A DNA stretch of 64,000 bases from Rhodopirellula sp. SM50 (GTDB lineage Bacteria > Planctomycetota > Planctomycetia > Pirellulales > Pirellulaceae), in contig NZ_NTFY01000072.1 of NCBI RefSeq assembly GCF_002289565.1, positions 1 to 64,000 of the forward strand. The letters are read 5' to 3'. The position numbers and the translations under genes are program-made. The notes under the pieces were generated by a model. That model ran no database searches. It was not told the DNA's origin and saw only the letters and a program-made list of their open reading frames with translations. Every line of letters starts with the position of its first letter. Positions within the stretch are counted from its first letter, which is position 1. This document shows, piece by piece, positions 1 through 64,000 of this stretch.

Positions 1-193
1 ACCACCCTAACCGAAGCGACAAAAAGATGCAAAAAAAGGAAGCGTCATCACGCTCGACGCCCTTGACAATCCACGTTACATCTTACGCGTCGCGGCTCAC
101 AAAATCGCCCGGCCGCTAACCAATGTTTCCCGGAGGTGGCGCTGCGCTGACCTCCGGCCACTCGCTGACATCCCTGCGGGATTCTGCGTCCGC

Positions 194-757
194 TTACAAC
201 CCTTTCACGATCCGACTGATCGCTTTGAATTGGGGATGATCGGCGGTGCCGAGCCACTGAAACAGGACCGATTCTAAACTGGTGATCGTCACCCCCATCG
301 AGCGCATCTGCTCGATCGCCAGTTCATGTTCCCAGCCTCCACGCGCCGCGACCGCCTCGGCGACGACGACCGGGTGCAACCCTTCTTCGACCAGATCCAG
401 CACCGTCTGCAAGACGCAGACATGGGTTTCAATGCCGCAGATCAGAATCTGGTCGCGGCCGGCGGCAATCCACGCATCGAGTTCGCGGCGGCAAACCGCG
501 GACGAGAAATCCAGCTTCTCTTCGGCACCGGGAAACCGATGTTCCAACGGTTCCACCAGCCCGCCAAGCCCTTTCGGATATTGCACCGTTGCCGCCGACG
601 GAATCCCCAACAACTCGGCCGCTTCCAGCAATGACTCGGTAAACTGCACCGCGTCCTCACCGGAGGGAACCACCGGAACCAGCTTTTCTTGAAAGTCGAT
701 CACCAACACGGCCGAACGATCGGCAAACAAGCGGCGCGGAGACAACTGGTGCGGCAT
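194..757 (-). CDS. Isochorismatase-family cysteine hydrolase
   Basis: A 187-residue single-domain protein of the isochorismatase-like superfamily. The usual Asp-Lys-Cys triad is visible: Asp21 in VLVIDFQ, Lys81 in EEKLDFSS, and Cys114 in ICGIETHVCVLQ, where the residues before the cysteine form the family's cis-peptide loop. Length is normal for the family, which includes nicotinamidases and small amide or ester hydrolases. The substrate cannot be read from sequence. It is the last gene of a minus-strand run behind the FmdB-type zinc ribbon (33 bp gap), so it may be co-transcribed with it. The ATG at 757 gives a compact N-terminus directly before the first beta strand. The family call is firm; the reaction is unknown. 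Confidence 0.9.
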   Translation of the reverse strand: MPHQLSPRRLFADRSAVLVIDFQEKLVPVVPSGEDAVQFTESLLEAAELLGIPSAATVQYPKGLGGLVEPLEHRFPGAEEKLDFSSAVCRRELDAWIAAGRDQILICGIETHVCVLQTVLDLVEEGLHPVVVAEAVAARGGWEHELAIEQMRSMGVTITSLESVLFQWLGTADHPQFKAISRIVKGL

Positions 758-790
758 GCTGAACCTTGGGTGAGCGTTCGGCGATCGAGC

Positions 791-1090
791 TCAGTCGCCC
801 GAACTCGATTTGCCGCTCGGCTTGGATTTTGAATCACTGGACTTGGATTCCGACTTCGTCTCCGACGTCGACTTCTTGTCCGCTTTAGCAGCCTTCTTGT
901 AGCCCTCGCTGCGATAATCGGTTTGGTAAAAACCGCTGCCCTTGAACACGATCGCGGCACCGCTGCCGAACAACCGCTTCAGTTTCAATTTACCGCACTC
1001 CGGGCATTTTTTCTTGACCGGGTCGTTGATGCCTTGGAACAGCTCCATTTCGTGTCCGCAGGCACCGCATTCGTAGTCATAGGTCGGCAT
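791..1090 (-). CDS. FmdB-family zinc ribbon protein
   Basis: A 99-residue protein starting MPTYDYECGACG, the hallmark of the FmdB/CxxC_CXXC_SSSS zinc ribbon family. Cys8/Cys11 and Cys29/Cys32 form the zinc-binding pairs. The segment after the second pair (KLKRLFGSG) also matches the family. The C-terminal third is a low-complexity Lys/Ser/Asp tail, as often seen in planctomycete members. The family is usually annotated as a putative regulator, but its function is not established. The gene lies between grpE and the isochorismatase on the same strand, separated from grpE by a 218-bp repeat element. Confidence 0.9.
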   Translation of the reverse strand: MPTYDYECGACGHEMELFQGINDPVKKKCPECGKLKLKRLFGSGAAIVFKGSGFYQTDYRSEGYKKAAKADKKSTSETKSESKSSDSKSKPSGKSSSGD

Positions 1091-1149
1091 CGATGTGATT
1101 CCAATGATAGATGAATTGCAAAACCAAACTTTTGGTCAGTGTTTTGAGT

Positions 1150-1367
1150 GTGTCTAACCTTGAGGCGATTCCCGGTCGCTGGGATGCAGCAACCGTAGGC
1201 GGCTAAAGCCCAATGCCGCTAAGTTAACATCAATGAGGGGGCCCGGACGCTGGCGCGAACCGGCTGATATCAAACGAATATCAGCCGTTTGGCGCGAGCC
1301 TACGGGCCCTCATCTGAAGAATCGACGCTTAGCTTAGCGGTATTGGGCTAAAGCCTGCACACCAACG
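1150..1367. repeat. 218-bp dispersed palindromic element, copy 1
   Basis: This spacer block is repeated as the reverse complement at 28743-28960, with near identity over the whole 218 bp. It is built from nested inverted repeats. Outer arms carry GGCTAAAGCCCAAT and ATTGGGCTAAAGCC. Inner arms carry GGCGCGAACCGGCTGAT and ATCAGCCGTTTGGCGCG around a short AAACG loop. The ends are GTGTCTA and CACCAACG. It encodes no protein. It separates grpE from the FmdB gene. It is likely a non-autonomous repeat, but no transposase or target duplication was identified. Confidence 0.75.
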
Positions 1368-1381
1368 TTGCTGACAAAGCG

Positions 1382-1966
1382 TTAGGCAGGTCCCGTGCTG
1401 ACGACGACTTGGCTGGGTCGGATCACGCGATCATGCAGCTTGAATCCACTGACGGCCACGTGTGCCACCTTGCCGCTTTCGACGTCGCTGGGGATTTGCG
1501 AAATCGCTTCATGCACATTCGGATCAAAGACTTCGCCTTCGGCGGGAATCTCGACGACGCCGTGTTTGCCGAGCACGTCGTCCATCTGTTTGACGACCAT
1601 GGCAACGCCTTCCAACAAGCCGCTGCCTTGCTCGCCCGACTGGGCCGCGTCGATCGCACGGTTCAAGTTGTCGCGGACCTGCAACAGGTCGACGATCAAA
1701 TCGGTGGAAGCGAATTTGACTTGGTCTTCGAAGTCCCGTCGCATGCGTTTGCGAAAGTTTTCGGCTTCGGCCTGTGCCTGCAAGACACGCTTGTCGGCTT
1801 CGGCGGCGGCCGATCGCAACCGATCCATTTCCTCGTCACGCGTCGGAGGCACATCGGCAACCGACTCATCGAGAAACGCTTCATCGGTCGTTTGCTGCTC
1901 GGCTGCCGAGACGTCTTCCCCGGACGGGCTTTCGTTTTCCAGTTCTGTCTTTCCGTCACTCTTCAT
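1382..1966 (-). CDS. grpE: Nucleotide exchange factor GrpE
   Basis: A 194-residue GrpE, the co-chaperone that releases ADP from DnaK. It has an acidic, disordered N-terminus (about residues 1-45), a long helical coiled-coil (about 46-110, with the conserved run AENFRKRMRRDFED), then the compact beta domain. The beta domain contains VEIPAEGEVFDPNVHEAI and ends with HDRVIRPSQVVVSTG. Length is normal. It follows dnaJ by 40 bp on the same strand. No dnaK gene is present in this window, so the Hsp70 partner must be encoded elsewhere. Start ATG at 1966. Confidence 0.96.
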   Translation of the reverse strand: MKSDGKTELENESPSGEDVSAAEQQTTDEAFLDESVADVPPTRDEEMDRLRSAAAEADKRVLQAQAEAENFRKRMRRDFEDQVKFASTDLIVDLLQVRDNLNRAIDAAQSGEQGSGLLEGVAMVVKQMDDVLGKHGVVEIPAEGEVFDPNVHEAISQIPSDVESGKVAHVAVSGFKLHDRVIRPSQVVVSTGPA

Positions 1967-2006
1967 GATTCGCTATCGCAGATTAAATGAACGTTAGAAA
2001 AATGTC

Positions 2007-3131
2007 CTAAAACAGGTCCGCTACCTTTTCAAGAAATGTCTTCCGATGCGGCAACACCGATTCGGAATCCAGGTCGGCCAATTTCCGCAACAGCTCTTCC
2101 TGCTCTGTGGACAGATGCTTGGGGACCTCGATGAAGACTTGCACCAGCAGATCGCCGACGCGTCCTCCACGGGGGTCGACCACGCCTTTGCCACGAACGG
2201 TGAACACCTCGCCGTTCTGTGTGCCCGGCTCGATCCGTAATTTTTCTGGCCCATCGAGCGTCGGAATCTCGATCTCGGCGCCCAACGCGGCTTGGCTGTA
2301 GGAGATCGGCAATTGCAAGATCAGACTGCTGCCGTCGCGTTTGAACAACTCGTGTTCCTTGACGGTAATGAAGCAGTAGCAATCTCCGGGCGGACCGCCG
2401 TCGGGGCTAGCTTCGCCTTCACCTTGCACACGCACCCGCATCCCGTCATCGACACCGGCGGGAATTTCGACGGTCAGTTCGGCTTTTTCGGACTGCAATC
2501 CGCTGCCACGGCAATCGCTACAGGGTTGGCTGATTTGTTGTCCGGCACCGCCGCAATGGGGACAGGCCGTTTGGACCCGCAAAATCCCCGCTGACTGCAC
2601 CACTTGCCCTCGTCCGCCGCACGTCGCACAGGTTTCCGGTTGACTGCCGGGGGCTGCACCGCTGCCCGCACAGGTCTTGCAACCGACGTTGCGACGAAAC
2701 GTGAGATCTTTGCTGACGCCCTTGGCGGCTTCATCCAAGGTCAACGTGACGTTACAGCGAATGTCGGCACCGCGTCGTGCTCGTCGCCGCCGACCACCGC
2801 CGCCGCCACGCCCACCGAACAAATCGCCGAACATGCCGCCGCCACCGAACATCTCTCCGAACGCTTCGAAGATGTCTTCGACGTCGTTGAACTGGCTGTG
2901 TGCCCCATCCACGCCGGCATGCCCGAAACGGTCGTAGCGAGCGCGTTTGTCGGCATCACTCAAGACTTCATAAGCCTCCGATGCCTCCTTAAACCGCTCG
3001 ACGGCGTCTTCGGCTTTACTGCTGTCGGGATGGTACTTGATCGCCAACTTTCGGTAGGCGCGATCAATCTCGACTTTGCCAGCACCTCGGTCGACACCAA
3101 GGATTTCGTAATAACATTGCTTTTCGCTCAT
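2007..3131 (-). CDS. dnaJ: Chaperone protein DnaJ
   Basis: A type I DnaJ of 374 residues. The J-domain occupies about residues 6-72 with the essential HPD at 34-36. A Gly/Phe/Arg-rich linker follows. Four CxxCxGxG zinc-finger repeats come next (beginning CKTCAGSG and ending CSDCRGSG), then the C-terminal substrate-binding beta domains. DnaJ delivers substrates to DnaK and triggers its ATPase. I chose the ATG at 3131 (MSEKQCYY), because upstream in-frame codons only add a Pro/Arg stretch outside the family. grpE lies immediately downstream, and a strong terminator separates it from the upstream chaperonin gene. Confidence 0.96.
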   Translation of the reverse strand: MSEKQCYYEILGVDRGAGKVEIDRAYRKLAIKYHPDSSKAEDAVERFKEASEAYEVLSDADKRARYDRFGHAGVDGAHSQFNDVEDIFEAFGEMFGGGGMFGDLFGGRGGGGGRRRRARRGADIRCNVTLTLDEAAKGVSKDLTFRRNVGCKTCAGSGAAPGSQPETCATCGGRGQVVQSAGILRVQTACPHCGGAGQQISQPCSDCRGSGLQSEKAELTVEIPAGVDDGMRVRVQGEGEASPDGGPPGDCYCFITVKEHELFKRDGSSLILQLPISYSQAALGAEIEIPTLDGPEKLRIEPGTQNGEVFTVRGKGVVDPRGGRVGDLLVQVFIEVPKHLSTEQEELLRKLADLDSESVLPHRKTFLEKVADLF

Positions 3132-3191
3132 CATCAACCACGGCACACGCCGTTGGGGTGGCGACGCCGCCACGTCGCATGAGGATCGGAC

Positions 3192-3233
3192 AAAAAAGCG
3201 GGCCGCTTGCCGATGGTTAGGCAGCGACCCGCT
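3192..3233 (-). terminator. Rho-independent terminator after the groE unit
   Basis: Read on the minus strand, the arm AGCGGGTCGCTGCC and its partner GGCAAGCGGCCCGCT pair over about 14 bp, with one G-U pair and one bulged base. An 8-nt loop separates them, and six T residues follow. The structure lies between the groEL copy that ends at 3261 and dnaJ at 3131. It predicts that the chaperonin transcript stops or is attenuated before dnaJ-grpE. Confidence 0.85.
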
Positions 3234-3260
3234 GTTGTAAATGCAAGTCTCCGGGATCGG

Positions 3261-4880
3261 CTACGCGATCACGCCTTCGACAGGCAGACGGTCTTTGTCT
3301 TCCTGCTCAAAGTTCGTCACCAACGCTTCGGTCGTCAGCAACAAACCTGCGATGCTGCCGGCGTTGGTTAGCGCCGTTCGCACGACCTTGACCGGGTCGA
3401 TGACGCCGGCTTTGTACATGTCGACGTACTGACCGGTGTGGGCGTTGTAACCGATGTTGGTGTCCTTCTGGCTGACCTCGTCGACCACCACGCTTCCGTC
3501 GATCCCGCCGTTGTCGGCGATTTGCTTCATCGGGGCGCTGAGTGCATGGAGCACGATTTCGACGCCGATCTTTTCGTCGCCCTTGGCTTTCGATTTGGCC
3601 GCCTGGACGGCCTCGGTGCAACGCACCAAAGCAACCCCACCGCCGGGCAAGATGCCTTCTTCGACGGCCGCACGGGTCGCGTGCAAAGCGTCTTCCAAAC
3701 GCGCCTTGGTTTGCTTCATCTCGGCTTCGGTTTCGGCACCCACGCTGACAACCGCGACGCCACCGGCCAGTTTGGCCAATCGCTCTTGGTACTTTTCCTT
3801 GTCGTAATCGCTGTCGGTTTGCTCGATTTGAGCGCGAATCTGAGCCACACGTTGATCGATGTCGCTGCGTTTTCCGCCGCCTTCGATGATTGTGGTGCTA
3901 CCCTTGTCGACCGTCACGTTCTTGGCGCGACCGAGTTGTTCCAGCGTGACGTTTTCCAGCTGGATGCCGAGGTCTTCGCTGATCAACGTTCCGCCGGTCA
4001 GCGTCGCGATGTCACCCAACATCGCCTTGCGACGATCGCCGAACCCGGGCGCCTTGACGGCACAGACGTTCAACGTGCCACGCAGCTTGTTAACCACCAG
4101 CAACGTCAACGCTTCGGCATCGACGTCTTCGGAGATGATCAACAACGGCTGACCGGTTTGGGCCGTTTTCTCCAGCAACGGAACCAGGTCGCGGATGTTG
4201 CTGATCTTCTTTTCATACAGCAGCACCAAAGCGTTTTCCAGGTTCGCTTCCATGGTGCCGGGATCGGTGATGAAGTACGGGGAAATGTATCCCTTGTCGA
4301 ACTGCATCCCGTCGACGTAGTTGACTTCGGTCGTTCGCGACTTGCCTTCTTCGACCGTGATCACACCGTCCTTTCCGACGCGTTCGAGAGCGTCGGCCAA
4401 CAGACTGCCGATTTCATTGTCGTTATTGGCACTGATGGCGCCGACGTTGGCGACTTCGGCTTTGTCCTGGACCGGACGGCCGATTTCGTGCAGCTGATCG
4501 CAAGCCGCTTGGACCGCTTTGTCGATGCCGCGACGGATCGCAGCGGGATTGCTTCCCGCGACGATGTTGCGAAGACCTTCTTTGAAGATCGCACGGGCGA
4601 GAACGGTCGCGGTGGTCGTGCCGTCGCCGGCCAAGTCACTCGTCTTTTGAGCGACTTCGATCACCAGTTTCGCACCCATGTTCTCGAAACGGTCTTCGAG
4701 TTCGATTTCTTTCGCAACCGTGACACCGTCTTTGGTCACGGTCGGTCCGCCGAACGACTTGTCGATGATGACGTTGCGGCCGGTCGGGCCCATCGTCACC
4801 GCGACGGCGTCGGCCAGTTTGTCAATGCCGGCCAGCATGCGTGCGCGTGCGTGGTCTTCGAATAGGAGTTGCTTAGCCAC
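3261..4880 (-). CDS. groEL: Chaperonin GroEL, divergent copy without GGM tail
   Basis: A 539-residue 60-kDa chaperonin. The ATP-binding Asp in [12 protein letters not shown], the AGDGTTT loop and the hydrolysis Asp in [10 protein letters not shown] are all present, so the ATPase core looks intact. The C-terminus ends in an acidic stretch ([14 protein letters not shown]) instead of the Gly-Gly-Met repeats of the other copy at 5486-7201. The start is GTG at 4880, preceded by GAGGAA. It is third in the order groEL, groES, groEL and is followed by a terminator. In multi-chaperonin bacteria such a copy often has a narrower client set; that is inference here. Confidence 0.95.
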
Positions 4881-5009
4881 GAGAGGATTCCTCTATCAAT
4901 GTAAACGAGTGCTGAATGAACGCATCCAAAAACACCTGGACTCGGCCCGCCGAACGTCCTGCCGCCGCGTCGAAGCGGGGCAGGGCAGGGCGGGCAGTCG
5001 CCGGCGTCA

Positions 5010-5306
5010 CTACAGGACCTTTGCCAGGATGTCGCTCTCGCGAAGGATCTTCATCTCTTGTCCATCGACCTCGATGTCGCTTCCGCCGTACTTTCCGTAG
5101 ATCACCGTGTCGCCGACGTCGACGCTGAGCGTGCCACGACTGCCGCTCTCGAGCAGCCTGCCGGGGCCGACGGCGACGATCGTGCCGCGTTGCGGTTTTT
5201 CTTTCGCCGAATCGGGAAGGACGATGCCGCCGGCGGTGGTCGTTTCAGCTTCGACGGGTTGAACAACGACTCGGTCATCGAGCGGACGCAGTTTTGGTTT
5301 TGCCAT
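5010..5306 (-). CDS. groES: Co-chaperonin GroES
   Basis: A 98-residue GroES. The opening [16 protein letters not shown], the mobile loop region around [17 protein letters not shown], and the roof region with VAVGPG are all recognisable. GroES forms the heptameric lid on GroEL. It lies between two groEL genes on the same strand, 179 bp downstream of one and 129 bp upstream of the other, so it may serve both chaperonins. Start ATG at 5306. Confidence 0.97.
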
Positions 5307-5485
5307 GATTAGGTTGTGATTTCGAAAGGTGTGTGAGTTTGAATTGTTTCGCTTGCGATCGCGACGCCGTCGACGGATCCCGCGGTGCGGATCCCCTGAC
5401 GCAACGTCGCACCAGTGGGGCAGAGCAGGGGAGGGCAGGGCAGTGTGCCGATCACGACATCACCGCCCGCTGACCTGCAACCGGG

Positions 5486-7277
<1,792 letters not shown>

Positions 7278-7900
7278 GATCTATAAGGGGGAAATGGATT
7301 GGACCGGCGACCGTTTGCGCCGGAGGTGTTTCGTGCAGGCGGATCCGTTCCGTCGCCCAGACCCAACCGTGGTCCGGTTGGCCTGCTCTCGCGTCCCGTT
7401 TGGCAGGCGACGCAAATCAAAATCGGCGACGGAATGACAGTTCCGCTGAATGCCCGCCACGGATAGCAACCGGCGTGCCAAGCCGGCTTCTGCCCTGCAA
7501 AAAATTGCCGGTCTCCTCCGTTCTCTCCCATCGCAACTGCGAAGAAACGCCGTTGGGGAGCAAAAAATGGGGTGGGCCACGAAATTCGCAGCGGGGTCGG
7601 AGAGATTAACGCTCGTGCCACGTTGGCAGAAGGCCCCAAACCGAAAAGCCGCTCAGAATGTCGCTCCGACAGAGCCCCCACGGTCGCAACTGTCGCACCT
7701 CGCGCCCGAGATCCCCCAATCCCGTTACGACCGTCAAACGCCCGCCCAAAACGCTTTCCAACTGGCCAACTGGGGTCATCAAATCATTGACCAAACGCAA
7801 TCTGCAGCGTCCACTTCTCCGGGAACGCTGTGGACTTTCCGCAACCGGGATCCCCCCAAACGATTGACTCGCCCCCAAACGCCGTTCACGGAATCGTCGC
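7278..7900. other. 623-bp divergent spacer, no gene seen
   Basis: This spacer lies between the divergent groEL unit and the exported protein gene at 7901. Open frames exist on both strands, but none has family features or a coherent start. At 7281-7290 the minus strand reads CCCCTTATAG, which resembles an AT-rich -10 region directly upstream of the groEL leader hairpin. No convincing -35 partner was found. Nothing else was recognised. Confidence 0.5.
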
Positions 7901-9817
7901 ATGTCGACAGGCCGACTGCCCCTTCGCACCCTGACCACCACCCTCGTCGCCTCGCTCGTGTCGCTCTGCGGAGCCGACGCCTGTCAGGCCGGCTGCTTGG
8001 ATTGGCTGTTCGGCCGCTCGGCGACCTACACCGCCAACTACCCCTACGCCTACCCGGTCCCGGGAACCCAGGCCGTCGCAACCCCGGTGACCACGGCGCC
8101 GATCACGTCCGCGCCGTTCACCTCCGGCGTCGTCCAGGCCCAACGCCCGGCCTACGGTGCCCCCCTGACCGCCGTGTCCGGGATGACCGCCGTGTCCGGA
8201 ATGAGCACCGTCCAGTCGTTCGACAACCCGTCGGTGTACACGGGCATGCCGGTCAACCCGACGCCCCAGTACTCGGCTCAGTACTCGGCCCAGCGACTGC
8301 CGATCACCCGCTATGCTCCGACGACCGTCGTCGCGCCGCAATCCACCAACGCGTACCGCCTGCCGATCGTGTCCGGTCAGACTTACACGCAACCCTACAC
8401 GACGGCCAATCGTGTCCCGATCAGCAGCACACTGCGAGGCACCGCGGGGCTCAACCCGATCTCCCCGGCGCCGGTCTACACGTCCAACTATCCCAGCAAC
8501 GTCGCGCCGGTCACCTACAACGCCGCGCCCGCAACCTACGCCCCGCTCGTGCCGGTGGGACCGCAGCCGCCACGCCGCTTCGGATCGGGACTGGCAAGGT
8601 TCTTCAACTCGCTGCTGGGACGCAACACCAACTACGTCACGTCGTACTACCAAGCACCGATCACCTACTACCGACCTGCATCGATCGTCGATCCGACAAC
8701 CGGAACGACCGTCACGGTTCAGCAACCGTGCAGCTCGTACGTCCAGCAACTGCAACGCGTGCCCTACAACTCGTCGCTGCCGCTGCAACCCGGAACCACG
8801 ACGCTGCAAACCAATCCCGGCGTCTGCTCCACCCCGATGCTGGGCAACGCGTCGTCGCCATCCTCGTTCCCCCTGGCCGGAACCCCTGGCAGTTTCGCAC
8901 CGCCATCGAGCGGCATCGGTCAAGTCGGCGGACAATTCGCCCCCGGCGATCCGGGCATCACGACGATCCCCTCGACGATGCCCGATGCCGGCTACCCCAA
9001 CGCGGCACCGCTGACCGGCGGGACATCCGGAACCGGAGACGATGAACCGGTTCCACAACCGCGTCTGGAATCCGGCCGCCCCGAGCTGAACGGATCGGCC
9101 AATTCGGCGGCCTCGGACAACGGCTACCTGGACAACGCCTATGAAAACTCCTACCGAGACGATCCGTATCCCTACGGCGACTCCGGCTCCGACCCCAGCC
9201 AAACCGAAAGCGACGGTGCGGACGACCCGAATCGCCCCGCGATCCAATTGGATCCGCCGGTGACGCGTCACATGCAAACCCCGGACCCGAGCGGTCGATT
9301 CCGCCACAGCGAACAGTTCACGACGCGGACGCCACCCTCGATGGCCAAACCGCTCGCGCCTCCGGAATCCGATTCCAGCGCGTCCCAACTGAGCACCCTG
9401 CGACCCATCGGCGTCCCCTCCGGGCCGCCATCGATGACGGGCCCGATGGACCTGACGAACCAATCAGCCGAACCGGCTCCAGTTCACGAACCGGCTCCGA
9501 CACGGCGCGTGATCCAGCCGCCTAGCACGCAACCCTTCCAAGCCCCACCGCTGCCGGCTCCGTCGGCTCGTGGTGCCGACCCCTCGGCGCTGTTTCGCAA
9601 CACCGAATCATCGGCCTCCTCACGCAGCACGACGCGACCGCGAGTCAGCGTCCCCGTCCGCGAAGCGACCACGCGGCACCAAAACGTACGGCAAGTCGCT
9701 GCTTGGGAAGACACTGCCTGGGAGGAGACCACTCCGGCGATAAAAACGACGCCCGCGGCGCCGCATCACCCGGCCCCCGTCCAACGCGACAGCGGCGGTT
9801 GGTTGCCGGCACGCTAA
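7901..9817 (+). CDS. Exported Pro/Thr/Ser-rich planctomycete protein, function unknown
   Basis: A 638-residue protein with a signal peptide (about residues 1-30, TTTLVASLVSLCGADACQAG) followed by CLDWLFGR. The N-terminal half is rich in Tyr, Pro, Thr and Val. A conserved-looking island reads FGSGLARFFNSLLGR and, soon after, SYVQQLQRVPYNSSLPLQPG. The C-terminal half is low complexity and acidic, then Pro/Ser-rich. This architecture is familiar from planctomycete exported proteins with a short 'LFG' motif after the signal peptide. No catalytic domain was recognised. An envelope or extracellular structural role is only a guess. Confidence 0.75.
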   Translation: MSTGRLPLRTLTTTLVASLVSLCGADACQAGCLDWLFGRSATYTANYPYAYPVPGTQAVATPVTTAPITSAPFTSGVVQAQRPAYGAPLTAVSGMTAVSGMSTVQSFDNPSVYTGMPVNPTPQYSAQYSAQRLPITRYAPTTVVAPQSTNAYRLPIVSGQTYTQPYTTANRVPISSTLRGTAGLNPISPAPVYTSNYPSNVAPVTYNAAPATYAPLVPVGPQPPRRFGSGLARFFNSLLGRNTNYVTSYYQAPITYYRPASIVDPTTGTTVTVQQPCSSYVQQLQRVPYNSSLPLQPGTTTLQTNPGVCSTPMLGNASSPSSFPLAGTPGSFAPPSSGIGQVGGQFAPGDPGITTIPSTMPDAGYPNAAPLTGGTSGTGDDEPVPQPRLESGRPELNGSANSAASDNGYLDNAYENSYRDDPYPYGDSGSDPSQTESDGADDPNRPAIQLDPPVTRHMQTPDPSGRFRHSEQFTTRTPPSMAKPLAPPESDSSASQLSTLRPIGVPSGPPSMTGPMDLTNQSAEPAPVHEPAPTRRVIQPPSTQPFQAPPLPAPSARGADPSALFRNTESSASSRSTTRPRVSVPVREATTRHQNVRQVAAWEDTAWEETTPAIKTTPAAPHHPAPVQRDSGGWLPAR

Positions 9818-9840
9818 GCCTTCGGTCTCGGGGCTTGTCA

Positions 9841-9863
9841 GTGGGATAGGCTTCCAGCCTGTC
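9841..9863 (+). repeat. Family A hairpin repeat, single arm
   Basis: One 23-bp copy of the repeat with core TAGGCTTCCAGCCTG, 23 bp past the stop codon of the exported protein gene. Its internal stem is AGGCT-TCC-AGCCT. Paired inverted copies are at 23693-23750 and 46462-46518, a single copy is at 44015-44037 and a degraded one at 62434-62491. Confidence 0.8.
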
Positions 9864-10038
9864 GTTGCAGCCTTGCCCTAACTGGACGCAGTTCCCACCG
9901 GTTGCGGCACGGGGCGTTTGTCGCGCGCACCCGCTCGATCCGGCCGAGGACATCCGCTAACGTTTTGATTTGAAGCCCCGGCGTGCTGCGGTCGCGCGAT
10001 TCCAAGTCATCTCCACTCAAGCGGAAGGTCACGCAACG

Positions 10039-11757
10039 ATGGACAATGCCACCATCGCGAATGTTTTTGATGAGCTCGCGGAACTGCTTGAATTCAAAGG
10101 CGAAAACCCGTTTCGCATCCGAGCGTACTCGCAAGGCGCCAAAGCCATCCGCGACCTGGACGAATCGGTGGCCGACATTGTCGCCGATCCGAATCAAAAG
10201 CTCAGCGACCTGGCCGGCATCGGTAAAACGCTCGCCGAAAAAACCGAAACGCTGCTGCAAACCGGCTCGCTGCCACAACTGGAAAAGCTCCGAGAGGAGG
10301 TCCCCGAGGTTCTGATCCAAATGGCGCGGGTGCCAGGTCTGGGTGCAAAGAAAGCCGCCAAGCTGCAGAAGGAACTGGACATCGACTCACTCGCCGACCT
10401 TCGCGCCGCTTGCGAATCCGGCTCGGTCGCCAAGATCAAAGGTTTTGGCGAAAAGACGGCCCAAGCAATCTTGGACGGCTTGTCGATTGCCGAACAAGCC
10501 GCCGAGCGAATCCGCTGGGCCGAAGGCGACGCGTTGGCCAAATCGATCGGCCGGCACATGGAATCCTGCCAGGCGATCGAGACCATGCAGTGGGCCGGAT
10601 CCTATCGACGCGGTCGCGAAACCATTGGCGACCTGGACCTGTTGGTCGTCGCCTCCGATCGTGACGCCGCGATGGATCACCTGGAAGCTTACGGCGACCG
10701 ATCGCAAACGATCGCCCGCGGCGACACCAAAATCTCGATTCGTGTCGGCAAAGCGTTCCAAGTCGACATGCGATGCGTCGATGCCAACCAATTCGGCGCG
10801 GCACTGCAGTACTTCACCGGATCGCAAGCCCACAACGTGCACACGAGGCGGATCGCCAAAGACAAGGGATTGAAAATCAACGAGTACGGCGTGTTCCGCG
10901 TCGAAGATGAAACGCAAATCGCCGGCGCCACCGAAGAGGACGTCTACGCCGCGATCGGTCTGCCGTGGATCGCCCCAGAACTGCGCGAGGACCGCAACGA
11001 ATTCAAACAGGCCGCCGCCGGAGAGCTCCCCGAACTGATCACGCAAGACGACATCCGCGGCGACTTGCACATGCACACCACGGCAACCGACGGCCAGAAC
11101 ACGATCCGCGAAATGGCCGACGCCGCGATCGCGCGGGGACTGAAGTACATCGCGATCACCGACCACAGCAAACGTGTGACAATGGCGATGGGACTGGACG
11201 CCGATCGCCTGCGCGACCAGTGGGCGATGATCGATGAAATCCGGCCGGAGTACGAAGGGAAACTGGTGATCCTGAAGGGCATCGAATGCGACATTCTGGA
11301 ATCCGGCGGGATGGATTTACCCGACGATGTTCTGGCCGAAGCCGATTGGGTACTGGCCAGCGTCCACTATGGACAACGTCAACCGCGCGAGAAAATCACC
11401 GAACGGATTCTCGGTGCGATCGAAAACGAACACGTCGACTGCATCGCCCACCCGACCGGCCGCCTGATCAATCGACGCCCGCCTTATGACGTCGACATGG
11501 ACGCGGTGATGAAAGCCGCCGCGGCGGGCGGCACTCTGATGGAACTCAACGCCAACCCCGCCCGCCTGGACCTGAACGACGTGCACTTGGCCGCCGCGAA
11601 AAAGCTGGGCATCCCGATCGTCATCAGCACCGACGCGCACACCATCGACGGCCTGGACGTGGTGCAATACGGCATCAAACAAGCCCGCCGCGGAGGCCTG
11701 ACCAAAGCCGACGTCGCCAACACCAAGACCTTCAAGCAGTTCGCCAAACTGCTGTAG
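10039..11757 (+). CDS. polX: Family X DNA polymerase with PHP domain (PolX)
   Basis: A 572-residue bacterial PolX. It has N-terminal helix-hairpin-helix segments (KLSDLAGIGKTLAEK, MARVPGLGAKKAAKL) that bind DNA. The nucleotidyltransferase motif GSYRRGRETIGDLDLL lies near residues 186-202 and supplies the metal-binding Asp pair. From about residue 342 there is a PHP domain with DLHMHTTATDG, ITDHS, HPTGRLINRR and STDAH metal ligands. Bacterial PolX enzymes act in base-excision repair, with 3'-5' exonuclease activity in the PHP domain. I chose the ATG at 10039 (MDNATIANVF). An upstream in-frame ATG at 9970 adds residues that are not family-like. Monocistronic. Confidence 0.95.
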   Translation: MDNATIANVFDELAELLEFKGENPFRIRAYSQGAKAIRDLDESVADIVADPNQKLSDLAGIGKTLAEKTETLLQTGSLPQLEKLREEVPEVLIQMARVPGLGAKKAAKLQKELDIDSLADLRAACESGSVAKIKGFGEKTAQAILDGLSIAEQAAERIRWAEGDALAKSIGRHMESCQAIETMQWAGSYRRGRETIGDLDLLVVASDRDAAMDHLEAYGDRSQTIARGDTKISIRVGKAFQVDMRCVDANQFGAALQYFTGSQAHNVHTRRIAKDKGLKINEYGVFRVEDETQIAGATEEDVYAAIGLPWIAPELREDRNEFKQAAAGELPELITQDDIRGDLHMHTTATDGQNTIREMADAAIARGLKYIAITDHSKRVTMAMGLDADRLRDQWAMIDEIRPEYEGKLVILKGIECDILESGGMDLPDDVLAEADWVLASVHYGQRQPREKITERILGAIENEHVDCIAHPTGRLINRRPPYDVDMDAVMKAAAAGGTLMELNANPARLDLNDVHLAAAKKLGIPIVISTDAHTIDGLDVVQYGIKQARRGGLTKADVANTKTFKQFAKLL

Positions 11758-11815
11758 TTTTCCGAAGTCATTCAACGATGTTCATAGGACCGATCGTAAA
11801 AGACACGGCAAAACA

Positions 11816-11980
11816 ATGGGGGCAAAACAATTTCTGCCCCCATCATTCTGCCCCCATCATTTTGCCCCCATCATTTTGCCCCCATCATTTTGCCCCCATC
11901 ATTTTGCCCCCATCGTTTTGCCCCCATCGTTTTGCCCCCCTCGTTCTGCCCCCATCGTTCTGCCCCCATCGTTCTGCCAC
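11816..11980. repeat. 14-bp minisatellite, ten full units plus an inverted unit
   Basis: Units of the type TTTGCCCCCATCAT run head to tail for ten full copies at 11833-11972, with a degenerate eleventh. T/C variation is at unit position 2 and A/G at position 13. An opposite-strand unit, ATGGGGGCAAAA, precedes them at 11816-11827, so the first units can fold back. The array fills the gap between the convergent polX and lactonase genes. The period is not a multiple of three, and no coding role is likely. Confidence 0.9.
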
Positions 11981-12005
11981 GCCGATACGAACGCTCCCAC
12001 GCCCC

Positions 12006-13166
12006 CTAAAACAACACGCAAATCGAACTGGGGACATAGACCGCGTCCCGGGTGAACTGCAACTCGCCGATGTCTTGATTGATCTTAAAAATCGCGACCG
12101 TGTTGGAAGCTTGACCGGCGGCCAAGACCCACTTGCCGGTCGGATCCAAATTAAAGTTGCGTGGCCACGCGCCTCGAATCGGTTCCACTTCGACCAGGCT
12201 TAACGTGCCCGTCGATGCGTCAACGGAATAAACCGTGATCGTGTCGTTGCCGCGATTGGCCGCGTAGACAAACTTGCCATTGGGATGAACGCGAATCTCG
12301 GAGGAACTGTTGAAGACCTCCTTCGCCTTGACTGATTCGGGCAATGTTTCGATCGTTTGGATGGGCGTCATCGCCCCGGCCTGGGCGTCGTAATCGAACA
12401 CCGTGACCGAGAGTGCCAACTCGTTGAGCACGTAGATCGTCTTTTCATTTGGATGGAACTTCATGTGCCGCGGTCCACTACCGGGAGGACAGACTCCGTA
12501 ACCGTGCGGCTGCAAGGTGGCGTTGTTCGTATCCAGCTTGTAGATGACGACCTTGTCCAGCCCCAGATCGGGAACAAAGGCGAAGCGATCGTCCGGTGAG
12601 GTTCCCGTCCAGTGGGCGTGCGCGGTGTCTTGACGGTTCGGGACCACGCCGGAGCCGATCGGGTGTTTTTGCAGATCGGTTCGTTTGACCAGGCCGCCCG
12701 AATCGTCCAGCGAAAAGCACGCGGTCGAACCCGCCCCGTACTGCGCCGACAAGACGACCTTGCCATCTCGACTGACCGAGACATGTGCCGCACCGCCGTC
12801 TCCGATCGGCACGCTACTGTCTTTGACCAACGTGGCCTCTCCGCCACCACCTTCAATCCGGTAGGCGACGATCGATGGTGTCCCGCCATCACTGGCAGCG
12901 GCATAAAGCATCTTGCCACTGGGGTGTTTCGCCAAGAAACCCGGGCTGCCGATCTCGGCCGCCAGTTCGACGTCGGTCAGCTTGCCGCTGTCGGTATCGA
13001 ACCTCCCGTGATAAATCCCCTTGCTGGGTCCCCGTCGCGACGTCGAGGTTCCGAACCAAACATCGACGGTCTCGGCGCCGGCCGGGACAGAAAGAACAGA
13101 CATCATCAGGAAACCTGTGCAAAGCGTGAGCGATCGAATCGAGAGAGACCAAGGGCGGAGTTTCAT
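12006..13166 (-). CDS. Exported lactonase-fold beta-propeller protein (6-phosphogluconolactonase-like)
   Basis: A 386-residue protein with an N-terminal signal peptide (LTLCTGFLMMSVLSVPAGA), followed by a seven-bladed propeller of the Pgl/3-carboxymuconate cyclase family. Characteristic blade segments include GSPGFLAKHPSGKMLYA, GSGPRHMKFHPNEKTIYV and EIRVHPNGKFVYAANRG. Cytoplasmic Pgl enzymes of this fold hydrolyse 6-phosphogluconolactone. The signal peptide puts this one in the periplasm, so another lactone or a binding role is possible. I chose the ATG at 13166 (MKLRPWSLS), which begins the signal peptide. It diverges from the DUF11 gene at 13360. Confidence 0.87.
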   Translation of the reverse strand: MKLRPWSLSIRSLTLCTGFLMMSVLSVPAGAETVDVWFGTSTSRRGPSKGIYHGRFDTDSGKLTDVELAAEIGSPGFLAKHPSGKMLYAAASDGGTPSIVAYRIEGGGGEATLVKDSSVPIGDGGAAHVSVSRDGKVVLSAQYGAGSTACFSLDDSGGLVKRTDLQKHPIGSGVVPNRQDTAHAHWTGTSPDDRFAFVPDLGLDKVVIYKLDTNNATLQPHGYGVCPPGSGPRHMKFHPNEKTIYVLNELALSVTVFDYDAQAGAMTPIQTIETLPESVKAKEVFNSSSEIRVHPNGKFVYAANRGNDTITVYSVDASTGTLSLVEVEPIRGAWPRNFNLDPTGKWVLAAGQASNTVAIFKINQDIGELQFTRDAVYVPSSICVLF

Positions 13167-13359
13167 GGGAGTGTGTTTGACGTGGGGAAACGGGAGAGGG
13201 AGGACGCGAAGTGCGGTCGCAGCGTGAAACAGCAGCGGCGTGAAACCGCAGCGGCCGCCAGACATTCCGCACAACCGTCAAATTCTACTCAATTGTTCCA
13301 GCGGCGATTCCGATACCGTGAATGACAAGCTCTCTTTACGCACTTCACGAGATGGACGC

Positions 13360-16300
13360 ATGCTGCGCGGACACATCAAATCATTCGCTCTTTACTCGCT
13401 CGCCACGCTACTGGTTGCCAGTCCCGTCACGGCGGCGACTCCCGGTGACGCGTCCCGTCGAGCGGCCGCGCGAGCCACTTCCGCGCGGGAGTCGGCTCCG
13501 GAAACCACGTCACGAAATGCGACAGCGCCGATTCGAAACGCGCTGGGTTTGCGTCCCATCGGCGAACAAGAACCGATCCGGCAAGTCGTCGGCAAGCAAC
13601 CGACGGCTGCGAAAGTCGACCCGAATCGCAGCCTGTCGCTGATTCCCAGCCTGTTCGGTGTCAACCAACGAACAGCCGCGAGCAAGACGAGCACTCAAGC
13701 GCGGCCGGCCCCCCGAACCTCGAATCATCAAGCGGTTCAGTCCAAGGGCATCCTGAGCGACATCTTTGGAACACGCCCCGGCGGCGACGACAACGCAGCG
13801 CGTCCGGTCGAAACCCCCGCCCCGACGGTCGACTGGCAAGGCATTCCCTATCATCAAGCGCGATCGAAGTCGTCGGCCAAAGGCCCGACGCCGATTCGCG
13901 ATCCGCGCCCCAATGAAACGCGATTCGGCGGGCCATCGCGACTCTCGACGCGCCCCTCGACGCCTTCACCGACCGATGCCACGCCGCGGATCAGCCCGGC
14001 GATTCCTCAGCCCCCGGCGCTGGCAGCTGCCCCGACAAGCCGTCGAACCGCTCCGGCCCAGGCCGCCCCCAGCCGAGCCCAACGCGACGACAACGCCGCG
14101 CTGTCGATCCTCTCGAGCAGCCGACGGTCCGGTCGCCGTGACGTGCCCACCCTGGACGCCTCCGAAATCGCCGCAGCCCAAAAAACGAGCGCTGCAAACA
14201 AAACCTTGGTGCCGAAAGTGGCCAAACGTGACGTCCCCACAGAGACCGCGCCAGAAGCACAACCCAAACCCCAACCCAAACTGCGACCTGCCACAACGGA
14301 GCCCGCGCTGGCCAAGACCGAAGCCAAACCGGTCACGCCGGCACCGGCCCCCGTCGAGCCCGCGCGTCAGCCCACGCCGCCCAAAACAACCCCGGCTGCC
14401 GACGTCGCGTTGAATCCACAGCCCAAATCGCAACCCGCGACCCAGCCCGCACCGCAGCCGTCGCCCCTTGCGACCTTGCCTGAATCCGAGGCGAGAACCG
14501 GGACCGGCACGGACGCGGCCCCCGCCGCACCGTCACAAGACAGCGAGACGATGATCGCTGCGGCCCCGCAGCACTCCGCACCCAAAACAAGTCCGACAGT
14601 CGAGGCTGATGTCGCTGCCCAGGCTGATGTCGCTGCCGCAACGCAGCCCGAGACCAACGCTGCAACCCCATTTGCCGACGCACCGATGCCGACGCAGCCC
14701 GAACCGGCCGACATCGCGTCCGCACCGGAAACCGAAGCCGCCCCAGCGCTGACCGCGCCGGCTGTCAGTCCCGTGACTGCCAAACCCCAGACGTTGACGG
14801 CGCCGGACCGGACGACACCAGCGGCGGAACTGGCGGCCACGCCCCAACCACAGCCGGTGCCACTGTCGCCGACCCAATCGTCGCCGACCCAATCGGCAAC
14901 GCCGCAACTGGCCGCGCCCTCCATGCCGGTTCCCGCCGCACCCCAGTTCGGGCCGACGGGATCCGTTGCCGGACATCGCATCGGGCCGCCCGCGTCTTCA
15001 TTCCAACCGCGGCCCCAACCCCAAGCCCACGCGGCCTTGAACCCGGCACACCTGCCGTTCGGCCCTGCGGCCGCCCCGATCGGCTCCGGCGTGACCGCCA
15101 GCGCCCAGACCGCAGCCGCACCAACGATCCCGACGGCACCGAAGGCGATCCCGACCGCGCCGTCGACGATCCCGACCGCGCCGATGACGGTCCAGCCGTA
15201 CGCCCCGACGCAACCGATCTCACAAAACCCTTACATCTACGGGCACTATCCCTACCCGACGCCGCCGCAGCAGAACACTGCACCCTATGGCACGGCACAG
15301 CATAACGCTGCACAGCAAGGCACGGCACAGCGTAGCGCTGCACCGATTGCCACCCCGCAGCCCACCGCCGTACCGCAGCCCACCGCCGTACCGCAGCCCA
15401 CCGCCGTACCGCAGCCCACCGCCGTACCGCAGCGCACCGCCACCCCGCAGCGCACCGCCGTACCGCAACTCGCTCAGCAACCGGCCATCTCCGCCGGGCC
15501 CGATCGGCACGACGCACCCACGATCCCCTCGTCACAGACGCGCCCCGGCGGCAGCCACCTGGGTGCTCCCATGGCCTCCATGCCCGCGCCGCACGCCAAA
15601 CCTGTCTCCGCACCGCCGCCGCAGCCCGCACCGCCGGCCGCGTCCGCCATGGCGACCGATCAACCGTTCCAAGCTCCGTCCCAGCCCCGACCGACCGCCA
15701 GCGATGCGACAGCGAACCAGCTTCTCGCCGGAGAAACCGCAGTCGCCTCGGAACTGCCGGGACTGCGCGTGGTCACCCACGGTCCGTCCAGCGTGATCAT
15801 TCGGCAAACGCACGAGTTTGAAATTCGTGTCGAGAACCGCGGTTCGATCGACGCGGAAGGATTGATGATCCGCGCCGTCGTTCCCGACTGGGCAGACATC
15901 AAAGGGCAAAGTACGACCCGGGGCGACATCGACAGCCAAGGTCTCAAAGCGGGCGACCGCCTGGTCTGGACCCTCGACACGCTGCCCGCCGGCAAGACCG
16001 AAAAACTGTTCCTGCGGCTGCAAGCCCGCCAAAGCGGTACCCATCGATTGGATGTCGACTGGACCCTGACGCCCCAGACCAGCGTCGCAAAGGTCCACGT
16101 CCGCGAGCCCCTGCTGGACCTGTTGATCGAAGGCCCCGAGGAAGTCGTCTACGGCGAATCGCAAACCTACAAGGTCCGCGTGCTCAACCCCGGCGACGGT
16201 CTGGCGCCCAACGTCGTGTTCACCCTGTCGCCCAATTCATCGACGCCGCAAACACAGCGAATCGGTGACATCCCCAGCGGCAAAGAAGCCCAGTTCGAAG

Positions 16301-17139
16301 TCGAACTGACGGCCCAAGACCTCGGCGACTTGAAAATCCACGGCCTCGCGGCCGGTGACCTGGGACTGAAGGCACAAGCCGAAAAGACCATTCAGGTTTC
16401 GGCCGCCGAACTGGAAGCCGTCCTCGCCGGCCCCGAAGCAAAGTACCAAAACACCGAAGCGCTCTACCACCTGCAGATCAGCAACAAGGGCAAGGCGACG
16501 TGCAAGAACGTCACCGCCAGCCTGGGACTGCCGCCGGGAATCCACTATCAAGGCGGAATCGACGTCGCGCGAAAACAGGGCACCAAGCTGACCTGGGAAA
16601 TCGAATCGCTGCCGCCGGGTGCGTCACGTGATTATGAATTCTCGTGCACGATGGTCTCGCCCGGAAAACAGACCTTCGATTTCACCGCCAACGGCAGTGC
16701 CGCGGGCAAAACGGCCGTCGCCCTGGACACCCAGGTCGAATCGATCGCGGACCTTGTGATGACCTTGCAAGACCCCGCCGCTCCGGCACCGGTCGGTTCA
16801 GAAGTCGTCTACGAAATCGTGATCAAGAATCGCGGCAGCCGCCAAGCCAACGGCGTCCGTGCGATCGCACAGTTCAGCAACGGCATCGAACCGCGTCGCA
16901 TCGAAGGCCATTCGGGGCAAGTCCTGACCGGCCAAGTGTTGCTGGACCCGATCGAAACGATCCGCCCCGGCGAAGAGATTCGCATCCGTGTGATCGCCGA
17001 AGCCGAAAGCGAAGGGCACCACCGTTTCCGAACCGAAATCCGCTCCGGCGAAACCGTTCTGGTGGCCGAGGAAGCGACGCAGTTCCTGAGCAAACGCGGC
17101 GAACGCGTCAGCCGACGAAGCTCCAGCAGCAGCCGCTAA
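13360..17139 (+). CDS. Large exported Pro/Ala-rich protein with C-terminal DUF11-like repeats
   Basis: A 1259-residue protein with a signal peptide (HIKSFALYSLATLLVASPVTA). About 750 residues of Pro/Ala/Thr/Gln-rich low complexity follow. They include a hexapeptide array PQPTAV encoded by an 18-bp repeat near 15355-15475. From about residue 800 to the end come roughly four beta-sandwich repeats of the DUF11/CARDB kind. Examples are HEFEIRVENRGSIDAEGLMI, YKVRVLNPGDGLAPNVVFTL and YEIVIKNRGSRQANGVRAIA. Such domains occur in bacterial surface proteins. The disordered spacer plus adhesive-type repeats suggest an envelope-spanning or surface role (inference). I chose the ATG at 13360 because it opens the signal peptide. 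Confidence 0.82.
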   Translation: MLRGHIKSFALYSLATLLVASPVTAATPGDASRRAAARATSARESAPETTSRNATAPIRNALGLRPIGEQEPIRQVVGKQPTAAKVDPNRSLSLIPSLFGVNQRTAASKTSTQARPAPRTSNHQAVQSKGILSDIFGTRPGGDDNAARPVETPAPTVDWQGIPYHQARSKSSAKGPTPIRDPRPNETRFGGPSRLSTRPSTPSPTDATPRISPAIPQPPALAAAPTSRRTAPAQAAPSRAQRDDNAALSILSSSRRSGRRDVPTLDASEIAAAQKTSAANKTLVPKVAKRDVPTETAPEAQPKPQPKLRPATTEPALAKTEAKPVTPAPAPVEPARQPTPPKTTPAADVALNPQPKSQPATQPAPQPSPLATLPESEARTGTGTDAAPAAPSQDSETMIAAAPQHSAPKTSPTVEADVAAQADVAAATQPETNAATPFADAPMPTQPEPADIASAPETEAAPALTAPAVSPVTAKPQTLTAPDRTTPAAELAATPQPQPVPLSPTQSSPTQSATPQLAAPSMPVPAAPQFGPTGSVAGHRIGPPASSFQPRPQPQAHAALNPAHLPFGPAAAPIGSGVTASAQTAAAPTIPTAPKAIPTAPSTIPTAPMTVQPYAPTQPISQNPYIYGHYPYPTPPQQNTAPYGTAQHNAAQQGTAQRSAAPIATPQPTAVPQPTAVPQPTAVPQPTAVPQRTATPQRTAVPQLAQQPAISAGPDRHDAPTIPSSQTRPGGSHLGAPMASMPAPHAKPVSAPPPQPAPPAASAMATDQPFQAPSQPRPTASDATANQLLAGETAVASELPGLRVVTHGPSSVIIRQTHEFEIRVENRGSIDAEGLMIRAVVPDWADIKGQSTTRGDIDSQGLKAGDRLVWTLDTLPAGKTEKLFLRLQARQSGTHRLDVDWTLTPQTSVAKVHVREPLLDLLIEGPEEVVYGESQTYKVRVLNPGDGLAPNVVFTLSPNSSTPQTQRIGDIPSGKEAQFEVELTAQDLGDLKIHGLAAGDLGLKAQAEKTIQVSAAELEAVLAGPEAKYQNTEALYHLQISNKGKATCKNVTASLGLPPGIHYQGGIDVARKQGTKLTWEIESLPPGASRDYEFSCTMVSPGKQTFDFTANGSAAGKTAVALDTQVESIADLVMTLQDPAAPAPVGSEVVYEIVIKNRGSRQANGVRAIAQFSNGIEPRRIEGHSGQVLTGQVLLDPIETIRPGEEIRIRVIAEAESEGHHRFRTEIRSGETVLVAEEATQFLSKRGERVSRRSSSSSR

Positions 17140-17157
17140 CGACCGGCCCGCCCAAAC

Positions 17158-17181
17158 GTGGCGTAAGCTTTCAGCTTGCGT
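17158..17181 (+). repeat. Family B hairpin repeat, single copy
   Basis: A single GTGGCGTAAGCTTTCAGCTT-type copy just after the stop of the DUF11 protein gene. Its internal stem is AAGCT/AGCTT. Tandem copies of the same repeat are at 25634-25793 and 40616-40697. Confidence 0.75.
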
Positions 17182-17210
17182 GCAATGCATCAACATTGAC
17201 GCCAAGCGGG

Positions 17211-17302
17211 GTGTTTTTTGTTAGCGGCAGGGCGCCAGCCCTCCGGTCTTTCGCGGTGTTTTTGAAACGCGACCGGACGGCTCGCACCGTTCCGCTAACA
17301 CC
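17211..17302. repeat. Family D palindrome, single diverged copy
   Basis: An imperfect inverted repeat. TTAGCGGCAGGGCGCCAGCC with CTCCGGTC pairs with GACCGGACGGCTCGCACC and CCGCTAAC around a loop of about 22 nt. It is the same family as the five-copy array at 18446-18890 and the palindrome inside the miniature element at 56061-56194. It is located in the spacer between the DUF11 protein and the alpha/beta hydrolase. Confidence 0.65.
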
Positions 17303-17473
17303 TTCGGAGCCAAAGTCGATGGTTTCCAGCTGTGCTTGCCCCACGGGTGAACTGGAACAGACCACAATGTTTTTCCATCGGCGGGTCAATTTCTGCGCAG
17401 AAGTCTCCCGACACAGGCTCTTGCTCCCTAACACCTCAACACGCCGCCCCCCAAAACGCCCCTGACCCGTCGC

Positions 17474-18442
17474 ATGCGAACTCTGCTTTCTATCGCCCTG
17501 GCCGCTTCGCTATGCTTTGAATTCCATCATCATGTGGGCCATTCCGAGGACCCGATCATGGCGGAAACCTCCAATTTCAACGTGCCGCTGAAAACCACCC
17601 ATTTCAACCAAACGTGGACGGACCATTTGTGGCGTGACGGGTACCGCGTGCAACAAAACGCTTTGACAGGGCACTGGCGATTGATCGACGCCGACAGTTA
17701 TCGCCGTGCCTGGGGCAGCAAACAACAATGCGTCGATTCGCTCAATCAGAAATGCCCCAAGACCGCCCAGGCGACCGCCAAGCACCACGTGATCCTGCTG
17801 CACGGATTGATGCGGACCTGTGGCAGCATGCAAGCGCTGGAAACGCAACTCAGCGAAAACGAGTTCCCTCACACGATCCGATTCTCCTACGCCAGCACCC
17901 GCGGTTCGATCGGAGACCACGCCGCCGCACTGCGTGAATTGCTCGAAGACCTGCCCAGCGGCGACACGTTTAGCTTTGTCGGTCACAGCATGGGGAACAT
18001 CGTGGTGCGTCACCTGATCGGAGACCTGCAAGCCGATGGCGACCCGAAACAGATTCTGTCACGCTGCGAATCGATGGTCATGCTTGGGCCGCCCAACCAG
18101 GGCGCAATGATCGCCCAGCGTCTGGCGCCGACCAAAGTCTTTGGCTGGGTCACCGGTCAAGGCGGCATGGAACTCGGAGCGAACTGGAAGCAACTGGCGC
18201 CCAAACTGGCCGTTCCGCCGTTCCCGTTTCACATCATCGCCGGCGATGTCACCACCCCGGTGGCCAATCCGCTGGTTGACGGCGTAGGCGACTTTGTGGT
18301 CGGGATCGAAGAAGCCAAATTGGACGGCGCCAAGAGCTTCACAACCGTTCCCGTGCTGCACAGCTTCCTGATGGACAACGCCGACGTGATGGAAAAGACG
18401 ATCCAACTGCTCAAGCACGAGGCCTCGCCGTCGATCGATTGA
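17474..18442 (+). CDS. Exported alpha/beta hydrolase (lipase/esterase-like)
   Basis: A 322-residue protein with an N-terminal signal peptide (LLSIALAASLCFEF). The alpha/beta hydrolase fold shows the oxyanion segment VILLHGLMRT, the nucleophile elbow FVGHSMGN with Ser172, and a late histidine in VPVLHSFLMDN (His296). The elbow and overall order resemble cutinase- or triacylglycerol-lipase-like planctomycete proteins. The substrate is unknown. It is likely monocistronic; the next 450 bp are tandem palindromes. Confidence 0.87.
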   Translation: MRTLLSIALAASLCFEFHHHVGHSEDPIMAETSNFNVPLKTTHFNQTWTDHLWRDGYRVQQNALTGHWRLIDADSYRRAWGSKQQCVDSLNQKCPKTAQATAKHHVILLHGLMRTCGSMQALETQLSENEFPHTIRFSYASTRGSIGDHAAALRELLEDLPSGDTFSFVGHSMGNIVVRHLIGDLQADGDPKQILSRCESMVMLGPPNQGAMIAQRLAPTKVFGWVTGQGGMELGANWKQLAPKLAVPPFPFHIIAGDVTTPVANPLVDGVGDFVVGIEEAKLDGAKSFTTVPVLHSFLMDNADVMEKTIQLLKHEASPSID

Positions 18443-18445
18443 AAG

Positions 18446-18890
18446 ACCGGAGGGCTTGCGCCCTGCCGCTAACCATCAACGATACGGGTTCGCGGAACGG
18501 CGCGAGCCGTCCGGTTGCGCATCAATAACAGCATGGAAACACCGGAGGGCGCGCGCCCTGCCGCTAACCATCAACGATACGGTTAGCGGAACGGCGCGAG
18601 CCGTCCGGTTGCACATCAATAACAGCATGGAAACACCGGAGGGCTCGCGCCCTGCCGCTCACAATCAACGATACGTGTTAGCGGAACGGCGCGAGCCGTC
18701 CGGTTGCACATCAATAACAGCATGGAAAGACCGGAGGGCTCGCGCCCTGCCGCTCACAATCAACGACACGGGTTCGCGGAACGGCGCGAGCCGTCCGGTT
18801 GCGCATCAATAACAGCATGGAACGACCGGAGGGCGCGCGCCCTGCCGCTCACAATCAACGAGACGGGTTCGTGGAACGGCGCGAACAAAC
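18446..18890. repeat. Family D: five tandem 95-bp palindromic units
   Basis: Five units begin at 18446, 18541, 18635, 18730 and 18825. Each opens with ACCGGAGGGC, holds GCCGCT then CATCAACGA, and closes with GGCGCGAGCCGTCCGGT before a linker CATCAATAACAGCATGGAA. The opening and closing segments of each unit are complementary, so each unit can form its own hairpin. The fifth unit decays at its end. The array lies between the hydrolase stop and the pnp terminator. Confidence 0.9.
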
Positions 18891-18917
18891 ATCGCGCCGG
18901 TTGGTGGCAACGCACCT

Positions 18918-18950
18918 AAAAAACGAGCCTCGACTGAGACAGTCGAGGCT
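18918..18950 (-). terminator. Rho-independent terminator of pnp
   Basis: On the minus strand a perfect 11-bp stem, AGCCTCGACTG with CAGTCGAGGCT, closes a 3-nt loop and is followed by CG and six T residues. It lies 52 bp beyond the pnp stop codon. Confidence 0.93.
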
Positions 18951-19001
18951 GCGTTGAAAACCCTTCATGCATGGCGTCGATCAAACGACGCGAGCGGCGA
19001 C

Positions 19002-21281
19002 TCAGTCGCGAGGCCGACGGCTACCGCCGCCACCACCACCACCGCTTCCGCCACGACGGCGTCCGCTTCCGCCACGACGCCGCGGGCGGTCACCGCCGTC
19101 GCCATCACCACGGTCGCCGCGATCACGATCGCCACCGCGGTCGTCGCCTTGCTCGGCAACCATCGCGGCGATCTCGTCCTCTTCGCCCAACTCTTCGAGC
19201 GCTTGACGACGACTCAGCTTGACGCGGTCATGTTCGTCCACATCGATGACCAAGACCTTCATCGCGTCTCCGACGCGAACCACCTTGTCGATGCTGCTGA
19301 TGTAGCCGCTGCTCAACTCGCTGATGTGACACAGTCCATCGCGTCCGGGCAGGATCTCGACGAACGCGCCAAAGTCTTTGATGCTGCTGACGATGCCGTC
19401 ATAGATCTTTCCGATTTGGACCGTCGCGGTGCAGGCTTCGACCTGACGCATCGCTTCGGCGGCAGACTCTTTGTCGTTGCCGGCGACCAAAACCGTACCG
19501 TCATCATCCACTTCGATCACGCACCCGGTCGTCTCTTGGATCCCACGGATGTTCTTACCGCCCGGACCGATCAAGGCACCGATCTTGTCCGACGCAATGC
19601 GGGTACGCAACAGTCGCGGGGCCGTTGGAGCCGTTTCGCGGCGGGGACGCGGGATCGTCGTCAGCATCTTTCGCAAGATTTCGATGCGAGCTTCACGCGA
19701 CTGCTTCAACGTCGCACGAATGATCTCTTCGCTGATCCCGGTGACCTTCAAGTCCAACTGGATCCCGGTGATGCCGTTTTGCGTGCCGGCGATCTTGAAG
19801 TCCATGTCGCCGAAGTGGTCTTCGCTGCCCAGGATGTCGGTCAGCAAGACATACTCGTCTTCTGAATTACGCACCAGCCCGACGGAGATTCCGGCGACCG
19901 GGTTGCTGATCGGGACCCCCGAGGCCATCAGGGCCAAGGTGGCACCGCAAACCGACGCCATCGAGCTACTGCCGTTGGACTCGGTGATGTCACTGATCAC
20001 GCGGACGGTGTAGGGGAATTCATCGGCGGCCGGAAGCACCGGCGCGACGCTGCGTTCGGCCAGGCAACCGTGCCCGATCTCACGACGGCCCGGTCCTCGG
20101 ATCGGTCGACATTCGCCGACCGAAAAGGACGGGAAGTTGTAGTCGAGCATGAACTTCTTGCTGAACTCGTCATGCAATCCGTCCACTCGCTGTTCGTCAC
20201 GCGCCGTCCCCAGCGCCACGGTGATCAACGCTTGCGTTTCACCACGCTGGAACACGGCCGAGCCATGGACACGGGGCAGGACGTCGGTTTCGCAGTGGAT
20301 CTGACGCAAGCTGGTGTTGTCGCGGCCGTCCGGTCGAGTTCCGGCGACAATCAGATCACGAGCCACCTTGCCCTCCAAATCATGCCAAACCGACTTGAAT
20401 CGCTTGGTGCAAATCGCGCCTTCGGCGTTCGGATCGGGAATCATTTCGGCGATCGCCTTGTCACGCAGTGCGCTGACCGCGGCGGCGCGTTCTTGCTTGC
20501 CGGAGGTTTGCATCGCGGCTTTGAATTCGTCGTAATAACGCGACGAAATTTGGCCCATCAACCCGTCGTCTTCCGGCGGGGTGTACTCGACCTTTTGCGG
20601 GTTGACCTTCTGGTACAGCTCGTCTTGAAGATCAATCACGTCGCGGATCGCGGCGTGGGCGAACTGAATCGCCTCCATCATGTCTTCTTCCGGCATCTCG
20701 TTGGCGAAACCTTCGATCATCGCCACCTGCTCGCGGGAACCGCTGACGATCATGTCCAGTTCGCTTTCTTCCAGATCCGAGTTGCTCGGGAAAGCGACCA
20801 ATTCGCCGTCGACCTTGCCGACTCGGACCGAAGCGATCGGCCCCAAGAAGGGCAACGGGCTGATGTGCAGCGCCGCACCGGCTCCATTCATCGCCAACAC
20901 GTCGCCGTCGTTTTCCTGGTCGCTGGCGACGACAAATGCCTGGACCTGAACCTCGTCCATGAAACCTTCCGGCCACAGCGGACGAATCGGTCGGTCCATC
21001 AATCGCGAACTCAAAATCTCTTTCGTCGACGGGCGGCCCTCACGCTTCAAAAACCCGCCGGGGAACTTCCCGGCCGCCGCGAATCGTTCGCGGTAATCAC
21101 ACATCAATGGGAAAAAATCGATTCCCTGTCGCGGGGTACCGCTGGCCGCAGCGACCAGAACGACGGTCTCACCGTACTGAACCAACACTGCACCGGCGGC
21201 TTGCTTCGCCAATTGACCGGTCTCGAACGACAACACATGGCGTCCGATTTTCTTTTCGACGCGAACTTTATTCACAGTCAC
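19002..21281 (-). CDS. pnp: Polyribonucleotide nucleotidyltransferase (PNPase)
   Basis: A 759-residue PNPase, the phosphorolytic 3'-5' exoribonuclease of mRNA decay. Two RNase PH-like halves are present. The second contains GRREIGHGCLAERSV and a DMDFKIAGTQNGITGIQLDLK active-site segment. A KH domain (KIGALIGPGGKNIRGIQ) and an S1 domain (IYDGIVSSIKDFGAFVEI) follow. The last 45 residues are a Gly/Arg/Asp-rich tail, an addition likely to contact RNA or partners. The start is GTG at 21281 with AGGAAGG upstream; a second in-frame GTG is two codons later. It lies downstream of rpsO on the same strand, the widely conserved rpsO-pnp order, with a long 393-bp gap. Confidence 0.96.
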   Translation of the reverse strand: MTVNKVRVEKKIGRHVLSFETGQLAKQAAGAVLVQYGETVVLVAAASGTPRQGIDFFPLMCDYRERFAAAGKFPGGFLKREGRPSTKEILSSRLMDRPIRPLWPEGFMDEVQVQAFVVASDQENDGDVLAMNGAGAALHISPLPFLGPIASVRVGKVDGELVAFPSNSDLEESELDMIVSGSREQVAMIEGFANEMPEEDMMEAIQFAHAAIRDVIDLQDELYQKVNPQKVEYTPPEDDGLMGQISSRYYDEFKAAMQTSGKQERAAAVSALRDKAIAEMIPDPNAEGAICTKRFKSVWHDLEGKVARDLIVAGTRPDGRDNTSLRQIHCETDVLPRVHGSAVFQRGETQALITVALGTARDEQRVDGLHDEFSKKFMLDYNFPSFSVGECRPIRGPGRREIGHGCLAERSVAPVLPAADEFPYTVRVISDITESNGSSSMASVCGATLALMASGVPISNPVAGISVGLVRNSEDEYVLLTDILGSEDHFGDMDFKIAGTQNGITGIQLDLKVTGISEEIIRATLKQSREARIEILRKMLTTIPRPRRETAPTAPRLLRTRIASDKIGALIGPGGKNIRGIQETTGCVIEVDDDGTVLVAGNDKESAAEAMRQVEACTATVQIGKIYDGIVSSIKDFGAFVEILPGRDGLCHISELSSGYISSIDKVVRVGDAMKVLVIDVDEHDRVKLSRRQALEELGEEDEIAAMVAEQGDDRGGDRDRGDRGDGDGGDRPRRRGGSGRRRGGSGGGGGGGSRRPRD

Positions 21282-21674
21282 TTTACTTTCCTTCCTGCAA
21301 CTACAACTACAACAAAATTACTTCGGTGACCGACCGGCCCGATTGCCCGCGGGTGCCCGAAGTCATGAACGATGATTGAACCGTTTTCGACCAACCGATC
21401 GAAATCAGAACGCCCCCGATGCGAATGGACACTCGCCGGCACGGTCCGACGCCAGCGAGCACGATCAGGCGCGATAGAGAAAAGGTCCTGTCCTGGTGGG
21501 GAAGAGGTCGCAATCACCCACGACAGCGGCAAGCACAGCGCTTGCCGGACCCCGCCCGGCGATTGGCATCGAGGCCTTCCGGGCGTGAAGAAGAGAGCGA
21601 GAAATCAATCTCAGGTCGCCGCGATGGCGACTCTTGGCCGAAGCCTTCGTCACGCCAGAGCGGCCGAACCCGGG
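21282..21674. other. 393-bp rpsO-pnp spacer
   Basis: No coding frame with family features is present. In many bacteria pnp is autoregulated through its leader, so a long spacer here is a plausible control region. I found no clear stem-loop or promoter by eye. A purine-rich AGGAAGG lies just upstream of the pnp start. Confidence 0.4.
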
Positions 21675-21944
21675 CTACTTACGGATGCCCAGCTTTCCGA
21701 TGATATCTAGGTACCTCTGCGGGTCTTCCCCGCGGACGTAGTCAAGCAAGCGACGTCGACGGCTGACCAAACCGAGCAATCCGCGACGCGACGCGTAATC
21801 TTTATTGTGCGTCCGCATGTGCTCGGTCAGACCGTTGATTCGCTCGGTCAAAATCGCGATCTGAACCTCGGGAGAACCAGAATCGCCGTCATTTGCACCG
21901 TGTTCTTTGATGACTTCAGCTTTTCGCTGCTTCGAAATCGTCAT
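21675..21944 (-). CDS. rpsO: 30S ribosomal protein S15
   Basis: An 89-residue S15 of normal length, with the conserved segments [35 protein letters not shown] and [12 protein letters not shown]15 binds 16S rRNA early in 30S assembly. It is upstream of pnp on the same strand. Confidence 0.97.
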
Positions 21945-22039
21945 TTCGTACTTACTTTCAAACCAATTTATTGTTTCGTGTCTGATTTACGGTCCGGTAG
22001 TTTACCGACACCGCCCAATACCGCAACGGCAAAAAAACA

Positions 22040-22125
22040 GGTTCCAGATTTGAGGTTCCAGATTTGAGGTTCCAGGTTCCAGGTTCCAGGTTCCAGGTTC
22101 CAGGTTCCAGGTTCCAGATTTGAGA
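22040..22125. repeat. GGTTCCA heptamer array
   Basis: Two 14-bp units (GGTTCCAGATTTGA at 22040 and 22054) lead into seven contiguous GGTTCCA heptamers (22068-22116). GATTTGAGATTT follows. The 14-mer is the heptamer plus a second heptamer, so the array seems to have grown by copying half of the unit. It is intergenic, between rpsO and cysC. Confidence 0.9.
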
Positions 22126-22218
22126 TTTCAAATGCTCTGACTCTCACGTTCTCGATGGCTCGAACGCCAAACGGTTCCCCCCATCCCCGGTGACATTGGA
22201 ATCGACACAACCTAAGAA

Positions 22219-22262
22219 ACCCTCCCTGACAGGGAGGGTCGAGCGAAGCGAGGGGAGGGTTG
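22219..22262. repeat. Family E palindrome
   Basis: ACCCTCCCTGACAGGGAGGG is a perfect short hairpin. It is followed by the family tail TCGAGCGAAGCGAGGGGAGG. Further members are at 51441-51536, 57151-57190, within 53717-53799, and at the IS4 insertion site (49966-49972 with 51350-51356). It is downstream of cysC. Confidence 0.85.
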
Positions 22263-22317
22263 AGCACGTATGGCTCGCCTGGAGAAGTCATCCGATTCCC
22301 AACCTAAGGCCGACCAT

Positions 22318-22983
22318 TCAAAAAACCCCTTTTCCGACCAACCATTGCCTCACCTCGCCGGCCATCGCCTCGACACTCGTGCCCGCCCCCCCGTCTAGGC
22401 GAATCTCCGGCGACTCGGGGGATTCGTAGGGATCGCTGATCCCGGTGAAATGCTTGATTTCGCCCGCCCGGGCCTTCTTGTACAACCCCTTCGGATCGCG
22501 TGCCTCGCACACCTCCAACGGCGTGTCAACAAACACCTCCACGAAATCACTCGCCCGCCCCGCCTCGGCGACGATCTTTCGCACCCGGTCGCGGTCTCGA
22601 CGATAGGGACTGACGAACGCCGTCAATGTGATCAGCCCCGCCGAAGCCATCAGGGCCGCCACGTTGCCGATCCGCCGGATGTTTTCCTCTCGATCCACGG
22701 CACCAAACCCCAAACCGAACCGCTCGGCAAATTCGGCCCCATGCTCGGGCTGCAACACCGCCGGCGGCGCACACAATCCATGACGCACGTTGTCGCCATC
22801 GAGTAACGTCGTCGCCCGCCCCTCGGCCACCAACATCGCGTCCAACGCGTTGGCAATCGTGCTCTTGCCACACCCACTCAGCCCCGTGAACCAAATCACA
22901 CAGCCCTGCTGACCGAGCTGACGCTCGCGCCGCTCGCGGTCCACACTGTGCTGGTGCCAAACGATGTCTTTCGAAACGTCCAT
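22318..22983 (-). CDS. cysC: Adenylyl-sulfate kinase with an extra segment
   Basis: A 221-residue APS kinase, which phosphorylates adenylyl sulfate to PAPS in sulfate activation. The Walker A motif GLSGCGKS is at 34-41. [27 protein letters not shown] and the lid region [15 protein letters not shown] follow, then [20 protein letters not shown]. Between DNVRHGLC and [11 protein letters not shown] there is an additional stretch of about 19 residues (72-90) that classical CysC lacks; my recollection is that planctomycete homologues share it. No sulfate adenylyltransferase gene is adjacent. It diverges from the Uma2 gene. Confidence 0.93.
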
Positions 22984-23146
22984 TCAGTTTTTTCCTTGTC
23001 GCTGTCTCTCGTACCGCGCCCGTCAGCGTACTCGACGCCGCCCAAGTCCTCCACCACGACAACTCGCCCTGAACCGTGGAGATGGCATCGCTATAATTGA
23101 ACCGCTCCCCCAATCCCCCAGGATCTCCCGCACCCAGGATTTCGAA

Positions 23147-23686
23147 ATGTCCGCCGCAGCCAAGTACCTTCCGCACTACACCGTGGAGGACTACCAGCAC
23201 TGGGAAGGCGATTGGGAACTCTGGAATGGGATCCCGATCTCGATGAGCCCCAGCCCGTTCGGGAAACACCAAATGGTGCTCGTCAACTTGGTCTCGGAAC
23301 TACGCCTTGCCCTTCGCTCGGCCAATTGTGACGCAACGGCATTGTGCGAGATCGACTGGGTGATTGCTGACGACACCATCGTGCGTCCCGATGCCGTCGT
23401 CGTCTGCGGACCGCCCCCCAGCGGGCACGTGAAAAACATACCGGCGATCGTCGCAGAAATCGTTTCACCGTCGACGGCCGATCGAGACCGAATCCACAAG
23501 AAAACGCTCTACCACGAATCCGGAGTCGGCGTTTACTTGATCCTCGACCCGGAAACAAAATCCGTCGAGGCCTACCGATACGCTGCGACCGGATTTCAGA
23601 CCCTGAATGCGTCAACCGAATTGACGTTGACCCTCTGCGACGATTGCGAGATCAAACTTGATCCGACAAGCTTCTTCAAACGCTAG
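23147..23686 (+). CDS. Uma2-family protein (PD-(D/E)XK fold)
   Basis: A 179-residue member of the Uma2/DUF820 family, common in planctomycetes and cyanobacteria, with a restriction-endonuclease-like fold. The ordered motifs are ELWNGIPISMSPSPFGKHQ, VRPDAVVVC (Asp), IPAIVAEIVSPSTADRDR (Glu) and KKTLYHESGVGVYLILDP (Lys). These are the expected Asp...Glu-x-Lys-like core. The biological role is not established. Start ATG at 23147 (MSAAAKYLPH). A perfect palindrome follows the stop codon by a few bases. Confidence 0.9.
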   Translation: MSAAAKYLPHYTVEDYQHWEGDWELWNGIPISMSPSPFGKHQMVLVNLVSELRLALRSANCDATALCEIDWVIADDTIVRPDAVVVCGPPPSGHVKNIPAIVAEIVSPSTADRDRIHKKTLYHESGVGVYLILDPETKSVEAYRYAATGFQTLNASTELTLTLCDDCEIKLDPTSFFKR

Positions 23687-23692
23687 AATCCG

Positions 23693-23750
23693 GTGGGATA
23701 GGCTTCCAGCCTGTCATTCCCGGCGTCGACAGGCTGGAAGCCTATCCCAC
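23693..23750. repeat. Family A perfect inverted repeat, probable bidirectional terminator
   Basis: Two 23-bp arms (23693-23715 and 23728-23750; core TAGGCTTCCAGCCTG) are exact reverse complements around a 12-nt loop. They lie between the convergent Uma2 and ABC-2 permease genes, 6 bp from one stop codon and 44 bp from the other. Position and symmetry fit a two-way transcription stop, although no T-tract follows. Confidence 0.85.
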
Positions 23751-23794
23751 TTACTTTCCGTGCGTTGCTAAAGTGTTCCGCGGCACCCACCCGC

Positions 23795-24652
23795 TCATGA
23801 ACTGGCGCTGCGGTAGCTCAGCAAACTCTTGCGAAACATCCAGCGACTGGCCCACAAACTGAACACGGTCATCACCGCCGCCCAAACGATGTACCACTCC
23901 GAGCCTTCTTCGCGGGCGACCAGCGGATCGGCCAAGATCCGGGCAGGAACGTTCACCACCAACAGGATCGGGATCACAAACGTGAACAGACCGAACAGGG
24001 GCTTGCCCAGGTAGCCGCGGTTGTAAATCTCCATCGGATAACGGCTGAAATTGGTGATGTAAAACCAGAAATTATACAGCGACTGATTGCGTCCCAACCA
24101 AACACTCGTCGCACTCAACGCGATCATCACGCTGTACATGATGAAGATTCCACAGAGCAGAAACACGACGTACAGCAGCACGGACAACAGCGACGGCACC
24201 ATCGGATCGACCTCGCGATGGGCCAGATTCCAGAGCGAGACCGCGGCGATCACCCCGCCGGCAAAGAAGTTCGACAATTGACTCCAATCGACCCGCCGAA
24301 ACGAAATCAGAAACTGCGTGTCGATCGGCTTCAATAACGCAAAATCCAATCCGCCGGTTCGAATCATCTCGCTGAATTCCTGGGCGTTGGGCATAAAAAA
24401 CGCCTGCACCAACGAATTGATGAACCAGGTCGTCGCGATGAACAAAAAGAATCGATCGCGGTCCCACCCCGTGCCCTCTCCGATCGAGCCGGTGTGCTCG
24501 AAGATGATCAAGTAGAAACCGACGTTCATCGCGGTCCAGCCCAGGCTGCTGACGCACTGCAAGAAAAAGTTCAAACGAAACGTCATGTCACGCACCAGAC
24601 TGTTCCGCGCGAAGGTCGCAAACACGCGGCCGTAACGGCGTAGCTCTTCCAT
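23795..24652 (-). CDS. ABC-2 family permease (DUF990-like)
   Basis: A 285-residue integral membrane protein with about six hydrophobic segments. The N-terminus (ELRRYGRVFATFARNSLVRD) and the run SEMIRTGGLDFALLKPIDTQ match ABC-2 permeases that come as pairs in small three-gene exporters. The start ATG at 24652 gives the standard amphipathic N-terminus; frames extending upstream are antisense to the neighbouring permease. It is 5 bp downstream of the second permease. The expected ATP-binding subunit is not in this window. Substrate unknown. Confidence 0.87.
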   Translation of the reverse strand: MEELRRYGRVFATFARNSLVRDMTFRLNFFLQCVSSLGWTAMNVGFYLIIFEHTGSIGEGTGWDRDRFFLFIATTWFINSLVQAFFMPNAQEFSEMIRTGGLDFALLKPIDTQFLISFRRVDWSQLSNFFAGGVIAAVSLWNLAHREVDPMVPSLLSVLLYVVFLLCGIFIMYSVMIALSATSVWLGRNQSLYNFWFYITNFSRYPMEIYNRGYLGKPLFGLFTFVIPILLVVNVPARILADPLVAREEGSEWYIVWAAVMTVFSLWASRWMFRKSLLSYRSASS

Positions 24653-24657
24653 CGAAC

Positions 24658-25548
24658 TCAACCTCCAAAACCGCTGTAGCGTTTGACCCCGCGCGCATAG
24701 GCGACGCGGCACAAGATGATGAAGAACACCAACCACCCGGCCTCGATCCACATTTCCATGGCAAGCTCGTCCTCCGGAATCTTCTCCAGGAAGATCGCCG
24801 CGGGGAAATAGGCCAGGTACTTGAACGGCAACCAATTCACCACCATCAACACACTCTCGGGCAACATCGTCAACGGAAACATGTGACCGGACAGAAAGAA
24901 GCTGAACAACATGATCACGAACAACAACGAACTGACTTCCAAAAACCAGAACCCGATCATCCCGATCGCCGCTTCCAAGAAAAAACCGATCAAAAACCCC
25001 ATCACCAACGAACCACAAAACGCCAAGAAAACCGGCAGACTCGGCCAACCACCGACGAAGTAATCGCGCGCCAGAAAAAAGACCAACGCGAACGGGGCGA
25101 CCGCGATCGCGTAATAGGCCAACTTGTGGGCCACGCGGGTGAGCAACAGAAACGCGATCAAATCGATCGGCTGAATCAAAAACCGCTTCACTTCCCCTTC
25201 GCGGATTTGCTGGGCAATCCCGGACGCCAGCCCCGGCATACTTGAGAACGCGCGGGCGATCATCGTCAGCAAGTAATACGCCACCATGTCGCGGAAACCA
25301 AATCCGCCGATCTCCGCCGCCGAATCCCCTTCGGGGTCTCCGATCGAATCAAACACGGCATACCACAAAAAGATCTGCGTGATGATCGGCAGGAAACGCA
25401 TCAGCGTGCCGAGCGCGAAATCGCCGCGATACACCAAACGTTCACCTAACGATGTCTTCAAGATCATCCACCAAACCGCGACCCGGTGCCCAAACGTGGG
25501 GGCCGGCAGCGGCGGAAAGTCGTCGGCGGTCACAGAAGCGGCAGACAA
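24658..25548 (-). CDS. ABC-2 family permease, partner of the 23795 gene
   Basis: A membrane protein of 296 residues (from a TTG at 25548 preceded by GGAG) or 269 (from ATG at 25467). The longer form keeps the segment FGHRVAVWWMILKTSLGERL, which aligns in character with the N-terminus of its partner, so I prefer it. The motif QQIREGEVKRFLIQPIDLI corresponds to the partner's RTGGLDFALLKPID. About six membrane segments are visible. The two permeases probably form a heterodimeric channel. Upstream lies a tandem repeat array rather than an ATPase gene. Confidence 0.83.
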   Translation of the reverse strand: MSAASVTADDFPPLPAPTFGHRVAVWWMILKTSLGERLVYRGDFALGTLMRFLPIITQIFLWYAVFDSIGDPEGDSAAEIGGFGFRDMVAYYLLTMIARAFSSMPGLASGIAQQIREGEVKRFLIQPIDLIAFLLLTRVAHKLAYYAIAVAPFALVFFLARDYFVGGWPSLPVFLAFCGSLVMGFLIGFFLEAAIGMIGFWFLEVSSLLFVIMLFSFFLSGHMFPLTMLPESVLMVVNWLPFKYLAYFPAAIFLEKIPEDELAMEMWIEAGWLVFFIILCRVAYARGVKRYSGFGG

Positions 25549-25633
25549 AGCAATCTCCAACGGATAGGGAAAATCAACGACATGTTCTAACGGTCCGACT
25601 CCCCTTCGCGAAGGACCGTTCACGAGTCTCCCC

Positions 25634-25793
25634 GTGGCGTAAGCTTCCAGCTTGCGTTCCCCACCCGTGGCGTAAGCTTCCAGCTTGCGTTCCCCACCCG
25701 TGGCGTAAGCTTCCAGCTTGCGTCCCCCACCCGTGGCGTAAGCTTCCAGCTTGCGACTCCCGCCGCCTCGCGGCGTAAGCTTCCAGCTTGCGA
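25634..25793. repeat. Family B: five tandem hairpin units, 33-bp period
   Basis: Copies begin near 25634, 25667, 25700 and 25733 at an exact 33-bp spacing. A fifth, altered copy is near 25770. The core GTGGCGTAAGCTTCCAGCTT is constant, while the spacer (TTCCCCACCC type) varies slightly. Each core folds as AAGCT-TCC-AGCTT with flanking pairs. It lies between gltS and the permease pair. Confidence 0.92.
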
Positions 25794-25822
25794 TCCCCCC
25801 ACGACTTGTCCAAAACCTCGCC

Positions 25823-27250
25823 CTAACGCTTCGCGCGCCCCAAATGCCGCCCCACCAAAACCAGCACCAACACGACCGCACCGACCCCCAGCGCCGGCCA
25901 AGCGATCGACACGCGTTCCAACAGCACCAGCGGTAACGCGATCGTCAAAATCCCGCCACCGATGAACGGTGCCGACAACGGTGCCGCGAGCGCATAGTCG
26001 CTCGCCGCACCCGTTTTCAGTTCCGGATCGACGACACGCAACAACACAAACCCCGTCGCCGTCGTGCCGGTCGACATGCCGTAGTTGATCAACGCCAGTG
26101 GAAACCAATGCTCTCCAGGCAATACCCAGCGAGACAGGACCATCAAACAGATCGCCGTCCAAATTGCCCCACAAACAAACAAAATCGAAAACGGCCCGAT
26201 CAATGCCGCCACGGCGCTGAGCTTCAACGACGTGATCGCGGCGACCACCAACACCTCCATCGCCGTCGAACTGAGCCGCTCGATGGTCGCCGAATCGACG
26301 CGATGGGACTGCCCCAGCGCACGCAGGACGCGGCGAACCAGCCAGCCGCCGAACATCGTGTAGATGAACAGTGGAAAATCCATCACGTTGCTCGCCGCCA
26401 TCCGCTTGGACAACTCTGCGTCGCCGCCCTTTGCCCCCGAAGCCGCCCCCGCCCCGAGCGCCATGTCGATCTGCCCCGCCAGCCCCAGCACGGCCGTTTG
26501 CATCAGCATTCCCACACCGACGGCCAAGGCGACCCAGACGACCTGCAGCAGCAGCGGATCGATTGCGTCCGATGACGTGGTTTGAAACCCGATCGGCTGC
26601 TTCGGCTGTGGCTTGCTCGGCGAGGAAGATTCCGCCGAATCACCGCGCAACCATCCCAGCCGCGCCGCCACGTTGATCCAGAAAATGCCGCTGACGACAC
26701 CATAGACCAGCCCGCACGTCGCCATCAGCAACCCCAGATCCAAACCGGCCTCCAAGCCAACGTGCGGGCTGCTCAATACCTGCCCCATCGCCGCCGCCGT
26801 GCCGTGACCACCGGCGAACCCCGTTTCGATCAACATGCCGAACGAATTGGGCACGTCATAGAGCGGCTGAATCAACAACCACGTCGCCCACAATCCGACC
26901 ATCGTCTCGCCGAGCACGATGATCCAGACCATCAATCCCTGACGGCCCACGCGTCGCGCGGTGGAATCATCGTGCGGTCTCGGGCTGCCGCCGGATTGCT
27001 GCAACATCATCGCCGCAAACACCACGGCGATCAGCGGTCCCGGCCAACTGGCCAAGGTCGCATTGACCTCCGCCGTCTTCGCCGCGACGACGTCACCGCC
27101 CCATCGCCCCAGCAACGTGACCGTCGATAACCCGACAAACCCGGCAACCACCGATCCTGGAATGAACAGCACCCGCAACGCAGCGATCGATTGCCGCAAG
27201 ACGACACCGACCAACAACAAAATCGCAACGGCCGGAATCGCCCAACTCAT
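25823..27250 (-). CDS. Sodium/glutamate symporter family protein (GltS-like)
   Basis: A 475-residue transporter of the ESS/GltS family with 10-12 membrane segments. Recognisable parts are GSVVAGFVGL near the N-terminus, the signature loop TGFAGGHGTAAAMG, and a second half with NYGMSTGTTATGFVLLRVVDPEL and APLSAPFIGGG. The two halves are joined by a hydrophilic linker (SSSPSKPQPKQPIG). The family imports glutamate with sodium; exact substrate use here is inferred. The start ATG at 27250 overlaps the fliO stop codon as ATGA, which suggests translational coupling. Confidence 0.87.
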   Translation of the reverse strand: MSWAIPAVAILLLVGVVLRQSIAALRVLFIPGSVVAGFVGLSTVTLLGRWGGDVVAAKTAEVNATLASWPGPLIAVVFAAMMLQQSGGSPRPHDDSTARRVGRQGLMVWIIVLGETMVGLWATWLLIQPLYDVPNSFGMLIETGFAGGHGTAAAMGQVLSSPHVGLEAGLDLGLLMATCGLVYGVVSGIFWINVAARLGWLRGDSAESSSPSKPQPKQPIGFQTTSSDAIDPLLLQVVWVALAVGVGMLMQTAVLGLAGQIDMALGAGAASGAKGGDAELSKRMAASNVMDFPLFIYTMFGGWLVRRVLRALGQSHRVDSATIERLSSTAMEVLVVAAITSLKLSAVAALIGPFSILFVCGAIWTAICLMVLSRWVLPGEHWFPLALINYGMSTGTTATGFVLLRVVDPELKTGAASDYALAAPLSAPFIGGGILTIALPLVLLERVSIAWPALGVGAVVLVLVLVGRHLGRAKR

Positions 27251-27915
27251 CCGGCGGCCAAATCGCGACGCGACGCCTCCACGCCGCCCCGATCCACGCC
27301 GCCCCGATCCACACCGCTGGGATAACCGGTCCGTCGTCCCACGATCTCCGGTCGCCCCAAACACCGGTTGGTCAATCGAGCGACCTCGTCCGGTTCGGTG
27401 ATCTCTGAAAGAGTCTGGGGGTCACCACTTGGGGTCTGCCCGATCACCAGAATTCGAGCCCCCACCTTCAGAAACGTCACACGTGTTTTGGCGTCGATCG
27501 CCGCGCTACCGAGATTTCGCAGCACATCCTCCGGCAAGGCGCCGGCGAGTGTTCCAGACGAACCATAACGACGTGAAATCCAAACCAGCCCGCCGAAAAT
27601 GGCCAGCACCACCAACAGCGAACTGACCGTGGTCACGACCGGCCCGGCCAACGTTCCTCCCGCCGCCTGTCCCTCGTTCGCCGCGGCGTCCGACACCATC
27701 AAGTCGGGGAACTCATCGGCCAACTCGTGAACGACCGAGGCGTCATGCACCTGCCCGACCGAAGTCGAGCGCTCAGGAACCGTCGCCACGGGGTTGCGAT
27801 AGACCGAGTGCCCCTGCGGCGGCGATTGTGCGTGGGCGATGGTTGTGCAGTGTGACAGCACAAGCGCGGCGAAACAGGCAGAAACGCGAAACAGGGGATT
27901 TACCATTGGATCCAT
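27247..27915 (-). CDS. fliO: Flagellar biosynthesis protein FliO
   Basis: A 222-residue FliO-type protein. It has a cleavable-looking N-terminal signal (ACFAALVLSHCTTIAHA), a periplasmic segment, one membrane helix (TTVSSLLVVLAIFGGLVWIS) and the cytoplasmic domain with LGSAAIDAKTRVTFLKVGAR and QTLSEITEPDEVARL. FliO helps assemble the FliPQR export gate. No other export-gate gene is adjacent; the next gene is a glutamate symporter whose start overlaps the stop. A second ATG at 27906 is an alternative start. The C-terminal tail is Gly/Asp/Arg-rich and probably disordered. Confidence 0.83.
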   Translation of the reverse strand: MDPMVNPLFRVSACFAALVLSHCTTIAHAQSPPQGHSVYRNPVATVPERSTSVGQVHDASVVHELADEFPDLMVSDAAANEGQAAGGTLAGPVVTTVSSLLVVLAIFGGLVWISRRYGSSGTLAGALPEDVLRNLGSAAIDAKTRVTFLKVGARILVIGQTPSGDPQTLSEITEPDEVARLTNRCLGRPEIVGRRTGYPSGVDRGGVDRGGVEASRRDLAAG

Positions 27916-28022
27916 TCGTCGGTTGAACTCGGCCGTAGGATGCGACGCGATCGAACGGTCCTGGACGCCGGTCCGGCTACCGCATTGTCTCGCCTAAATC
28001 GCCCGATAAATCAAGTGCAGTC

Positions 28023-28697
28023 TCATCCGCGCCGGGGCTGATAAAGGTCCAGATCGGCCCGTCCGCCCAGCGAGGCGTAGACGGCCACGATTTCTTTCAG
28101 CCCGCTCCAAAAGTCGGCTTCGGCATCTCCCGTTTGCTGCCGGCCGACCGCAAACAGGTAATCGGCGGGCAGGGAAAACGAGCGGCTGATTTCCTCGCCA
28201 TCGGCACCGGTTGCCACGATGACGGCTTCGAAGTCAGCCGACGTCCCGTCATCAAAGGTCAACTGAAAATCAGGCGGCACGTCATCATCATCCCCCGTTT
28301 CTTCGGCCGCTTCGTCCTCCGCACCGGAAGCCTCCAACCCCATCGCCGTCACACGGACGGGACAGCGGAGACGACCGCGCAGCAAATCGGTTTCCGTCAA
28401 CGGCAACCAGACCCGGTCGATCCATTCGCCGATTGACAGCGGCAACGGCTGGGGGTCGGCATCACCGGCCTGAGCCTCCAACGCCCCCCTGGCCAACGGT
28501 GAAACACATCGATCGGGCATCATCGGGATCGGCTCGTCGCGTTTTTCTGCGATCGAATGAGCCACCCCCACCGCCTCAAACAGCGTCACGTCATAACCCA
28601 GAAAGCGACCGTACAGCGCCGCTTCAATGCCCAGCGGCCCGGCACCGATCACGGCGATCGATCCAGGCGGTTCCAAGGTCGCGGTCGTTTCAGTCAT
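28023..28697 (-). CDS. NAD(P)/FAD-binding Rossmann protein, short
   Basis: A 224-residue protein. It begins with a clear dinucleotide-binding fold (SIAVIGAGPLGIEAALYGRF, then an acidic residue in VTLFEA) and carries the second FAD-type motif VIVATGADGE near residue 165. It resembles the N-terminal portion of flavin-dependent oxidoreductases but lacks a recognisable catalytic or interface domain. It also has an acidic insert (DEAAEETGDDDD). It may bind a nucleotide without catalysis, or be a clade-specific oxidoreductase. I chose the ATG at 28697 (MTETTATLEPP). Confidence 0.72.
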   Translation of the reverse strand: MTETTATLEPPGSIAVIGAGPLGIEAALYGRFLGYDVTLFEAVGVAHSIAEKRDEPIPMMPDRCVSPLARGALEAQAGDADPQPLPLSIGEWIDRVWLPLTETDLLRGRLRCPVRVTAMGLEASGAEDEAAEETGDDDDVPPDFQLTFDDGTSADFEAVIVATGADGEEISRSFSLPADYLFAVGRQQTGDAEADFWSGLKEIVAVYASLGGRADLDLYQPRRG

Positions 28698-28742
28698 CAC
28701 ATCTCCATAAAAAGGGGCGTACACGAATGGCACGGGCAGAAG

Positions 28743-28960
28743 CGTTGGTGTGCAGGCTTTAGCCCAATACCGCTAAGTTAAGCACGGTTTCCTCAACTCG
28801 GTGCCCGTAGGCTCGCGCCAAACGGCTGATATTCGTTTGACATCAGCCGGTTCGCGCCAGCGTCCGGGCCTCCCCGTCGGGCTTAACTTAGCGGTACTGG
28901 GCTTTAGCCGCCCATTATCGCTGCGTCGCAGCGAAAGGGAATCGCCTACAGGCTAGACAC
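28743..28960. repeat. 218-bp dispersed palindromic element, copy 2
   Basis: Reverse-complement partner of 1150-1367, also exactly 218 bp between matching ends. It keeps the nested arms (TAGCCCAATACCGCTAAG, GGCGCGAACC, GATATTCGTTTGACATC, GCTAAAGCCCAG on its own reverse strand). Compared with copy 1, most differences lie outside the paired arms and in the 20-30 bp next to the outer stems. It fills most of the spacer between the thiO-like gene and the Rossmann protein gene. Confidence 0.75.
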
Positions 28961-29018
28961 CGACGGTGACTGAATCCCGTTTTACGAATGCCCGCCCCAT
29001 TCGGGGCGGACACCCTTT

Positions 29019-30209
29019 TCATTCGGACACCTTGTTCATTTGTTTCCCGACGGAAAACGGTTGCAGGTCGATCGGCGGCTGGTCACCGGCCATCACGTCG
29101 GCCAGGCACGTGGCGGTTCCGGGCGAAAGATGAATGCCGCTGCGGAAATGTCCCGTCGCCACAAAGATCGAATCGCTATCGGGCAATTTGCCACAGATCG
29201 GGAATCCGTCAAACGTCAACGGCCGCAGACCGGACCAGGCAGCCAGCTCTCGTGCTCGTTTCAGCGGCGGACAAACCCGGTGGGCAAATTCGCGAAACTC
29301 CGCAAGCATCGCCGGCGTCGTCCCGCGGTGAAACCCCACCTCTTCTTCGCACGAACCGACCAGCACGGCACCGTCGCGTCGGGGAACAAAATAGCGTTGC
29401 CCCAGATTGATCACACTCGACAGAACCGGCGTCTCGGTCTTCAGCAGCAACACCTGACCGCGGACCGGCACCAAACTGGTCGCCAGCTTCAACCGCTCGG
29501 CCATCAAACCGCTCCACGTGCCGCCACAAACCACCGCCTGCCCGGCGTGCACCTGACGTCGCGGCTGATGCCGACCTTCCACCGAAATCGTTACGTCCGA
29601 CCCGACCTCGCTGAGATCAACCACACTCGACTGATCGAGGAACGTCACCCCCAATCGATCACAGGCGCCGATCAAAGCTTGCAAGAACAGCGGCGGACAA
29701 ATCTGGTATTCATCGGGCACCCACCAGGCCCTGGCATGCGGCGCGCTCTCGGCCCAATTCGCCAGCGCCGGCTCGGCCGAACTCAACTCCCCGGGCGTCC
29801 TCTCCTGGCACTCGATCGACAACTCACGCCAGAACGAAACCATGCCCACCATCGATGCGGTTTCACCGGCCGTGTCCGACAGATACCATCCGCCGCATCG
29901 CGCCAGTTGCGAATCCACACCGGACTCCGCCTTCAACCGTTCCACCAGCTCGGGAAACAGCCGGTGACTGAGTCCACGCAGGCGATCCATCGGATCGGTC
30001 GCACTGTCGAGATTGGCCGGCGGAAGAATGCCCGCTGCCGCCCACGACGTGGCGGATCGAAACGGCGTGCGGATCGAACAGGCATCGGTTTCCACGACGA
30101 CCAATCGGTCCCGATCGATGACCGTCACCGCCCGGCCGCGACGGGCCAATTCATACGCCACTGTCAATCCGATGGCCCCGGCCCCAATCACCACCACGTC
30201 CGTCTTCAT
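29019..30209 (-). CDS. thiO: FAD-dependent glycine/D-amino acid oxidase (ThiO-like)
   Basis: A 396-residue flavoprotein of the DAO family. The N-terminal FAD motif is DVVVIGAGAIGLTVAYELAR. The segment SWAAAGILPP is characteristic of glycine oxidase ThiO. The C-terminal FAD contact is FVATGHFRSGIHLSPGTA. ThiO makes the imine intermediate for the thiazole of thiamine; other DAO oxidases are possible because no thi gene is in the window. The start overlaps the end of the DUF2064 gene as ATGA (30206-30209), so the two are probably translated together. The gene symbol is my best match rather than certain. Confidence 0.83.
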   Translation of the reverse strand: MKTDVVVIGAGAIGLTVAYELARRGRAVTVIDRDRLVVVETDACSIRTPFRSATSWAAAGILPPANLDSATDPMDRLRGLSHRLFPELVERLKAESGVDSQLARCGGWYLSDTAGETASMVGMVSFWRELSIECQERTPGELSSAEPALANWAESAPHARAWWVPDEYQICPPLFLQALIGACDRLGVTFLDQSSVVDLSEVGSDVTISVEGRHQPRRQVHAGQAVVCGGTWSGLMAERLKLATSLVPVRGQVLLLKTETPVLSSVINLGQRYFVPRRDGAVLVGSCEEEVGFHRGTTPAMLAEFREFAHRVCPPLKRARELAAWSGLRPLTFDGFPICGKLPDSDSIFVATGHFRSGIHLSPGTATCLADVMAGDQPPIDLQPFSVGKQMNKVSE

Positions 30210-30919
30210 GCCATCCCCCGCTGCGACACCGCGTGTTCGACGGTCCGAAACAGCGACGGGTAACGCGTCTCACCCGCGCACTGCTTCAATTGGTTCACCA
30301 AGTGCTGCAACTCCTTGATCGTGTCGACATCTTCCATCGGGGGTAACGTTGCCACACGCAAGCCAACCTGCTGGGCGCGGTGACACGTCAGATCGAACAC
30401 CGAATCACTGCTCCAAGGCATCTCGTCCATCAGCCCCTGATACACATCCCGCCACGGGCCTTTCAAACCGATCAAGTAATAACCGCCGTCGATCGCCGGC
30501 CCCAAAACCACGTCGTGCTCCCCGAGCAACTCTCCGGCCCGGTGGACAACCGCAGCGTCCAGCAGGGGACAATCGGCACCGACCAGTACCCGATCGACAT
30601 CCGATTCGGTGGCTTGCATGAACCACGCTTTCATCCGAGCCCCCAGATCACCTTCGGTCTGAAATGTGATCCCCCAGCCTTCGGGCAACAGCGCCGCAAA
30701 ATCTGCCTGCCGCTCGCGGGGCGTGATCACAAACGAACGCTCTTCCGCGACGGCAGCCAGCTGCCTGGCCAGATGCTGACAGAAGGCCCGATGCACGTCG
30801 GCCGCTTGGCGCATCCCGATGGCGGCGCCCAGCCGGGTTTTCACCTGTCCCGACGCCCAGTACTTGGCCATCACGCCGAGAATCAGTTTTCGGCCAGAAC
30901 TTCGATGCATCCAAACCAA
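30206..30919 (-). CDS. DUF2064 / TIGR04282-family glycosyltransferase
   Basis: A 237-residue nucleotidyl/glycosyltransferase-A-fold protein. Recognisable parts are VMAKYWASGQVKTRLG near the N-terminus, the Asp motif VLVGADCPLLD, then LGPAIDGGYYLIGLKG and MPWSSDSVFD. The family is annotated as putative arsenosugar biosynthesis glycosyltransferase, but most members are uncharacterised. The first gene of a two-gene unit with the ThiO-like oxidase. The ATG at 30919 is used; an internal ATG in GVMAKYW is less likely because it would remove the first strand. Confidence 0.87.
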   Translation of the reverse strand: MVWMHRSSGRKLILGVMAKYWASGQVKTRLGAAIGMRQAADVHRAFCQHLARQLAAVAEERSFVITPRERQADFAALLPEGWGITFQTEGDLGARMKAWFMQATESDVDRVLVGADCPLLDAAVVHRAGELLGEHDVVLGPAIDGGYYLIGLKGPWRDVYQGLMDEMPWSSDSVFDLTCHRAQQVGLRVATLPPMEDVDTIKELQHLVNQLKQCAGETRYPSLFRTVEHAVSQRGMA

Positions 30920-31334
30920 CGGATTCGAGAGGGGTGATGAAGGGTCATGCAGACGGAAAGACGACGCGCATTATCCGCCCCAAGGCGTTCTTGAGCACCC
31001 CAGGGAAACGTGACCGGGCGAATTCTCAAGACGACGAGACCTCCGTCCCCGGCCCATCTCAACCGCTAAAACCAAACCTCGCGTGACATTTACCGCGTCG
31101 GATTCCCTCTGTTTGGTGTGATTGTTGCCGTCGATGCGGTTACCATACGAGTTGGGCGTGCCTGGATGTCGCAGCAACTTTATTTGTGAAAATCGTTTTC
31201 CGATTTTCCGCGTTCCTCTCCAATGAGGCCCGCAAGTTGCGTAGACTTCTCGTCTCGCCAAAATTGATACCCTGGAAAATCTGGCCCACTGCACCACGAA
31301 TCCTGGTGTCGCCAGACCACCAACACGGTCACTT
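30920..31334. other. 415-bp divergent promoter spacer
   Basis: This spacer lies between the divergently transcribed DUF2064 gene and the kinase gene, so it should hold promoters for both. No repeat family, RNA gene or clear -10/-35 pair could be assigned by eye. Open frames here lack family features. Confidence 0.45.
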
Positions 31335-32903
31335 ATGTCGGAACCGTCGCCCCAAAAGTTTCTTGAGCTGGTCGAGAAAAGCCGCCTGGTTGACCCAGTC
31401 AAAATGAAGCGGTTGCTGGAGAAGGTTCGCGAACACTACGACGGCGGGCTGCCGGCAGACGCCAAGACGTTGGCCCGACTGTTCGTCAAGAACGGCTTGC
31501 TGACCGAGTGGCACAACGAAAAGTTACTCAACGGAAAATACAAGGGTTTCTTCTTAGGCAAGTACAAACTGCTCGGCCACATCGGCACCGGCGGGATGAG
31601 CAGCGTCTACCTGGCCGAACACACCAAGCTGCATGATCGTCGCGCGATCAAGGTGTTGCCCAAAAAACGCGTCTCGGATTCGTCCTATCTGGCCAGGTTT
31701 CAACTCGAAGCCAAAGCGATCGCATCGCTGAACCATCCGAACATCGTGCTGGCCTACGACATCGACAACGAAGGCGATGTGCACTACATCGTGATGGAAT
31801 ACGTCGACGGCCTGGATTTGCAAGCGCTGGTCAAACGCGACGGCGCCCTGGATCCGTCAACGGCAGCCGAAGTGATCGGGCAAGCCGCCCGCGGCTTGGC
31901 CCACGCCCATTCCAAAGGCGTGATCCATCGCGATGTCAAACCGGCCAACCTGCTGCTCGATTCCTCTCACACCGTTCGCCTGCTCGACATGGGGCTTGCG
32001 CTGATGGGAGCCGAGGAAGACGAATCGCTGACGGTGGCCAACAACGAAAACGTCCTCGGCACCGCGGATTACCTCGCCCCCGAACAAGCCCTCAACAGCC
32101 ATACCGTCGATCATCGTGCGGACATCTATGGACTCGGATGCACGATGTACTTTCTGTTGACCGGTCAACCGCCGTTCAACCAAGGCACGTTGGCCCAGCG
32201 GATCGCGATGCATCAAAAAGAGATGCCCAAACCGATCCGGGAAATCCAGCGAAATGTCCCCGGCGAACTGGAGGGCATTTGCGTGAAGATGATCCAAAAG
32301 GATCCCAAGTATCGCTACCAATCGGCGACCGACGTGGCCGAAGTCCTGGAGCGATTCGTTGCCAAAGTTCCCCGCGGCCAAAAAGTCACCATCGGGCTGG
32401 GCGAATTGCCGGACCTCGACGGAGACGGGTCGTCATCGATCTCGCTGGACGACAACGACGTCCGACCCAACCAGGGCGGCGACACGCTGTCCAACAAGAA
32501 CGACGACACGCTGGCCAGCAGCCGCAGTCGTCTGATCCGCGGCGAAGGATTAAGCGCCAACGACAGCGGAAAAATGGTCAACGTGAAACGCTCCACGATC
32601 GACTTCAATGACAACAGCTTCTTAGACCTGCAAGTCGAATCGGGCTACGGCGGGGCGACCGCTCGGCCGACCCCGGCCGCGAAACCGAAATCGGCGATCG
32701 GCAAACGCCAGCACTACCCCGAACGCAGCGAAGGGCGTTCCAGCGTTCACGTCGGAAGTGAATCCGATGTGCATCGGCCCGATAGCCGAAAGCCGGCCAA
32801 AGAAAAAGGCGTCGATAAAGTGCTGATCGCCGCCCTGCTGGTCGCCTTCTTTATCGTGGCGGTCGGGCTGGGGGTTTTCCTCGGCCGCGTCACGGGACCG
32901 TAA
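31335..32903 (+). CDS. Membrane-anchored Ser/Thr protein kinase
   Basis: A 522-residue Hanks-type kinase. An N-terminal helical segment (about 1-68) is typical of planctomycete kinases. The kinase domain is about 76-345, with GHIGTGGMSSVY, Lys106 in AIKVLPK, Glu125, the catalytic loop HRDVKPANLL (Asp200) and the activation segment ending GTADYLAPEQ. The Mg-binding DFG is DMG (218-220), which keeps the Asp. A Ser/Asp-rich linker and one membrane helix at about 498-516 follow, with only a few residues beyond. No sensor domain is visible outside the membrane. Targets are unknown. Confidence 0.92.
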   Translation: MSEPSPQKFLELVEKSRLVDPVKMKRLLEKVREHYDGGLPADAKTLARLFVKNGLLTEWHNEKLLNGKYKGFFLGKYKLLGHIGTGGMSSVYLAEHTKLHDRRAIKVLPKKRVSDSSYLARFQLEAKAIASLNHPNIVLAYDIDNEGDVHYIVMEYVDGLDLQALVKRDGALDPSTAAEVIGQAARGLAHAHSKGVIHRDVKPANLLLDSSHTVRLLDMGLALMGAEEDESLTVANNENVLGTADYLAPEQALNSHTVDHRADIYGLGCTMYFLLTGQPPFNQGTLAQRIAMHQKEMPKPIREIQRNVPGELEGICVKMIQKDPKYRYQSATDVAEVLERFVAKVPRGQKVTIGLGELPDLDGDGSSSISLDDNDVRPNQGGDTLSNKNDDTLASSRSRLIRGEGLSANDSGKMVNVKRSTIDFNDNSFLDLQVESGYGGATARPTPAAKPKSAIGKRQHYPERSEGRSSVHVGSESDVHRPDSRKPAKEKGVDKVLIAALLVAFFIVAVGLGVFLGRVTGP

Positions 32904-33031
32904 TGGCCAGCGGCGGTTGGGCTCTCTAAACTTTCGATCACAAGCATCGAACCGTTCGCAGCACGCCTCCGCCGACGCTTCGAACCTGCGTCCGCCAAAC
33001 GTCCGCCTCCGCCCCAGATTCCCCAGCGCCG

Positions 33032-34270
33032 ATGACCGTCGTTTTCGAGCGTCCGTATGAATTCGTCCCTCCCTTCCGAGGTACGCTGTGGCCCTGGCTG
33101 ATCCAGCGGCTGCGTTTGTACGATCGCTATTTGAAACGCAAAGAAGGCGTGGTCGATTACGAACTGCGTGGCACCAAGCACCTCAAGCAGTCGCTCGATG
33201 CCGAACACGGCGTGCTGCTGGCGCCGAATCACTGCCGCTACGCCGATCCGCTGGTCATGGGTTGGCCGGCACGACAACTGGGCATCCACGTGCACGCGAT
33301 GGCGTCCTGGCACCTGTTCAACGAAGGCCGTTTCGACCGTTTCGCACTGCGACGCATGGGTGCGTTCAGCATTTTTCGCGAAGGCAACGATCGGCAATCA
33401 CTCGAAACCGCGATCGACATCCTGGTCGAAGGCCGACGGCCGTTGATCATCTTCCCCGAAGGCACCACCAACCGCACCAATGACCAGTTAAAACCGTTGC
33501 TCGACGGCGTCGCCTTCATCGCCCGGACCGCCGCCAAACGCCGGGCCAAGCGTCACGCCGACCCGGCCCAAGCCGCCGCCTCGGGCAGCGGACAAGTCGT
33601 GGTCCATCCGGTCGCCATCAAGTACCTGTGCCTGGAAAAAATCGACCGCTGGGCGACGCAGCAATTGGACCAATTCGAACAGCGTCTCGGTTGGAAACTG
33701 ATGCCCCGCCGCAGCATCCGAGAACGCACCGTTCAACTCGCCGAAGGCCTGTTGGCGCTCAAAGAAGTCCAGTACTTCGGCCATTCCAACGGCGGCGATT
33801 TATCCACACGACGAGACAACTTGATCGAACACGTCCTCTCGTCCACCGAAGACCAGATGAATCTGGATCAACCCTCCAACGACACCCGCGAACGAGTCCG
33901 GCTGATTCGCTCCACCGCGTCCTCGCGTTATTTCGACAACGGTGCCGATCCCTCCACCGCGACCGAATTGAAACGCTGTGTCCTCGCGGCCGATTTTGCC
34001 CAAGACCTCTCGTCCTATCCCGACAGCTACCTGATGCCCGATCAGGTGACCGACACCCGCATCGTCGAAACCATCCAGCGGATGCAAGAAACCGTCAACG
34101 GAAACGCCGACCATTCGATTCCCTTGAAGGCGGTCATCGAATTCGCACCGGCCATCAAAGTCGACACGCGACGGGCCCCCAAAGGCCAGCGTGACCCGCT
34201 GATGCAATCACTCCAAGACGAACTCACCACGCGACTGGCGAAACTCGCCTGCGAAGCACGAAAGCTCTGA
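33032..34270 (+). CDS. PlsC-family glycerolipid acyltransferase
   Basis: A 412-residue protein of the 1-acylglycerol-3-phosphate acyltransferase superfamily. The catalytic H-x4-D motif is NHCRYAD (His67, Asp72). The phosphate-binding FPEGTTNR is at 141-148, and EGNDRQSLETAID lies between them. The roughly 250-residue C-terminal half (VHPVAIKYLCLEKID onward) is hydrophilic and extends well past the usual PlsC length. Most likely it transfers an acyl chain to a phospholipid precursor at the membrane. It stands alone, followed by a convergent membrane protein gene 23 bp away. Confidence 0.87.
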   Translation: MTVVFERPYEFVPPFRGTLWPWLIQRLRLYDRYLKRKEGVVDYELRGTKHLKQSLDAEHGVLLAPNHCRYADPLVMGWPARQLGIHVHAMASWHLFNEGRFDRFALRRMGAFSIFREGNDRQSLETAIDILVEGRRPLIIFPEGTTNRTNDQLKPLLDGVAFIARTAAKRRAKRHADPAQAAASGSGQVVVHPVAIKYLCLEKIDRWATQQLDQFEQRLGWKLMPRRSIRERTVQLAEGLLALKEVQYFGHSNGGDLSTRRDNLIEHVLSSTEDQMNLDQPSNDTRERVRLIRSTASSRYFDNGADPSTATELKRCVLAADFAQDLSSYPDSYLMPDQVTDTRIVETIQRMQETVNGNADHSIPLKAVIEFAPAIKVDTRRAPKGQRDPLMQSLQDELTTRLAKLACEARKL

Positions 34271-34293
34271 TCCGCGCAGGTTGGTGTCCCGGC

Positions 34294-35187
34294 TTAAGAT
34301 TCGCGGCGTACCAATCGCACCGCTTCGCCACGCCACAGAATTTCCAGATCCTGCTTCGCCCAACGCTCGCGTCCGATCGACGGATCACCGACTTCGACCC
34401 CGCCATCCTCGGCCGGCCCGTACAACACGACACTGTGTCGAAATCCTCGCGGCCAACCGTAGTCCTTGATGTAGCGTGATTCGACTTCGGGTGACGCAAC
34501 GGTTCCGAACCGCGGAAACCCGACCAGGATCAAACAGGGAAAAAGGTCGTCGCGGTGTTCACGGCTGAGCAGATCCTCCAGCGTCACGTCCATCACTTCC
34601 GGCTCCAGATCCGTCTTGGCCGTCGCCAGACGTAGCCCGCGCCACAGCCCCAGCGAGGTCGTCCCGAGCGCGTCGGTCAAACACCATTGCACCAACTGGT
34701 GTTCTTCGGCATCGATCCCATTGGCTTTCAACAGCGTTGCCGCCGCCGCAGGGCTGCACGTCACGCTGCCGGATTGTTGACACACATCGTGCCCCAGCCA
34801 AACCGTGTTCATGCTATGCCGCACCGGGCGAATCACCGGCTGGACGATCGGCTGCAACAGCATCGCGGTGGCGAACACGCCCAGCACCAACGACAACCCG
34901 CCGCGCCGCCACAACGGACGATTCGGGATCGCCAGCGCCGCCGCCGACGCCACGCACAAAAAGATCGGCGCAAAATTGGTCCACACGATCGCGGCGGTCA
35001 ACGGAACGAAACGCGCCCACGTCAACATGCCATTGAAAAAGTACACGTAGCCGGCGGCCGACAGCACCGAAACGCACAACACCACGCTGGACAGACGCGA
35101 TTCGCGTTTCATCCGTAACGCAACCGACCATCCGATCACCAGACACAGACAGATCATGACCGAGGTCGCGATGACGAGATCCAGCAT
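34294..35187 (-). CDS. Membrane protein with C39-like cysteine peptidase domain
   Basis: A 297-residue protein. About four membrane segments fill residues 1-120. A papain-like C39 domain follows. Cys144 sits in SGSVTCSPAAAATLLKANG at the start of a helix, His251 in GFRHSVVLYG, and Asp268 in VEVGDPSIG. Together they form a Cys-His-Asp triad in the order seen in C39 peptidases (which usually read DCGPAAL at the cysteine). C39 enzymes cleave leader peptides, usually as part of an ABC exporter. The next gene, divergent, is an ABC exporter without a peptidase domain, which makes cooperation plausible but unproven. ATG at 35187 chosen (MLDLVIAT). Confidence 0.75.
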   Translation of the reverse strand: MLDLVIATSVMICLCLVIGWSVALRMKRESRLSSVVLCVSVLSAAGYVYFFNGMLTWARFVPLTAAIVWTNFAPIFLCVASAAALAIPNRPLWRRGGLSLVLGVFATAMLLQPIVQPVIRPVRHSMNTVWLGHDVCQQSGSVTCSPAAAATLLKANGIDAEEHQLVQWCLTDALGTTSLGLWRGLRLATAKTDLEPEVMDVTLEDLLSREHRDDLFPCLILVGFPRFGTVASPEVESRYIKDYGWPRGFRHSVVLYGPAEDGGVEVGDPSIGRERWAKQDLEILWRGEAVRLVRRES

Positions 35188-35364
35188 GGACACCCTCCGA
35201 TAGAAAAGACATGCGGAGACCAACGAGGAGACGGTCCAGTGTAACATCCCGGGGATCCCCGAGGCCACAAAATTTCACCGCACCGACTCTCCGAGGCTGG
35301 CGGCGTGGATCGCAAAGAAAGACATCACCTTGTCATCGGCCGGCTTCGGCGCTACCAATAGTGC

Positions 35365-37311
35365 ATGCCTACACTGCCTAGCCGCCACCGATTTGACGAC
35401 TATCGCCAGACGGTTCGCCAGCGAAATGCCGAAAAAGTCCGCCCCACAGGCCATCATGGTGCCGCCCGCAGCGCGATCAAATTGGGAACGCGCGAGCGTG
35501 GTTTCTGGGAACTGATCCGCGAATTCTGGAAACTGATCGGGCCGCACCGTCGGCAAATCGTCGTCGCCCTGTTCTTCCTCAGCATCGCGATCGGATTGCG
35601 TCTGGTCCCGCCGGTCGGAACCAAACTGGCGATCGATTGCGTCCTGACCGACCCGCCCAAACCGCTACCGACCTGGCTCGCCGAGTTCGATTGGCCGACC
35701 GACAAGATGCAACGTCTGTTGTGGATCGCCGCCGCCGTGGTCGTGATGACGATTCTGGCGACGATCGTCCATCTGTTCAGCCGTTGGACCGCCACCAAAG
35801 CGGTCAATCAATCGCAGATCACCATCCGTCGCAAAGTCTTCGACCATGCGATCCGGCTGCCCCTGGGACGCGTGTATGACTTGAAATCCGGCGGCGTCGC
35901 CAGCTTGATCCGCGAAGACGCCGGGGGCGTTGCCGATCTGATTTTTTCGATGCTGTACAACCCCTGGCGGGCGATCATCCAGTTCGTCGGCAGCCTGATC
36001 ATCCTGATCTTCGTCGACTGGAAACTGATGGTCGGCGGCTTGCTGTTGCTGCCGATCGTCTGGGTCACGCACCGAACCTGGATCAATCGCATCCGGCCGC
36101 TGTACCGCGACATCCGCAAACAACGGCAAAAGATCGACGCCAATGCGACCGAAACGTTTGGCGGGATCCGTGTCGTGCGGACCTTTTCGCGGTCGCGTCG
36201 CGAATCGGCAAAATTTGTTCGCGAAGGCGGCTTCCTGGTCCGTCAACAACTCTTCACCTGGTGGTGGACCCGAATCATCGAAACGATCTGGGAAGTCATC
36301 ATCCCGCTCGCTTCGACCGGGCTGTTGCTCTATGGCGGCTATCAAATCATCCATGGCGGGCTGACGCTCGGTGACCTGATGATGTTTCTCGTCTACCTGA
36401 CCATGTTGCTTGACCCGCTGGCCACCATCGCCGGCAGCGCCGTCGGGTTTCAAAACAATCTCGCCGGTCTGGATCGCATCTTGGACGTGATGGAAGTCGA
36501 CAGCGAACTGCCGACCAACCCCGACGCCGTGCATGTCAACAAAGCCTCGACCGCCGGCAGCATCACGATCAATGACCTGTCCTTTCGCTATCCCGGCACC
36601 GACACCCACGTGCTGCAAAACATCTCGCTGGAAATCGCAGCCGGCGAAACCGTCGCTCTGGTCGGTCGCAGCGGTGCGGGAAAGACGACGCTGACCAATT
36701 TGATCGCCCGGTTCTACGATCCCAACGAAGGCAGCATCCGACTCGATGGCAGAGACCTACGCGAGATCAACCTGGACTCCTACCGCAGCTTGCTGGGGAT
36801 CGTCGAACAAGAGGTGTTCTTGTTTGACGGGACGATCGCCGACAACATCGCCTATGCCCGACGCGATTGCGCGGACGCCGAAATCATCGCCGCGGCGCAG
36901 GCGGCTGCGGCGCACGAGTTCATCGAAAAACTTCCCAAAGGCTACGACAGCGTGATCGGCGAACGCGGCGTCAAACTCTCCGGCGGACAACGCCAACGCC
37001 TGGCGATCGCCCGCGCCATTCTGGCTGACCCCAAGATCCTGATCCTCGATGAAGCGACCAGCAACCTGGACAGCGAAAGCGAACAAATGATCCAACGTTC
37101 ACTCGAAGAACTGCTCCAAAACCGGACCTCGCTGGTGATCGCCCATCGTTTGAGCACGATCCGCAACGCCGACAAGATCGTCGTCCTGGAAGACGGCCGC
37201 ATCGCGGAAGTCGGTACGCACGAGCAACTCGTCGCCGGTGGAGGTCGCTACCGTGACATGGTGCAACTGCAAACCACCGAACCCGACCGAACACCACACC
37301 GTCCGCTGTAG
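35365..37311 (+). CDS. ABC exporter, fused membrane and ATPase domains (MsbA-like)
   Basis: A 648-residue half-transporter. A long N-terminal extension (about 1-55, basic) precedes six membrane helices (about 60-370). The ATPase domain has Walker A GRSGAGKTT (about 434), the signature LSGGQRQRLAIARAIL, Walker B KILILDEATSN and the switch IAHRLST. The family exports lipids, peptides or drugs as a dimer. It is divergent from the C39-like membrane protein with a 177-bp shared upstream region. Confidence 0.93.
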   Translation: MPTLPSRHRFDDYRQTVRQRNAEKVRPTGHHGAARSAIKLGTRERGFWELIREFWKLIGPHRRQIVVALFFLSIAIGLRLVPPVGTKLAIDCVLTDPPKPLPTWLAEFDWPTDKMQRLLWIAAAVVVMTILATIVHLFSRWTATKAVNQSQITIRRKVFDHAIRLPLGRVYDLKSGGVASLIREDAGGVADLIFSMLYNPWRAIIQFVGSLIILIFVDWKLMVGGLLLLPIVWVTHRTWINRIRPLYRDIRKQRQKIDANATETFGGIRVVRTFSRSRRESAKFVREGGFLVRQQLFTWWWTRIIETIWEVIIPLASTGLLLYGGYQIIHGGLTLGDLMMFLVYLTMLLDPLATIAGSAVGFQNNLAGLDRILDVMEVDSELPTNPDAVHVNKASTAGSITINDLSFRYPGTDTHVLQNISLEIAAGETVALVGRSGAGKTTLTNLIARFYDPNEGSIRLDGRDLREINLDSYRSLLGIVEQEVFLFDGTIADNIAYARRDCADAEIIAAAQAAAAHEFIEKLPKGYDSVIGERGVKLSGGQRQRLAIARAILADPKILILDEATSNLDSESEQMIQRSLEELLQNRTSLVIAHRLSTIRNADKIVVLEDGRIAEVGTHEQLVAGGGRYRDMVQLQTTEPDRTPHRPL

Positions 37312-37536
37312 CAGTGTCCACCGACGATCGGTGTTCAAGACGATCACATCAAAACAATCCGCACAAATTAAACCATCACTTCGACGACACCGCATCGCCC
37401 AGTTTGACAGTGTGAAAAACATTCGGCGTTGAACGTCCAAGTTCGTCTCTACAATCGTGCGACGATCGCCTAGGCTACCGACTTCACCTGGACGCGGGCC
37501 TGTTCCGAATGCTGCGACCAGACCGACCAGCTGGAG

Positions 37537-38607
37537 ATGTTGATGGATGCTTGTTCAGAGCGCTGGGTGCATGATTCCAAAGTGGCATTGCGCGACGCCG
37601 ATGTCGATTACTTTCGCGTTTCATCATGGATCTACTGGCGAGACTTCTTGGTCAGCATCGCGTTGGCGTACACCGCGGCGGCTGTTTATCTGACCGCGGA
37701 AGCCTGGTCGGCGTACCAAATCATCGCATTTCCGATCGCTGTCTTTTGGCTTTACCGCGCCGGATCACTGGTTCATGAGGTCGCCCATTTGGGCGAGCAT
37801 GAGATGCGGGCGTACAAGGTCGCTTGGAATCTGATCGCCGGCGTGATGATGTTGGCCCCCTCGCCGTTCTTTTCGGCACACCATCGCGATCATCATACGC
37901 ATCGCCTGTACGGCACGAAGCAAGACCCCGAATACATCGTCAATTGCTTCCGACGCGGCAACTGGACCAGCATGTTTGGTTACGCGCTGTTGGTGTTGGT
38001 GTTTCCCATCATCGTGACCGTGCGGTTCATCATCACTCCGCTGACGTTTTTGCACCCCAAGCTGCGGACGTTTGTGTTGACCCGTTGTTCATCGCTGATG
38101 ATGAATCCTTACTACGTGCGACGAGTTTCCAAGGCCGATCGTCGTCGCATCACGGCGGTCGAGCTACTGACTTGCATCCGTGCCACATTGATTCCAGCGC
38201 TCGTCTTGCTGGGCATCAATCAATGGTCGCGAATTCCGATGCTCTACTCGCTCGGCATCAGCGTCCTGTTGCTCAATCAATTACGATTGCTGGCCGATCA
38301 TCATTTCGAAAGCGACGGGACAAAGATGACACCGTCGGATCACATGCACGATTCTTGCAATTTCACCGGCCGCGATTTCTTTACCTGGCTGCTGTATCCG
38401 TTTTCGATTCGCTTTCACGCACTGCATCACCTGTTTCCGTCGCTGCCGTATCACAATTTGCGAGCGGCGGATGAGTATCTGATGCAAATTTTGCCAGCCG
38501 ACTCGCCCTACCGCGACTTGCAACAATCCAGCTGGTTCGCGGTCGCTAGAAAGACCCTCACTACCTTTGATAGATCGGCAGGTAGCCGTAATCCAACTGC
38601 AACATGA
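37537..38607 (+). CDS. Membrane fatty acid desaturase
   Basis: A 356-residue di-iron desaturase of the FA_desaturase family. The three histidine boxes are HEVAH (80-84), HHRDHHTH (115-122) and FHALHHLFPSLPYHNL near the C-terminus, with further HHFESDG and HMHDS upstream of the last. Several hydrophobic helices separate the boxes. It inserts a double bond in acyl chains, or hydroxylates or desaturates carotenoid-like substrates. The exact regiochemistry cannot be read. ATG at 37537 (a second at 37543 is equivalent). The last 47 bp overlap the 3' end of the convergent gene. Confidence 0.9.
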   Translation: MLMDACSERWVHDSKVALRDADVDYFRVSSWIYWRDFLVSIALAYTAAAVYLTAEAWSAYQIIAFPIAVFWLYRAGSLVHEVAHLGEHEMRAYKVAWNLIAGVMMLAPSPFFSAHHRDHHTHRLYGTKQDPEYIVNCFRRGNWTSMFGYALLVLVFPIIVTVRFIITPLTFLHPKLRTFVLTRCSSLMMNPYYVRRVSKADRRRITAVELLTCIRATLIPALVLLGINQWSRIPMLYSLGISVLLLNQLRLLADHHFESDGTKMTPSDHMHDSCNFTGRDFFTWLLYPFSIRFHALHHLFPSLPYHNLRAADEYLMQILPADSPYRDLQQSSWFAVARKTLTTFDRSAGSRNPTAT

Positions 38608-39622
38608 TCAGATTGCAAGCGGTCACATAGACCGGATGGATTTGGCCTTCCCAATTTCCGTCGGGACGTTGCTGGCTGGTGATGCGTTCGTACAACTTGG
38701 TGCGAAACGGTTGCCACAATTCATCGCCCTGACGGTAGACCACTTGGCTGTAATACAGATACGTGTAATGCCAGTGGCCGAACGCACGGGCCCCGTCGCT
38801 GATGCCGTGCAGTTCCTTCTTGGTGTACTCGAGCATTTCGGGAACATGCTCGCTGTCGTAATCGCCGGCGTTGTAGAGTGCCGCCAGGGCGGCGGCGGTG
38901 ATCGCCGGTCGACTATTGCCGCGCTGACGGCTGCTGTAACTGATCCCGCCGTCCTTGTTCTTGCAGCCGTAAATGTATTCCTTGGCACGCTCGATCACGT
39001 CACCGCTGACGGGGATGCCGGCATTGCGGCAACCGCGTAGCCCTTGGACTTGTGTGATCGTCGTCGACCCTTCATCAAAGTCGTTGCCCTCGGCCGCCGA
39101 CACATAGCCCCAACCGCCGGCCGCCGTTTGGGCATTGCCGCTGAACTCGACCGCCCGCGTCAGCACGTCCACGATCTCGCGGCGACGATCCAACAACCCC
39201 TCTTCGCCGAGCACCTGGGACAAGAACAACATCGCGAACCCATGCCCATAGGTGTAGCGTTGGTCGGTGGTGGGGTCGCCGATCAGGCCGTTGTCGCGGC
39301 TCTTGCTGATCAAATAATCCGACGTCCTGGCGATCTCCTTGGCATACGGTCCCTGGGTGGTCGTCGATCCGCTGCCGATCATCGCCGTTCCGGCCAGCGC
39401 GGCCATGGCGGTCGGATAGACCTGAGTGTTCCAATGCCCACGCGAGGATTGCGTCCGCGCCAGCCACGCCAACGCCTTTTGCGTCGCCGTTTCCCACGAC
39501 GGGTTCCGAGCCGCCGCATCACACGCCCGCTGCCCGAGCAGCGACCCGGCGAGCGAACCGCCGGCGGCGAGAAGGGCGGTCTTGCGAAACCAGTCGCGGC
39601 GGTTGGATGAAATCGGCATCAT
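38561..39622 (-). CDS. Exported terpenoid-cyclase/prenyltransferase-fold protein
   Basis: A 353-residue protein with a twin-arginine-like signal (NRRDWFRKTALLAAGGSLAG). It carries alpha/alpha-barrel repeats of the squalene-cyclase/prenyltransferase superfamily. Examples are ALAWLARTQSSRGHWN, AAGGWGYVSAAEGNDFDEGS, CKNKDGGISYSSRQRG and SQQRPDGNWEGQIHPVYVTA. The DxDD acid motif of true squalene-hopene cyclases was not seen. A catalytic role is therefore doubtful; many planctomycete exported proteins use this fold without known activity. Its 3' end overlaps the desaturase 3' end by 47 bp on the opposite strand. Confidence 0.83.
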   Translation of the reverse strand: MMPISSNRRDWFRKTALLAAGGSLAGSLLGQRACDAAARNPSWETATQKALAWLARTQSSRGHWNTQVYPTAMAALAGTAMIGSGSTTTQGPYAKEIARTSDYLISKSRDNGLIGDPTTDQRYTYGHGFAMLFLSQVLGEEGLLDRRREIVDVLTRAVEFSGNAQTAAGGWGYVSAAEGNDFDEGSTTITQVQGLRGCRNAGIPVSGDVIERAKEYIYGCKNKDGGISYSSRQRGNSRPAITAAALAALYNAGDYDSEHVPEMLEYTKKELHGISDGARAFGHWHYTYLYYSQVVYRQGDELWQPFRTKLYERITSQQRPDGNWEGQIHPVYVTACNLIMLQLDYGYLPIYQR

Positions 39623-39702
39623 GAATCCGAAAGGGAAGGGTGGTGGCCCGATTGTCGCTCAGCCCGGCTAACGCTGCAGCGGCTCAAGCGAGAGGGTTCA
39701 GT

Positions 39703-40602
39703 CTACGATTGTACCGCGTCCGCCACCGATCGCGAAACTTCGATTTCGCCGACCGAGCCGTGTCGCCCTGTTTTCCGTTGGCAAATCGGGCAAAAAAAAG
39801 TACTCCGTTGACCCTGGACGATTCGGCGAATCACACCGACGGAGCAGCGTCCGCATCCCAAACCGGCCCGATCGTAGACCCGATGGTAGTTCTGATAGCT
39901 GCCTTCGTTATTCAGCGCATTGCGATACGTCCCGTCGGAGAGCGTGCTGCCCTCGTGCTCAATCGCCTCCCCCAACACCACCCCGATCCCGGCGTGGATG
40001 CGCTCCCACTGCGGCCCGCTCAGCTTGTCACAACGGGTGCGCGGATCGACCCCGGCGACGAACAGAATCTCGGCCGCGTACAGGTTTCCGATCCCCGCCA
40101 CGGCCGCTTGGTCCAGCAGAGCGACCTTGATCACGCGGCGACTGTGACGCAGAGTTTCACGGAGCTGTACGGCACTGATCCGGGTGGCGTCCGGGCCGAG
40201 CCGATCGCGGACGTCACGCTGCAATTGGTCCGCGGTCAACAATCGCACGGTGCCCAGCCCCCGCCGATCCCAAAACAGCATCTCCTGAACGTCGTCACCG
40301 TCAAGGATCAGCCGCAACCGCAGATGCTCCGGCCCCGGCGGTTCGCTCAACAGCACCAATCCCGTCATCCGCGGTTCGATCACGATCGCTTGGGCGTCTT
40401 CCAATTCGATGATCACTCGTTTGCCCAGCCGATCGATGCCGGTGATCAGCCGGCCGCGGACACGTCGATCGAACCGGCCGATCGAAGGCTCAAACAAAAT
40501 CGGCCTCCGCTTGCAGGGTGGACGCTCGGCGGCGCGAATCCGGTGCCCCACCATCGGCAAGATCCCGCGACGCATCGTTTCAACTTCAGGCAATTCAGGC
40601 AT
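39703..40602 (-). CDS. mutM: Formamidopyrimidine-DNA glycosylase
   Basis: A 299-residue Fpg/MutM. It begins MPELPEVETMRRG, where Pro2 and Glu3 are the catalytic residues exposed after Met removal, so I chose the third of three consecutive ATGs (40602). It continues with GKRVIIEL (catalytic Lys), AVAGIGNLYAAEILF, the H2TH region and a C-terminal zinc finger (CGRCSVG ... FFCPICQRK). It excises 8-oxoguanine and formamidopyrimidines from DNA. A three-copy hairpin repeat array lies just upstream. Confidence 0.95.
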   Translation of the reverse strand: MPELPEVETMRRGILPMVGHRIRAAERPPCKRRPILFEPSIGRFDRRVRGRLITGIDRLGKRVIIELEDAQAIVIEPRMTGLVLLSEPPGPEHLRLRLILDGDDVQEMLFWDRRGLGTVRLLTADQLQRDVRDRLGPDATRISAVQLRETLRHSRRVIKVALLDQAAVAGIGNLYAAEILFVAGVDPRTRCDKLSGPQWERIHAGIGVVLGEAIEHEGSTLSDGTYRNALNNEGSYQNYHRVYDRAGLGCGRCSVGVIRRIVQGQRSTFFCPICQRKTGRHGSVGEIEVSRSVADAVQS

Positions 40603-40615
40603 CATCACTCCCTAA

Positions 40616-40697
40616 GTGGCGTAAGCTTCCAGCTTGCGTTCGGTGGCGTAAGCTTCCAGCTTGCGTTCGGTGGCGTAAGCTTCCAGCTTGCGTTCGC
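40616..40697. repeat. Family B: three tandem hairpin units, 27-bp period
   Basis: Copies of GTGGCGTAAGCTTCCAGCTT begin at 40616, 40643 and 40670. They have the same core as the array at 25634 but a shorter spacer (GCGTTCG). The array lies in the 131-bp gap between the mutM start codon and the stop of the DUF429 gene upstream of it. Confidence 0.92.
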
Positions 40698-40733
40698 CCC
40701 CTCCCAACGGCAAGCAGGATGCTTACCCCACAC

Positions 40734-41645
40734 CTAACAATACACAAACCCCTCGCGAACATAACGCGGGTGAGTCTGGATCGCCGCATGATCGGCTCTG
40801 GCGAACCCCAACCAGGCCCCCAGGCCGGCGAGCACCGCGTCGAGCGCGTCGCCGCCGGGATCGTTCATGATCACGCGTCGTCGATGCGCCGAAATGTCGA
40901 CGTACTGCGAGACCGCTTTCAAAATTGTTCGCCGCGTCCGCCGGTGGATTGCCTCGGGCGGCTTCCCTCCGGACTGTTTGTAGCGTTGGTGCGGCAATTC
41001 CAATCGCTTCAACGTCGACGAAGGGCACGCTTCGACCAGGATCGAGGATGCCGTGCCGCGTTTGGCCTTGGCATATTGAAACGGCAACACGACGACACTT
41101 TGTCTCTCGGCCAGCTCCGCCAGCACCTCGCGCATGCCGTGAAACGTCTGGTAGATGATCCGGTAGTGGTAACAATCAAACGGCGTCTGGGTTTCCCGAT
41201 CCGTGGTCCGGCGAACGTGTTTGGTCCCCAGCACTCGCTCGGTCGTCTCGACCAGCGACAATCCGAACTCCTTGGCCGAACCGACAAACTCACTGACATG
41301 CGACAATTGGTCCTGCCAGTCACCGAGCGCCAATTCGATCGGCAATCCGAAGGGAAAATCACAGCCCCAAAACGTTTCCGATTGTGATGCAATGCGGTCG
41401 ACCAGGTAGCGATTGACTCGGTCGCGGTCGTCACCGCCGGCCGGCCGGCCCAGGGGCTGGAGCGACACCAGTCGAAAACGGGGCGCGCGAGTTGCCGGAC
41501 GCGACGAGGCGGGGGCGGCCAGACGCAGCGGCTCGGAGGCGGACAGTTCGGCGATCCAAGCCGTTTTGCCGGACTGGGCGGCACCGCTAAAATCCACGCC
41601 GATCACGCTCCGAATCGCCGCATCGGCAATTCGGCGGAATCGCAT
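40734..41645 (-). CDS. DUF429-family protein (RNase H-like fold)
   Basis: A 303-residue protein. Motifs in order are [17 protein letters not shown] near the N-terminus, [12 protein letters not shown] in the middle, [12 protein letters not shown] and the C-terminal [14 protein letters not shown]. Acidic residues in these motifs match the DUF429 predicted nuclease-like family, whose role is unknown. The start ATG at 41645 ([13 protein letters not shown]) is the first in frame that precedes the first strand. A much longer open frame running on to 43184 is antisense to trpB and was not used. It diverges from trpB. Confidence 0.78.
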
Positions 41646-41735
41646 CGGGCTGGGTTTCGTCGCGTTGACCAACTCGGACGGCCGGGTGAAGATGATGAAG
41701 TGACTACGGAAGCATACCTTTTTGGCAAAACTACG

Positions 41736-42959
41736 ATGAGCAGTGCTCCTTCCCAACAGCCCGCGACGGCGGCGGTCCCCGATGCGAAAGGCCGCTTCGG
41801 CGAATTCGGCGGCCGCTTCGTCCCCGAAACACTGACCCGCGCACTCGATCAATTGGCCGAAGAATACGAACTGGCCAAGAAAGATCCGGAGTTCCAGCGG
41901 GAACTGGACGGATTGTTGAAAACGTTCGTCGGCCGCCCCAGCCCGTTCTACCACGCCCGACGCCTCTCCGAAGCCGCCGGCGGGGCCCAGATTTGGCTCA
42001 AACGCGAAGACCTCAATCACACCGGGGCGCACAAGATCAACAACACCCTCGGCCAGGCGTTGCTGACGCTGCGAATGGGAAAAACACGCGTGATCGCGGA
42101 AACCGGCGCCGGCCAACACGGCGTCGCCAGCGCGACCGCCTGTGCACACTTCGGGCTGCCCTGCACGGTTTACATGGGCGCCGAAGACATTCGTCGGCAA
42201 AAACCCAACGTGTTCAGCATGCGGCTGATGGGCGCGACGATCAGCCCCGTTGAATCCGGCTCGCGAACCCTTCGCGATGCCGTCAACGAAGCGATGCGTG
42301 ACTGGATGTCCTCGGTCGAACACACCCACTACATCATCGGCAGCGTGATCGGCCCCCACCCGTTCCCCATGATGGTCCGCGATTTCCAAGCCGTGATCGG
42401 ACGCGAAACGCGCGACCAATCGCTGGACGTGTTCGGCAAGCTGCCCGACTGCGTGGTCGCCTGCGTCGGCGGCGGCAGCAACGCGGCCGGGATGTTTTAC
42501 CCCTTCATCGAAGACGAGGGCGTGCGATTGGTCGGCGTCGAAGCCGGCGGACGGGGCAGCACCCCCGGCGATCATGCCGCCCCCATGACGTTCGGCTCCC
42601 CCGGCGTCCTGCACGGCAGTTACAGCTACGTGATGCAAGACGAAGACGGCCAAACCTGTGACGTGCACAGTATGAGCGCCGGGTTGGACTACCCCGGCGT
42701 CGGCCCCGAGCACAGCTACTGGAAAGACACCGGCCGCGTTGACTACATCCAGTGCGGTGACGCCGACGCCATGGACGCCTTCGACAAACTCGCCCGCAGC
42801 GAAGGCATCATCGCCGCCCTGGAAACCAGTCACGCGTTGGCCAAAGCGATGAAGCTGGCCGCCGAAATGCCCCAATCCGAAAACCTGGTCGTCTGCCTGT
42901 CCGGCCGAGGCGACAAGGATGCCATGGAAATCGCGCGACTCCGCGGCGAAGACTACTAG
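41736..42959 (+). CDS. trpB: Tryptophan synthase beta chain
   Basis: A 407-residue TrpB that condenses indole with serine using PLP. The cofactor Lys100 lies in [21 protein letters not shown], the phosphate-binding loop [10 protein letters not shown] and [14 protein letters not shown] are present, and CLSGRGDKD is near the end. Length is normal. I chose the ATG at 41736 (MSSAPSQQ); a GTG at 41700 in frame is an alternative. No trpA or other trp gene is next to it, so the operon is split, as is common in planctomycetes. Confidence 0.96.
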
Positions 42960-43053
42960 ACCGACATCGCAACCGCTGAAGATGTTATTCTTTCTAAACT
43001 CCGCTGGGACGCCCAACCGCATCCTGGGAACCAAACTCGAAGACCGCATCGCG

Positions 43054-43311
43054 ATGGAAACCGAAGCGGGCCGCGAATCACTGCGAGTGTGGCGCAACAT
43101 TTGGCGAAACATGACCGGCGAGCAACGGATCGCGAAAGCGTTCCAGCTGACCGAAGAAGTCAGACAGGTCATGTGGGCCGGCATTCGCAGCCGGAATCCC
43201 GAGGCGAGCGAAGAACAAATTCAGCACCGGTACGTCAATCAACTGCTGGCCGCTCACGGCACCTCCCTGGAACAAATCAAACATCAACAAAAGGAAGATC
43301 GAACTCGATGA
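43054..43311 (+). CDS. Small helical protein, function unknown
   Basis: An 85-residue basic helical protein (RVWRNIWRNMTGEQRIAKAF, then IRSRNPEASEEQIQHRYVNQ). It resembles short uncharacterised proteins that contain an R-x-P-x-A-x(3)-E motif. The last bases overlap the start of the UPF0173 hydrolase as ATGA (43308-43311), so the pair is probably translationally coupled. The start is uncertain: ATG at 43054 is used. An ATG at 42982 would add a stretch that looks like translated intergenic repeat. Confidence 0.65.
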   Translation: METEAGRESLRVWRNIWRNMTGEQRIAKAFQLTEEVRQVMWAGIRSRNPEASEEQIQHRYVNQLLAAHGTSLEQIKHQQKEDRTR

Positions 43312-44009
43312 TCAAACTCACTTGGCTTTCACACGCAAGCTGGCTGATCGAAACCGCGGGCGCCCGGATTCTGCTGGATCCGTTTTTCACCGATAACCCC
43401 AAAGCTCAAGTCTCGGCCGATCAGTTCGCCGACGCCACCCATGTGCTCCTCTCCCACGGCCACGCCGATCACGTCGGCGACGTCGCCGCGGTGCTCAAAC
43501 ACTCCGGCGCCCAGCTGATCGCGACTTGGGAGATCGCCGAATGGTTCAAAAAGAACCACGGTTTCGAAAACGTCGTCGCCATGAATGTCGGCGGCAACGT
43601 CGCGCTCGGGGATGGGACCGCTAAAATGGTCCCGGCGCTGCATAGCAGTAGCCTGCCGGACGGTTCTTACGGCGGATCGGCGGCAGGATTCCTGCTGAAA
43701 TTCGAAACCTTCCGCATCTATTTCGCCTGCGACACCGCCTATTACAGCGACATGAAATGGTACGCCGGCGGAGCCGATGTCGCCGTGATCCCGATCGGGG
43801 ACGTGTTCACCATGGGGATCCACGACAGCATCGAAGCGATCAAATTGATCGAACCCAAAGTGGTGATGCCGACCCACTACAACACTTGGCCGCCGATCGA
43901 GCAAGACGCCGCCGCCTGGGCCAACCACGTCATCGCCGAAACCGATTCCAAACCCGTGGTTCTGAAAGTCGGCGAAACCCACACGCTCGAATTGGTCCGT
44001 GGCCTGTAA
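43308..44009 (+). CDS. UPF0173-family metal-dependent hydrolase
   Basis: A 233-residue metallo-beta-lactamase-fold protein. The metal motif is SHGHADHVGD (His50, His52, Asp54, His55). Further likely ligands are in VPALHSSS, FACDTAYY and MPTHYNTWPP. The full-length match to UPF0173 is good. The substrate is unknown. AAGGAAG upstream of the ATG and the ATGA overlap with the previous gene indicate coupling. Confidence 0.92.
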   Translation: MIKLTWLSHASWLIETAGARILLDPFFTDNPKAQVSADQFADATHVLLSHGHADHVGDVAAVLKHSGAQLIATWEIAEWFKKNHGFENVVAMNVGGNVALGDGTAKMVPALHSSSLPDGSYGGSAAGFLLKFETFRIYFACDTAYYSDMKWYAGGADVAVIPIGDVFTMGIHDSIEAIKLIEPKVVMPTHYNTWPPIEQDAAAWANHVIAETDSKPVVLKVGETHTLELVRGL

Positions 44010-44014
44010 GACCA

Positions 44015-44037
44015 GTGGGATAGGCTTCCAGCCTGTC
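44015..44037 (+). repeat. Family A hairpin repeat, single arm
   Basis: One 23-bp copy, identical in core to the others, beginning 6 bp after the UPF0173 stop codon in the short convergent gap with the Rieske gene. This fits a 3'-end (terminator-like) position. Confidence 0.8.
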
Positions 44038-44071
44038 AAACCAGAGGGGCTGATCCGCAGCCCCGCGATCC

Positions 44072-44392
44072 TCACTCCTGCTCGATCTCGCGGACCCAGA
44101 CCTCATCGTCTTCGACCTTGACCTCAAAACAATCCGTTTTGACCCGCGGATTGTCCTCCCAGGTGCCATCGGCGATGCAGAATCGCCAGGCGTGCCAGGG
44201 GCACGTGACCGTCGTCCCCTCGACGTGCCCTTCGGCCAGCGACGCCCCCATGTGGGGGCAGAGGTCGTCGATCGCGTGCCAGCTGCCGTCTTCCTGACGA
44301 AACACGGCGACCATGCGGCCGTCAACGGGGACCGCTTTTCCGCGGCCGATCTCGAAATCGTCCACTTTGCCAACAGATTCAAATTCGCTCAC
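44072..44392 (-). CDS. Rieske [2Fe-2S] ferredoxin-like protein
   Basis: A 106-residue single Rieske domain. The cluster ligands are Cys45/His47 in DDLCPHMGASL and Cys64/His67 in TCPWHAWRF. It belongs to the soluble group that supplies electrons to oxygenases or acts like the NirD/ferredoxin type. No redox partner is adjacent. I chose the GTG at 44392 (SEFESVGKVDDF), which gives the usual length; an ATG at 44452 adds 20 basic residues. Confidence 0.9.
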   Translation of the reverse strand: MSEFESVGKVDDFEIGRGKAVPVDGRMVAVFRQEDGSWHAIDDLCPHMGASLAEGHVEGTTVTCPWHAWRFCIADGTWEDNPRVKTDCFEVKVEDDEVWVREIEQE

Positions 44393-44510
44393 AGCTCGGA
44401 TGCACCTTGTCTTTTTCGGTTTCTCTTGCGTTGGTAGCCTTGTACCGACCACACTTTAGGCATTCCACTGAAGACTCACCACACCCGCACACGCGAATCG
44501 GCATTTCTGA

Positions 44511-46346
44511 ATGATCAACCATCAGCGACGCAAACTGCTTGAATCCCGCGTTTGGCCGCACGTTCAAACACCGGCCCAATACGTCGGCGGCGAACGGAAT
44601 ATCGTTGTCAAAGACCATCGCGGCGTCCGCGGAAAACTGGCCGTCGGCTTTCCCGATGCCTACACGATCGGCATGAGCCATCACGGGTTGCAGGTGCTCT
44701 ACTCGCTGATGAACCGCCGCGAGGATTGGTGTGCCGAACGCGTTTTTACGCCCTGGCCGGACATGGAGCAATTGCTGCGAAAACACCAGATCCCCCTGTA
44801 CAGCCTGGAAACCTTCACCGCGCTGTCGGAATTTGACGTCGTCGGGCTCAGCCTGCAGTACGAAATCAGCTCCCCGAATGTCTTGACGATGATCGATCTG
44901 GGCGGGATCCCATTGGAATCGGTCGACCGGACGATGAACGATCCGCTGCTGGTCGCCGGCGGACCGTGCTGCCAAAACCCCGAACCGATGGCGGATTACT
45001 TCGACGTGATGATCACCGGCGACGGCGAACCCGCCCTGCCGACGGTCTGCGACCTGTGGCTGGAGATCAAAGAAAGCTACCGCCGCAGCGACGGCACGTG
45101 GGCCGACGGCGACGAAGGAAAACGGCAACGCAGCGACGCCCTGGCCAAAGTCGCCAACACGCTCGAGTACGCCTACGTGCCGCGGTTCTACCAGCCGGTC
45201 TACAAGGACGGGCGGATCGCATCGCTGGAACGCGTGCGTGACGACGTCCCCACGACCTTCGCCCCCAGTGTGATCAGCGACCTGGACGGCATCCCGCTGC
45301 CGGTCGAACCGATCGTGCCGTACATCGAATGCGTGCACGACCGGATCGCGCTGGAAATCATGCGCGGCTGCCCACACCTGTGCCGGTTCTGCCAAAGCAC
45401 CGTGATCAAACGCCCGCTGCGAATCCGCGAAGTCGACACGATCGTCGACGCCGCCTGGGAAAGCTACCTGAACACCGGCCACAACGAAATCAGCATCCTC
45501 TCGCTCTCCAGCAGCGACTATCCGCATTTCGAACCGCTCGTCAAACGATTGCACGAAGTCTTCAAACCGCTCGGCGTGAACATCAGCGTCCCCAGCTTGC
45601 GCGTCAACGATCAATTGCGATCGCTGCCACAACTGATCGGCACCGACCGACGCAGCTCGCTGACCCTGGCACCGGAAGTCGCGCGGGACGACATGCGCGA
45701 ACAAATCCGCAAGAAGATCAAAAACAGCGACCTGATCGAAGGCTGCCGCAACGCATTCCAAAACGGCTTCGACAGCGTCAAACTGTACTTCATGTGTGGC
45801 CTGCCCGGCGAGCGACCGGTCGACCTGGACGGGATCGTCGACTTGGCCGAAACCATCGCCACGGTCGGTAAAGAAGTCAAAGGCCGCTACGCACGCGTCA
45901 CCGCCAGCGTCTCGAACTTTGTCCCCAAAGCCCACACGCCGTATCAGTGGAACGGTATGCAAAGCCGCGAGTACTTCCATTGGGCGCACAAATACATGTG
46001 GAGCCGCCGCAAGATCCGCAGCGTCAACATCAAGTGCCACAACGTCGAAACCAGTCTGCTCGAAGGCGTCCTCAGCCGCGGCGATCGACGCACCGGCAAC
46101 GCCATCCGCCTGGCTTGGGAGCGTGGCGCGCGGATGGACGGCTGGACCGAACACCTGGATCCCGATCGATGGTGGACCGCCATCGAAGACGCCGGTATCG
46201 ATGTCCAACGACAAGTCCACGAGAAGTACGAACTGCTGGACAAATTGCCCTGGGACCACGTCAACGTCAAATTCGGACGCGCCTACCTGGAAAAAGAACA
46301 GGGCAGAGCCACCGTCCAACTCCAAGCCCTCGCCAACGCGACCTAG
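44511..46346 (+). CDS. B12-binding-domain/radical SAM protein (TIGR03960-like)
   Basis: A 611-residue radical SAM enzyme. The N-terminal third resembles a B12-binding Rossmann domain (KLAVGFPDAYTIGMSHHGLQ, FDVVGLSLQYEISS, LLVAGGPCCQNPE, ITGDGE). The radical SAM core starts with MRGCPHLCRFCQSTVI, whose Cys287, Cys291 and Cys294 hold the [4Fe-4S] cluster. SILSLSSSDYPH and the C-terminal VTASVSNFVPKAHTPYQWNG follow. Members of this family are uncharacterised. Heptamer repeats begin exactly at the stop codon. Divergent from the Rieske gene by 118 bp. Confidence 0.9.
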   Translation: MINHQRRKLLESRVWPHVQTPAQYVGGERNIVVKDHRGVRGKLAVGFPDAYTIGMSHHGLQVLYSLMNRREDWCAERVFTPWPDMEQLLRKHQIPLYSLETFTALSEFDVVGLSLQYEISSPNVLTMIDLGGIPLESVDRTMNDPLLVAGGPCCQNPEPMADYFDVMITGDGEPALPTVCDLWLEIKESYRRSDGTWADGDEGKRQRSDALAKVANTLEYAYVPRFYQPVYKDGRIASLERVRDDVPTTFAPSVISDLDGIPLPVEPIVPYIECVHDRIALEIMRGCPHLCRFCQSTVIKRPLRIREVDTIVDAAWESYLNTGHNEISILSLSSSDYPHFEPLVKRLHEVFKPLGVNISVPSLRVNDQLRSLPQLIGTDRRSSLTLAPEVARDDMREQIRKKIKNSDLIEGCRNAFQNGFDSVKLYFMCGLPGERPVDLDGIVDLAETIATVGKEVKGRYARVTASVSNFVPKAHTPYQWNGMQSREYFHWAHKYMWSRRKIRSVNIKCHNVETSLLEGVLSRGDRRTGNAIRLAWERGARMDGWTEHLDPDRWWTAIEDAGIDVQRQVHEKYELLDKLPWDHVNVKFGRAYLEKEQGRATVQLQALANAT

Positions 46347-46445
46347 CGGCTAGCGGTTAGCGGTTAGCGGTTAGCGGTTAGCGGTTAGCGGTTAGCGGTT
46401 AGCGGTTAGCGGTTAGCGGTTAGCGGTTAGCGGTTAGCGGTTAGC
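46344..46445. repeat. TAGCGGT heptamer array overlapping a stop codon
   Basis: Fourteen full heptamers occupy 46344-46441 (the first reads TAGCGGC, the rest TAGCGGT), with a partial one to 46445. The first three bases are the TAG stop codon of the radical SAM gene. Five inverted units of a sister heptamer lie at 46560-46594, on the far side of a family A palindrome. Confidence 0.93.
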
Positions 46446-46461
46446 AAGGCACCAAAAATAA

Positions 46462-46518
46462 GTGGGATAGGCTTCCAGCCTGTCAACGCTGAAATGACAG
46501 GCTGGAAGCCTATCCCAC
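46462..46518. repeat. Family A perfect inverted repeat
   Basis: Two exact 23-bp arms (46462-46484 and 46496-46518) around an 11-nt loop. They have the same arm sequence as at 23693-23750 but an unrelated loop. It lies in the convergent spacer between the radical SAM and CDF genes, framed by heptamer arrays. Probable two-way terminator. Confidence 0.88.
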
Positions 46519-46551
46519 TTCAAGAGATCCGACACTTATCTTCCGCTCATT

Positions 46552-46598
46552 GCTTAACAGCTAACAGCTAACCGCTAACAGCTAACAGCTAACAGCTC
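46552..46598. repeat. GCTAACA heptamer array, opposite orientation
   Basis: Five units, four GCTAACA and one GCTAACC, run over 46560-46594 with imperfect units at both ends. Read on the other strand they are TGTTAGC, a near match to the TAGCGGT array at 46344. The array stops just before the stop codon of the CDF transporter gene. Confidence 0.85.
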
Positions 46599-47516
46599 TC
46601 ACCCATCCCACGGTTCGATATGCAGATGCACGTCCCTGACCCTGGGCATGTTCGCTAACAGTCGATTCTTGACTTCGTGCCCGATGCGGTGGCCTTGATC
46701 GACGCTTAACTGGCCATCGACCTGAACGTGGATCTCGATGAAATACTCCAGGCCGCTCTTGCGGACTCGCAGTTTTTCGATCTCGATCACCTGGTCGACA
46801 TCCGCGGCGATGTCACGTACCTTCGCCACCGTCGCCGCATCGGCTTGCTGATCCATCAATTCGGCCGCGATCGCCAGAAACATCTTTGCACTGGTCATGA
46901 TCAACATGCCGCAAACGCAAAGTGCCGCGACGGGATCAACGTACGGCCCGAATCCGCCCAGATACGGCGCAGCAAACAAGCTGATCGCGATCGCGCCCGA
47001 CCCCAGCGCGTCGCTGCGGTGATCCAATGCCGTGGCGCGAAGCGCTGCCGAACCGAGGCGAGTGGCGACGTGTGAGGTGTACCGAAACAGCGTTTCCTTG
47101 ATCACGCTACAGACCGCCGCGATCACACCGGCCGACCAGTGCGGGATCGTTGCCGCCGCAGAAAATCGCCGGATCGTTTCGATCGTCAAGATCCCGGCTC
47201 CAAACATCACCAACAATGAAACACCGAACCCCGCGATCGATTCGGCCTTGGTGTGCCCGTAGGGATGATCGTCGTCCTCTTCCTGCTCGGCGACATGCAA
47301 CGCCGCGCGAACGGCAACCGAACTCGTCACGTCCCCGATCGAATTGACCGCGTCGGCGACCAATGCGGAACTTCGCAAGACCAGCCCGCCGGACAGCTTG
47401 GCAACGACCAACACGACATTGACGCTCAGCCCCCAGATCGCCGCGCGTTTGGCGTCGATATAAACACGATCGCGGACCGCAATCGATGCTTCGTCTCGTG
47501 GGGGACTGAGCGACAC
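46599..47516 (-). CDS. Cation diffusion facilitator transporter
   Basis: A 305-residue CDF protein with six membrane helices. The first metal site pattern is SALVADAVNSIGD, the loop is DDHPYGHTKAES, and the second site is ATALDHRSDALGS. A C-terminal cytoplasmic domain (about 215-300) ends in VRDVHLHIEPWDG. The family exports divalent metals such as Zn, Fe or Mn against protons. The ion cannot be assigned by sight; the Asn in DAVNS of the first site resembles iron/manganese-type members. ATG at 47516. Confidence 0.92.
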   Translation of the reverse strand: MSLSPPRDEASIAVRDRVYIDAKRAAIWGLSVNVVLVVAKLSGGLVLRSSALVADAVNSIGDVTSSVAVRAALHVAEQEEDDDHPYGHTKAESIAGFGVSLLVMFGAGILTIETIRRFSAAATIPHWSAGVIAAVCSVIKETLFRYTSHVATRLGSAALRATALDHRSDALGSGAIAISLFAAPYLGGFGPYVDPVAALCVCGMLIMTSAKMFLAIAAELMDQQADAATVAKVRDIAADVDQVIEIEKLRVRKSGLEYFIEIHVQVDGQLSVDQGHRIGHEVKNRLLANMPRVRDVHLHIEPWDG

Positions 47517-47693
47517 GCGAATGCGGAACCAGGAACGGTGGCGGGAAGAGACTTCAAAACCTTCTAAGTTAACCGACTTTTTACCCTCGCGTCGATCCTG
47601 CGGCTATCGGTGACCTATGGTTTCGCGCCATTTCTATCGATTGCCACGCAATCCCTGAAATCCGAACGACGCATGAGGGAATTTTTTCAAGCC

Positions 47694-49838
47694 ATGTCCA
47701 AATCCATTAGCGGCCAACCGTCATCACCCTCACAAACCGAAACTGCCGGCACCGATTCGGCGCACGGGCGGTCCATGATCTGGTTTGCCGCGACCATTCT
47801 GCTCGGCGCGTTCCTGGTTTTTCAAGTCCAACCGATCATCAGCAAGTGCGTCCTGCCCTGGTTCGGCGGCACCCCGGCGGTCTGGACGACTTGCATGCTG
47901 TTCTTCCAACTCTTGCTGTTCGGCGGCTACCTCTACGCCCACGTGCTCCGCACGTTCTGTAATCCGTTCGCCCAGGCCGTGATCCACTTGCTGTTGCTCA
48001 GCGCCGCGGCGCTGGTGTTGCCGATCGAACCCTCCGATGCGTGGAAGCCGACCGGCAGCGAGACGCCGACGCTGTACCTGCTGTGGATGTTGGCCAGTCA
48101 TGTCGGACTGCCGTATTTTGTGCTTTCCAGCACCGGCCCGCTCGTCCAAGCCTGGCTCAGCTTTCACGACAACAGTGAACGCGTCTACCGCTTGTACGCC
48201 TTGTCCAACGCGGGATCGTTGTTCGCGCTGCTCAGCTATCCATTTTTGTTCGAACCCGTGCTGTCCGTCTCGACACAATCCAGCATGTGGTCGCTGCTGT
48301 TCTGCTTGTTCGCGCTCGTCCAAGGTTACGTCGCGATCAGCTTGTTCCGCATCACCGACGACTCCACCACTGCAACCACAACAGCCCCCACGAGCGATTC
48401 ACCCACGCCGGCAATCGCTTCGACTTCGGTTTCCGCCAACATCCAAGCGGCCTGGATCGCGCTGCCCGCGCTCGCCTCGGTGATGCTGCTGGTGGTCACC
48501 AATCACGTTTGCCAAGACATCGCCGTCGTGCCGTTTCTGTGGGTGCTTCCGCTCAGCCTGTATCTGGCCAGCTTCATCGTTTGCTTTGACTCGCCACAGT
48601 GGTACCGCCCCAAACCGATCGCCGCGGTCACACTCGCCGCGCTGGCGCTGATCCAAGGCAAGACGCTGTTGCCGGGCAGCATCCAGTTGATCGCCGAAGC
48701 CTGCTGCTACATGGTGATGCTGTTCGGGGCGTGCCTGCTGTGCCACGGCGAAGTCGCCCGGCTGAAACCGGGCACCGACAAACTGACCCAGTACTACGCG
48801 ATGCTGTCGGCCGGAGGCGCACTCGGTGGGGTGATCGTTGCCATCGTCTGCCCGCTGCTGTTGAACAATCACGCCGAGCTGCCGTTCTTTGTCGCCCTGG
48901 TCACCGCGTTGACGTTCCTGTTGTTCTTCGCCTGCAAGACCTGGAATCGCACCGAATACGACTGGGCCGCCGCGGCGAGATTGAAGTACGGCGCGATCGT
49001 GTTGATGATCGCCCCCATCTTGACCATGGCCTTTGTCTCCAACAATCGAACCATCGCATCGCAGCGCAATTTCTTCGGCGTGCTCAAAGTCCGTGAAAAA
49101 CCGCTCGGCACCTGCCTGGTACACGGCAGCACCTTGCACGGGATGCAACGTTACGCACCGAACCAATCTCAACCGACCACCTATTACGGATACCAAAGCG
49201 GAGTCGGCCACGTCATCAAAGAACTGCAACAACAAAGCCCTTCGCTACGGATCGGCATCGTCGGACTCGGTTGCGGCGTGCTGACCACCTACGGACGCCC
49301 CACGGATCACTTCGATCTGATCGAAATCAACCCGGCGGTCATCGACATCGCCGATCGATACTTCACCTTCATGAAAGACTGCCCGTCCCAGATGACACGG
49401 CACCTCGGGGACGGCCGCTTGGTGCTCGAGCGGATGCCCGACGCCAAGTTTGACCTGCTGGTTCTCGACGCGTTCAGCAGCGATGCGATTCCCGCCCACC
49501 TGCTGACGCGCGAGTCGATGGCGCTCTACAAAACCCGACTGGCCGAAGGTGGAGTGTTGACGGTGCACACATCCAACAACCACTTGGAACTCTCACCGCT
49601 GGTGCACAACCTCAGTCGCGACGCCGGGTTGGAGAGCCGCATGCTCGAAGGCATCGGAGACGACTCGATCGGAACGACCCACTCCACCTGGATGATCCTC
49701 GCCGCGCCGGGACACGCGATCTTCCAAGCCCCCTCACTGGCCAACGCCACGACAGCGACCGCCGACGAACTGCGCGACGCGCCCCTGTGGACCGACCAGC
49801 ACCACAACCTGGTCAGCGTGCTGCGACTGTGGCAATAA
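47694..49838 (+). CDS. Fused MFS-like membrane domain and spermidine-synthase-like domain
   Basis: A 714-residue protein. About ten to twelve membrane segments fill residues 25-470 (starting GAFLVFQVQPIISKCVLPWF). A SAM-dependent domain of the spermidine synthase fold occupies the C-terminal 250 residues (GIVGLGCGVL, FDLIEINPAVIDIA, LVLDAFSSDAIPAHLL). This fusion is common in planctomycetes and proteobacteria. Polyamine synthesis linked to transport is the usual proposal but is not demonstrated. ATG at 47694 (MSKSISGQ) is used; upstream ATGs at 47610 and 47673 only add a short charged leader. Confidence 0.85.
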   Translation: MSKSISGQPSSPSQTETAGTDSAHGRSMIWFAATILLGAFLVFQVQPIISKCVLPWFGGTPAVWTTCMLFFQLLLFGGYLYAHVLRTFCNPFAQAVIHLLLLSAAALVLPIEPSDAWKPTGSETPTLYLLWMLASHVGLPYFVLSSTGPLVQAWLSFHDNSERVYRLYALSNAGSLFALLSYPFLFEPVLSVSTQSSMWSLLFCLFALVQGYVAISLFRITDDSTTATTTAPTSDSPTPAIASTSVSANIQAAWIALPALASVMLLVVTNHVCQDIAVVPFLWVLPLSLYLASFIVCFDSPQWYRPKPIAAVTLAALALIQGKTLLPGSIQLIAEACCYMVMLFGACLLCHGEVARLKPGTDKLTQYYAMLSAGGALGGVIVAIVCPLLLNNHAELPFFVALVTALTFLLFFACKTWNRTEYDWAAAARLKYGAIVLMIAPILTMAFVSNNRTIASQRNFFGVLKVREKPLGTCLVHGSTLHGMQRYAPNQSQPTTYYGYQSGVGHVIKELQQQSPSLRIGIVGLGCGVLTTYGRPTDHFDLIEINPAVIDIADRYFTFMKDCPSQMTRHLGDGRLVLERMPDAKFDLLVLDAFSSDAIPAHLLTRESMALYKTRLAEGGVLTVHTSNNHLELSPLVHNLSRDAGLESRMLEGIGDDSIGTTHSTWMILAAPGHAIFQAPSLANATTATADELRDAPLWTDQHHNLVSVLRLWQ

Positions 49839-49978
49839 CGGATCGAGTCAAACCAGCCCCAAAGCCTCTAATAGCTCGGTGACTCCAACGTTTTCTATGC
49901 ATTGAGTTTTCGTCCCGTGTGGAAGTCATGCAGTTTTAAGCGGTTTGTTTTAAAGGGTTTTCGTCACTCTCCCTCTGG

Positions 49979-51343
49979 GCATTGGTATCTACACAAGTGC
50001 AAAGGGTAGTGCTTTCGCCGCTATTCGTTTGAGTTCGCCTATGTCCACGTCGGGTGATTCCAGGAGGTCTGTCATTGAAAGCAGCACCATGTAGCCGGCC
50101 AGCAACGCTGGTGGAGTCGATTCAACCCCGTACTTCATCTGCCGACCGCTCAAACGAATCAGGATCTTTTTGGTTTTCTTGGCTGACTCGCTGTCGTCGT
50201 TCTGCAGTTGCACCACCGCAACGCAGGCCATCGAAGCGACCAGGATTCGACGAGCGATCGCTTCGCCACTTTGCTGCTGCCACTGTTCGAGCTCCTGGCC
50301 GTGGCTCTTGAGCAATTTGAAATAGGTCTCGATCAGCCAACGCCAGTAGTACCAAAGAGCGATCTGATAGCTACTGATCGACGCGTCAAACACGTTGCAA
50401 AGCAGCGTCCATTGAGCCAGTACATAGTCATTTTTATCAAGCAGTCGCGTGACGACCAAGCGTACCGCTAGTGGATCACCGCTGACGGTTTTCTTCTCGC
50501 CGTCGACTACCTCACTGTGCGGGCGGTGCAGGATCACTTCGGTTTCAGCGACTTCCTGAGAAACCGTTTTGCCATGAAAACGTGCCTCCCCGCATGACTC
50601 AAACACGATTTCTTGATCGAAGTGTTCTTCGATTTCCGAAAGCAAAACGCTCTCGCCGTTCCACTTCACCCGGCGATCATCACAGCGGACCAGAAACAAA
50701 TGTCCCGCTTGGTCCCACTGCCGCATCCGCCCGAGCGTGTCGGCCTCGCGGTCAATCACATGAACGAGTTTTCGATCGAGTCCCCATTCGCTCGACTCAT
50801 TCATTGTCGGAGTCAATTCATCGAGCCGATGAGCATCCAGCGGTGGAGCCTGGACTGACGTGGAATGAACCGCTTTGCCGGTTTTCAGGTGCATTTGCAT
50901 CGGAGCGATCGAACTGCCGTTGGCTCCGTCGATCAGCAGCGAAGTCGACATTTCGTAGCCGATGTCGTGCTCGTGGGTGATCTGCCGGAGATCTTTCTTT
51001 GACGTGTGGCTTTTGTAGTCGATCTTGCACCAATCATGAGCCAAGAGCATGTAGTCCGACTGGCTCCTCTTGGCTGCCGCTCGCCCCACTTCGCGTAGTG
51101 GCTCGATCAAATCGAGCAAGCCAACGTTGGGATTGGCAAGAAACCGCCACGTGGCCTGCGTCGCGGAAAACGCTTGGTTTTCACCGGGCAATAGCGCCGG
51201 ACCGGCCGCGTTGGTGTTGGCAGATTTCATATGTTCCTGCACCAATTGCAGATAACGACGTTGCAATCGCGGTTCCATCCGCGGAAGATTGATTCCATCC
51301 GGGGAAGACTACCAAAAGCCAAATCTTGTGTAGATACCAATGC
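49979..51343 (-). mobile_element. Complete IS4-family insertion sequence
   Basis: A 1365-bp element bounded by perfect 19-bp terminal inverted repeats: GCATTGGTATCTACACAAG at 49979-49997 and its complement at 51325-51343. It holds one transposase gene. The flanks are the direct repeat CCTCTGG (49972-49978 and 51344-51350), a 7-bp target duplication. Removing the element and one copy of the duplication restores the hairpin ACTCTCC-CTCTG-GGAGAGT, a member of the family E palindromes. Intact ends, target duplication and an unbroken transposase suggest recent arrival. Confidence 0.95.
49989..51278 (-). CDS. IS4-family transposase
   Basis: A 429-residue DDE transposase. The first catalytic Asp is Asp82 in MLLAHDWCKIDY. 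The second is Asp176 in VHVIDREADTLG. The IS4 Y-(2)-R-(3)-E-(6)-K signature is exact: Tyr310, Arg313, Glu317 and Lys324 in WYYWRWLIETYFKLLK. An N-terminal helical DNA-binding part (QATWRFLANPNVG) precedes it. The reading frame is intact from ATG at 51278, and the stop codon lies inside the left inverted repeat, so the protein is probably functional. Confidence 0.95.
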   Translation of the reverse strand: MEPRLQRRYLQLVQEHMKSANTNAAGPALLPGENQAFSATQATWRFLANPNVGLLDLIEPLREVGRAAAKRSQSDYMLLAHDWCKIDYKSHTSKKDLRQITHEHDIGYEMSTSLLIDGANGSSIAPMQMHLKTGKAVHSTSVQAPPLDAHRLDELTPTMNESSEWGLDRKLVHVIDREADTLGRMRQWDQAGHLFLVRCDDRRVKWNGESVLLSEIEEHFDQEIVFESCGEARFHGKTVSQEVAETEVILHRPHSEVVDGEKKTVSGDPLAVRLVVTRLLDKNDYVLAQWTLLCNVFDASISSYQIALWYYWRWLIETYFKLLKSHGQELEQWQQQSGEAIARRILVASMACVAVVQLQNDDSESAKKTKKILIRLSGRQMKYGVESTPPALLAGYMVLLSMTDLLESPDVDIGELKRIAAKALPFALV

Positions 51344-51345
51344 CC

Positions 51346-51536
51346 TCTGGGAGAGTCGAGCGTAGCGAGGAGAGGGTTCTGTTTGCTGCTTTGGACGGCG
51401 ACTCTGGCAGGTGAAGTAAAACTTGCGATTCACCGTTCCACCTCCCCTCGCTTCGCTCGACCCTCCTGCCAGGAGGGTTGCTTTAAAAACTGCACGACCT
51501 CTGTGCAGGGAGGGTCGAGCGCAGCGAGGAGAGGGT
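51346..51536. repeat. Family E palindrome cluster beside the IS4 element
   Basis: Three pieces of the same repeat: the half left by the IS4 insertion (GGGAGAGTCGAGCGTAGCGA), a reverse-orientation copy at 51441-51479 (CCTCCCCTCGCTTCGC then ACCCTCCTGCCAGGAGGG), and a forward tail at 51506-51536 (GCAGGGAGGGTCGAGCGC). No gene lies between the transposase and the gene ending at 51565. Confidence 0.8.
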
Positions 51537-51564
51537 CAAGTCCAATGCCACTTACGTGGACGCT

Positions 51565-51948
51565 TCAACCGGCGAAGTGATGGATCGCGTACTTGCCATC
51601 GATCTGTTTCTGAACGGCAAAACGGAACGTCGACTTCTTGTGGCTCGCCGATTGGCGATCACTCGGCTTGCTTCCACCTCGCGACCAAACATCGTACGCG
51701 GCCCGACTGACGTACGTGGAGTGTGGCCCTGCGTTGGCAAACTCTCTCTGACGCTGATGGATCTCGCCGGCAAGCATCGTCAATTCGGCCCGCGTCAGAC
51801 AGATCACGGAGCTGATTTGCACACTCCGTCGCTGGAAGACGGTTTCGGCCTTCTTCTTGGCTAACTCATTGCCGACGAAGACGTGGTCCTTCCAAAACTT
51901 CGACGTGAAATAGGTTTGTGCGTCGCTGGGATTGAATCGGTTGGTCAT
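51565..51948 (-). CDS. Unknown 127-residue protein coupled to the VOC gene
   Basis: I do not recognise this protein. It is basic, without signal peptide or membrane segment, and contains KFWKDHVFVGNELAKKKAET near the N-terminus and STFRFAVQKQIDGKYAIHHF at the C-terminus. The pattern suggests a small alpha/beta domain. Its ATG overlaps the stop of the upstream VOC gene as ATGA (51945-51948). This argues that it is a real gene expressed with it. The base composition seems slightly less G+C-rich than the core genes, which would fit an accessory segment. Confidence 0.6.
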   Translation of the reverse strand: MTNRFNPSDAQTYFTSKFWKDHVFVGNELAKKKAETVFQRRSVQISSVICLTRAELTMLAGEIHQRQREFANAGPHSTYVSRAAYDVWSRGGSKPSDRQSASHKKSTFRFAVQKQIDGKYAIHHFAG

Positions 51949-52469
51949 TGTTGCCCTCGTGCTGTGTCGGCATCATCCTGGTAGGCACCGGCAGAATACG
52001 TCAGTTCATAGCTGTGTGAATAGATTTCGATCAGATTCCCAAACGGGTCTTCACAGTACACCATCCGGTAAGGCTTTTCGCCGGGATAGTATTCGCGGAC
52101 GGGCATCCGTTGCTTCCCTCCATTTTCAACGATCTTCTTCGCCAGCCCCTCCACATCAGGGTCCTGGACGCAAAAGTGAAAGACCCCGGTCTTCCAGTAC
52201 TCGAAGTTGTTCTCGGGCTTTTGGGCATTCTCAAACTCGAACAGCTCGATCCCAACCCGGTCGCCGGTGGCCAAGTGAGCGATTCGAAACCGTCCCCACC
52301 CCTGCCCAAACACATCGTCACACATCACGCCAATCGCGGAGTCATCGGAGACAATTTCCGTCGGCGGCATGATCACATACCATCCCAATGTTTTGGTGTA
52401 GAAGTCGACGGCTTGATCCAGGTCCGTCACCGAAATGCCGATGTGGGAAAACGTGCGGGGATAGGTCAT
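51945..52469 (-). CDS. VOC-superfamily (glyoxalase/bleomycin-resistance) protein
   Basis: A 174-residue protein with two beta-alpha-beta-beta-beta modules: FSHIGISVTDLDQAVDFYTKTLGW at the start and GVFHFCVQDPDVEGLAKKIV in the second half. The closing motif is YCEDPFGNLIEIYSHSY. Likely metal ligands are His10, His121 or nearby, and Glu in NLIEIY. VOC enzymes include glyoxalases, dioxygenases and resistance proteins; the reaction here is unknown. First gene of a coupled pair with the unknown protein ending at 51565. Confidence 0.87.
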   Translation of the reverse strand: MTYPRTFSHIGISVTDLDQAVDFYTKTLGWYVIMPPTEIVSDDSAIGVMCDDVFGQGWGRFRIAHLATGDRVGIELFEFENAQKPENNFEYWKTGVFHFCVQDPDVEGLAKKIVENGGKQRMPVREYYPGEKPYRMVYCEDPFGNLIEIYSHSYELTYSAGAYQDDADTARGQQ

Positions 52470-52836
52470 GACAGGCTTTCAAACGAGGGCCGGGTTGGTG
52501 AAGCGGTCGTTGGTCTTCAGATGCAACGGCACGCACTGTCCATTAGAACGGATCACGTCACAGTGATACCCTACTGCCAATCACTTTTGTGGCTGAATCA
52601 GGCTTTCGTCAATCAGAGTGACGAGTAGCGTAAGCTGCGAGAGTTGGATCTCAGTCCCCGTGGCGACGATGCGGTCATCGCTTGAAGGTTTGGTCTCTGA
52701 TCGACGGCAATTCTGGCGCAGGTCCAGACGCATAGCCGTCCCAACAGCTCGGATCGGTGTCGGGGTGGCGACGTGACGCGTTGATTTCAGGTTCCCCCGG
52801 ATTCGCCGTTTCAGTTCACGCAATTGTTCGGCGTTT
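52470..52836. other. 367-bp spacer, at most a doubtful small frame
   Basis: A 96-codon open frame (52581-52871, minus) covers most of this spacer and overlaps the 3' end of the hydratase gene by 35 bp. Its product is Arg/Thr-rich with no recognisable family, and its C-terminus (QLSQLTLLVTLIDESLIQPQ) is the only protein-like part. I do not call it a gene. No repeat family is present. Confidence 0.4.
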
Positions 52837-53628
52837 CTAATCGTCAACGCGCACCCTCGCGGTCTTGCCAAACTCGTTGCATTGTACTTCGATGATGTCC
52901 CCGACCGCCACGCGCCAAAGTGGTAATGGAGAGCCGGTCAGGACGACTTGGCCGCGACGCAAACGGCGGCCGTATTTCTCCAGATGTTCTGCTAGGCTGA
53001 CGACGCTAGCGATCGGGCCGCCCTCAAGCTCACTTCCCGCAGCCTCTCCGAGAAGCTCTCCGTTACAGAAGACTCGAACGTTCGCAGACGATAGAGCTTC
53101 CGCGTTCTCGAGCGCCGTCTCCTCGACGGGAAGCACTACACCAGCGTGAATCGCATTGTTGGCAATCAATTCGGCCGCACGTTGACCGGGTGATCCACGG
53201 AAAACATAGTTGTGAAGCTCGATAACGACGAAGCCTGCCGCGAGGACTTCGGCATTTCGCCGTAACCAACGCGCAGACGGCACGTCATCCGCCAGCCGTA
53301 CTGCGAACTCACCTTCGATCGCTAATCCATCAAACCTCGTCGCGTGGATCGTGCCACCAGAGGCGTGCAGCTCAGACTGCCAAACGTGACCAAAAACCGG
53401 ACGGTCAAGACCGAGCTGGTTTTGCATGGTGCGACTGATGCAGCCGATCTTGTAGCCAGCCACCCGTTCACCGCGCTGTTCGCGGAGCAACGCTACCTGA
53501 AACTGCAGTGCGTATGCCTGTTCAACAGACAGGCAACTCTCCTGTTTCGCGAAGGAAGTGCCGGGGCGTCGCCGGTCGAAGTCTTTCAGTTGCTCGGCTG
53601 CAAGGTGATCTACATTCATACCAACCAT
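52837..53628 (-). CDS. 2-keto-4-pentenoate hydratase-family protein (MhpD-like)
   Basis: A 263-residue member of the MhpD/fumarylacetoacetate hydrolase superfamily. Motifs are VAGYKIGCISRTMQNQLGLD, then DGLAIEGEFAVRLADD (metal-binding Glu residues), FVVIELHNYVF and GQVVLTGSPLPLW. The family hydrates or decarboxylates 2-oxo acids from aromatic meta-cleavage. No other catabolic genes are nearby, so the substrate is open. The ATG at 53628 is used; a second ATG two codons later is equivalent. Confidence 0.87.
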   Translation of the reverse strand: MVGMNVDHLAAEQLKDFDRRRPGTSFAKQESCLSVEQAYALQFQVALLREQRGERVAGYKIGCISRTMQNQLGLDRPVFGHVWQSELHASGGTIHATRFDGLAIEGEFAVRLADDVPSARWLRRNAEVLAAGFVVIELHNYVFRGSPGQRAAELIANNAIHAGVVLPVEETALENAEALSSANVRVFCNGELLGEAAGSELEGGPIASVVSLAEHLEKYGRRLRRGQVVLTGSPLPLWRVAVGDIIEVQCNEFGKTARVRVDD

Positions 53629-53716
53629 TCATTCTAGTCGGCGATAAGTTGTCACCGAATTATCCGGTTTTCCGTCGGAACTGCAACCAACCAGGGTTGA
53701 TCTGCCCCCTCCATGG

Positions 53717-53799
53717 GCGCTGGTGTCTACACAAGTCGCAAGACTTGAAGTCACCCTCCCTGCCGGGAAGGGTGGCTTTGGTTGTGTCGACACCAATGC
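53717..53799. mobile_element. 83-bp miniature element with IS4-like ends
   Basis: The left end GCGCTGGTGTCTACACAAG and right end GTTGTGTCGACACCAATGC each match the 19-bp ends of the IS4 element at 49979-51343 at 16 positions. Only 45 bp lie between them, including the family E palindrome ACCCTCCCTGCCGGGAAGGG. It has no coding capacity. It could be an internally deleted or miniature derivative of a related IS. No clear target duplication was found, which fits an older insertion. Confidence 0.7.
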
Positions 53800-54205
53800 C
53801 TGGCAGATGGGGGACACACGAAAACGGCCTTCCCGCAACGCCTGGTGAGAATCGACTTGCAATTCACCCCGCCGCTTTGCTAACGTCGCTGCGAGTGTCT
53901 CGGGTTGACCCCCGGAAAGTTCACGAATGGACTCAACTGACGCGGAGCGGCGAGCCGAAACCTATTACTGTTTCCGCTGCTCGCGCTTAGCAAAAGTCTC
54001 TTCAAAGCTGTACGGATTGCATCCTGGGACACGGATCGCGGCGCTGACGGTCGATGCGGAAATGACTGAAGGGTCGGTGGGGGTTCCCCCATCGGTTCGG
54101 TCCGGCCTACGTCGCCTAAATCCCCTCATTGCTATCAACCGGTCTGTTTCAGCAGTCGTTTGCCGGCGGTGGGGTAGTCCATTTTGTCTCCGGAGCATCG
54201 CTCAA
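53800..54205. other. 406-bp spacer upstream of flgM
   Basis: No gene was recognised. A short perfect hairpin TGGGGGTTCCCCCA lies at 54078-54091. A sequence TAAA-N10-GCTATCAA at 54117-54138 recalls a flagellar sigma-28 promoter but has the wrong spacing. A long open frame running into flgM gives residues unlike the family upstream of the chosen start. Confidence 0.4.
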
Positions 54206-54526
54206 ATGCAGATTTACGGTCCCTATCGGGTTTCCACCACGCAATCCGCTTCCAACGTCCAATCCACTTCGCAAGTCGATCGCGGCTCCGCTGCGTCCAA
54301 GGTCGATCAAGCGTCATCGCCGGCGTCGGCCGGCCCGGTCGACCAGCTCGACCTCAGCCAAGCGGCGACCTCGGCCAATCGCATCGAAGGCAACGCCGCG
54401 GTCGCCGGTGAGGGCATTCGATTTGAACGGGTCGCCGAGCTGCGGCGGCAAATCGCCGACGGATCCTACGACTCGCCCGAACGGATGGACGCCGCCCTGG
54501 ATCGGTTCTTGGACCTGCTGGGTTAA
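54206..54526 (+). CDS. flgM: FlgM-like anti-sigma-28 factor
   Basis: A 106-residue protein. The N-terminus is Ser/Thr/Gln-rich and disordered (MQIYGPYRVSTTQSAS). The C-terminal helices carry the FlgM signature FERVAELRRQIADGSYDSPE, then a helix ending ALDRFLDLLG. FlgM holds sigma-28 (FliA) inactive until the flagellar hook is complete and FlgM is exported. The planctomycete form opens with 'MQIYGP'-like residues. It stands alone, far from fliO (26 kb away) and with no other flagellar gene beside it. Confidence 0.85.
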   Translation: MQIYGPYRVSTTQSASNVQSTSQVDRGSAASKVDQASSPASAGPVDQLDLSQAATSANRIEGNAAVAGEGIRFERVAELRRQIADGSYDSPERMDAALDRFLDLLG

Positions 54527-54822
54527 CGGCCTGTCGGTTTAGTCGATCTTTCGAATTCGCCCCGATCACGTCAGTCTGATCACGTCAGCCCGACGCGTCA
54601 GCGAGGGGCGCCGCGCGGCCCTGGCGAACGCATATGGGCTTCGATCGACCGGCCCGCTCCCCCGGGCAGCCCCGCCCCCCGTGGAGCCAGGAACGCCCCG
54701 GCGAAGACAGCGATTGACCGGTCGTGTAGACTTCTAGATGACCGGACTCGTCGACACAGCGTTTCGAGAGGGTGCTCGCCCCGCGCTGACGGGCTGATTC
54801 TCCGTTCCCTCTGACACGCACC

Positions 54823-55371
54823 ATGGCTGAACTGTCGGACTCAACCTCCGAAACGGCGAACTCGAATTCCGAAACGGTTGCGACGAAGGTCGAGCCGTTG
54901 GAGGTTTCGCTCTCGCCTCAAGAACGGTTTAGCGAGTACCTGCAGTCGCGCGGGCTGCGGCAAACCAGCCAGCGCAAATTCTTGATCGACCAGGTGTTCA
55001 GCCAGCACGAGCATTTTGACGCCGAAGAGTTGATCGAACGGCTGCCACGGCGGGGGGAAGCGAACTACGTCAGCACCGCGACCGTCTATCGCACCCTGCG
55101 TGAATGCGTCGACGCCGGTCTGCTCAATAGTTTTCAACTCGACGGCCGCACCGTCTACGACCACGATTACGGCTACCCCCAGCACGACCACCTGTACTGC
55201 ACGCGGTGCCGAAAATTACTGGAATTTCAAAGCGACGAACTGGTCGAGATCCGTGACCAAATGGCCGCCTTGCACGGCTTTCGTGTCGAATCCCACCGGA
55301 TGATCATCAGCGGCGTCTGCCGAGAGTGCTCGCGGCGGCGGCGAAAGAAACGCAAGCAGGACTTGGTGTAG
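54823..55371 (+). CDS. Fur-family transcriptional regulator
   Basis: A 182-residue Fur/PerR/Zur-type repressor. An acidic leader (1-30) precedes the winged helix (GLRQTSQRKFLIDQVFSQHEH, VSTATVYRTLRECVDAGLL). The metal region follows: His62/His64, DHDYGYPQHDHLYC with His121 and His123, the structural zinc pairs Cys126/Cys129 and Cys166/Cys169, and a basic tail (RRRRKKRKQ). It probably represses metal-uptake or peroxide genes when metal is bound; which metal is not clear. TTGACC (54714) and TAGATG (54735) with a 15-bp gap could be its promoter, but the match is weak. Confidence 0.92.
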   Translation: MAELSDSTSETANSNSETVATKVEPLEVSLSPQERFSEYLQSRGLRQTSQRKFLIDQVFSQHEHFDAEELIERLPRRGEANYVSTATVYRTLRECVDAGLLNSFQLDGRTVYDHDYGYPQHDHLYCTRCRKLLEFQSDELVEIRDQMAALHGFRVESHRMIISGVCRECSRRRRKKRKQDLV

Positions 55372-55378
55372 CGGGACC

Positions 55379-55813
55379 CTAGGGTGCGATCTGTTTCAGG
55401 ATCGCCGCAAACACCGCCTCGTTTTTGTCAAAATCACGACTCTCGGCCTGCATCTGAACCATCAGCACGTCTTCGCCGGCGGGGTCCCCGTCCGGCCGCA
55501 GGATCACGATCCGGCTGACGATCAACAGATCCAGGTAATAGAACCGCAGGTCCGTCACCGGCGTGTCGGCCGGCAGCACGTCCAAGCTGACGTCCTCGCG
55601 CTCCAGGTCCTCGTAATCGGCCGCGATCGCATCGACGATCTGCTCGATCAATCCCGGGACCTCGTCAGCCTTGGTCCGTTCGATCGAAAAAAATCCCCCC
55701 CCAGGAATATCCAACGTCGCCCCCTGATCCCCTTCCTCTTCGGCACGGTCGGCGACAGTCCAGTTGTCGGGATAGAGAAAACGGAGTCCGAAAGAGTCAA
55801 ATTGAGCAGGCAT
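55379..55813 (-). CDS. Conserved hypothetical protein, DUF1795/PsbP-like appearance
   Basis: A 144-residue acidic protein without signal peptide. It begins FDSFGLRFLYPDNW, the YP-x(2)-W opening seen in DUF1795/PsbP/DcrB-type alpha-beta sandwich proteins, and alternates strands and helices to VFAAILKQIAP. That fold assignment is inference. Function unknown. The ATG at 55813 (MPAQFDSF) is preferred over one 13 codons upstream. Convergent with the Fur-type gene (7 bp apart) and divergent from the TPR lipoprotein gene. Confidence 0.65.
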   Translation of the reverse strand: MPAQFDSFGLRFLYPDNWTVADRAEEEGDQGATLDIPGGGFFSIERTKADEVPGLIEQIVDAIAADYEDLEREDVSLDVLPADTPVTDLRFYYLDLLIVSRIVILRPDGDPAGEDVLMVQMQAESRDFDKNEAVFAAILKQIAP

Positions 55814-55971
55814 CAAATTGGCGGGCAAATCAGGGGGCTGTAAAAGGCGCAATTGCAGTGCAACGCATTTCGCTGGTATTTCTTGTTTCTGTCAATGCGT
55901 CGAAGTGCCAAAAATTCGGGCCACCATCACGGCCACCCTCGGCGTCGACCTTTTCCACCCAGCCTCGTCCG

Positions 55972-57090
55972 GTGACCAGCGTGCGTTCGAACAACCGCCC
56001 CAACCCGACCCTCGTGGCACCGGCGCGCAACACCGGCACCCGGTGGCGGGTGCTGGTCGGGCAACGCTGTGAAGCATTTTTTAGCGGTAGGGCGCGAGCC
56101 CTCCGGTATGTGGGCAAAGATGCGGAACCGGAGGGCTCGCGCCCCGCCGCTAACGCCTTAAGAAACACAGGGAAAAAATGCTTCACAGCGTTGCTGGTCG
56201 GAGTGGCGTTGCTGTCTCTGCTGTGTTGCAGCGTAGGCTGCCGTGCGATTCATGGGATTGGCGAAAGCCGTCAATCGATCGCCGCGCGAAAGTTATCGCG
56301 TCAGGGGCTGCAGAAAATGCGAGTGGGCAAGTGGACCGACGCCGAACAATTATTTGGCGAAGCCCTGGCCCTGTCCGATAAAGATGACCGGGCTCATCGC
56401 GGACTGGCGGAAACCTATTGGAATCGGGGGCAACGGGTTTCCGCGATCGAGCATATGGAAAAGGCGGTCGCGTTGAGCGCCGGTGATCCACGTTTGGTCG
56501 GCCGGCTCGGTGAAATGTACCTGCAAGAAGGGCAGCTCGAAAAAGCGGTGACGCAAAGTGAAATCGCGCTCGCGTCGGAACGCAACTCGGCCGAAATTTG
56601 GACCCTGCGGGGCGATTGTCTGCGACAGAAAGGGAACCAAGAGGAGGCGTTGGCGGCCTACCATCGCGCGCTCGCCCTGCAGCCGGATTACGTCGAGGCC
56701 AAGCTGCATGTCGCCGAGCTGTACCTGAACAGCAATCAGTACGATCGCATCCTGGCAACACTCGACCAGCTCGACCCGGTCGGTGACGAATCCGCCGCCC
56801 CCACTCGCGTGCACATGCTGCGTGGGATCGCGATGCGGAACCTCAATCGCCCCGAATTGGCGGCAAAACACTTTGCCAAGGCCGCCGAAAGTGACCCGCT
56901 GCGCGCCGAGCCGCATCTGCAACTCGCCGCGATTGAACTCGAAAAGGGGCGTCCCGACTTGGCCAGCCGATCCGTCGCCCGCGCCCTCCAACTCGATCGC
57001 CAACTGGTCGAATCGAGTGGCTGGAAGACCTACCTGTTGTCACCGGAGCAATTGGCGGCGCAGCAAGCCGACGAAGAGACACGTCGCTGA
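55972..57090 (+). CDS. TPR lipoprotein with a miniature element inserted in its signal-peptide region
   Basis: The mature part (from about 56230) contains at least five tetratricopeptide repeats (WTDAEQLFGEALALSDKDDR, RVSAIEHMEKAVAL, EEALAAYHRALALQPDYVEA) and a bacterial lipoprotein-type signal LLSLLCCSVGC. A 134-bp element plus a 7-bp duplication (141 bp, 47 codons) interrupts the N-terminal region in frame without a stop. Removing it joins ARNTGTRWRVLVG to VALLSLLCCSVGC, a normal signal peptide. The present start is uncertain: GTG at 55972, 55981 or 56014 would read through the element, and TTG at 56191 would start within it, giving 299 residues. TPR lipoproteins usually act as scaffolds in the envelope. 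Confidence 0.65.
   Translation: MTSVRSNNRPNPTLVAPARNTGTRWRVLVGQRCEAFFSGRARALRYVGKDAEPEGSRPAANALRNTGKKCFTALLVGVALLSLLCCSVGCRAIHGIGESRQSIAARKLSRQGLQKMRVGKWTDAEQLFGEALALSDKDDRAHRGLAETYWNRGQRVSAIEHMEKAVALSAGDPRLVGRLGEMYLQEGQLEKAVTQSEIALASERNSAEIWTLRGDCLRQKGNQEEALAAYHRALALQPDYVEAKLHVAELYLNSNQYDRILATLDQLDPVGDESAAPTRVHMLRGIAMRNLNRPELAAKHFAKAAESDPLRAEPHLQLAAIELEKGRPDLASRSVARALQLDRQLVESSGWKTYLLSPEQLAAQQADEETRR
56061..56194. mobile_element. 134-bp miniature inverted-repeat element (MITE)
   Basis: Perfect 22-bp terminal inverted repeats (56061-56082, beginning GCAACGCTGTGAAGC and ending in six T; complement at 56173-56194). They are flanked by the 7-bp direct repeat TGGTCGG (56054-56060 and 56195-56201). 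The interior is a family D palindrome (GGGCGCGAGCCCTCCGG with CCGGAGGGCTCGCGCC). It has no coding capacity of its own. No transposase with matching ends is in the window. Confidence 0.88.
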
Positions 57091-57575
57091 GGCGCCCGCC
57101 TCGACCGCCCGGGGTCTGTCCCCGGTCGGAGGTCCTGCAGCTCTTAAAGTCACCCTCCTGGCAGGAGGGTCGAGCGAAGCGAGGGGAGGTCGAACGGTCA
57201 ATCGCGGTGTTTACTTCGCCGGCCAGGGTTGGCCCGGGGTCTATCCCCGGTTGATGCGGGGTCTGTCCCCGGTTGGCGTGTGCGGCGCGATGGAGGCGGT
57301 TTGTCGATTGTGACGGTTGTCGGGCGTTCCCTGCTGCCGGTGTGCCCGTAATCGGAACCTAACGCGCAGGAACGGGTTTTCCCCTGGTTGGAGGGGACGT
57401 TTTTTGGGCTCTTTGGACGCGTCTTCCCCGCCCATGACCTACGGTTGAGTGACAAACTGCGCGGGACGGGGTGAATTCGGCCACACGGCAACGTCGCCGA
57501 TTCCGTCCTTACGGACACTCAACGGAAGCCGAGCCACCAATCCTTCCAAAGTCCTTTTCTTAACGAGAGCTCTTC
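57091..57575. other. 485-bp spacer with short palindromic repeats
   Basis: No gene was recognised. Three copies of GGGGTCTNTCCCCGGT occur near 57111, 57236 and 57258. One family E palindrome (ACCCTCCTGGCAGGAGGG then the TCGAGCGAAGCG tail) is at 57151-57190. The remainder up to the small protein gene at 57576 has no clear promoter by eye. Confidence 0.6.
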
Positions 57576-57899
57576 ATGTCGCTATACAACGCTGCCAACG
57601 CAACGCCATCGAGTGATTTCGCTGCTTCACCCATCGCCCCGGGCGTGACAGGGCAGGGCAGCGGTCGCGACCGATCACAAGGCAACGAGTCCGGTGGGTT
57701 CGTCGATCGACGTCGCGAAGGCGGGTCACAGGCGGGATCCGAGCGACGCCAATTCGGCAGCTCACACGACGGCCTTTCCGACGCCGGACGCGAATTGGCA
57801 CTGGCAATCGACCAGTACAAACTGGAGCACCATCGCCGCTACATCACCTGTGACGAAATGTTGCTGGTGATCACCAATCTCGGTTACGCCAAGTCGTAG
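57576..57899 (+). CDS. Small conserved planctomycete protein, function unknown
   Basis: A 107-residue protein. A disordered Gly/Ser/Arg-rich half is followed by a compact end: ERRQFGSSHDGLSDAGRELA, then AIDQYKLEHHRRYITCDEML and VITNLGY. I recall small planctomycete proteins with the same ending (LSD-x-A-R-E-L-A ... RRYIT-x-x-E-M-L), none with known function. The helical C-terminus with many charged residues could bind protein or nucleic acid. Stand-alone gene with its own upstream region. Confidence 0.72.
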   Translation: MSLYNAANATPSSDFAASPIAPGVTGQGSGRDRSQGNESGGFVDRRREGGSQAGSERRQFGSSHDGLSDAGRELALAIDQYKLEHHRRYITCDEMLLVITNLGYAKS

Positions 57900-57966
57900 C
57901 GGCTGGTGTCGCGATTGCAGACAAGGGGTGATTCGAAACGGCGAGCAAGATGCTTAGCCCCGTGTG

Positions 57967-58911
57967 CTACTTGTTCATCGGCTGCAAGAGCTGACGCCGG
58001 GTGACGACGGAGCGGACCTCATCGTGATCATCGCACAACAGCGCGACCTCGCTGGCTTCGTCATACAACTTCAGTAACGTCGTCAGGTGACGTTCGGCGA
58101 GATTGACTCGGATCACCGGTCGGATTTCCACCTGCGCTTTGCCGGTCGCCAGTTCGGAGTATCGGAGGTAGCCGACGATTCTCTTTTTCTGTTGGACCAG
58201 TACGATGGCGTGGTTCTGCCGTCGGGCCGCTGCCGTGGTGGCGATCTTGTCGATCGGCAACTCGACCGTGGCCAATCGATCCAGCGGGACGGCAAACGAG
58301 ACGGCCAGTTCGTTCCCCACGTCGAACAACTTGCCGGCAAGCGAACGCTGGCCTGAGTGCAGGATGCCCGCTTCTTCTCCGGCGCGGAACAATTGCGTCA
58401 GCTCGCCGCGTGCCATCGCGACGGAGATCCGAAACGGCGCCTGTCCGGTCAACGCGCCCAGGGCGGCCGCGAGCACGCCCAAGAAGATCGAGACCGGCAG
58501 GAACAGCACGGTCGCCAACAGCAACACCGGCCGGATCAGTGTCAGCAGCCGGTACGGAGCTTGAAAGAACCAGTGCTTGGGCAACAGTTCGCCGAACACA
58601 AAAACCAAGGGCGTCATCAGGATCGGCCCGATCAGTTCGGCCGCGGACGAGTCACCGAAGAGTGCGATGACGGCCAGAACGATGGCAAAACTGGTCAGAA
58701 AATTCGCCAAGTTGTTTCCGACCAGCGCCGTGGCGACGAACAACACGGGTCGATTCAAAACCCAAATCAGCGCGCGGGCGCTGCGGGACCCGTCCAAGCC
58801 GTCGAGCACCAAGCGTGTGCGGGAGACGCGATACATTCCCGTTTCGCTGCCGCTGAAAAACGCGCTCAACACGAGACCGAACAAGAACAGCACGATGGCG
58901 AAAAAGATCAT
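57967..58911 (-). CDS. CNNM/DUF21 transmembrane protein, short form
   Basis: A 314-residue protein with the DUF21 membrane domain (SAFFSGSETGMYRVSRTRL, GNNLANFLTSFAIVL, FGELLPKHWFF). It also has a weakly CBS-like cytoplasmic part (QNHAIVLVQQKKRIVGYLRYSEL). It lacks the C-terminal CorC_HlyC domain present in its neighbour. Such proteins are linked to Mg/Co transport. Its ATG overlaps the stop of the upstream gene as ATGA (58908-58911), so the two probably form a complex or a coordinated pair. Confidence 0.87.
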   Translation of the reverse strand: MIFFAIVLFLFGLVLSAFFSGSETGMYRVSRTRLVLDGLDGSRSARALIWVLNRPVLFVATALVGNNLANFLTSFAIVLAVIALFGDSSAAELIGPILMTPLVFVFGELLPKHWFFQAPYRLLTLIRPVLLLATVLFLPVSIFLGVLAAALGALTGQAPFRISVAMARGELTQLFRAGEEAGILHSGQRSLAGKLFDVGNELAVSFAVPLDRLATVELPIDKIATTAAARRQNHAIVLVQQKKRIVGYLRYSELATGKAQVEIRPVIRVNLAERHLTTLLKLYDEASEVALLCDDHDEVRSVVTRRQLLQPMNK

Positions 58912-60200
58912 CGGAAATCCCGCTCCTCGTGTGACTGGGATGCATCGGATTCCGATTGCCGCCGGACTTCAATTCGCAACGCCCCCTCCAGCTCTTCGAC
59001 GACCGTCAGCAGATAGTCTTCCAGCCTGGCTTGATCGCCCAATCGCGGCAAACGTTCATTGTGCCGTTGGATGAACCCGGCAACCGTGGCTACTGATTCG
59101 TCGGGGACGGTGACGGCCAATTGTTTGGCCAATTGACGCAGCGAGATGCCGCCGGCGACGCGATACAAATCAGGCTCCAGCTGCTCAATCGCGGCCGAAT
59201 CGGTGTCTTCTTCGAACTGGTCATGTTCGGGTGCGAGCAGGCGGCGAAAGATCCGGTCGATCGAAAGCGCCCCGATTCCATCGCCGTATTCATCGACCAC
59301 GATCGCCACACTTAAATCGTTCTCGTTCAAGAGGTCCAAGACACGCGCCACGCGGGCCGACCAGGGGACATAGATCACCGGTTCGACCAGATCTTCGAAA
59401 TGATCGATCTGACTGGGCCGCAACATTCTGACGCCGAGCGCACCGACCATCGTCTCGCCCGTTTCGTCGGTGATGATCGCATAGCCGCCCGGCGGCGATC
59501 GGGCAAACAGGGCCTCGGCTTGGATCGGGGATTCGACCAGATGCAAACGACTGCGTGGACGCATCAACTCGCTCGCCCGCATCTCCGCGATGGCGACCAA
59601 ATTCTGCAGCGCCAAACGCTCCCGTTCCAACAGCGCGGCATCGTCGGTGCCCAGTTCCACGGCCCGCTCGATGTCCACCAAGTCGATTTCATTCTCGGGC
59701 TGAAACGACGGCCACAGCAATCGGCCGGCCAACAGGTTGGACGTCTTGATGATCGGCAGCAACGGACTGACCAACCGCACCGCCAAATTCAATACCGGCG
59801 CGATCAAAATCGAAGCCTGCATCGGAGCCAGCAACGCCAGACTCTTGGGCAGCATCTCACTGAAAAAAATGATCGTCAACAAACTGGCCAACGTGAACAC
59901 CAACGCCACGCTCGCCCCGGCATCGACAGAGGCATCGAGCCGGCTGGCAACGATCGAAGCGATCGCGAAGTAGGTCATGTTGATCAGCAGGTTCCAAAAC
60001 AGAATGGCCGACAACAGTTTTTCCGAATCGCTGAGCATCCGATCGGCGATCCGGCCGCCGACGCCACTGCGCCGCAGTTGCCGGCGCTGTCGCAGCGTCA
60101 ACGAGAACAGGGCCGCTTCGCTGCCGCTGAACAACGCACTCAGCAGAATCAAAACCGCCATCGGCACCAACCAGCCGACGTACTGCAACAGCTCGCTCAA
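58908..60200 (-). CDS. CNNM/CorC-like hemolysin-family protein
   Basis: A 430-residue protein. The DUF21 membrane domain (SALFSGSEAALFSLTLRQR, FFSEMLPKSLALL) is followed by a CBS pair (MRPRSRLHLVESPIQAEALF, VARVLDLLNENDLSVAIVVDEYGDGIG) and a CorC_HlyC domain (YRVAGGISLRQLAKQL). A short acidic tail follows. These proteins affect magnesium and cobalt movement; direct transport is debated. The start is TTG at 60200, directly next to the stop of the ABC-2 permease gene. Confidence 0.9.
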   Translation of the reverse strand: MSELLQYVGWLVPMAVLILLSALFSGSEAALFSLTLRQRRQLRRSGVGGRIADRMLSDSEKLLSAILFWNLLINMTYFAIASIVASRLDASVDAGASVALVFTLASLLTIIFFSEMLPKSLALLAPMQASILIAPVLNLAVRLVSPLLPIIKTSNLLAGRLLWPSFQPENEIDLVDIERAVELGTDDAALLERERLALQNLVAIAEMRASELMRPRSRLHLVESPIQAEALFARSPPGGYAIITDETGETMVGALGVRMLRPSQIDHFEDLVEPVIYVPWSARVARVLDLLNENDLSVAIVVDEYGDGIGALSIDRIFRRLLAPEHDQFEEDTDSAAIEQLEPDLYRVAGGISLRQLAKQLAVTVPDESVATVAGFIQRHNERLPRLGDQARLEDYLLTVVEELEGALRIEVRRQSESDASQSHEERDFR

Positions 60201-61967
60201 TCAGCCATTTCCCTCGGCCCCTCGATCGCGTTCGAGCGACACATCGAATTCGCTGAGAGCGGGGATCATCAACGCAGCAATCGTGAACCCGTAGCCCACC
60301 GCCATCGAAAAGAAGACGAACAGGTGGTCGGTTTGCAGCAAGAACTGTGTGATCGAATAAAACGTGATCAGGGGCAGCGTGAAGGAGGCCAGGAAGATCG
60401 CCGAGGAAGGGTTCCGCCAACCCAGTGACGCGAACAACGCGGCGCCGCCGCCGAGAATCATGACCAAAAACGGCGCCAATTGCAGCTGAAACGCACCCCG
60501 AAAACTGACCATGATTGTCATGCAGATCGCGATCCCGACACAGAGGAAAAAGACCATTCCCAAACTCGCCAACGTCGCCGTCCGACCGGCCACGTAGTTG
60601 AGCCCGGCGTGGATCCCCAGCATGCTGACGAACACGTACAAGATCGCCGCCCCCAACATCGCATAGACCATATTTTCATACGTCATCACGCCGTTGACGG
60701 CCAGAAACAACAACAACGCCAGCGGCAACAGAATCATCTCCTTGCCGACATACAGCACCCCCAACAATTTGCCGAACACAAATTCGCGGGGACTTAAATC
60801 CGTGACCAACAACAGATCCAGCGCCAGACCGTCACGTTCGCCGGTGACCGCGTTGACGGCCAACGCGTTGATCAACACCAGACTGACCACGCCGATCGCC
60901 GCGACGGGCAACGTCGCCGCCGGCAGCGCGCGACCGATCCGGGCCGCCGGCTCATACGCGGTCCCGTTTTGCATCTGCCCATAAATCACCGCCGCGCCGA
61001 GCAGAAACAACAATCCAAACGCAAACCGGATCACAACGACCTTGCGACCATAGGCCCACGTGCGGACCTCCCGCCAAAGGATCGGGTTTTTCCAAACCTG
61101 ACGCGGCGCCCGGACTTTCCAACTGCTCGGTGCTTGCTGGTTTTCCATCTCTTCGCTCGTCTCCGGCTCGGGCGCTTTGAGCCGCACTTCGCGAGACGGG
61201 TTCCAAACACGCACGCGGGCGACGCCGACGGCCAACACAACGACCGAGGCGATCAGCGTGGCGGCGGTGAACGACCAGACTCCCAGCGACGTCTGCGGCG
61301 AAAGACTTCCCAGCGGCGACGCCGCCGCGGCAAGCGCTCGCACCGGGCTGAGAGACAACACCAGGACCTCGGGCAAGTTCAGCGAGGCAATCGCGATCTC
61401 CCCGGCACCCAACAACATCAACAAGATCAACACCGTCAAAGCGATCGCCTGGAACGTCTTCTCGCGCCACAGCCCGACCACGGTACCGATCGAACCGGCA
61501 AAGATCACGGTCGCTGCGGTCACCAGAAAAACCGAGAACACCTGTCCGGGCGAAACGCCGCCCAACAGCGGCAGCACCAAAAACAACGGCAGCGCGGCGA
61601 GCAACATCGCCAACGGCCCCAGCAGTGTCGCGGCCAGCTTCCCGACGACGACCTCAAATCCGCTCAGACGTGTCATCAGCAACAACAGCAGCGTCCGCCG
61701 GTCCTTTTCCTGCGCCACACTGGCCGCCGATCCCACCGCCGCCAGACTGGACAACACCAACAGCTGCAGCGGGGCGAGCATCAAGAACATCCAACCGCCG
61801 AAACGGGCCGAATCGGATACCGTCGCCAACGACCGCGAACCGTCCAGCACCAGGTACCCGGTGCACAGCAGCCCGAACAGCGCGATCAGATACAAGCCGC
61901 GGGCCAAATACGTCTTGGGACGTTTGGGAACAACGGTCGCCTCGCGATTGAATACTGGACCGATCAT
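60201..61967 (-). CDS. ABC-2 type permease, double-length
   Basis: A 588-residue membrane protein with about 12 hydrophobic segments in two halves. Each half begins with a similar cytoplasmic lead-in: IGPVFNREATVVPKRPKTYL in the first and NPILWREVRTWAYGRK in the second, followed by EKDRRTLLLLLMTRLSGFEV and ERDGLALDLLLVTDLSPREF. The pattern looks like an internal duplication of an ABC-2/GldG-like permease. No ATPase gene is adjacent. It abuts the TTG start of the CorC-like gene with no gap. Substrate unknown. Confidence 0.83.
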   Translation of the reverse strand: MIGPVFNREATVVPKRPKTYLARGLYLIALFGLLCTGYLVLDGSRSLATVSDSARFGGWMFLMLAPLQLLVLSSLAAVGSAASVAQEKDRRTLLLLLMTRLSGFEVVVGKLAATLLGPLAMLLAALPLFLVLPLLGGVSPGQVFSVFLVTAATVIFAGSIGTVVGLWREKTFQAIALTVLILLMLLGAGEIAIASLNLPEVLVLSLSPVRALAAAASPLGSLSPQTSLGVWSFTAATLIASVVVLAVGVARVRVWNPSREVRLKAPEPETSEEMENQQAPSSWKVRAPRQVWKNPILWREVRTWAYGRKVVVIRFAFGLLFLLGAAVIYGQMQNGTAYEPAARIGRALPAATLPVAAIGVVSLVLINALAVNAVTGERDGLALDLLLVTDLSPREFVFGKLLGVLYVGKEMILLPLALLLFLAVNGVMTYENMVYAMLGAAILYVFVSMLGIHAGLNYVAGRTATLASLGMVFFLCVGIAICMTIMVSFRGAFQLQLAPFLVMILGGGAALFASLGWRNPSSAIFLASFTLPLITFYSITQFLLQTDHLFVFFSMAVGYGFTIAALMIPALSEFDVSLERDRGAEGNG

Positions 61968-62220
61968 GTGAGCTTGGGTGGGAGGACGGAACTGGCACCA
62001 GGGTAAAACGCGGACAAGCCGATGACAATGCGCGATCCAAAGGCGTCATCGAGCCGGGGAATCCGAAAGGGCGCTGCAATCCCTACCGGCTGAACCCCGC
62101 GGTGACGCCCGGGCATGCAAAAAGTGTGCGTATTCGAAGTGAGTACGCAGATTCCTGGCCTATGTTTCCTTGGCTGTGCCTTTTCCCCGAGAAAACCAAC
62201 CAAAAAGATATATCCCCACC

Positions 62221-62415
62221 ATGACCAACCAAGACCCACTCCCCGAGCGACAGTCGCTGTGGCGGGATGAGGAGGGCACAACGGCGGTTGAATACGCCGT
62301 CATGCTCGCCCTGATCATCGCCGTCTGCGTCGGCTCGGTCGCCACCTTGACCACTGAAACCCAAAAAAGCTTCGACGCCTCTGGTGCCGCGATTTCCGGC
62401 GCCATGGGCAACTAA
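62221..62415 (+). CDS. Flp-type IVb pilin
   Basis: A 64-residue pilin precursor. A hydrophilic leader (about 19 residues, ending RDEEG) is followed by TTAVEYAVMLALIIAVCVGS, which is the Flp class: cleavage after Gly, a Glu at position +5 of the mature form and one hydrophobic helix. Flp pilins build tight-adherence pili with tad/rcp genes. None of those genes is in the window, so this is a solitary pilin gene. ATG at 62221 chosen, because the pilin leader starts there. Confidence 0.87.
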   Translation: MTNQDPLPERQSLWRDEEGTTAVEYAVMLALIIAVCVGSVATLTTETQKSFDASGAAISGAMGN

Positions 62416-62433
62416 GGATCGGGTGAACCATCC

Positions 62434-62491
62434 GCGGGATAGGCGTCCAGCCTGTCCTTTCCGAGCTTCACAGGCGGGAAACCGATCCCAC
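62434..62491. repeat. Family A inverted repeat, degraded
   Basis: GCGGGATAGGCGTCCAGCC and CACAGGCGGGAAACCGATCC form an imperfect version of the paired arms seen at 23693-23750, with several changes. It lies just after the pilin stop codon. Confidence 0.6.
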
Positions 62492-62658
62492 GTCGAAGCT
62501 CCACCTCCTCTCCTCCCTGCCTCCATCACGACCAACCGCCTCCGCCGGCAGCCGGAATGGATCCGCCGCCAACGCTCGAGGCGGTTGTTTGCTGCGCGAT
62601 TGCATGTTTCGATAGGGCGATTGATCGCCCGATTCCCGCTCGCAACAAACACTCCCCC

Positions 62659-63561
62659 ATGCGCATCGCACTCACCGGCGCCACCGGATTCCTGGGCCGC
62701 TACCTGATCCGCCGGCTTCTCAACGACGGCCACACGATCACGGCGTGGTATCGCACCCCGCCGGCAACGGCACCCGAATTCGACCCCATCAGCTGGGTCC
62801 CAGGGGAACTCGGCGTCCTGGACCACGCCGAACAACTGGTCAAAGCTGTCGATGCCGTCGTCCATGCCGGCTTGTTTCGCGGCGGATCGTCGTTCATGGA
62901 CAGCGGCGACGACCCGCTCGAGTACTGGCAGCGCAACACAACCGGGTCGCTGCAGTTGCTCGACGCCGCCGAGCGGGCGGGCGTCAAACGATTCATTTTC
63001 GTGTCCTCGGGCACCGTCCACGACACCGTGCTGCCGGACCGCCCGCTCGATGAAACCCACCCCTTGCTGCCGTCGACGCTGTACGGGGCCTACAAGGCAT
63101 CGGTCGAAACCCTGGTGCACCACTACGGCGCCAGCGGAAAACTGCTCGCCGCAACGGTTCGCCCGCCATCGATTTATGGCCTCGCCGATCCCGCCCAAGA
63201 CTCACGCTGGTTCGACCTGGTCGCCCAGGTCTGTGCCGAAAAAGACGTCCAAGCCGGCGGCGGCAGCAAAGCTGTTCATGCCGACGACATCGCCAAAGCC
63301 GTCTCGCTGCTGCTCACGCAAGACGAGGTGATCGCCGGACAAACCTACAATTGCTGCGATCGGATGATCAGCGATTTTGAAGTCGCGACGATCGCCAAAC
63401 GCATCACCGGAAGCTCGTCCAATATCAGCGGCCATGCCAAGACCGCCAAACACGAAATCGTCACCGATAAACTGCAAGCCCTGGGCATGCGATTCGGTGG
63501 CACCGAGTTGCTCGAGCAAACGATCGCGGAATTGATTTCGGCGATTCGCTCTGACGCGTGA
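62659..63561 (+). CDS. NAD-dependent epimerase/dehydratase (extended SDR)
   Basis: A 300-residue extended short-chain dehydrogenase. The nucleotide motif GATGFLG is at 7-13, FVSSGTV carries the catalytic Ser at about 117, and the YGAYK motif has Tyr142 and Lys146. PPSIYG and a C-terminal substrate domain follow. The likely substrate is a nucleotide sugar or a related alcohol; the exact reaction is not readable. ATG at 62659 is used; earlier in-frame codons add unrelated residues. Confidence 0.9.
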   Translation: MRIALTGATGFLGRYLIRRLLNDGHTITAWYRTPPATAPEFDPISWVPGELGVLDHAEQLVKAVDAVVHAGLFRGGSSFMDSGDDPLEYWQRNTTGSLQLLDAAERAGVKRFIFVSSGTVHDTVLPDRPLDETHPLLPSTLYGAYKASVETLVHHYGASGKLLAATVRPPSIYGLADPAQDSRWFDLVAQVCAEKDVQAGGGSKAVHADDIAKAVSLLLTQDEVIAGQTYNCCDRMISDFEVATIAKRITGSSSNISGHAKTAKHEIVTDKLQALGMRFGGTELLEQTIAELISAIRSDA

Positions 63562-63584
63562 ACAAGGACAGCCCCGAGGAACCT

Positions 63585-64000
63585 TTAACGCCGTCGTCGC
63601 AAGGTGAATACGCCACCGACGAGCGCCAAGAATCCAAACGCCGTCGGCTCCGGAATCGCCGTGACCGAGTAGCGTAAATTGTCGATGAACAGATACGTCG
63701 GGGTGTTGATTCCGAACTGTCCCGAGTCGCTCGATTGGAACACCAGATCGATCGAACGCGCGTTCCCGAGCGCCGTCAAATCCTCATTCACCTGCCACGC
63801 GTCGACGATGTAGTCTTGGTTATCGTCGCTGAACGTGTAATCGGCCAAATCCAAGGTCACCGATCCGGTTGCGGTGCCGGTCGCGTTCAAGTCGCTGTAG
63901 CCGGTCAGGATCACGCGAAAGAAGTCGGGCTCGGACCCACCGGCACCGCCGAACTGCTTGGCGAACGCGTCTCCGTCACGCATCGAGAGATACGGGTACG
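63585..64000 (-). CDS. PEP-CTERM-anchored DUF4465 protein (5' end outside window)
   Basis: At least 138 residues of the C-terminal part of a DUF4465 domain (LSMRDGDAFAKQFGGAGGSE, DLADYTFSDDNQDYIVDAWQ, GINTPTYLFIDNLRYSV). It ends with a PEP-CTERM sorting signal: IPEPTAFGFLALVGGVFTLRRRR-type ending, with the Pro-Glu-Pro, a hydrophobic helix and a cluster of four Arg. Such proteins are exported and processed by an exosortase. The gene continues beyond position 64000, so the signal peptide and start are not visible. Confidence 0.9.
   Translation of the reverse strand, partial: YPYLSMRDGDAFAKQFGGAGGSEPDFFRVILTGYSDLNATGTATGSVTLDLADYTFSDDNQDYIVDAWQVNEDLTALGNARSIDLVFQSSDSGQFGINTPTYLFIDNLRYSVTAIPEPTAFGFLALVGGVFTLRRRR

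Follow-up and report, generated by a model that had tools for sequence, protein, structure and literature searches.

Palindromic repeats lying in frame within genes are known from Rickettsia, where the palindromic elements (RPE) are about 150 bp long and have homologues that also sit in frame in further species (PMC10969869, PMC3733652). Pairs of REP sequences have been described inside longer or flanking palindromes, as in GTAG-15 of A. variabilis, CGTC-1 of H. neapolitanus and GTAG-23 of T. roseum, and many tyrosine transposase genes with flanking repeats are reported for R. baltica (PMC3733652). The small repeats RUP, BOX and SPRITE are described as inserting into one another (PMC3733652, PMC10969869). 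As far as the accessible text of these sources goes, in-frame palindromic repeats, REP dimers in longer palindromes and mutually nested small repeats are already known.

We know of no REPIN described with long outer inverted ends or target duplications. The element analysed here has both; it lies in a window of 64,000 nucleotides from Rhodopirellula sp. SM50 (the whole stretch of DNA that was analysed), in the signal-peptide region of a putative TPR lipoprotein gene. It is a composite in which MITE-type ends surround a REPIN, that is, a RAYT-type palindrome pair. What is new is a MITE whose core is a REPIN, together with an insertion at a signal peptide kept through speciation; a search of the open literature, with most subscription journals outside it, found no described family with these ends.

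Results

Structure of the Element

The element at 56061–56194 is 134 bp long, and its ends (GCAACGCTGTGAAGC type) are 22-bp inverted repeats with 100% complementarity (Table 1). The original prediction, made from the letters of the window, had claimed a 134-bp element with perfect 22-bp ends, a TGGTCGG duplication and a palindromic core, and its coordinates are exact; it is also correct that element plus duplication make 141 bp, or 47 codons, without a stop in the frame of the open reading frame 55858–57090. The inner inverted repeat (56081–56107 and 56127–56153) is 93% complementary, and the first two bases of its first arm are also the end of the left terminal repeat. From its GTAG tag and GGGC-GCGA-GCCC hairpin we take this inner repeat to be a REP. 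The core therefore shows what defines a REPIN, namely two inverted REPs with a GTAG-type tag and a hairpin. In the asymmetric stretch, CCTTAAGAAACACAGG, six of 16 columns vary across four orthologues. As RNA, 56054–56201 folds into one long hairpin of −98.2 kcal/mol, against −52.8 ± 4.0 kcal/mol for 200 shuffles (z = −11.3), and the structure of the element is far beyond chance.

Table 1. Positions of the features in the window.
Feature	Position	Strand	Basis or remark
Candidate start GTG	55972–55974	+	Kept in 4/4 carriers; aligns with GTG in 2/2 relatives without the element
Second candidate start	55981	+	GTG in three carriers, TTG in G003; three codons past 55972
Left target duplication TGGTCGG	56054–56060	.	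Sequence; 7-bp duplications also at sister copies
Left terminal inverted repeat GCAACGCTGTGAAGCATTTTTT	56061–56082	+	Inverted-repeat comparison and genome copies
First REP arm of REPIN core	56081–56107	+	GTAG, then GGGC-GCGA-GCCC hairpin
Second, inverted REP arm of REPIN core	56127–56153	-	Inverted-repeat comparison
Asymmetric stretch, REPIN to right end	56154–56172	.	Sequence
Right terminal inverted repeat, KKCFTAL in the frame of the gene	56173–56194	-	
Rival start TTG in right end	56191–56193	+	Kept in 4/4 carriers
Right target duplication TGGTCGG	56195–56201	.	Sequence
Rest of signal peptide, lipobox-like SVGC, TPR protein body, stop included	56203–57090	+	

A Large Mobile Family

At up to two mismatches, the focal genome contains 99 forward and 94 reverse copies of the first 21 end bases, with 0 and 0 for the reversed control; the genome search for further copies of the ends, proposed beforehand as a check, was thus positive. 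We then considered 89 distinct copies from four genomes (43, 17, 16, and 13; a sample, not a census), keeping end pairs of 120–150 bp with at most five mismatches. The length is 134 bp in 70 of these 89 copies. The duplication matches at 7/7 positions in 26 of them and at 6/7 or more in 52, and the match of the flanks is highest at register 7 (mean 77%, compared with 21–43% at registers 5, 6, 8, 9, and 10). The target of the sampled copies is palindromic, roughly ACC-CNGNCNG-GGT.

Movement can be seen at the locus L002, whose copy is 97.8% identical to the focal element and has the duplication CCAGCGG on both sides. G003 provides an exact empty site, running through one copy of CCAGCGG (CACCCCAGCGGGACGCGT), and a search allowing up to four mismatches detected no end in the fetched loci of this site in G001, G003, G012, G002, and G013; a free REPIN is present there in G001. 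The focal element belongs to a large mobile family with the properties of a MITE: it is short, has no transposase gene, and has inverted ends, a constant 7-bp target duplication, dispersed copies and demonstrated movement. The focal copy was also considered as the direct donor of L002 and L003, with which it shares states missing from the orthologues, yet the direction was left undecided because G012 and G001 also hold an altered element at the L003 site (by eye). In G026, at L142 (406–834), four head-to-tail ends with core lie 95 bases apart, with one opposite end on the far side.

No transposase with these ends was found in 30 loci out of 133 DDE_Tnp_1 matches and in 30 Y1_Tnp loci of four genomes; the search covered these two families, leaving out several DDE_Tnp_1 types of G012 and G001. 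A missing transposase partner is common for MITEs without a close autonomous relative. The examined IS4-type (PF01609) and Y1_Tnp loci were rejected as an autonomous partner, as the MITE ends are not convincingly present there; at the Y1_Tnp locus L179, an end pair at four mismatches of 16 fell away on reading. The DDE locus L233 has a single end at one mismatch, unpaired within the fetched stretch. End pairs 0.3–1.4 kb apart (L134, L135, L143, and L144, from G026, G012, and G001) were likewise rejected as an autonomous partner: by eye they look like neighboring or expanded miniature copies or nested palindromes, and no transposase was recognized in their reading frames. One of them, L135 (500–1221, G012), has a single MITE end pair enclosing about eight tandem REPIN units over 722 bp, and in L300 and L144 (G001) another palindrome family appears by eye to be nested within the core of a MITE copy. 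In the window, the minus strand of 50238–50918 matches DDE_Tnp_1 (24.1 bits; cut-off 23) within an open frame of 439 codons; it is flanked by an inverted repeat beginning GGGCATTGGTATCTACACAA and is therefore probably an unrelated insertion sequence.

The REPIN Core and Its Counterparts in Other Genomes

The core REP has a cognate RAYT in a carrier genome: in G012, a Y1_Tnp gene (L197; 25.2 bits, cut-off 23) lies between REP arrays whose REPs differ from the core REP by one to three mismatches. The best relative of this RAYT in the focal genome is L203 (45% identical), at whose locus no match to the REP pattern was found at up to three mismatches. A free array of alternating REPs like those of the core, without MITE ends, is located at 18444–18870 of the window. 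A free REPIN is also found in L296, so that the core exists outside the MITE.

A draw of 296 genomes from the order contains 16 with the 18-base end (at most one mismatch), the focal genome among them, and the end is also present in G001, G012, and G026, which are outside this draw. We compared 14 elements from eight other genomes (G004 of the same genus and seven from other genera), picked where both ends were found, after excluding three longer or ambiguous pairs of 17. Their ends match the focal ends at 14–19 of 19 positions per side, and, compared with the focal core, none of the 14 cores outscores the best of its own 50 shuffles. Two of the 14 elements have a complete duplication, and seven have one that matches at 5/7 or more. 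Thirteen of the cores exceed 98 or more of 100 shuffles in folding stability; the exception is L170, for which nine of 100 shuffles are as stable.

The local abundance of the cores was determined in G004 and G178. In G004, the core REP has 170 copies (88 + 82) and the ends have 13 (8 + 5); in G178, there are 96 copies of the core REP and 46 ends, and many of these REP matches may fall inside elements. The core REP of G004 has two copies in the focal genome and 29 in G002, where no MITE ends were found. These data suggest that RAYT palindromes insert into the palindromic middle of the MITE and would then be carried along with it.

An Insertion Shared by Four Genomes

The downstream TPR gene has a best match in each of the 13 other genomes of the genus, and the insertion is carried by G000 (the focal genome), G001, G003, and G012. 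In all four, the last base of the element lies 12 positions before the base that opens query residue 2; the same insertion at the same place in four genomes therefore means one old, inherited insertion. G002 and G013, the nearest other genomes, have no element, in line with the expectation that relatives without the insertion exist, and the focal junction there is not alignable base by base; the remaining eight genomes of the genus have no trace of the element in the in-frame upstream translations. Distant orthologues with the same 47 codons, named beforehand as evidence against an insertion, did not appear; three of the 13 other genomes of the genus carry these codons, as one inherited insertion. 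In the tree, the element copies of the focal locus are not monophyletic, perhaps through conversion or recombination. This tree prompted us to consider separate insertions at a single site, but we judged them less likely: read by eye, G012 and G001 have states in common on both flanks, which suggests that the stretch recombined as a whole.

Gene, Signal Peptide and Start Codons

The product of the gene is probably a membrane-anchored protein. The dN/dS of the body is 0.026–0.060 over six carrier pairs and 0.049 for G002 against G013, values that indicate strong purifying selection on the TPR gene in carriers and non-carriers alike. The right end of the element reads GKKCFTAL, identical in all four carriers with synonymous changes only, and is followed by the old hydrophobic core. 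The signal-like stretch noticed here in the original prediction is kept in all four carriers, as KKCFTAL...LLSLLCC...GC (one W for L in G001). Carriers have KK, a hydrophobic core and S/T-V/A-G-C, with a lipobox that is weak at −3, and their best 11-residue hydropathy is 2.65–3.09, compared with 2.33 and 2.73 in the two relatives without the element.

Of the 16 blocks compared, variation is greatest in the one severed by the insertion, WRVLVGQR, where 11 of 24 columns vary; the last two codons of this block lie in the element. The claim that excision restores a normal signal peptide stands in part: TRWRVLVG then joins VALLSLLCCSVGC (by eye), but no in-frame ATG is found near TRWR in the four carriers, so that a "normal" signal peptide would need a start further upstream. 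An in-frame ATG exists in just one carrier, G003, where it precedes residue 2 by 104 codons. The signal of G002 could read MTRRLAAWACVLSLLCCTSVGC, and G013 is without an ATG there.

The stretch from GTG 55972 to the element is unlike constrained protein, and translation may therefore start later: dN equals or exceeds dS in five of six carrier pairs, and changes by codon position (12, 8, and 6) favor positions 1 and 2. Within the element the changes are flat (8, 5, and 7), and protein-like constraint is clear only farther to the right. The indel-free run from GTG 55972 through the element in the four carriers was rejected as evidence: these genomes show just two 1-base gaps immediately upstream, too few for a meaningful contrast. 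The start codon at 55981 aligns with GTG in both relatives without the element. The TTG at 56191 that had been predicted in the right arm is present and in frame, and GTG 56203 is a further start codon kept in all four carriers.

Open Frame and Other In-Frame Copies

The in-frame, stop-free state of the insert had been regarded as special, and this view has to be given up: 134 + 7 = 141 bp keeps the frame, and the 70 full-length copies include 54 that are open in the focal frame, the counts being 52 and 57 for two other frames and 0, 0, and 9 for the remaining three. The open frame was rejected as proof of selection because it is the usual state of the family and the orthologues are not independent.

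Flanks of more than 900 bp to both left and right are available for 58 copies. Ten of them have an open frame that extends for at least 30 codons to one side and for at least 100 to the other, and four of these ten are the focal locus in four genomes. The other six comprise five that look spurious or doubtful by eye and L025, which is the most convincing and was the only one included in the Pfam check. At L025 (1501–1634, G000 C131), a family copy lies in the same frame before a signal-like stretch of a PSCyt1/PSCyt2 protein, with no in-frame ATG, GTG, or TTG between the element and that stretch; the start must therefore be either the right-end TTG or an ATG preceding the element.

Discussion

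Overall, we read the locus as a non-autonomous MITE with a REPIN core that, in an ancestor, probably jumped in frame into a TPR lipoprotein gene, with an upstream GTG start and an unchanged mature protein, and we assign this reading a probability of about 60%. In this scheme, an as yet unfound transposase would act on the MITE ends and generate 7-bp duplications at palindromic targets, and a REPIN would have inserted into a MITE and travelled along with it. One copy would have jumped into the signal-peptide region of the gene in the ancestor of four Stieleria-group species and been inherited, the frame surviving because element and duplication make 141 bp. Translation would most likely still begin at the old upstream GTG, 55972 or 55981; the insert would add its residues to the n-region of the precursor, and KK-CFTAL, in front of the old hydrophobic core, would come from the right end. 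Cleavage at the SVGC cysteine would remove all insert residues, so the mature protein would be unchanged. The very stable hairpin could hinder translation through the element.

For the translation start, we lean towards GTG 55972, with 47 extra precursor residues, because a signal starting at TTG 56191 is without a basic n-region and this TTG lies in a hairpin stem; our confidence is only moderate because the upstream stretch shows no protein constraint. The same lack of constraint fits the rather unlikely alternative that the element replaced the translation start, so that a short precursor begins at TTG 56191 (or GTG 56203) and the upstream part is now leader. Both codons are kept in the four carriers, and the second locus L025, with the element in the same frame before a signal-like stretch, is consistent with it as well. 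However, the product would then start with MLVGVALL or MVALL and have neither K nor R in front of the hydrophobic core, the TTG lies within the stem of a very stable hairpin, and no sigma-70-like promoter was found at 55800–56300, although planctomycete promoters may differ. It is quite improbable that a leader which is 5' untranslated or under loose constraint merely tolerates the insertion, the open frame being accidental and any effect exerted through the mRNA hairpin. The frequency of the open frame in the family (54 of 70 full-length copies) agrees with this, as do the ten open-frame cases among 58 long-flank copies, since four are the focal locus and five of the other six are spurious or doubtful; on the other hand, without the frame of the right end, the signal lacks a basic n-region in all four carriers, and GKKCFTAL shows only synonymous change, though over just eight codons.

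The origin of the composite allows two further readings. The 7-bp duplications with an exact empty site are untypical of IS200/IS605-type enzymes. They argue, as does the constancy of the ends while cores differ between genomes, against the whole 134-bp unit being one RAYT-mobilized palindrome (TIRtron/REPIN) rather than a MITE enclosing a REPIN, and no convincing ends surround the 30 Y1_Tnp loci examined. We consider this very unlikely, even though no DDE transposase bearing these ends was found in the examined loci and RAYT-like genes flanked by non-REP inverted repeats are known, as far as the accessible part of the source describes them (PMC3733652). A broader form of our reading is more tentative, and we regard it as possible but doubtful: one set of ends across the order may repeatedly adopt the RAYT palindrome of each lineage as its core, and four species may have exapted one such chimera for a lipoprotein signal, where it would serve as the n-region and perhaps also as the start.

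Our preferred reading, the inherited MITE with a REPIN core, would provide a case in which a transposon has persisted within a signal-peptide region of a bacterium across speciation, and, since relatives without the element are available, the fate of the 47-codon insert is directly testable. Through ends that stay constant and cores that are lineage-specific, two mobile systems are linked, a MITE that has target duplications and the RAYT/REPIN system, and this pairing offers a way to study the target choice of RAYT palindromes.

Among the described systems, the Rickettsia palindromic elements resemble the focal element, judging by the available part of their description, as palindromic repeats in frame in genes; the focal element differs by its perfect 22-bp ends, 7-bp duplications and REPIN core, and only two plausible in-frame cases were seen among the copies of its family examined (the focal locus and L025). 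The nested REP dimers GTAG-15, CGTC-1, and GTAG-23 share with it, as far as their source text extends, the position of REPs within longer or flanking palindromes, whereas the outer palindrome here is mobile with target duplications and surrounds unrelated cores in other genomes. The Correia/NEMIS, RUP, ERIC, QMITE2, and Chunjie MITEs are, like the focal family, short, with inverted ends, target duplications, many copies and a stable RNA hairpin. The REPIN/RAYT systems match the focal core in their GTAG-tagged inverted REP pair, with a RAYT-type gene amid such REPs in G012, and it is the long outer inverted ends and the target duplications that set the focal element apart from them.
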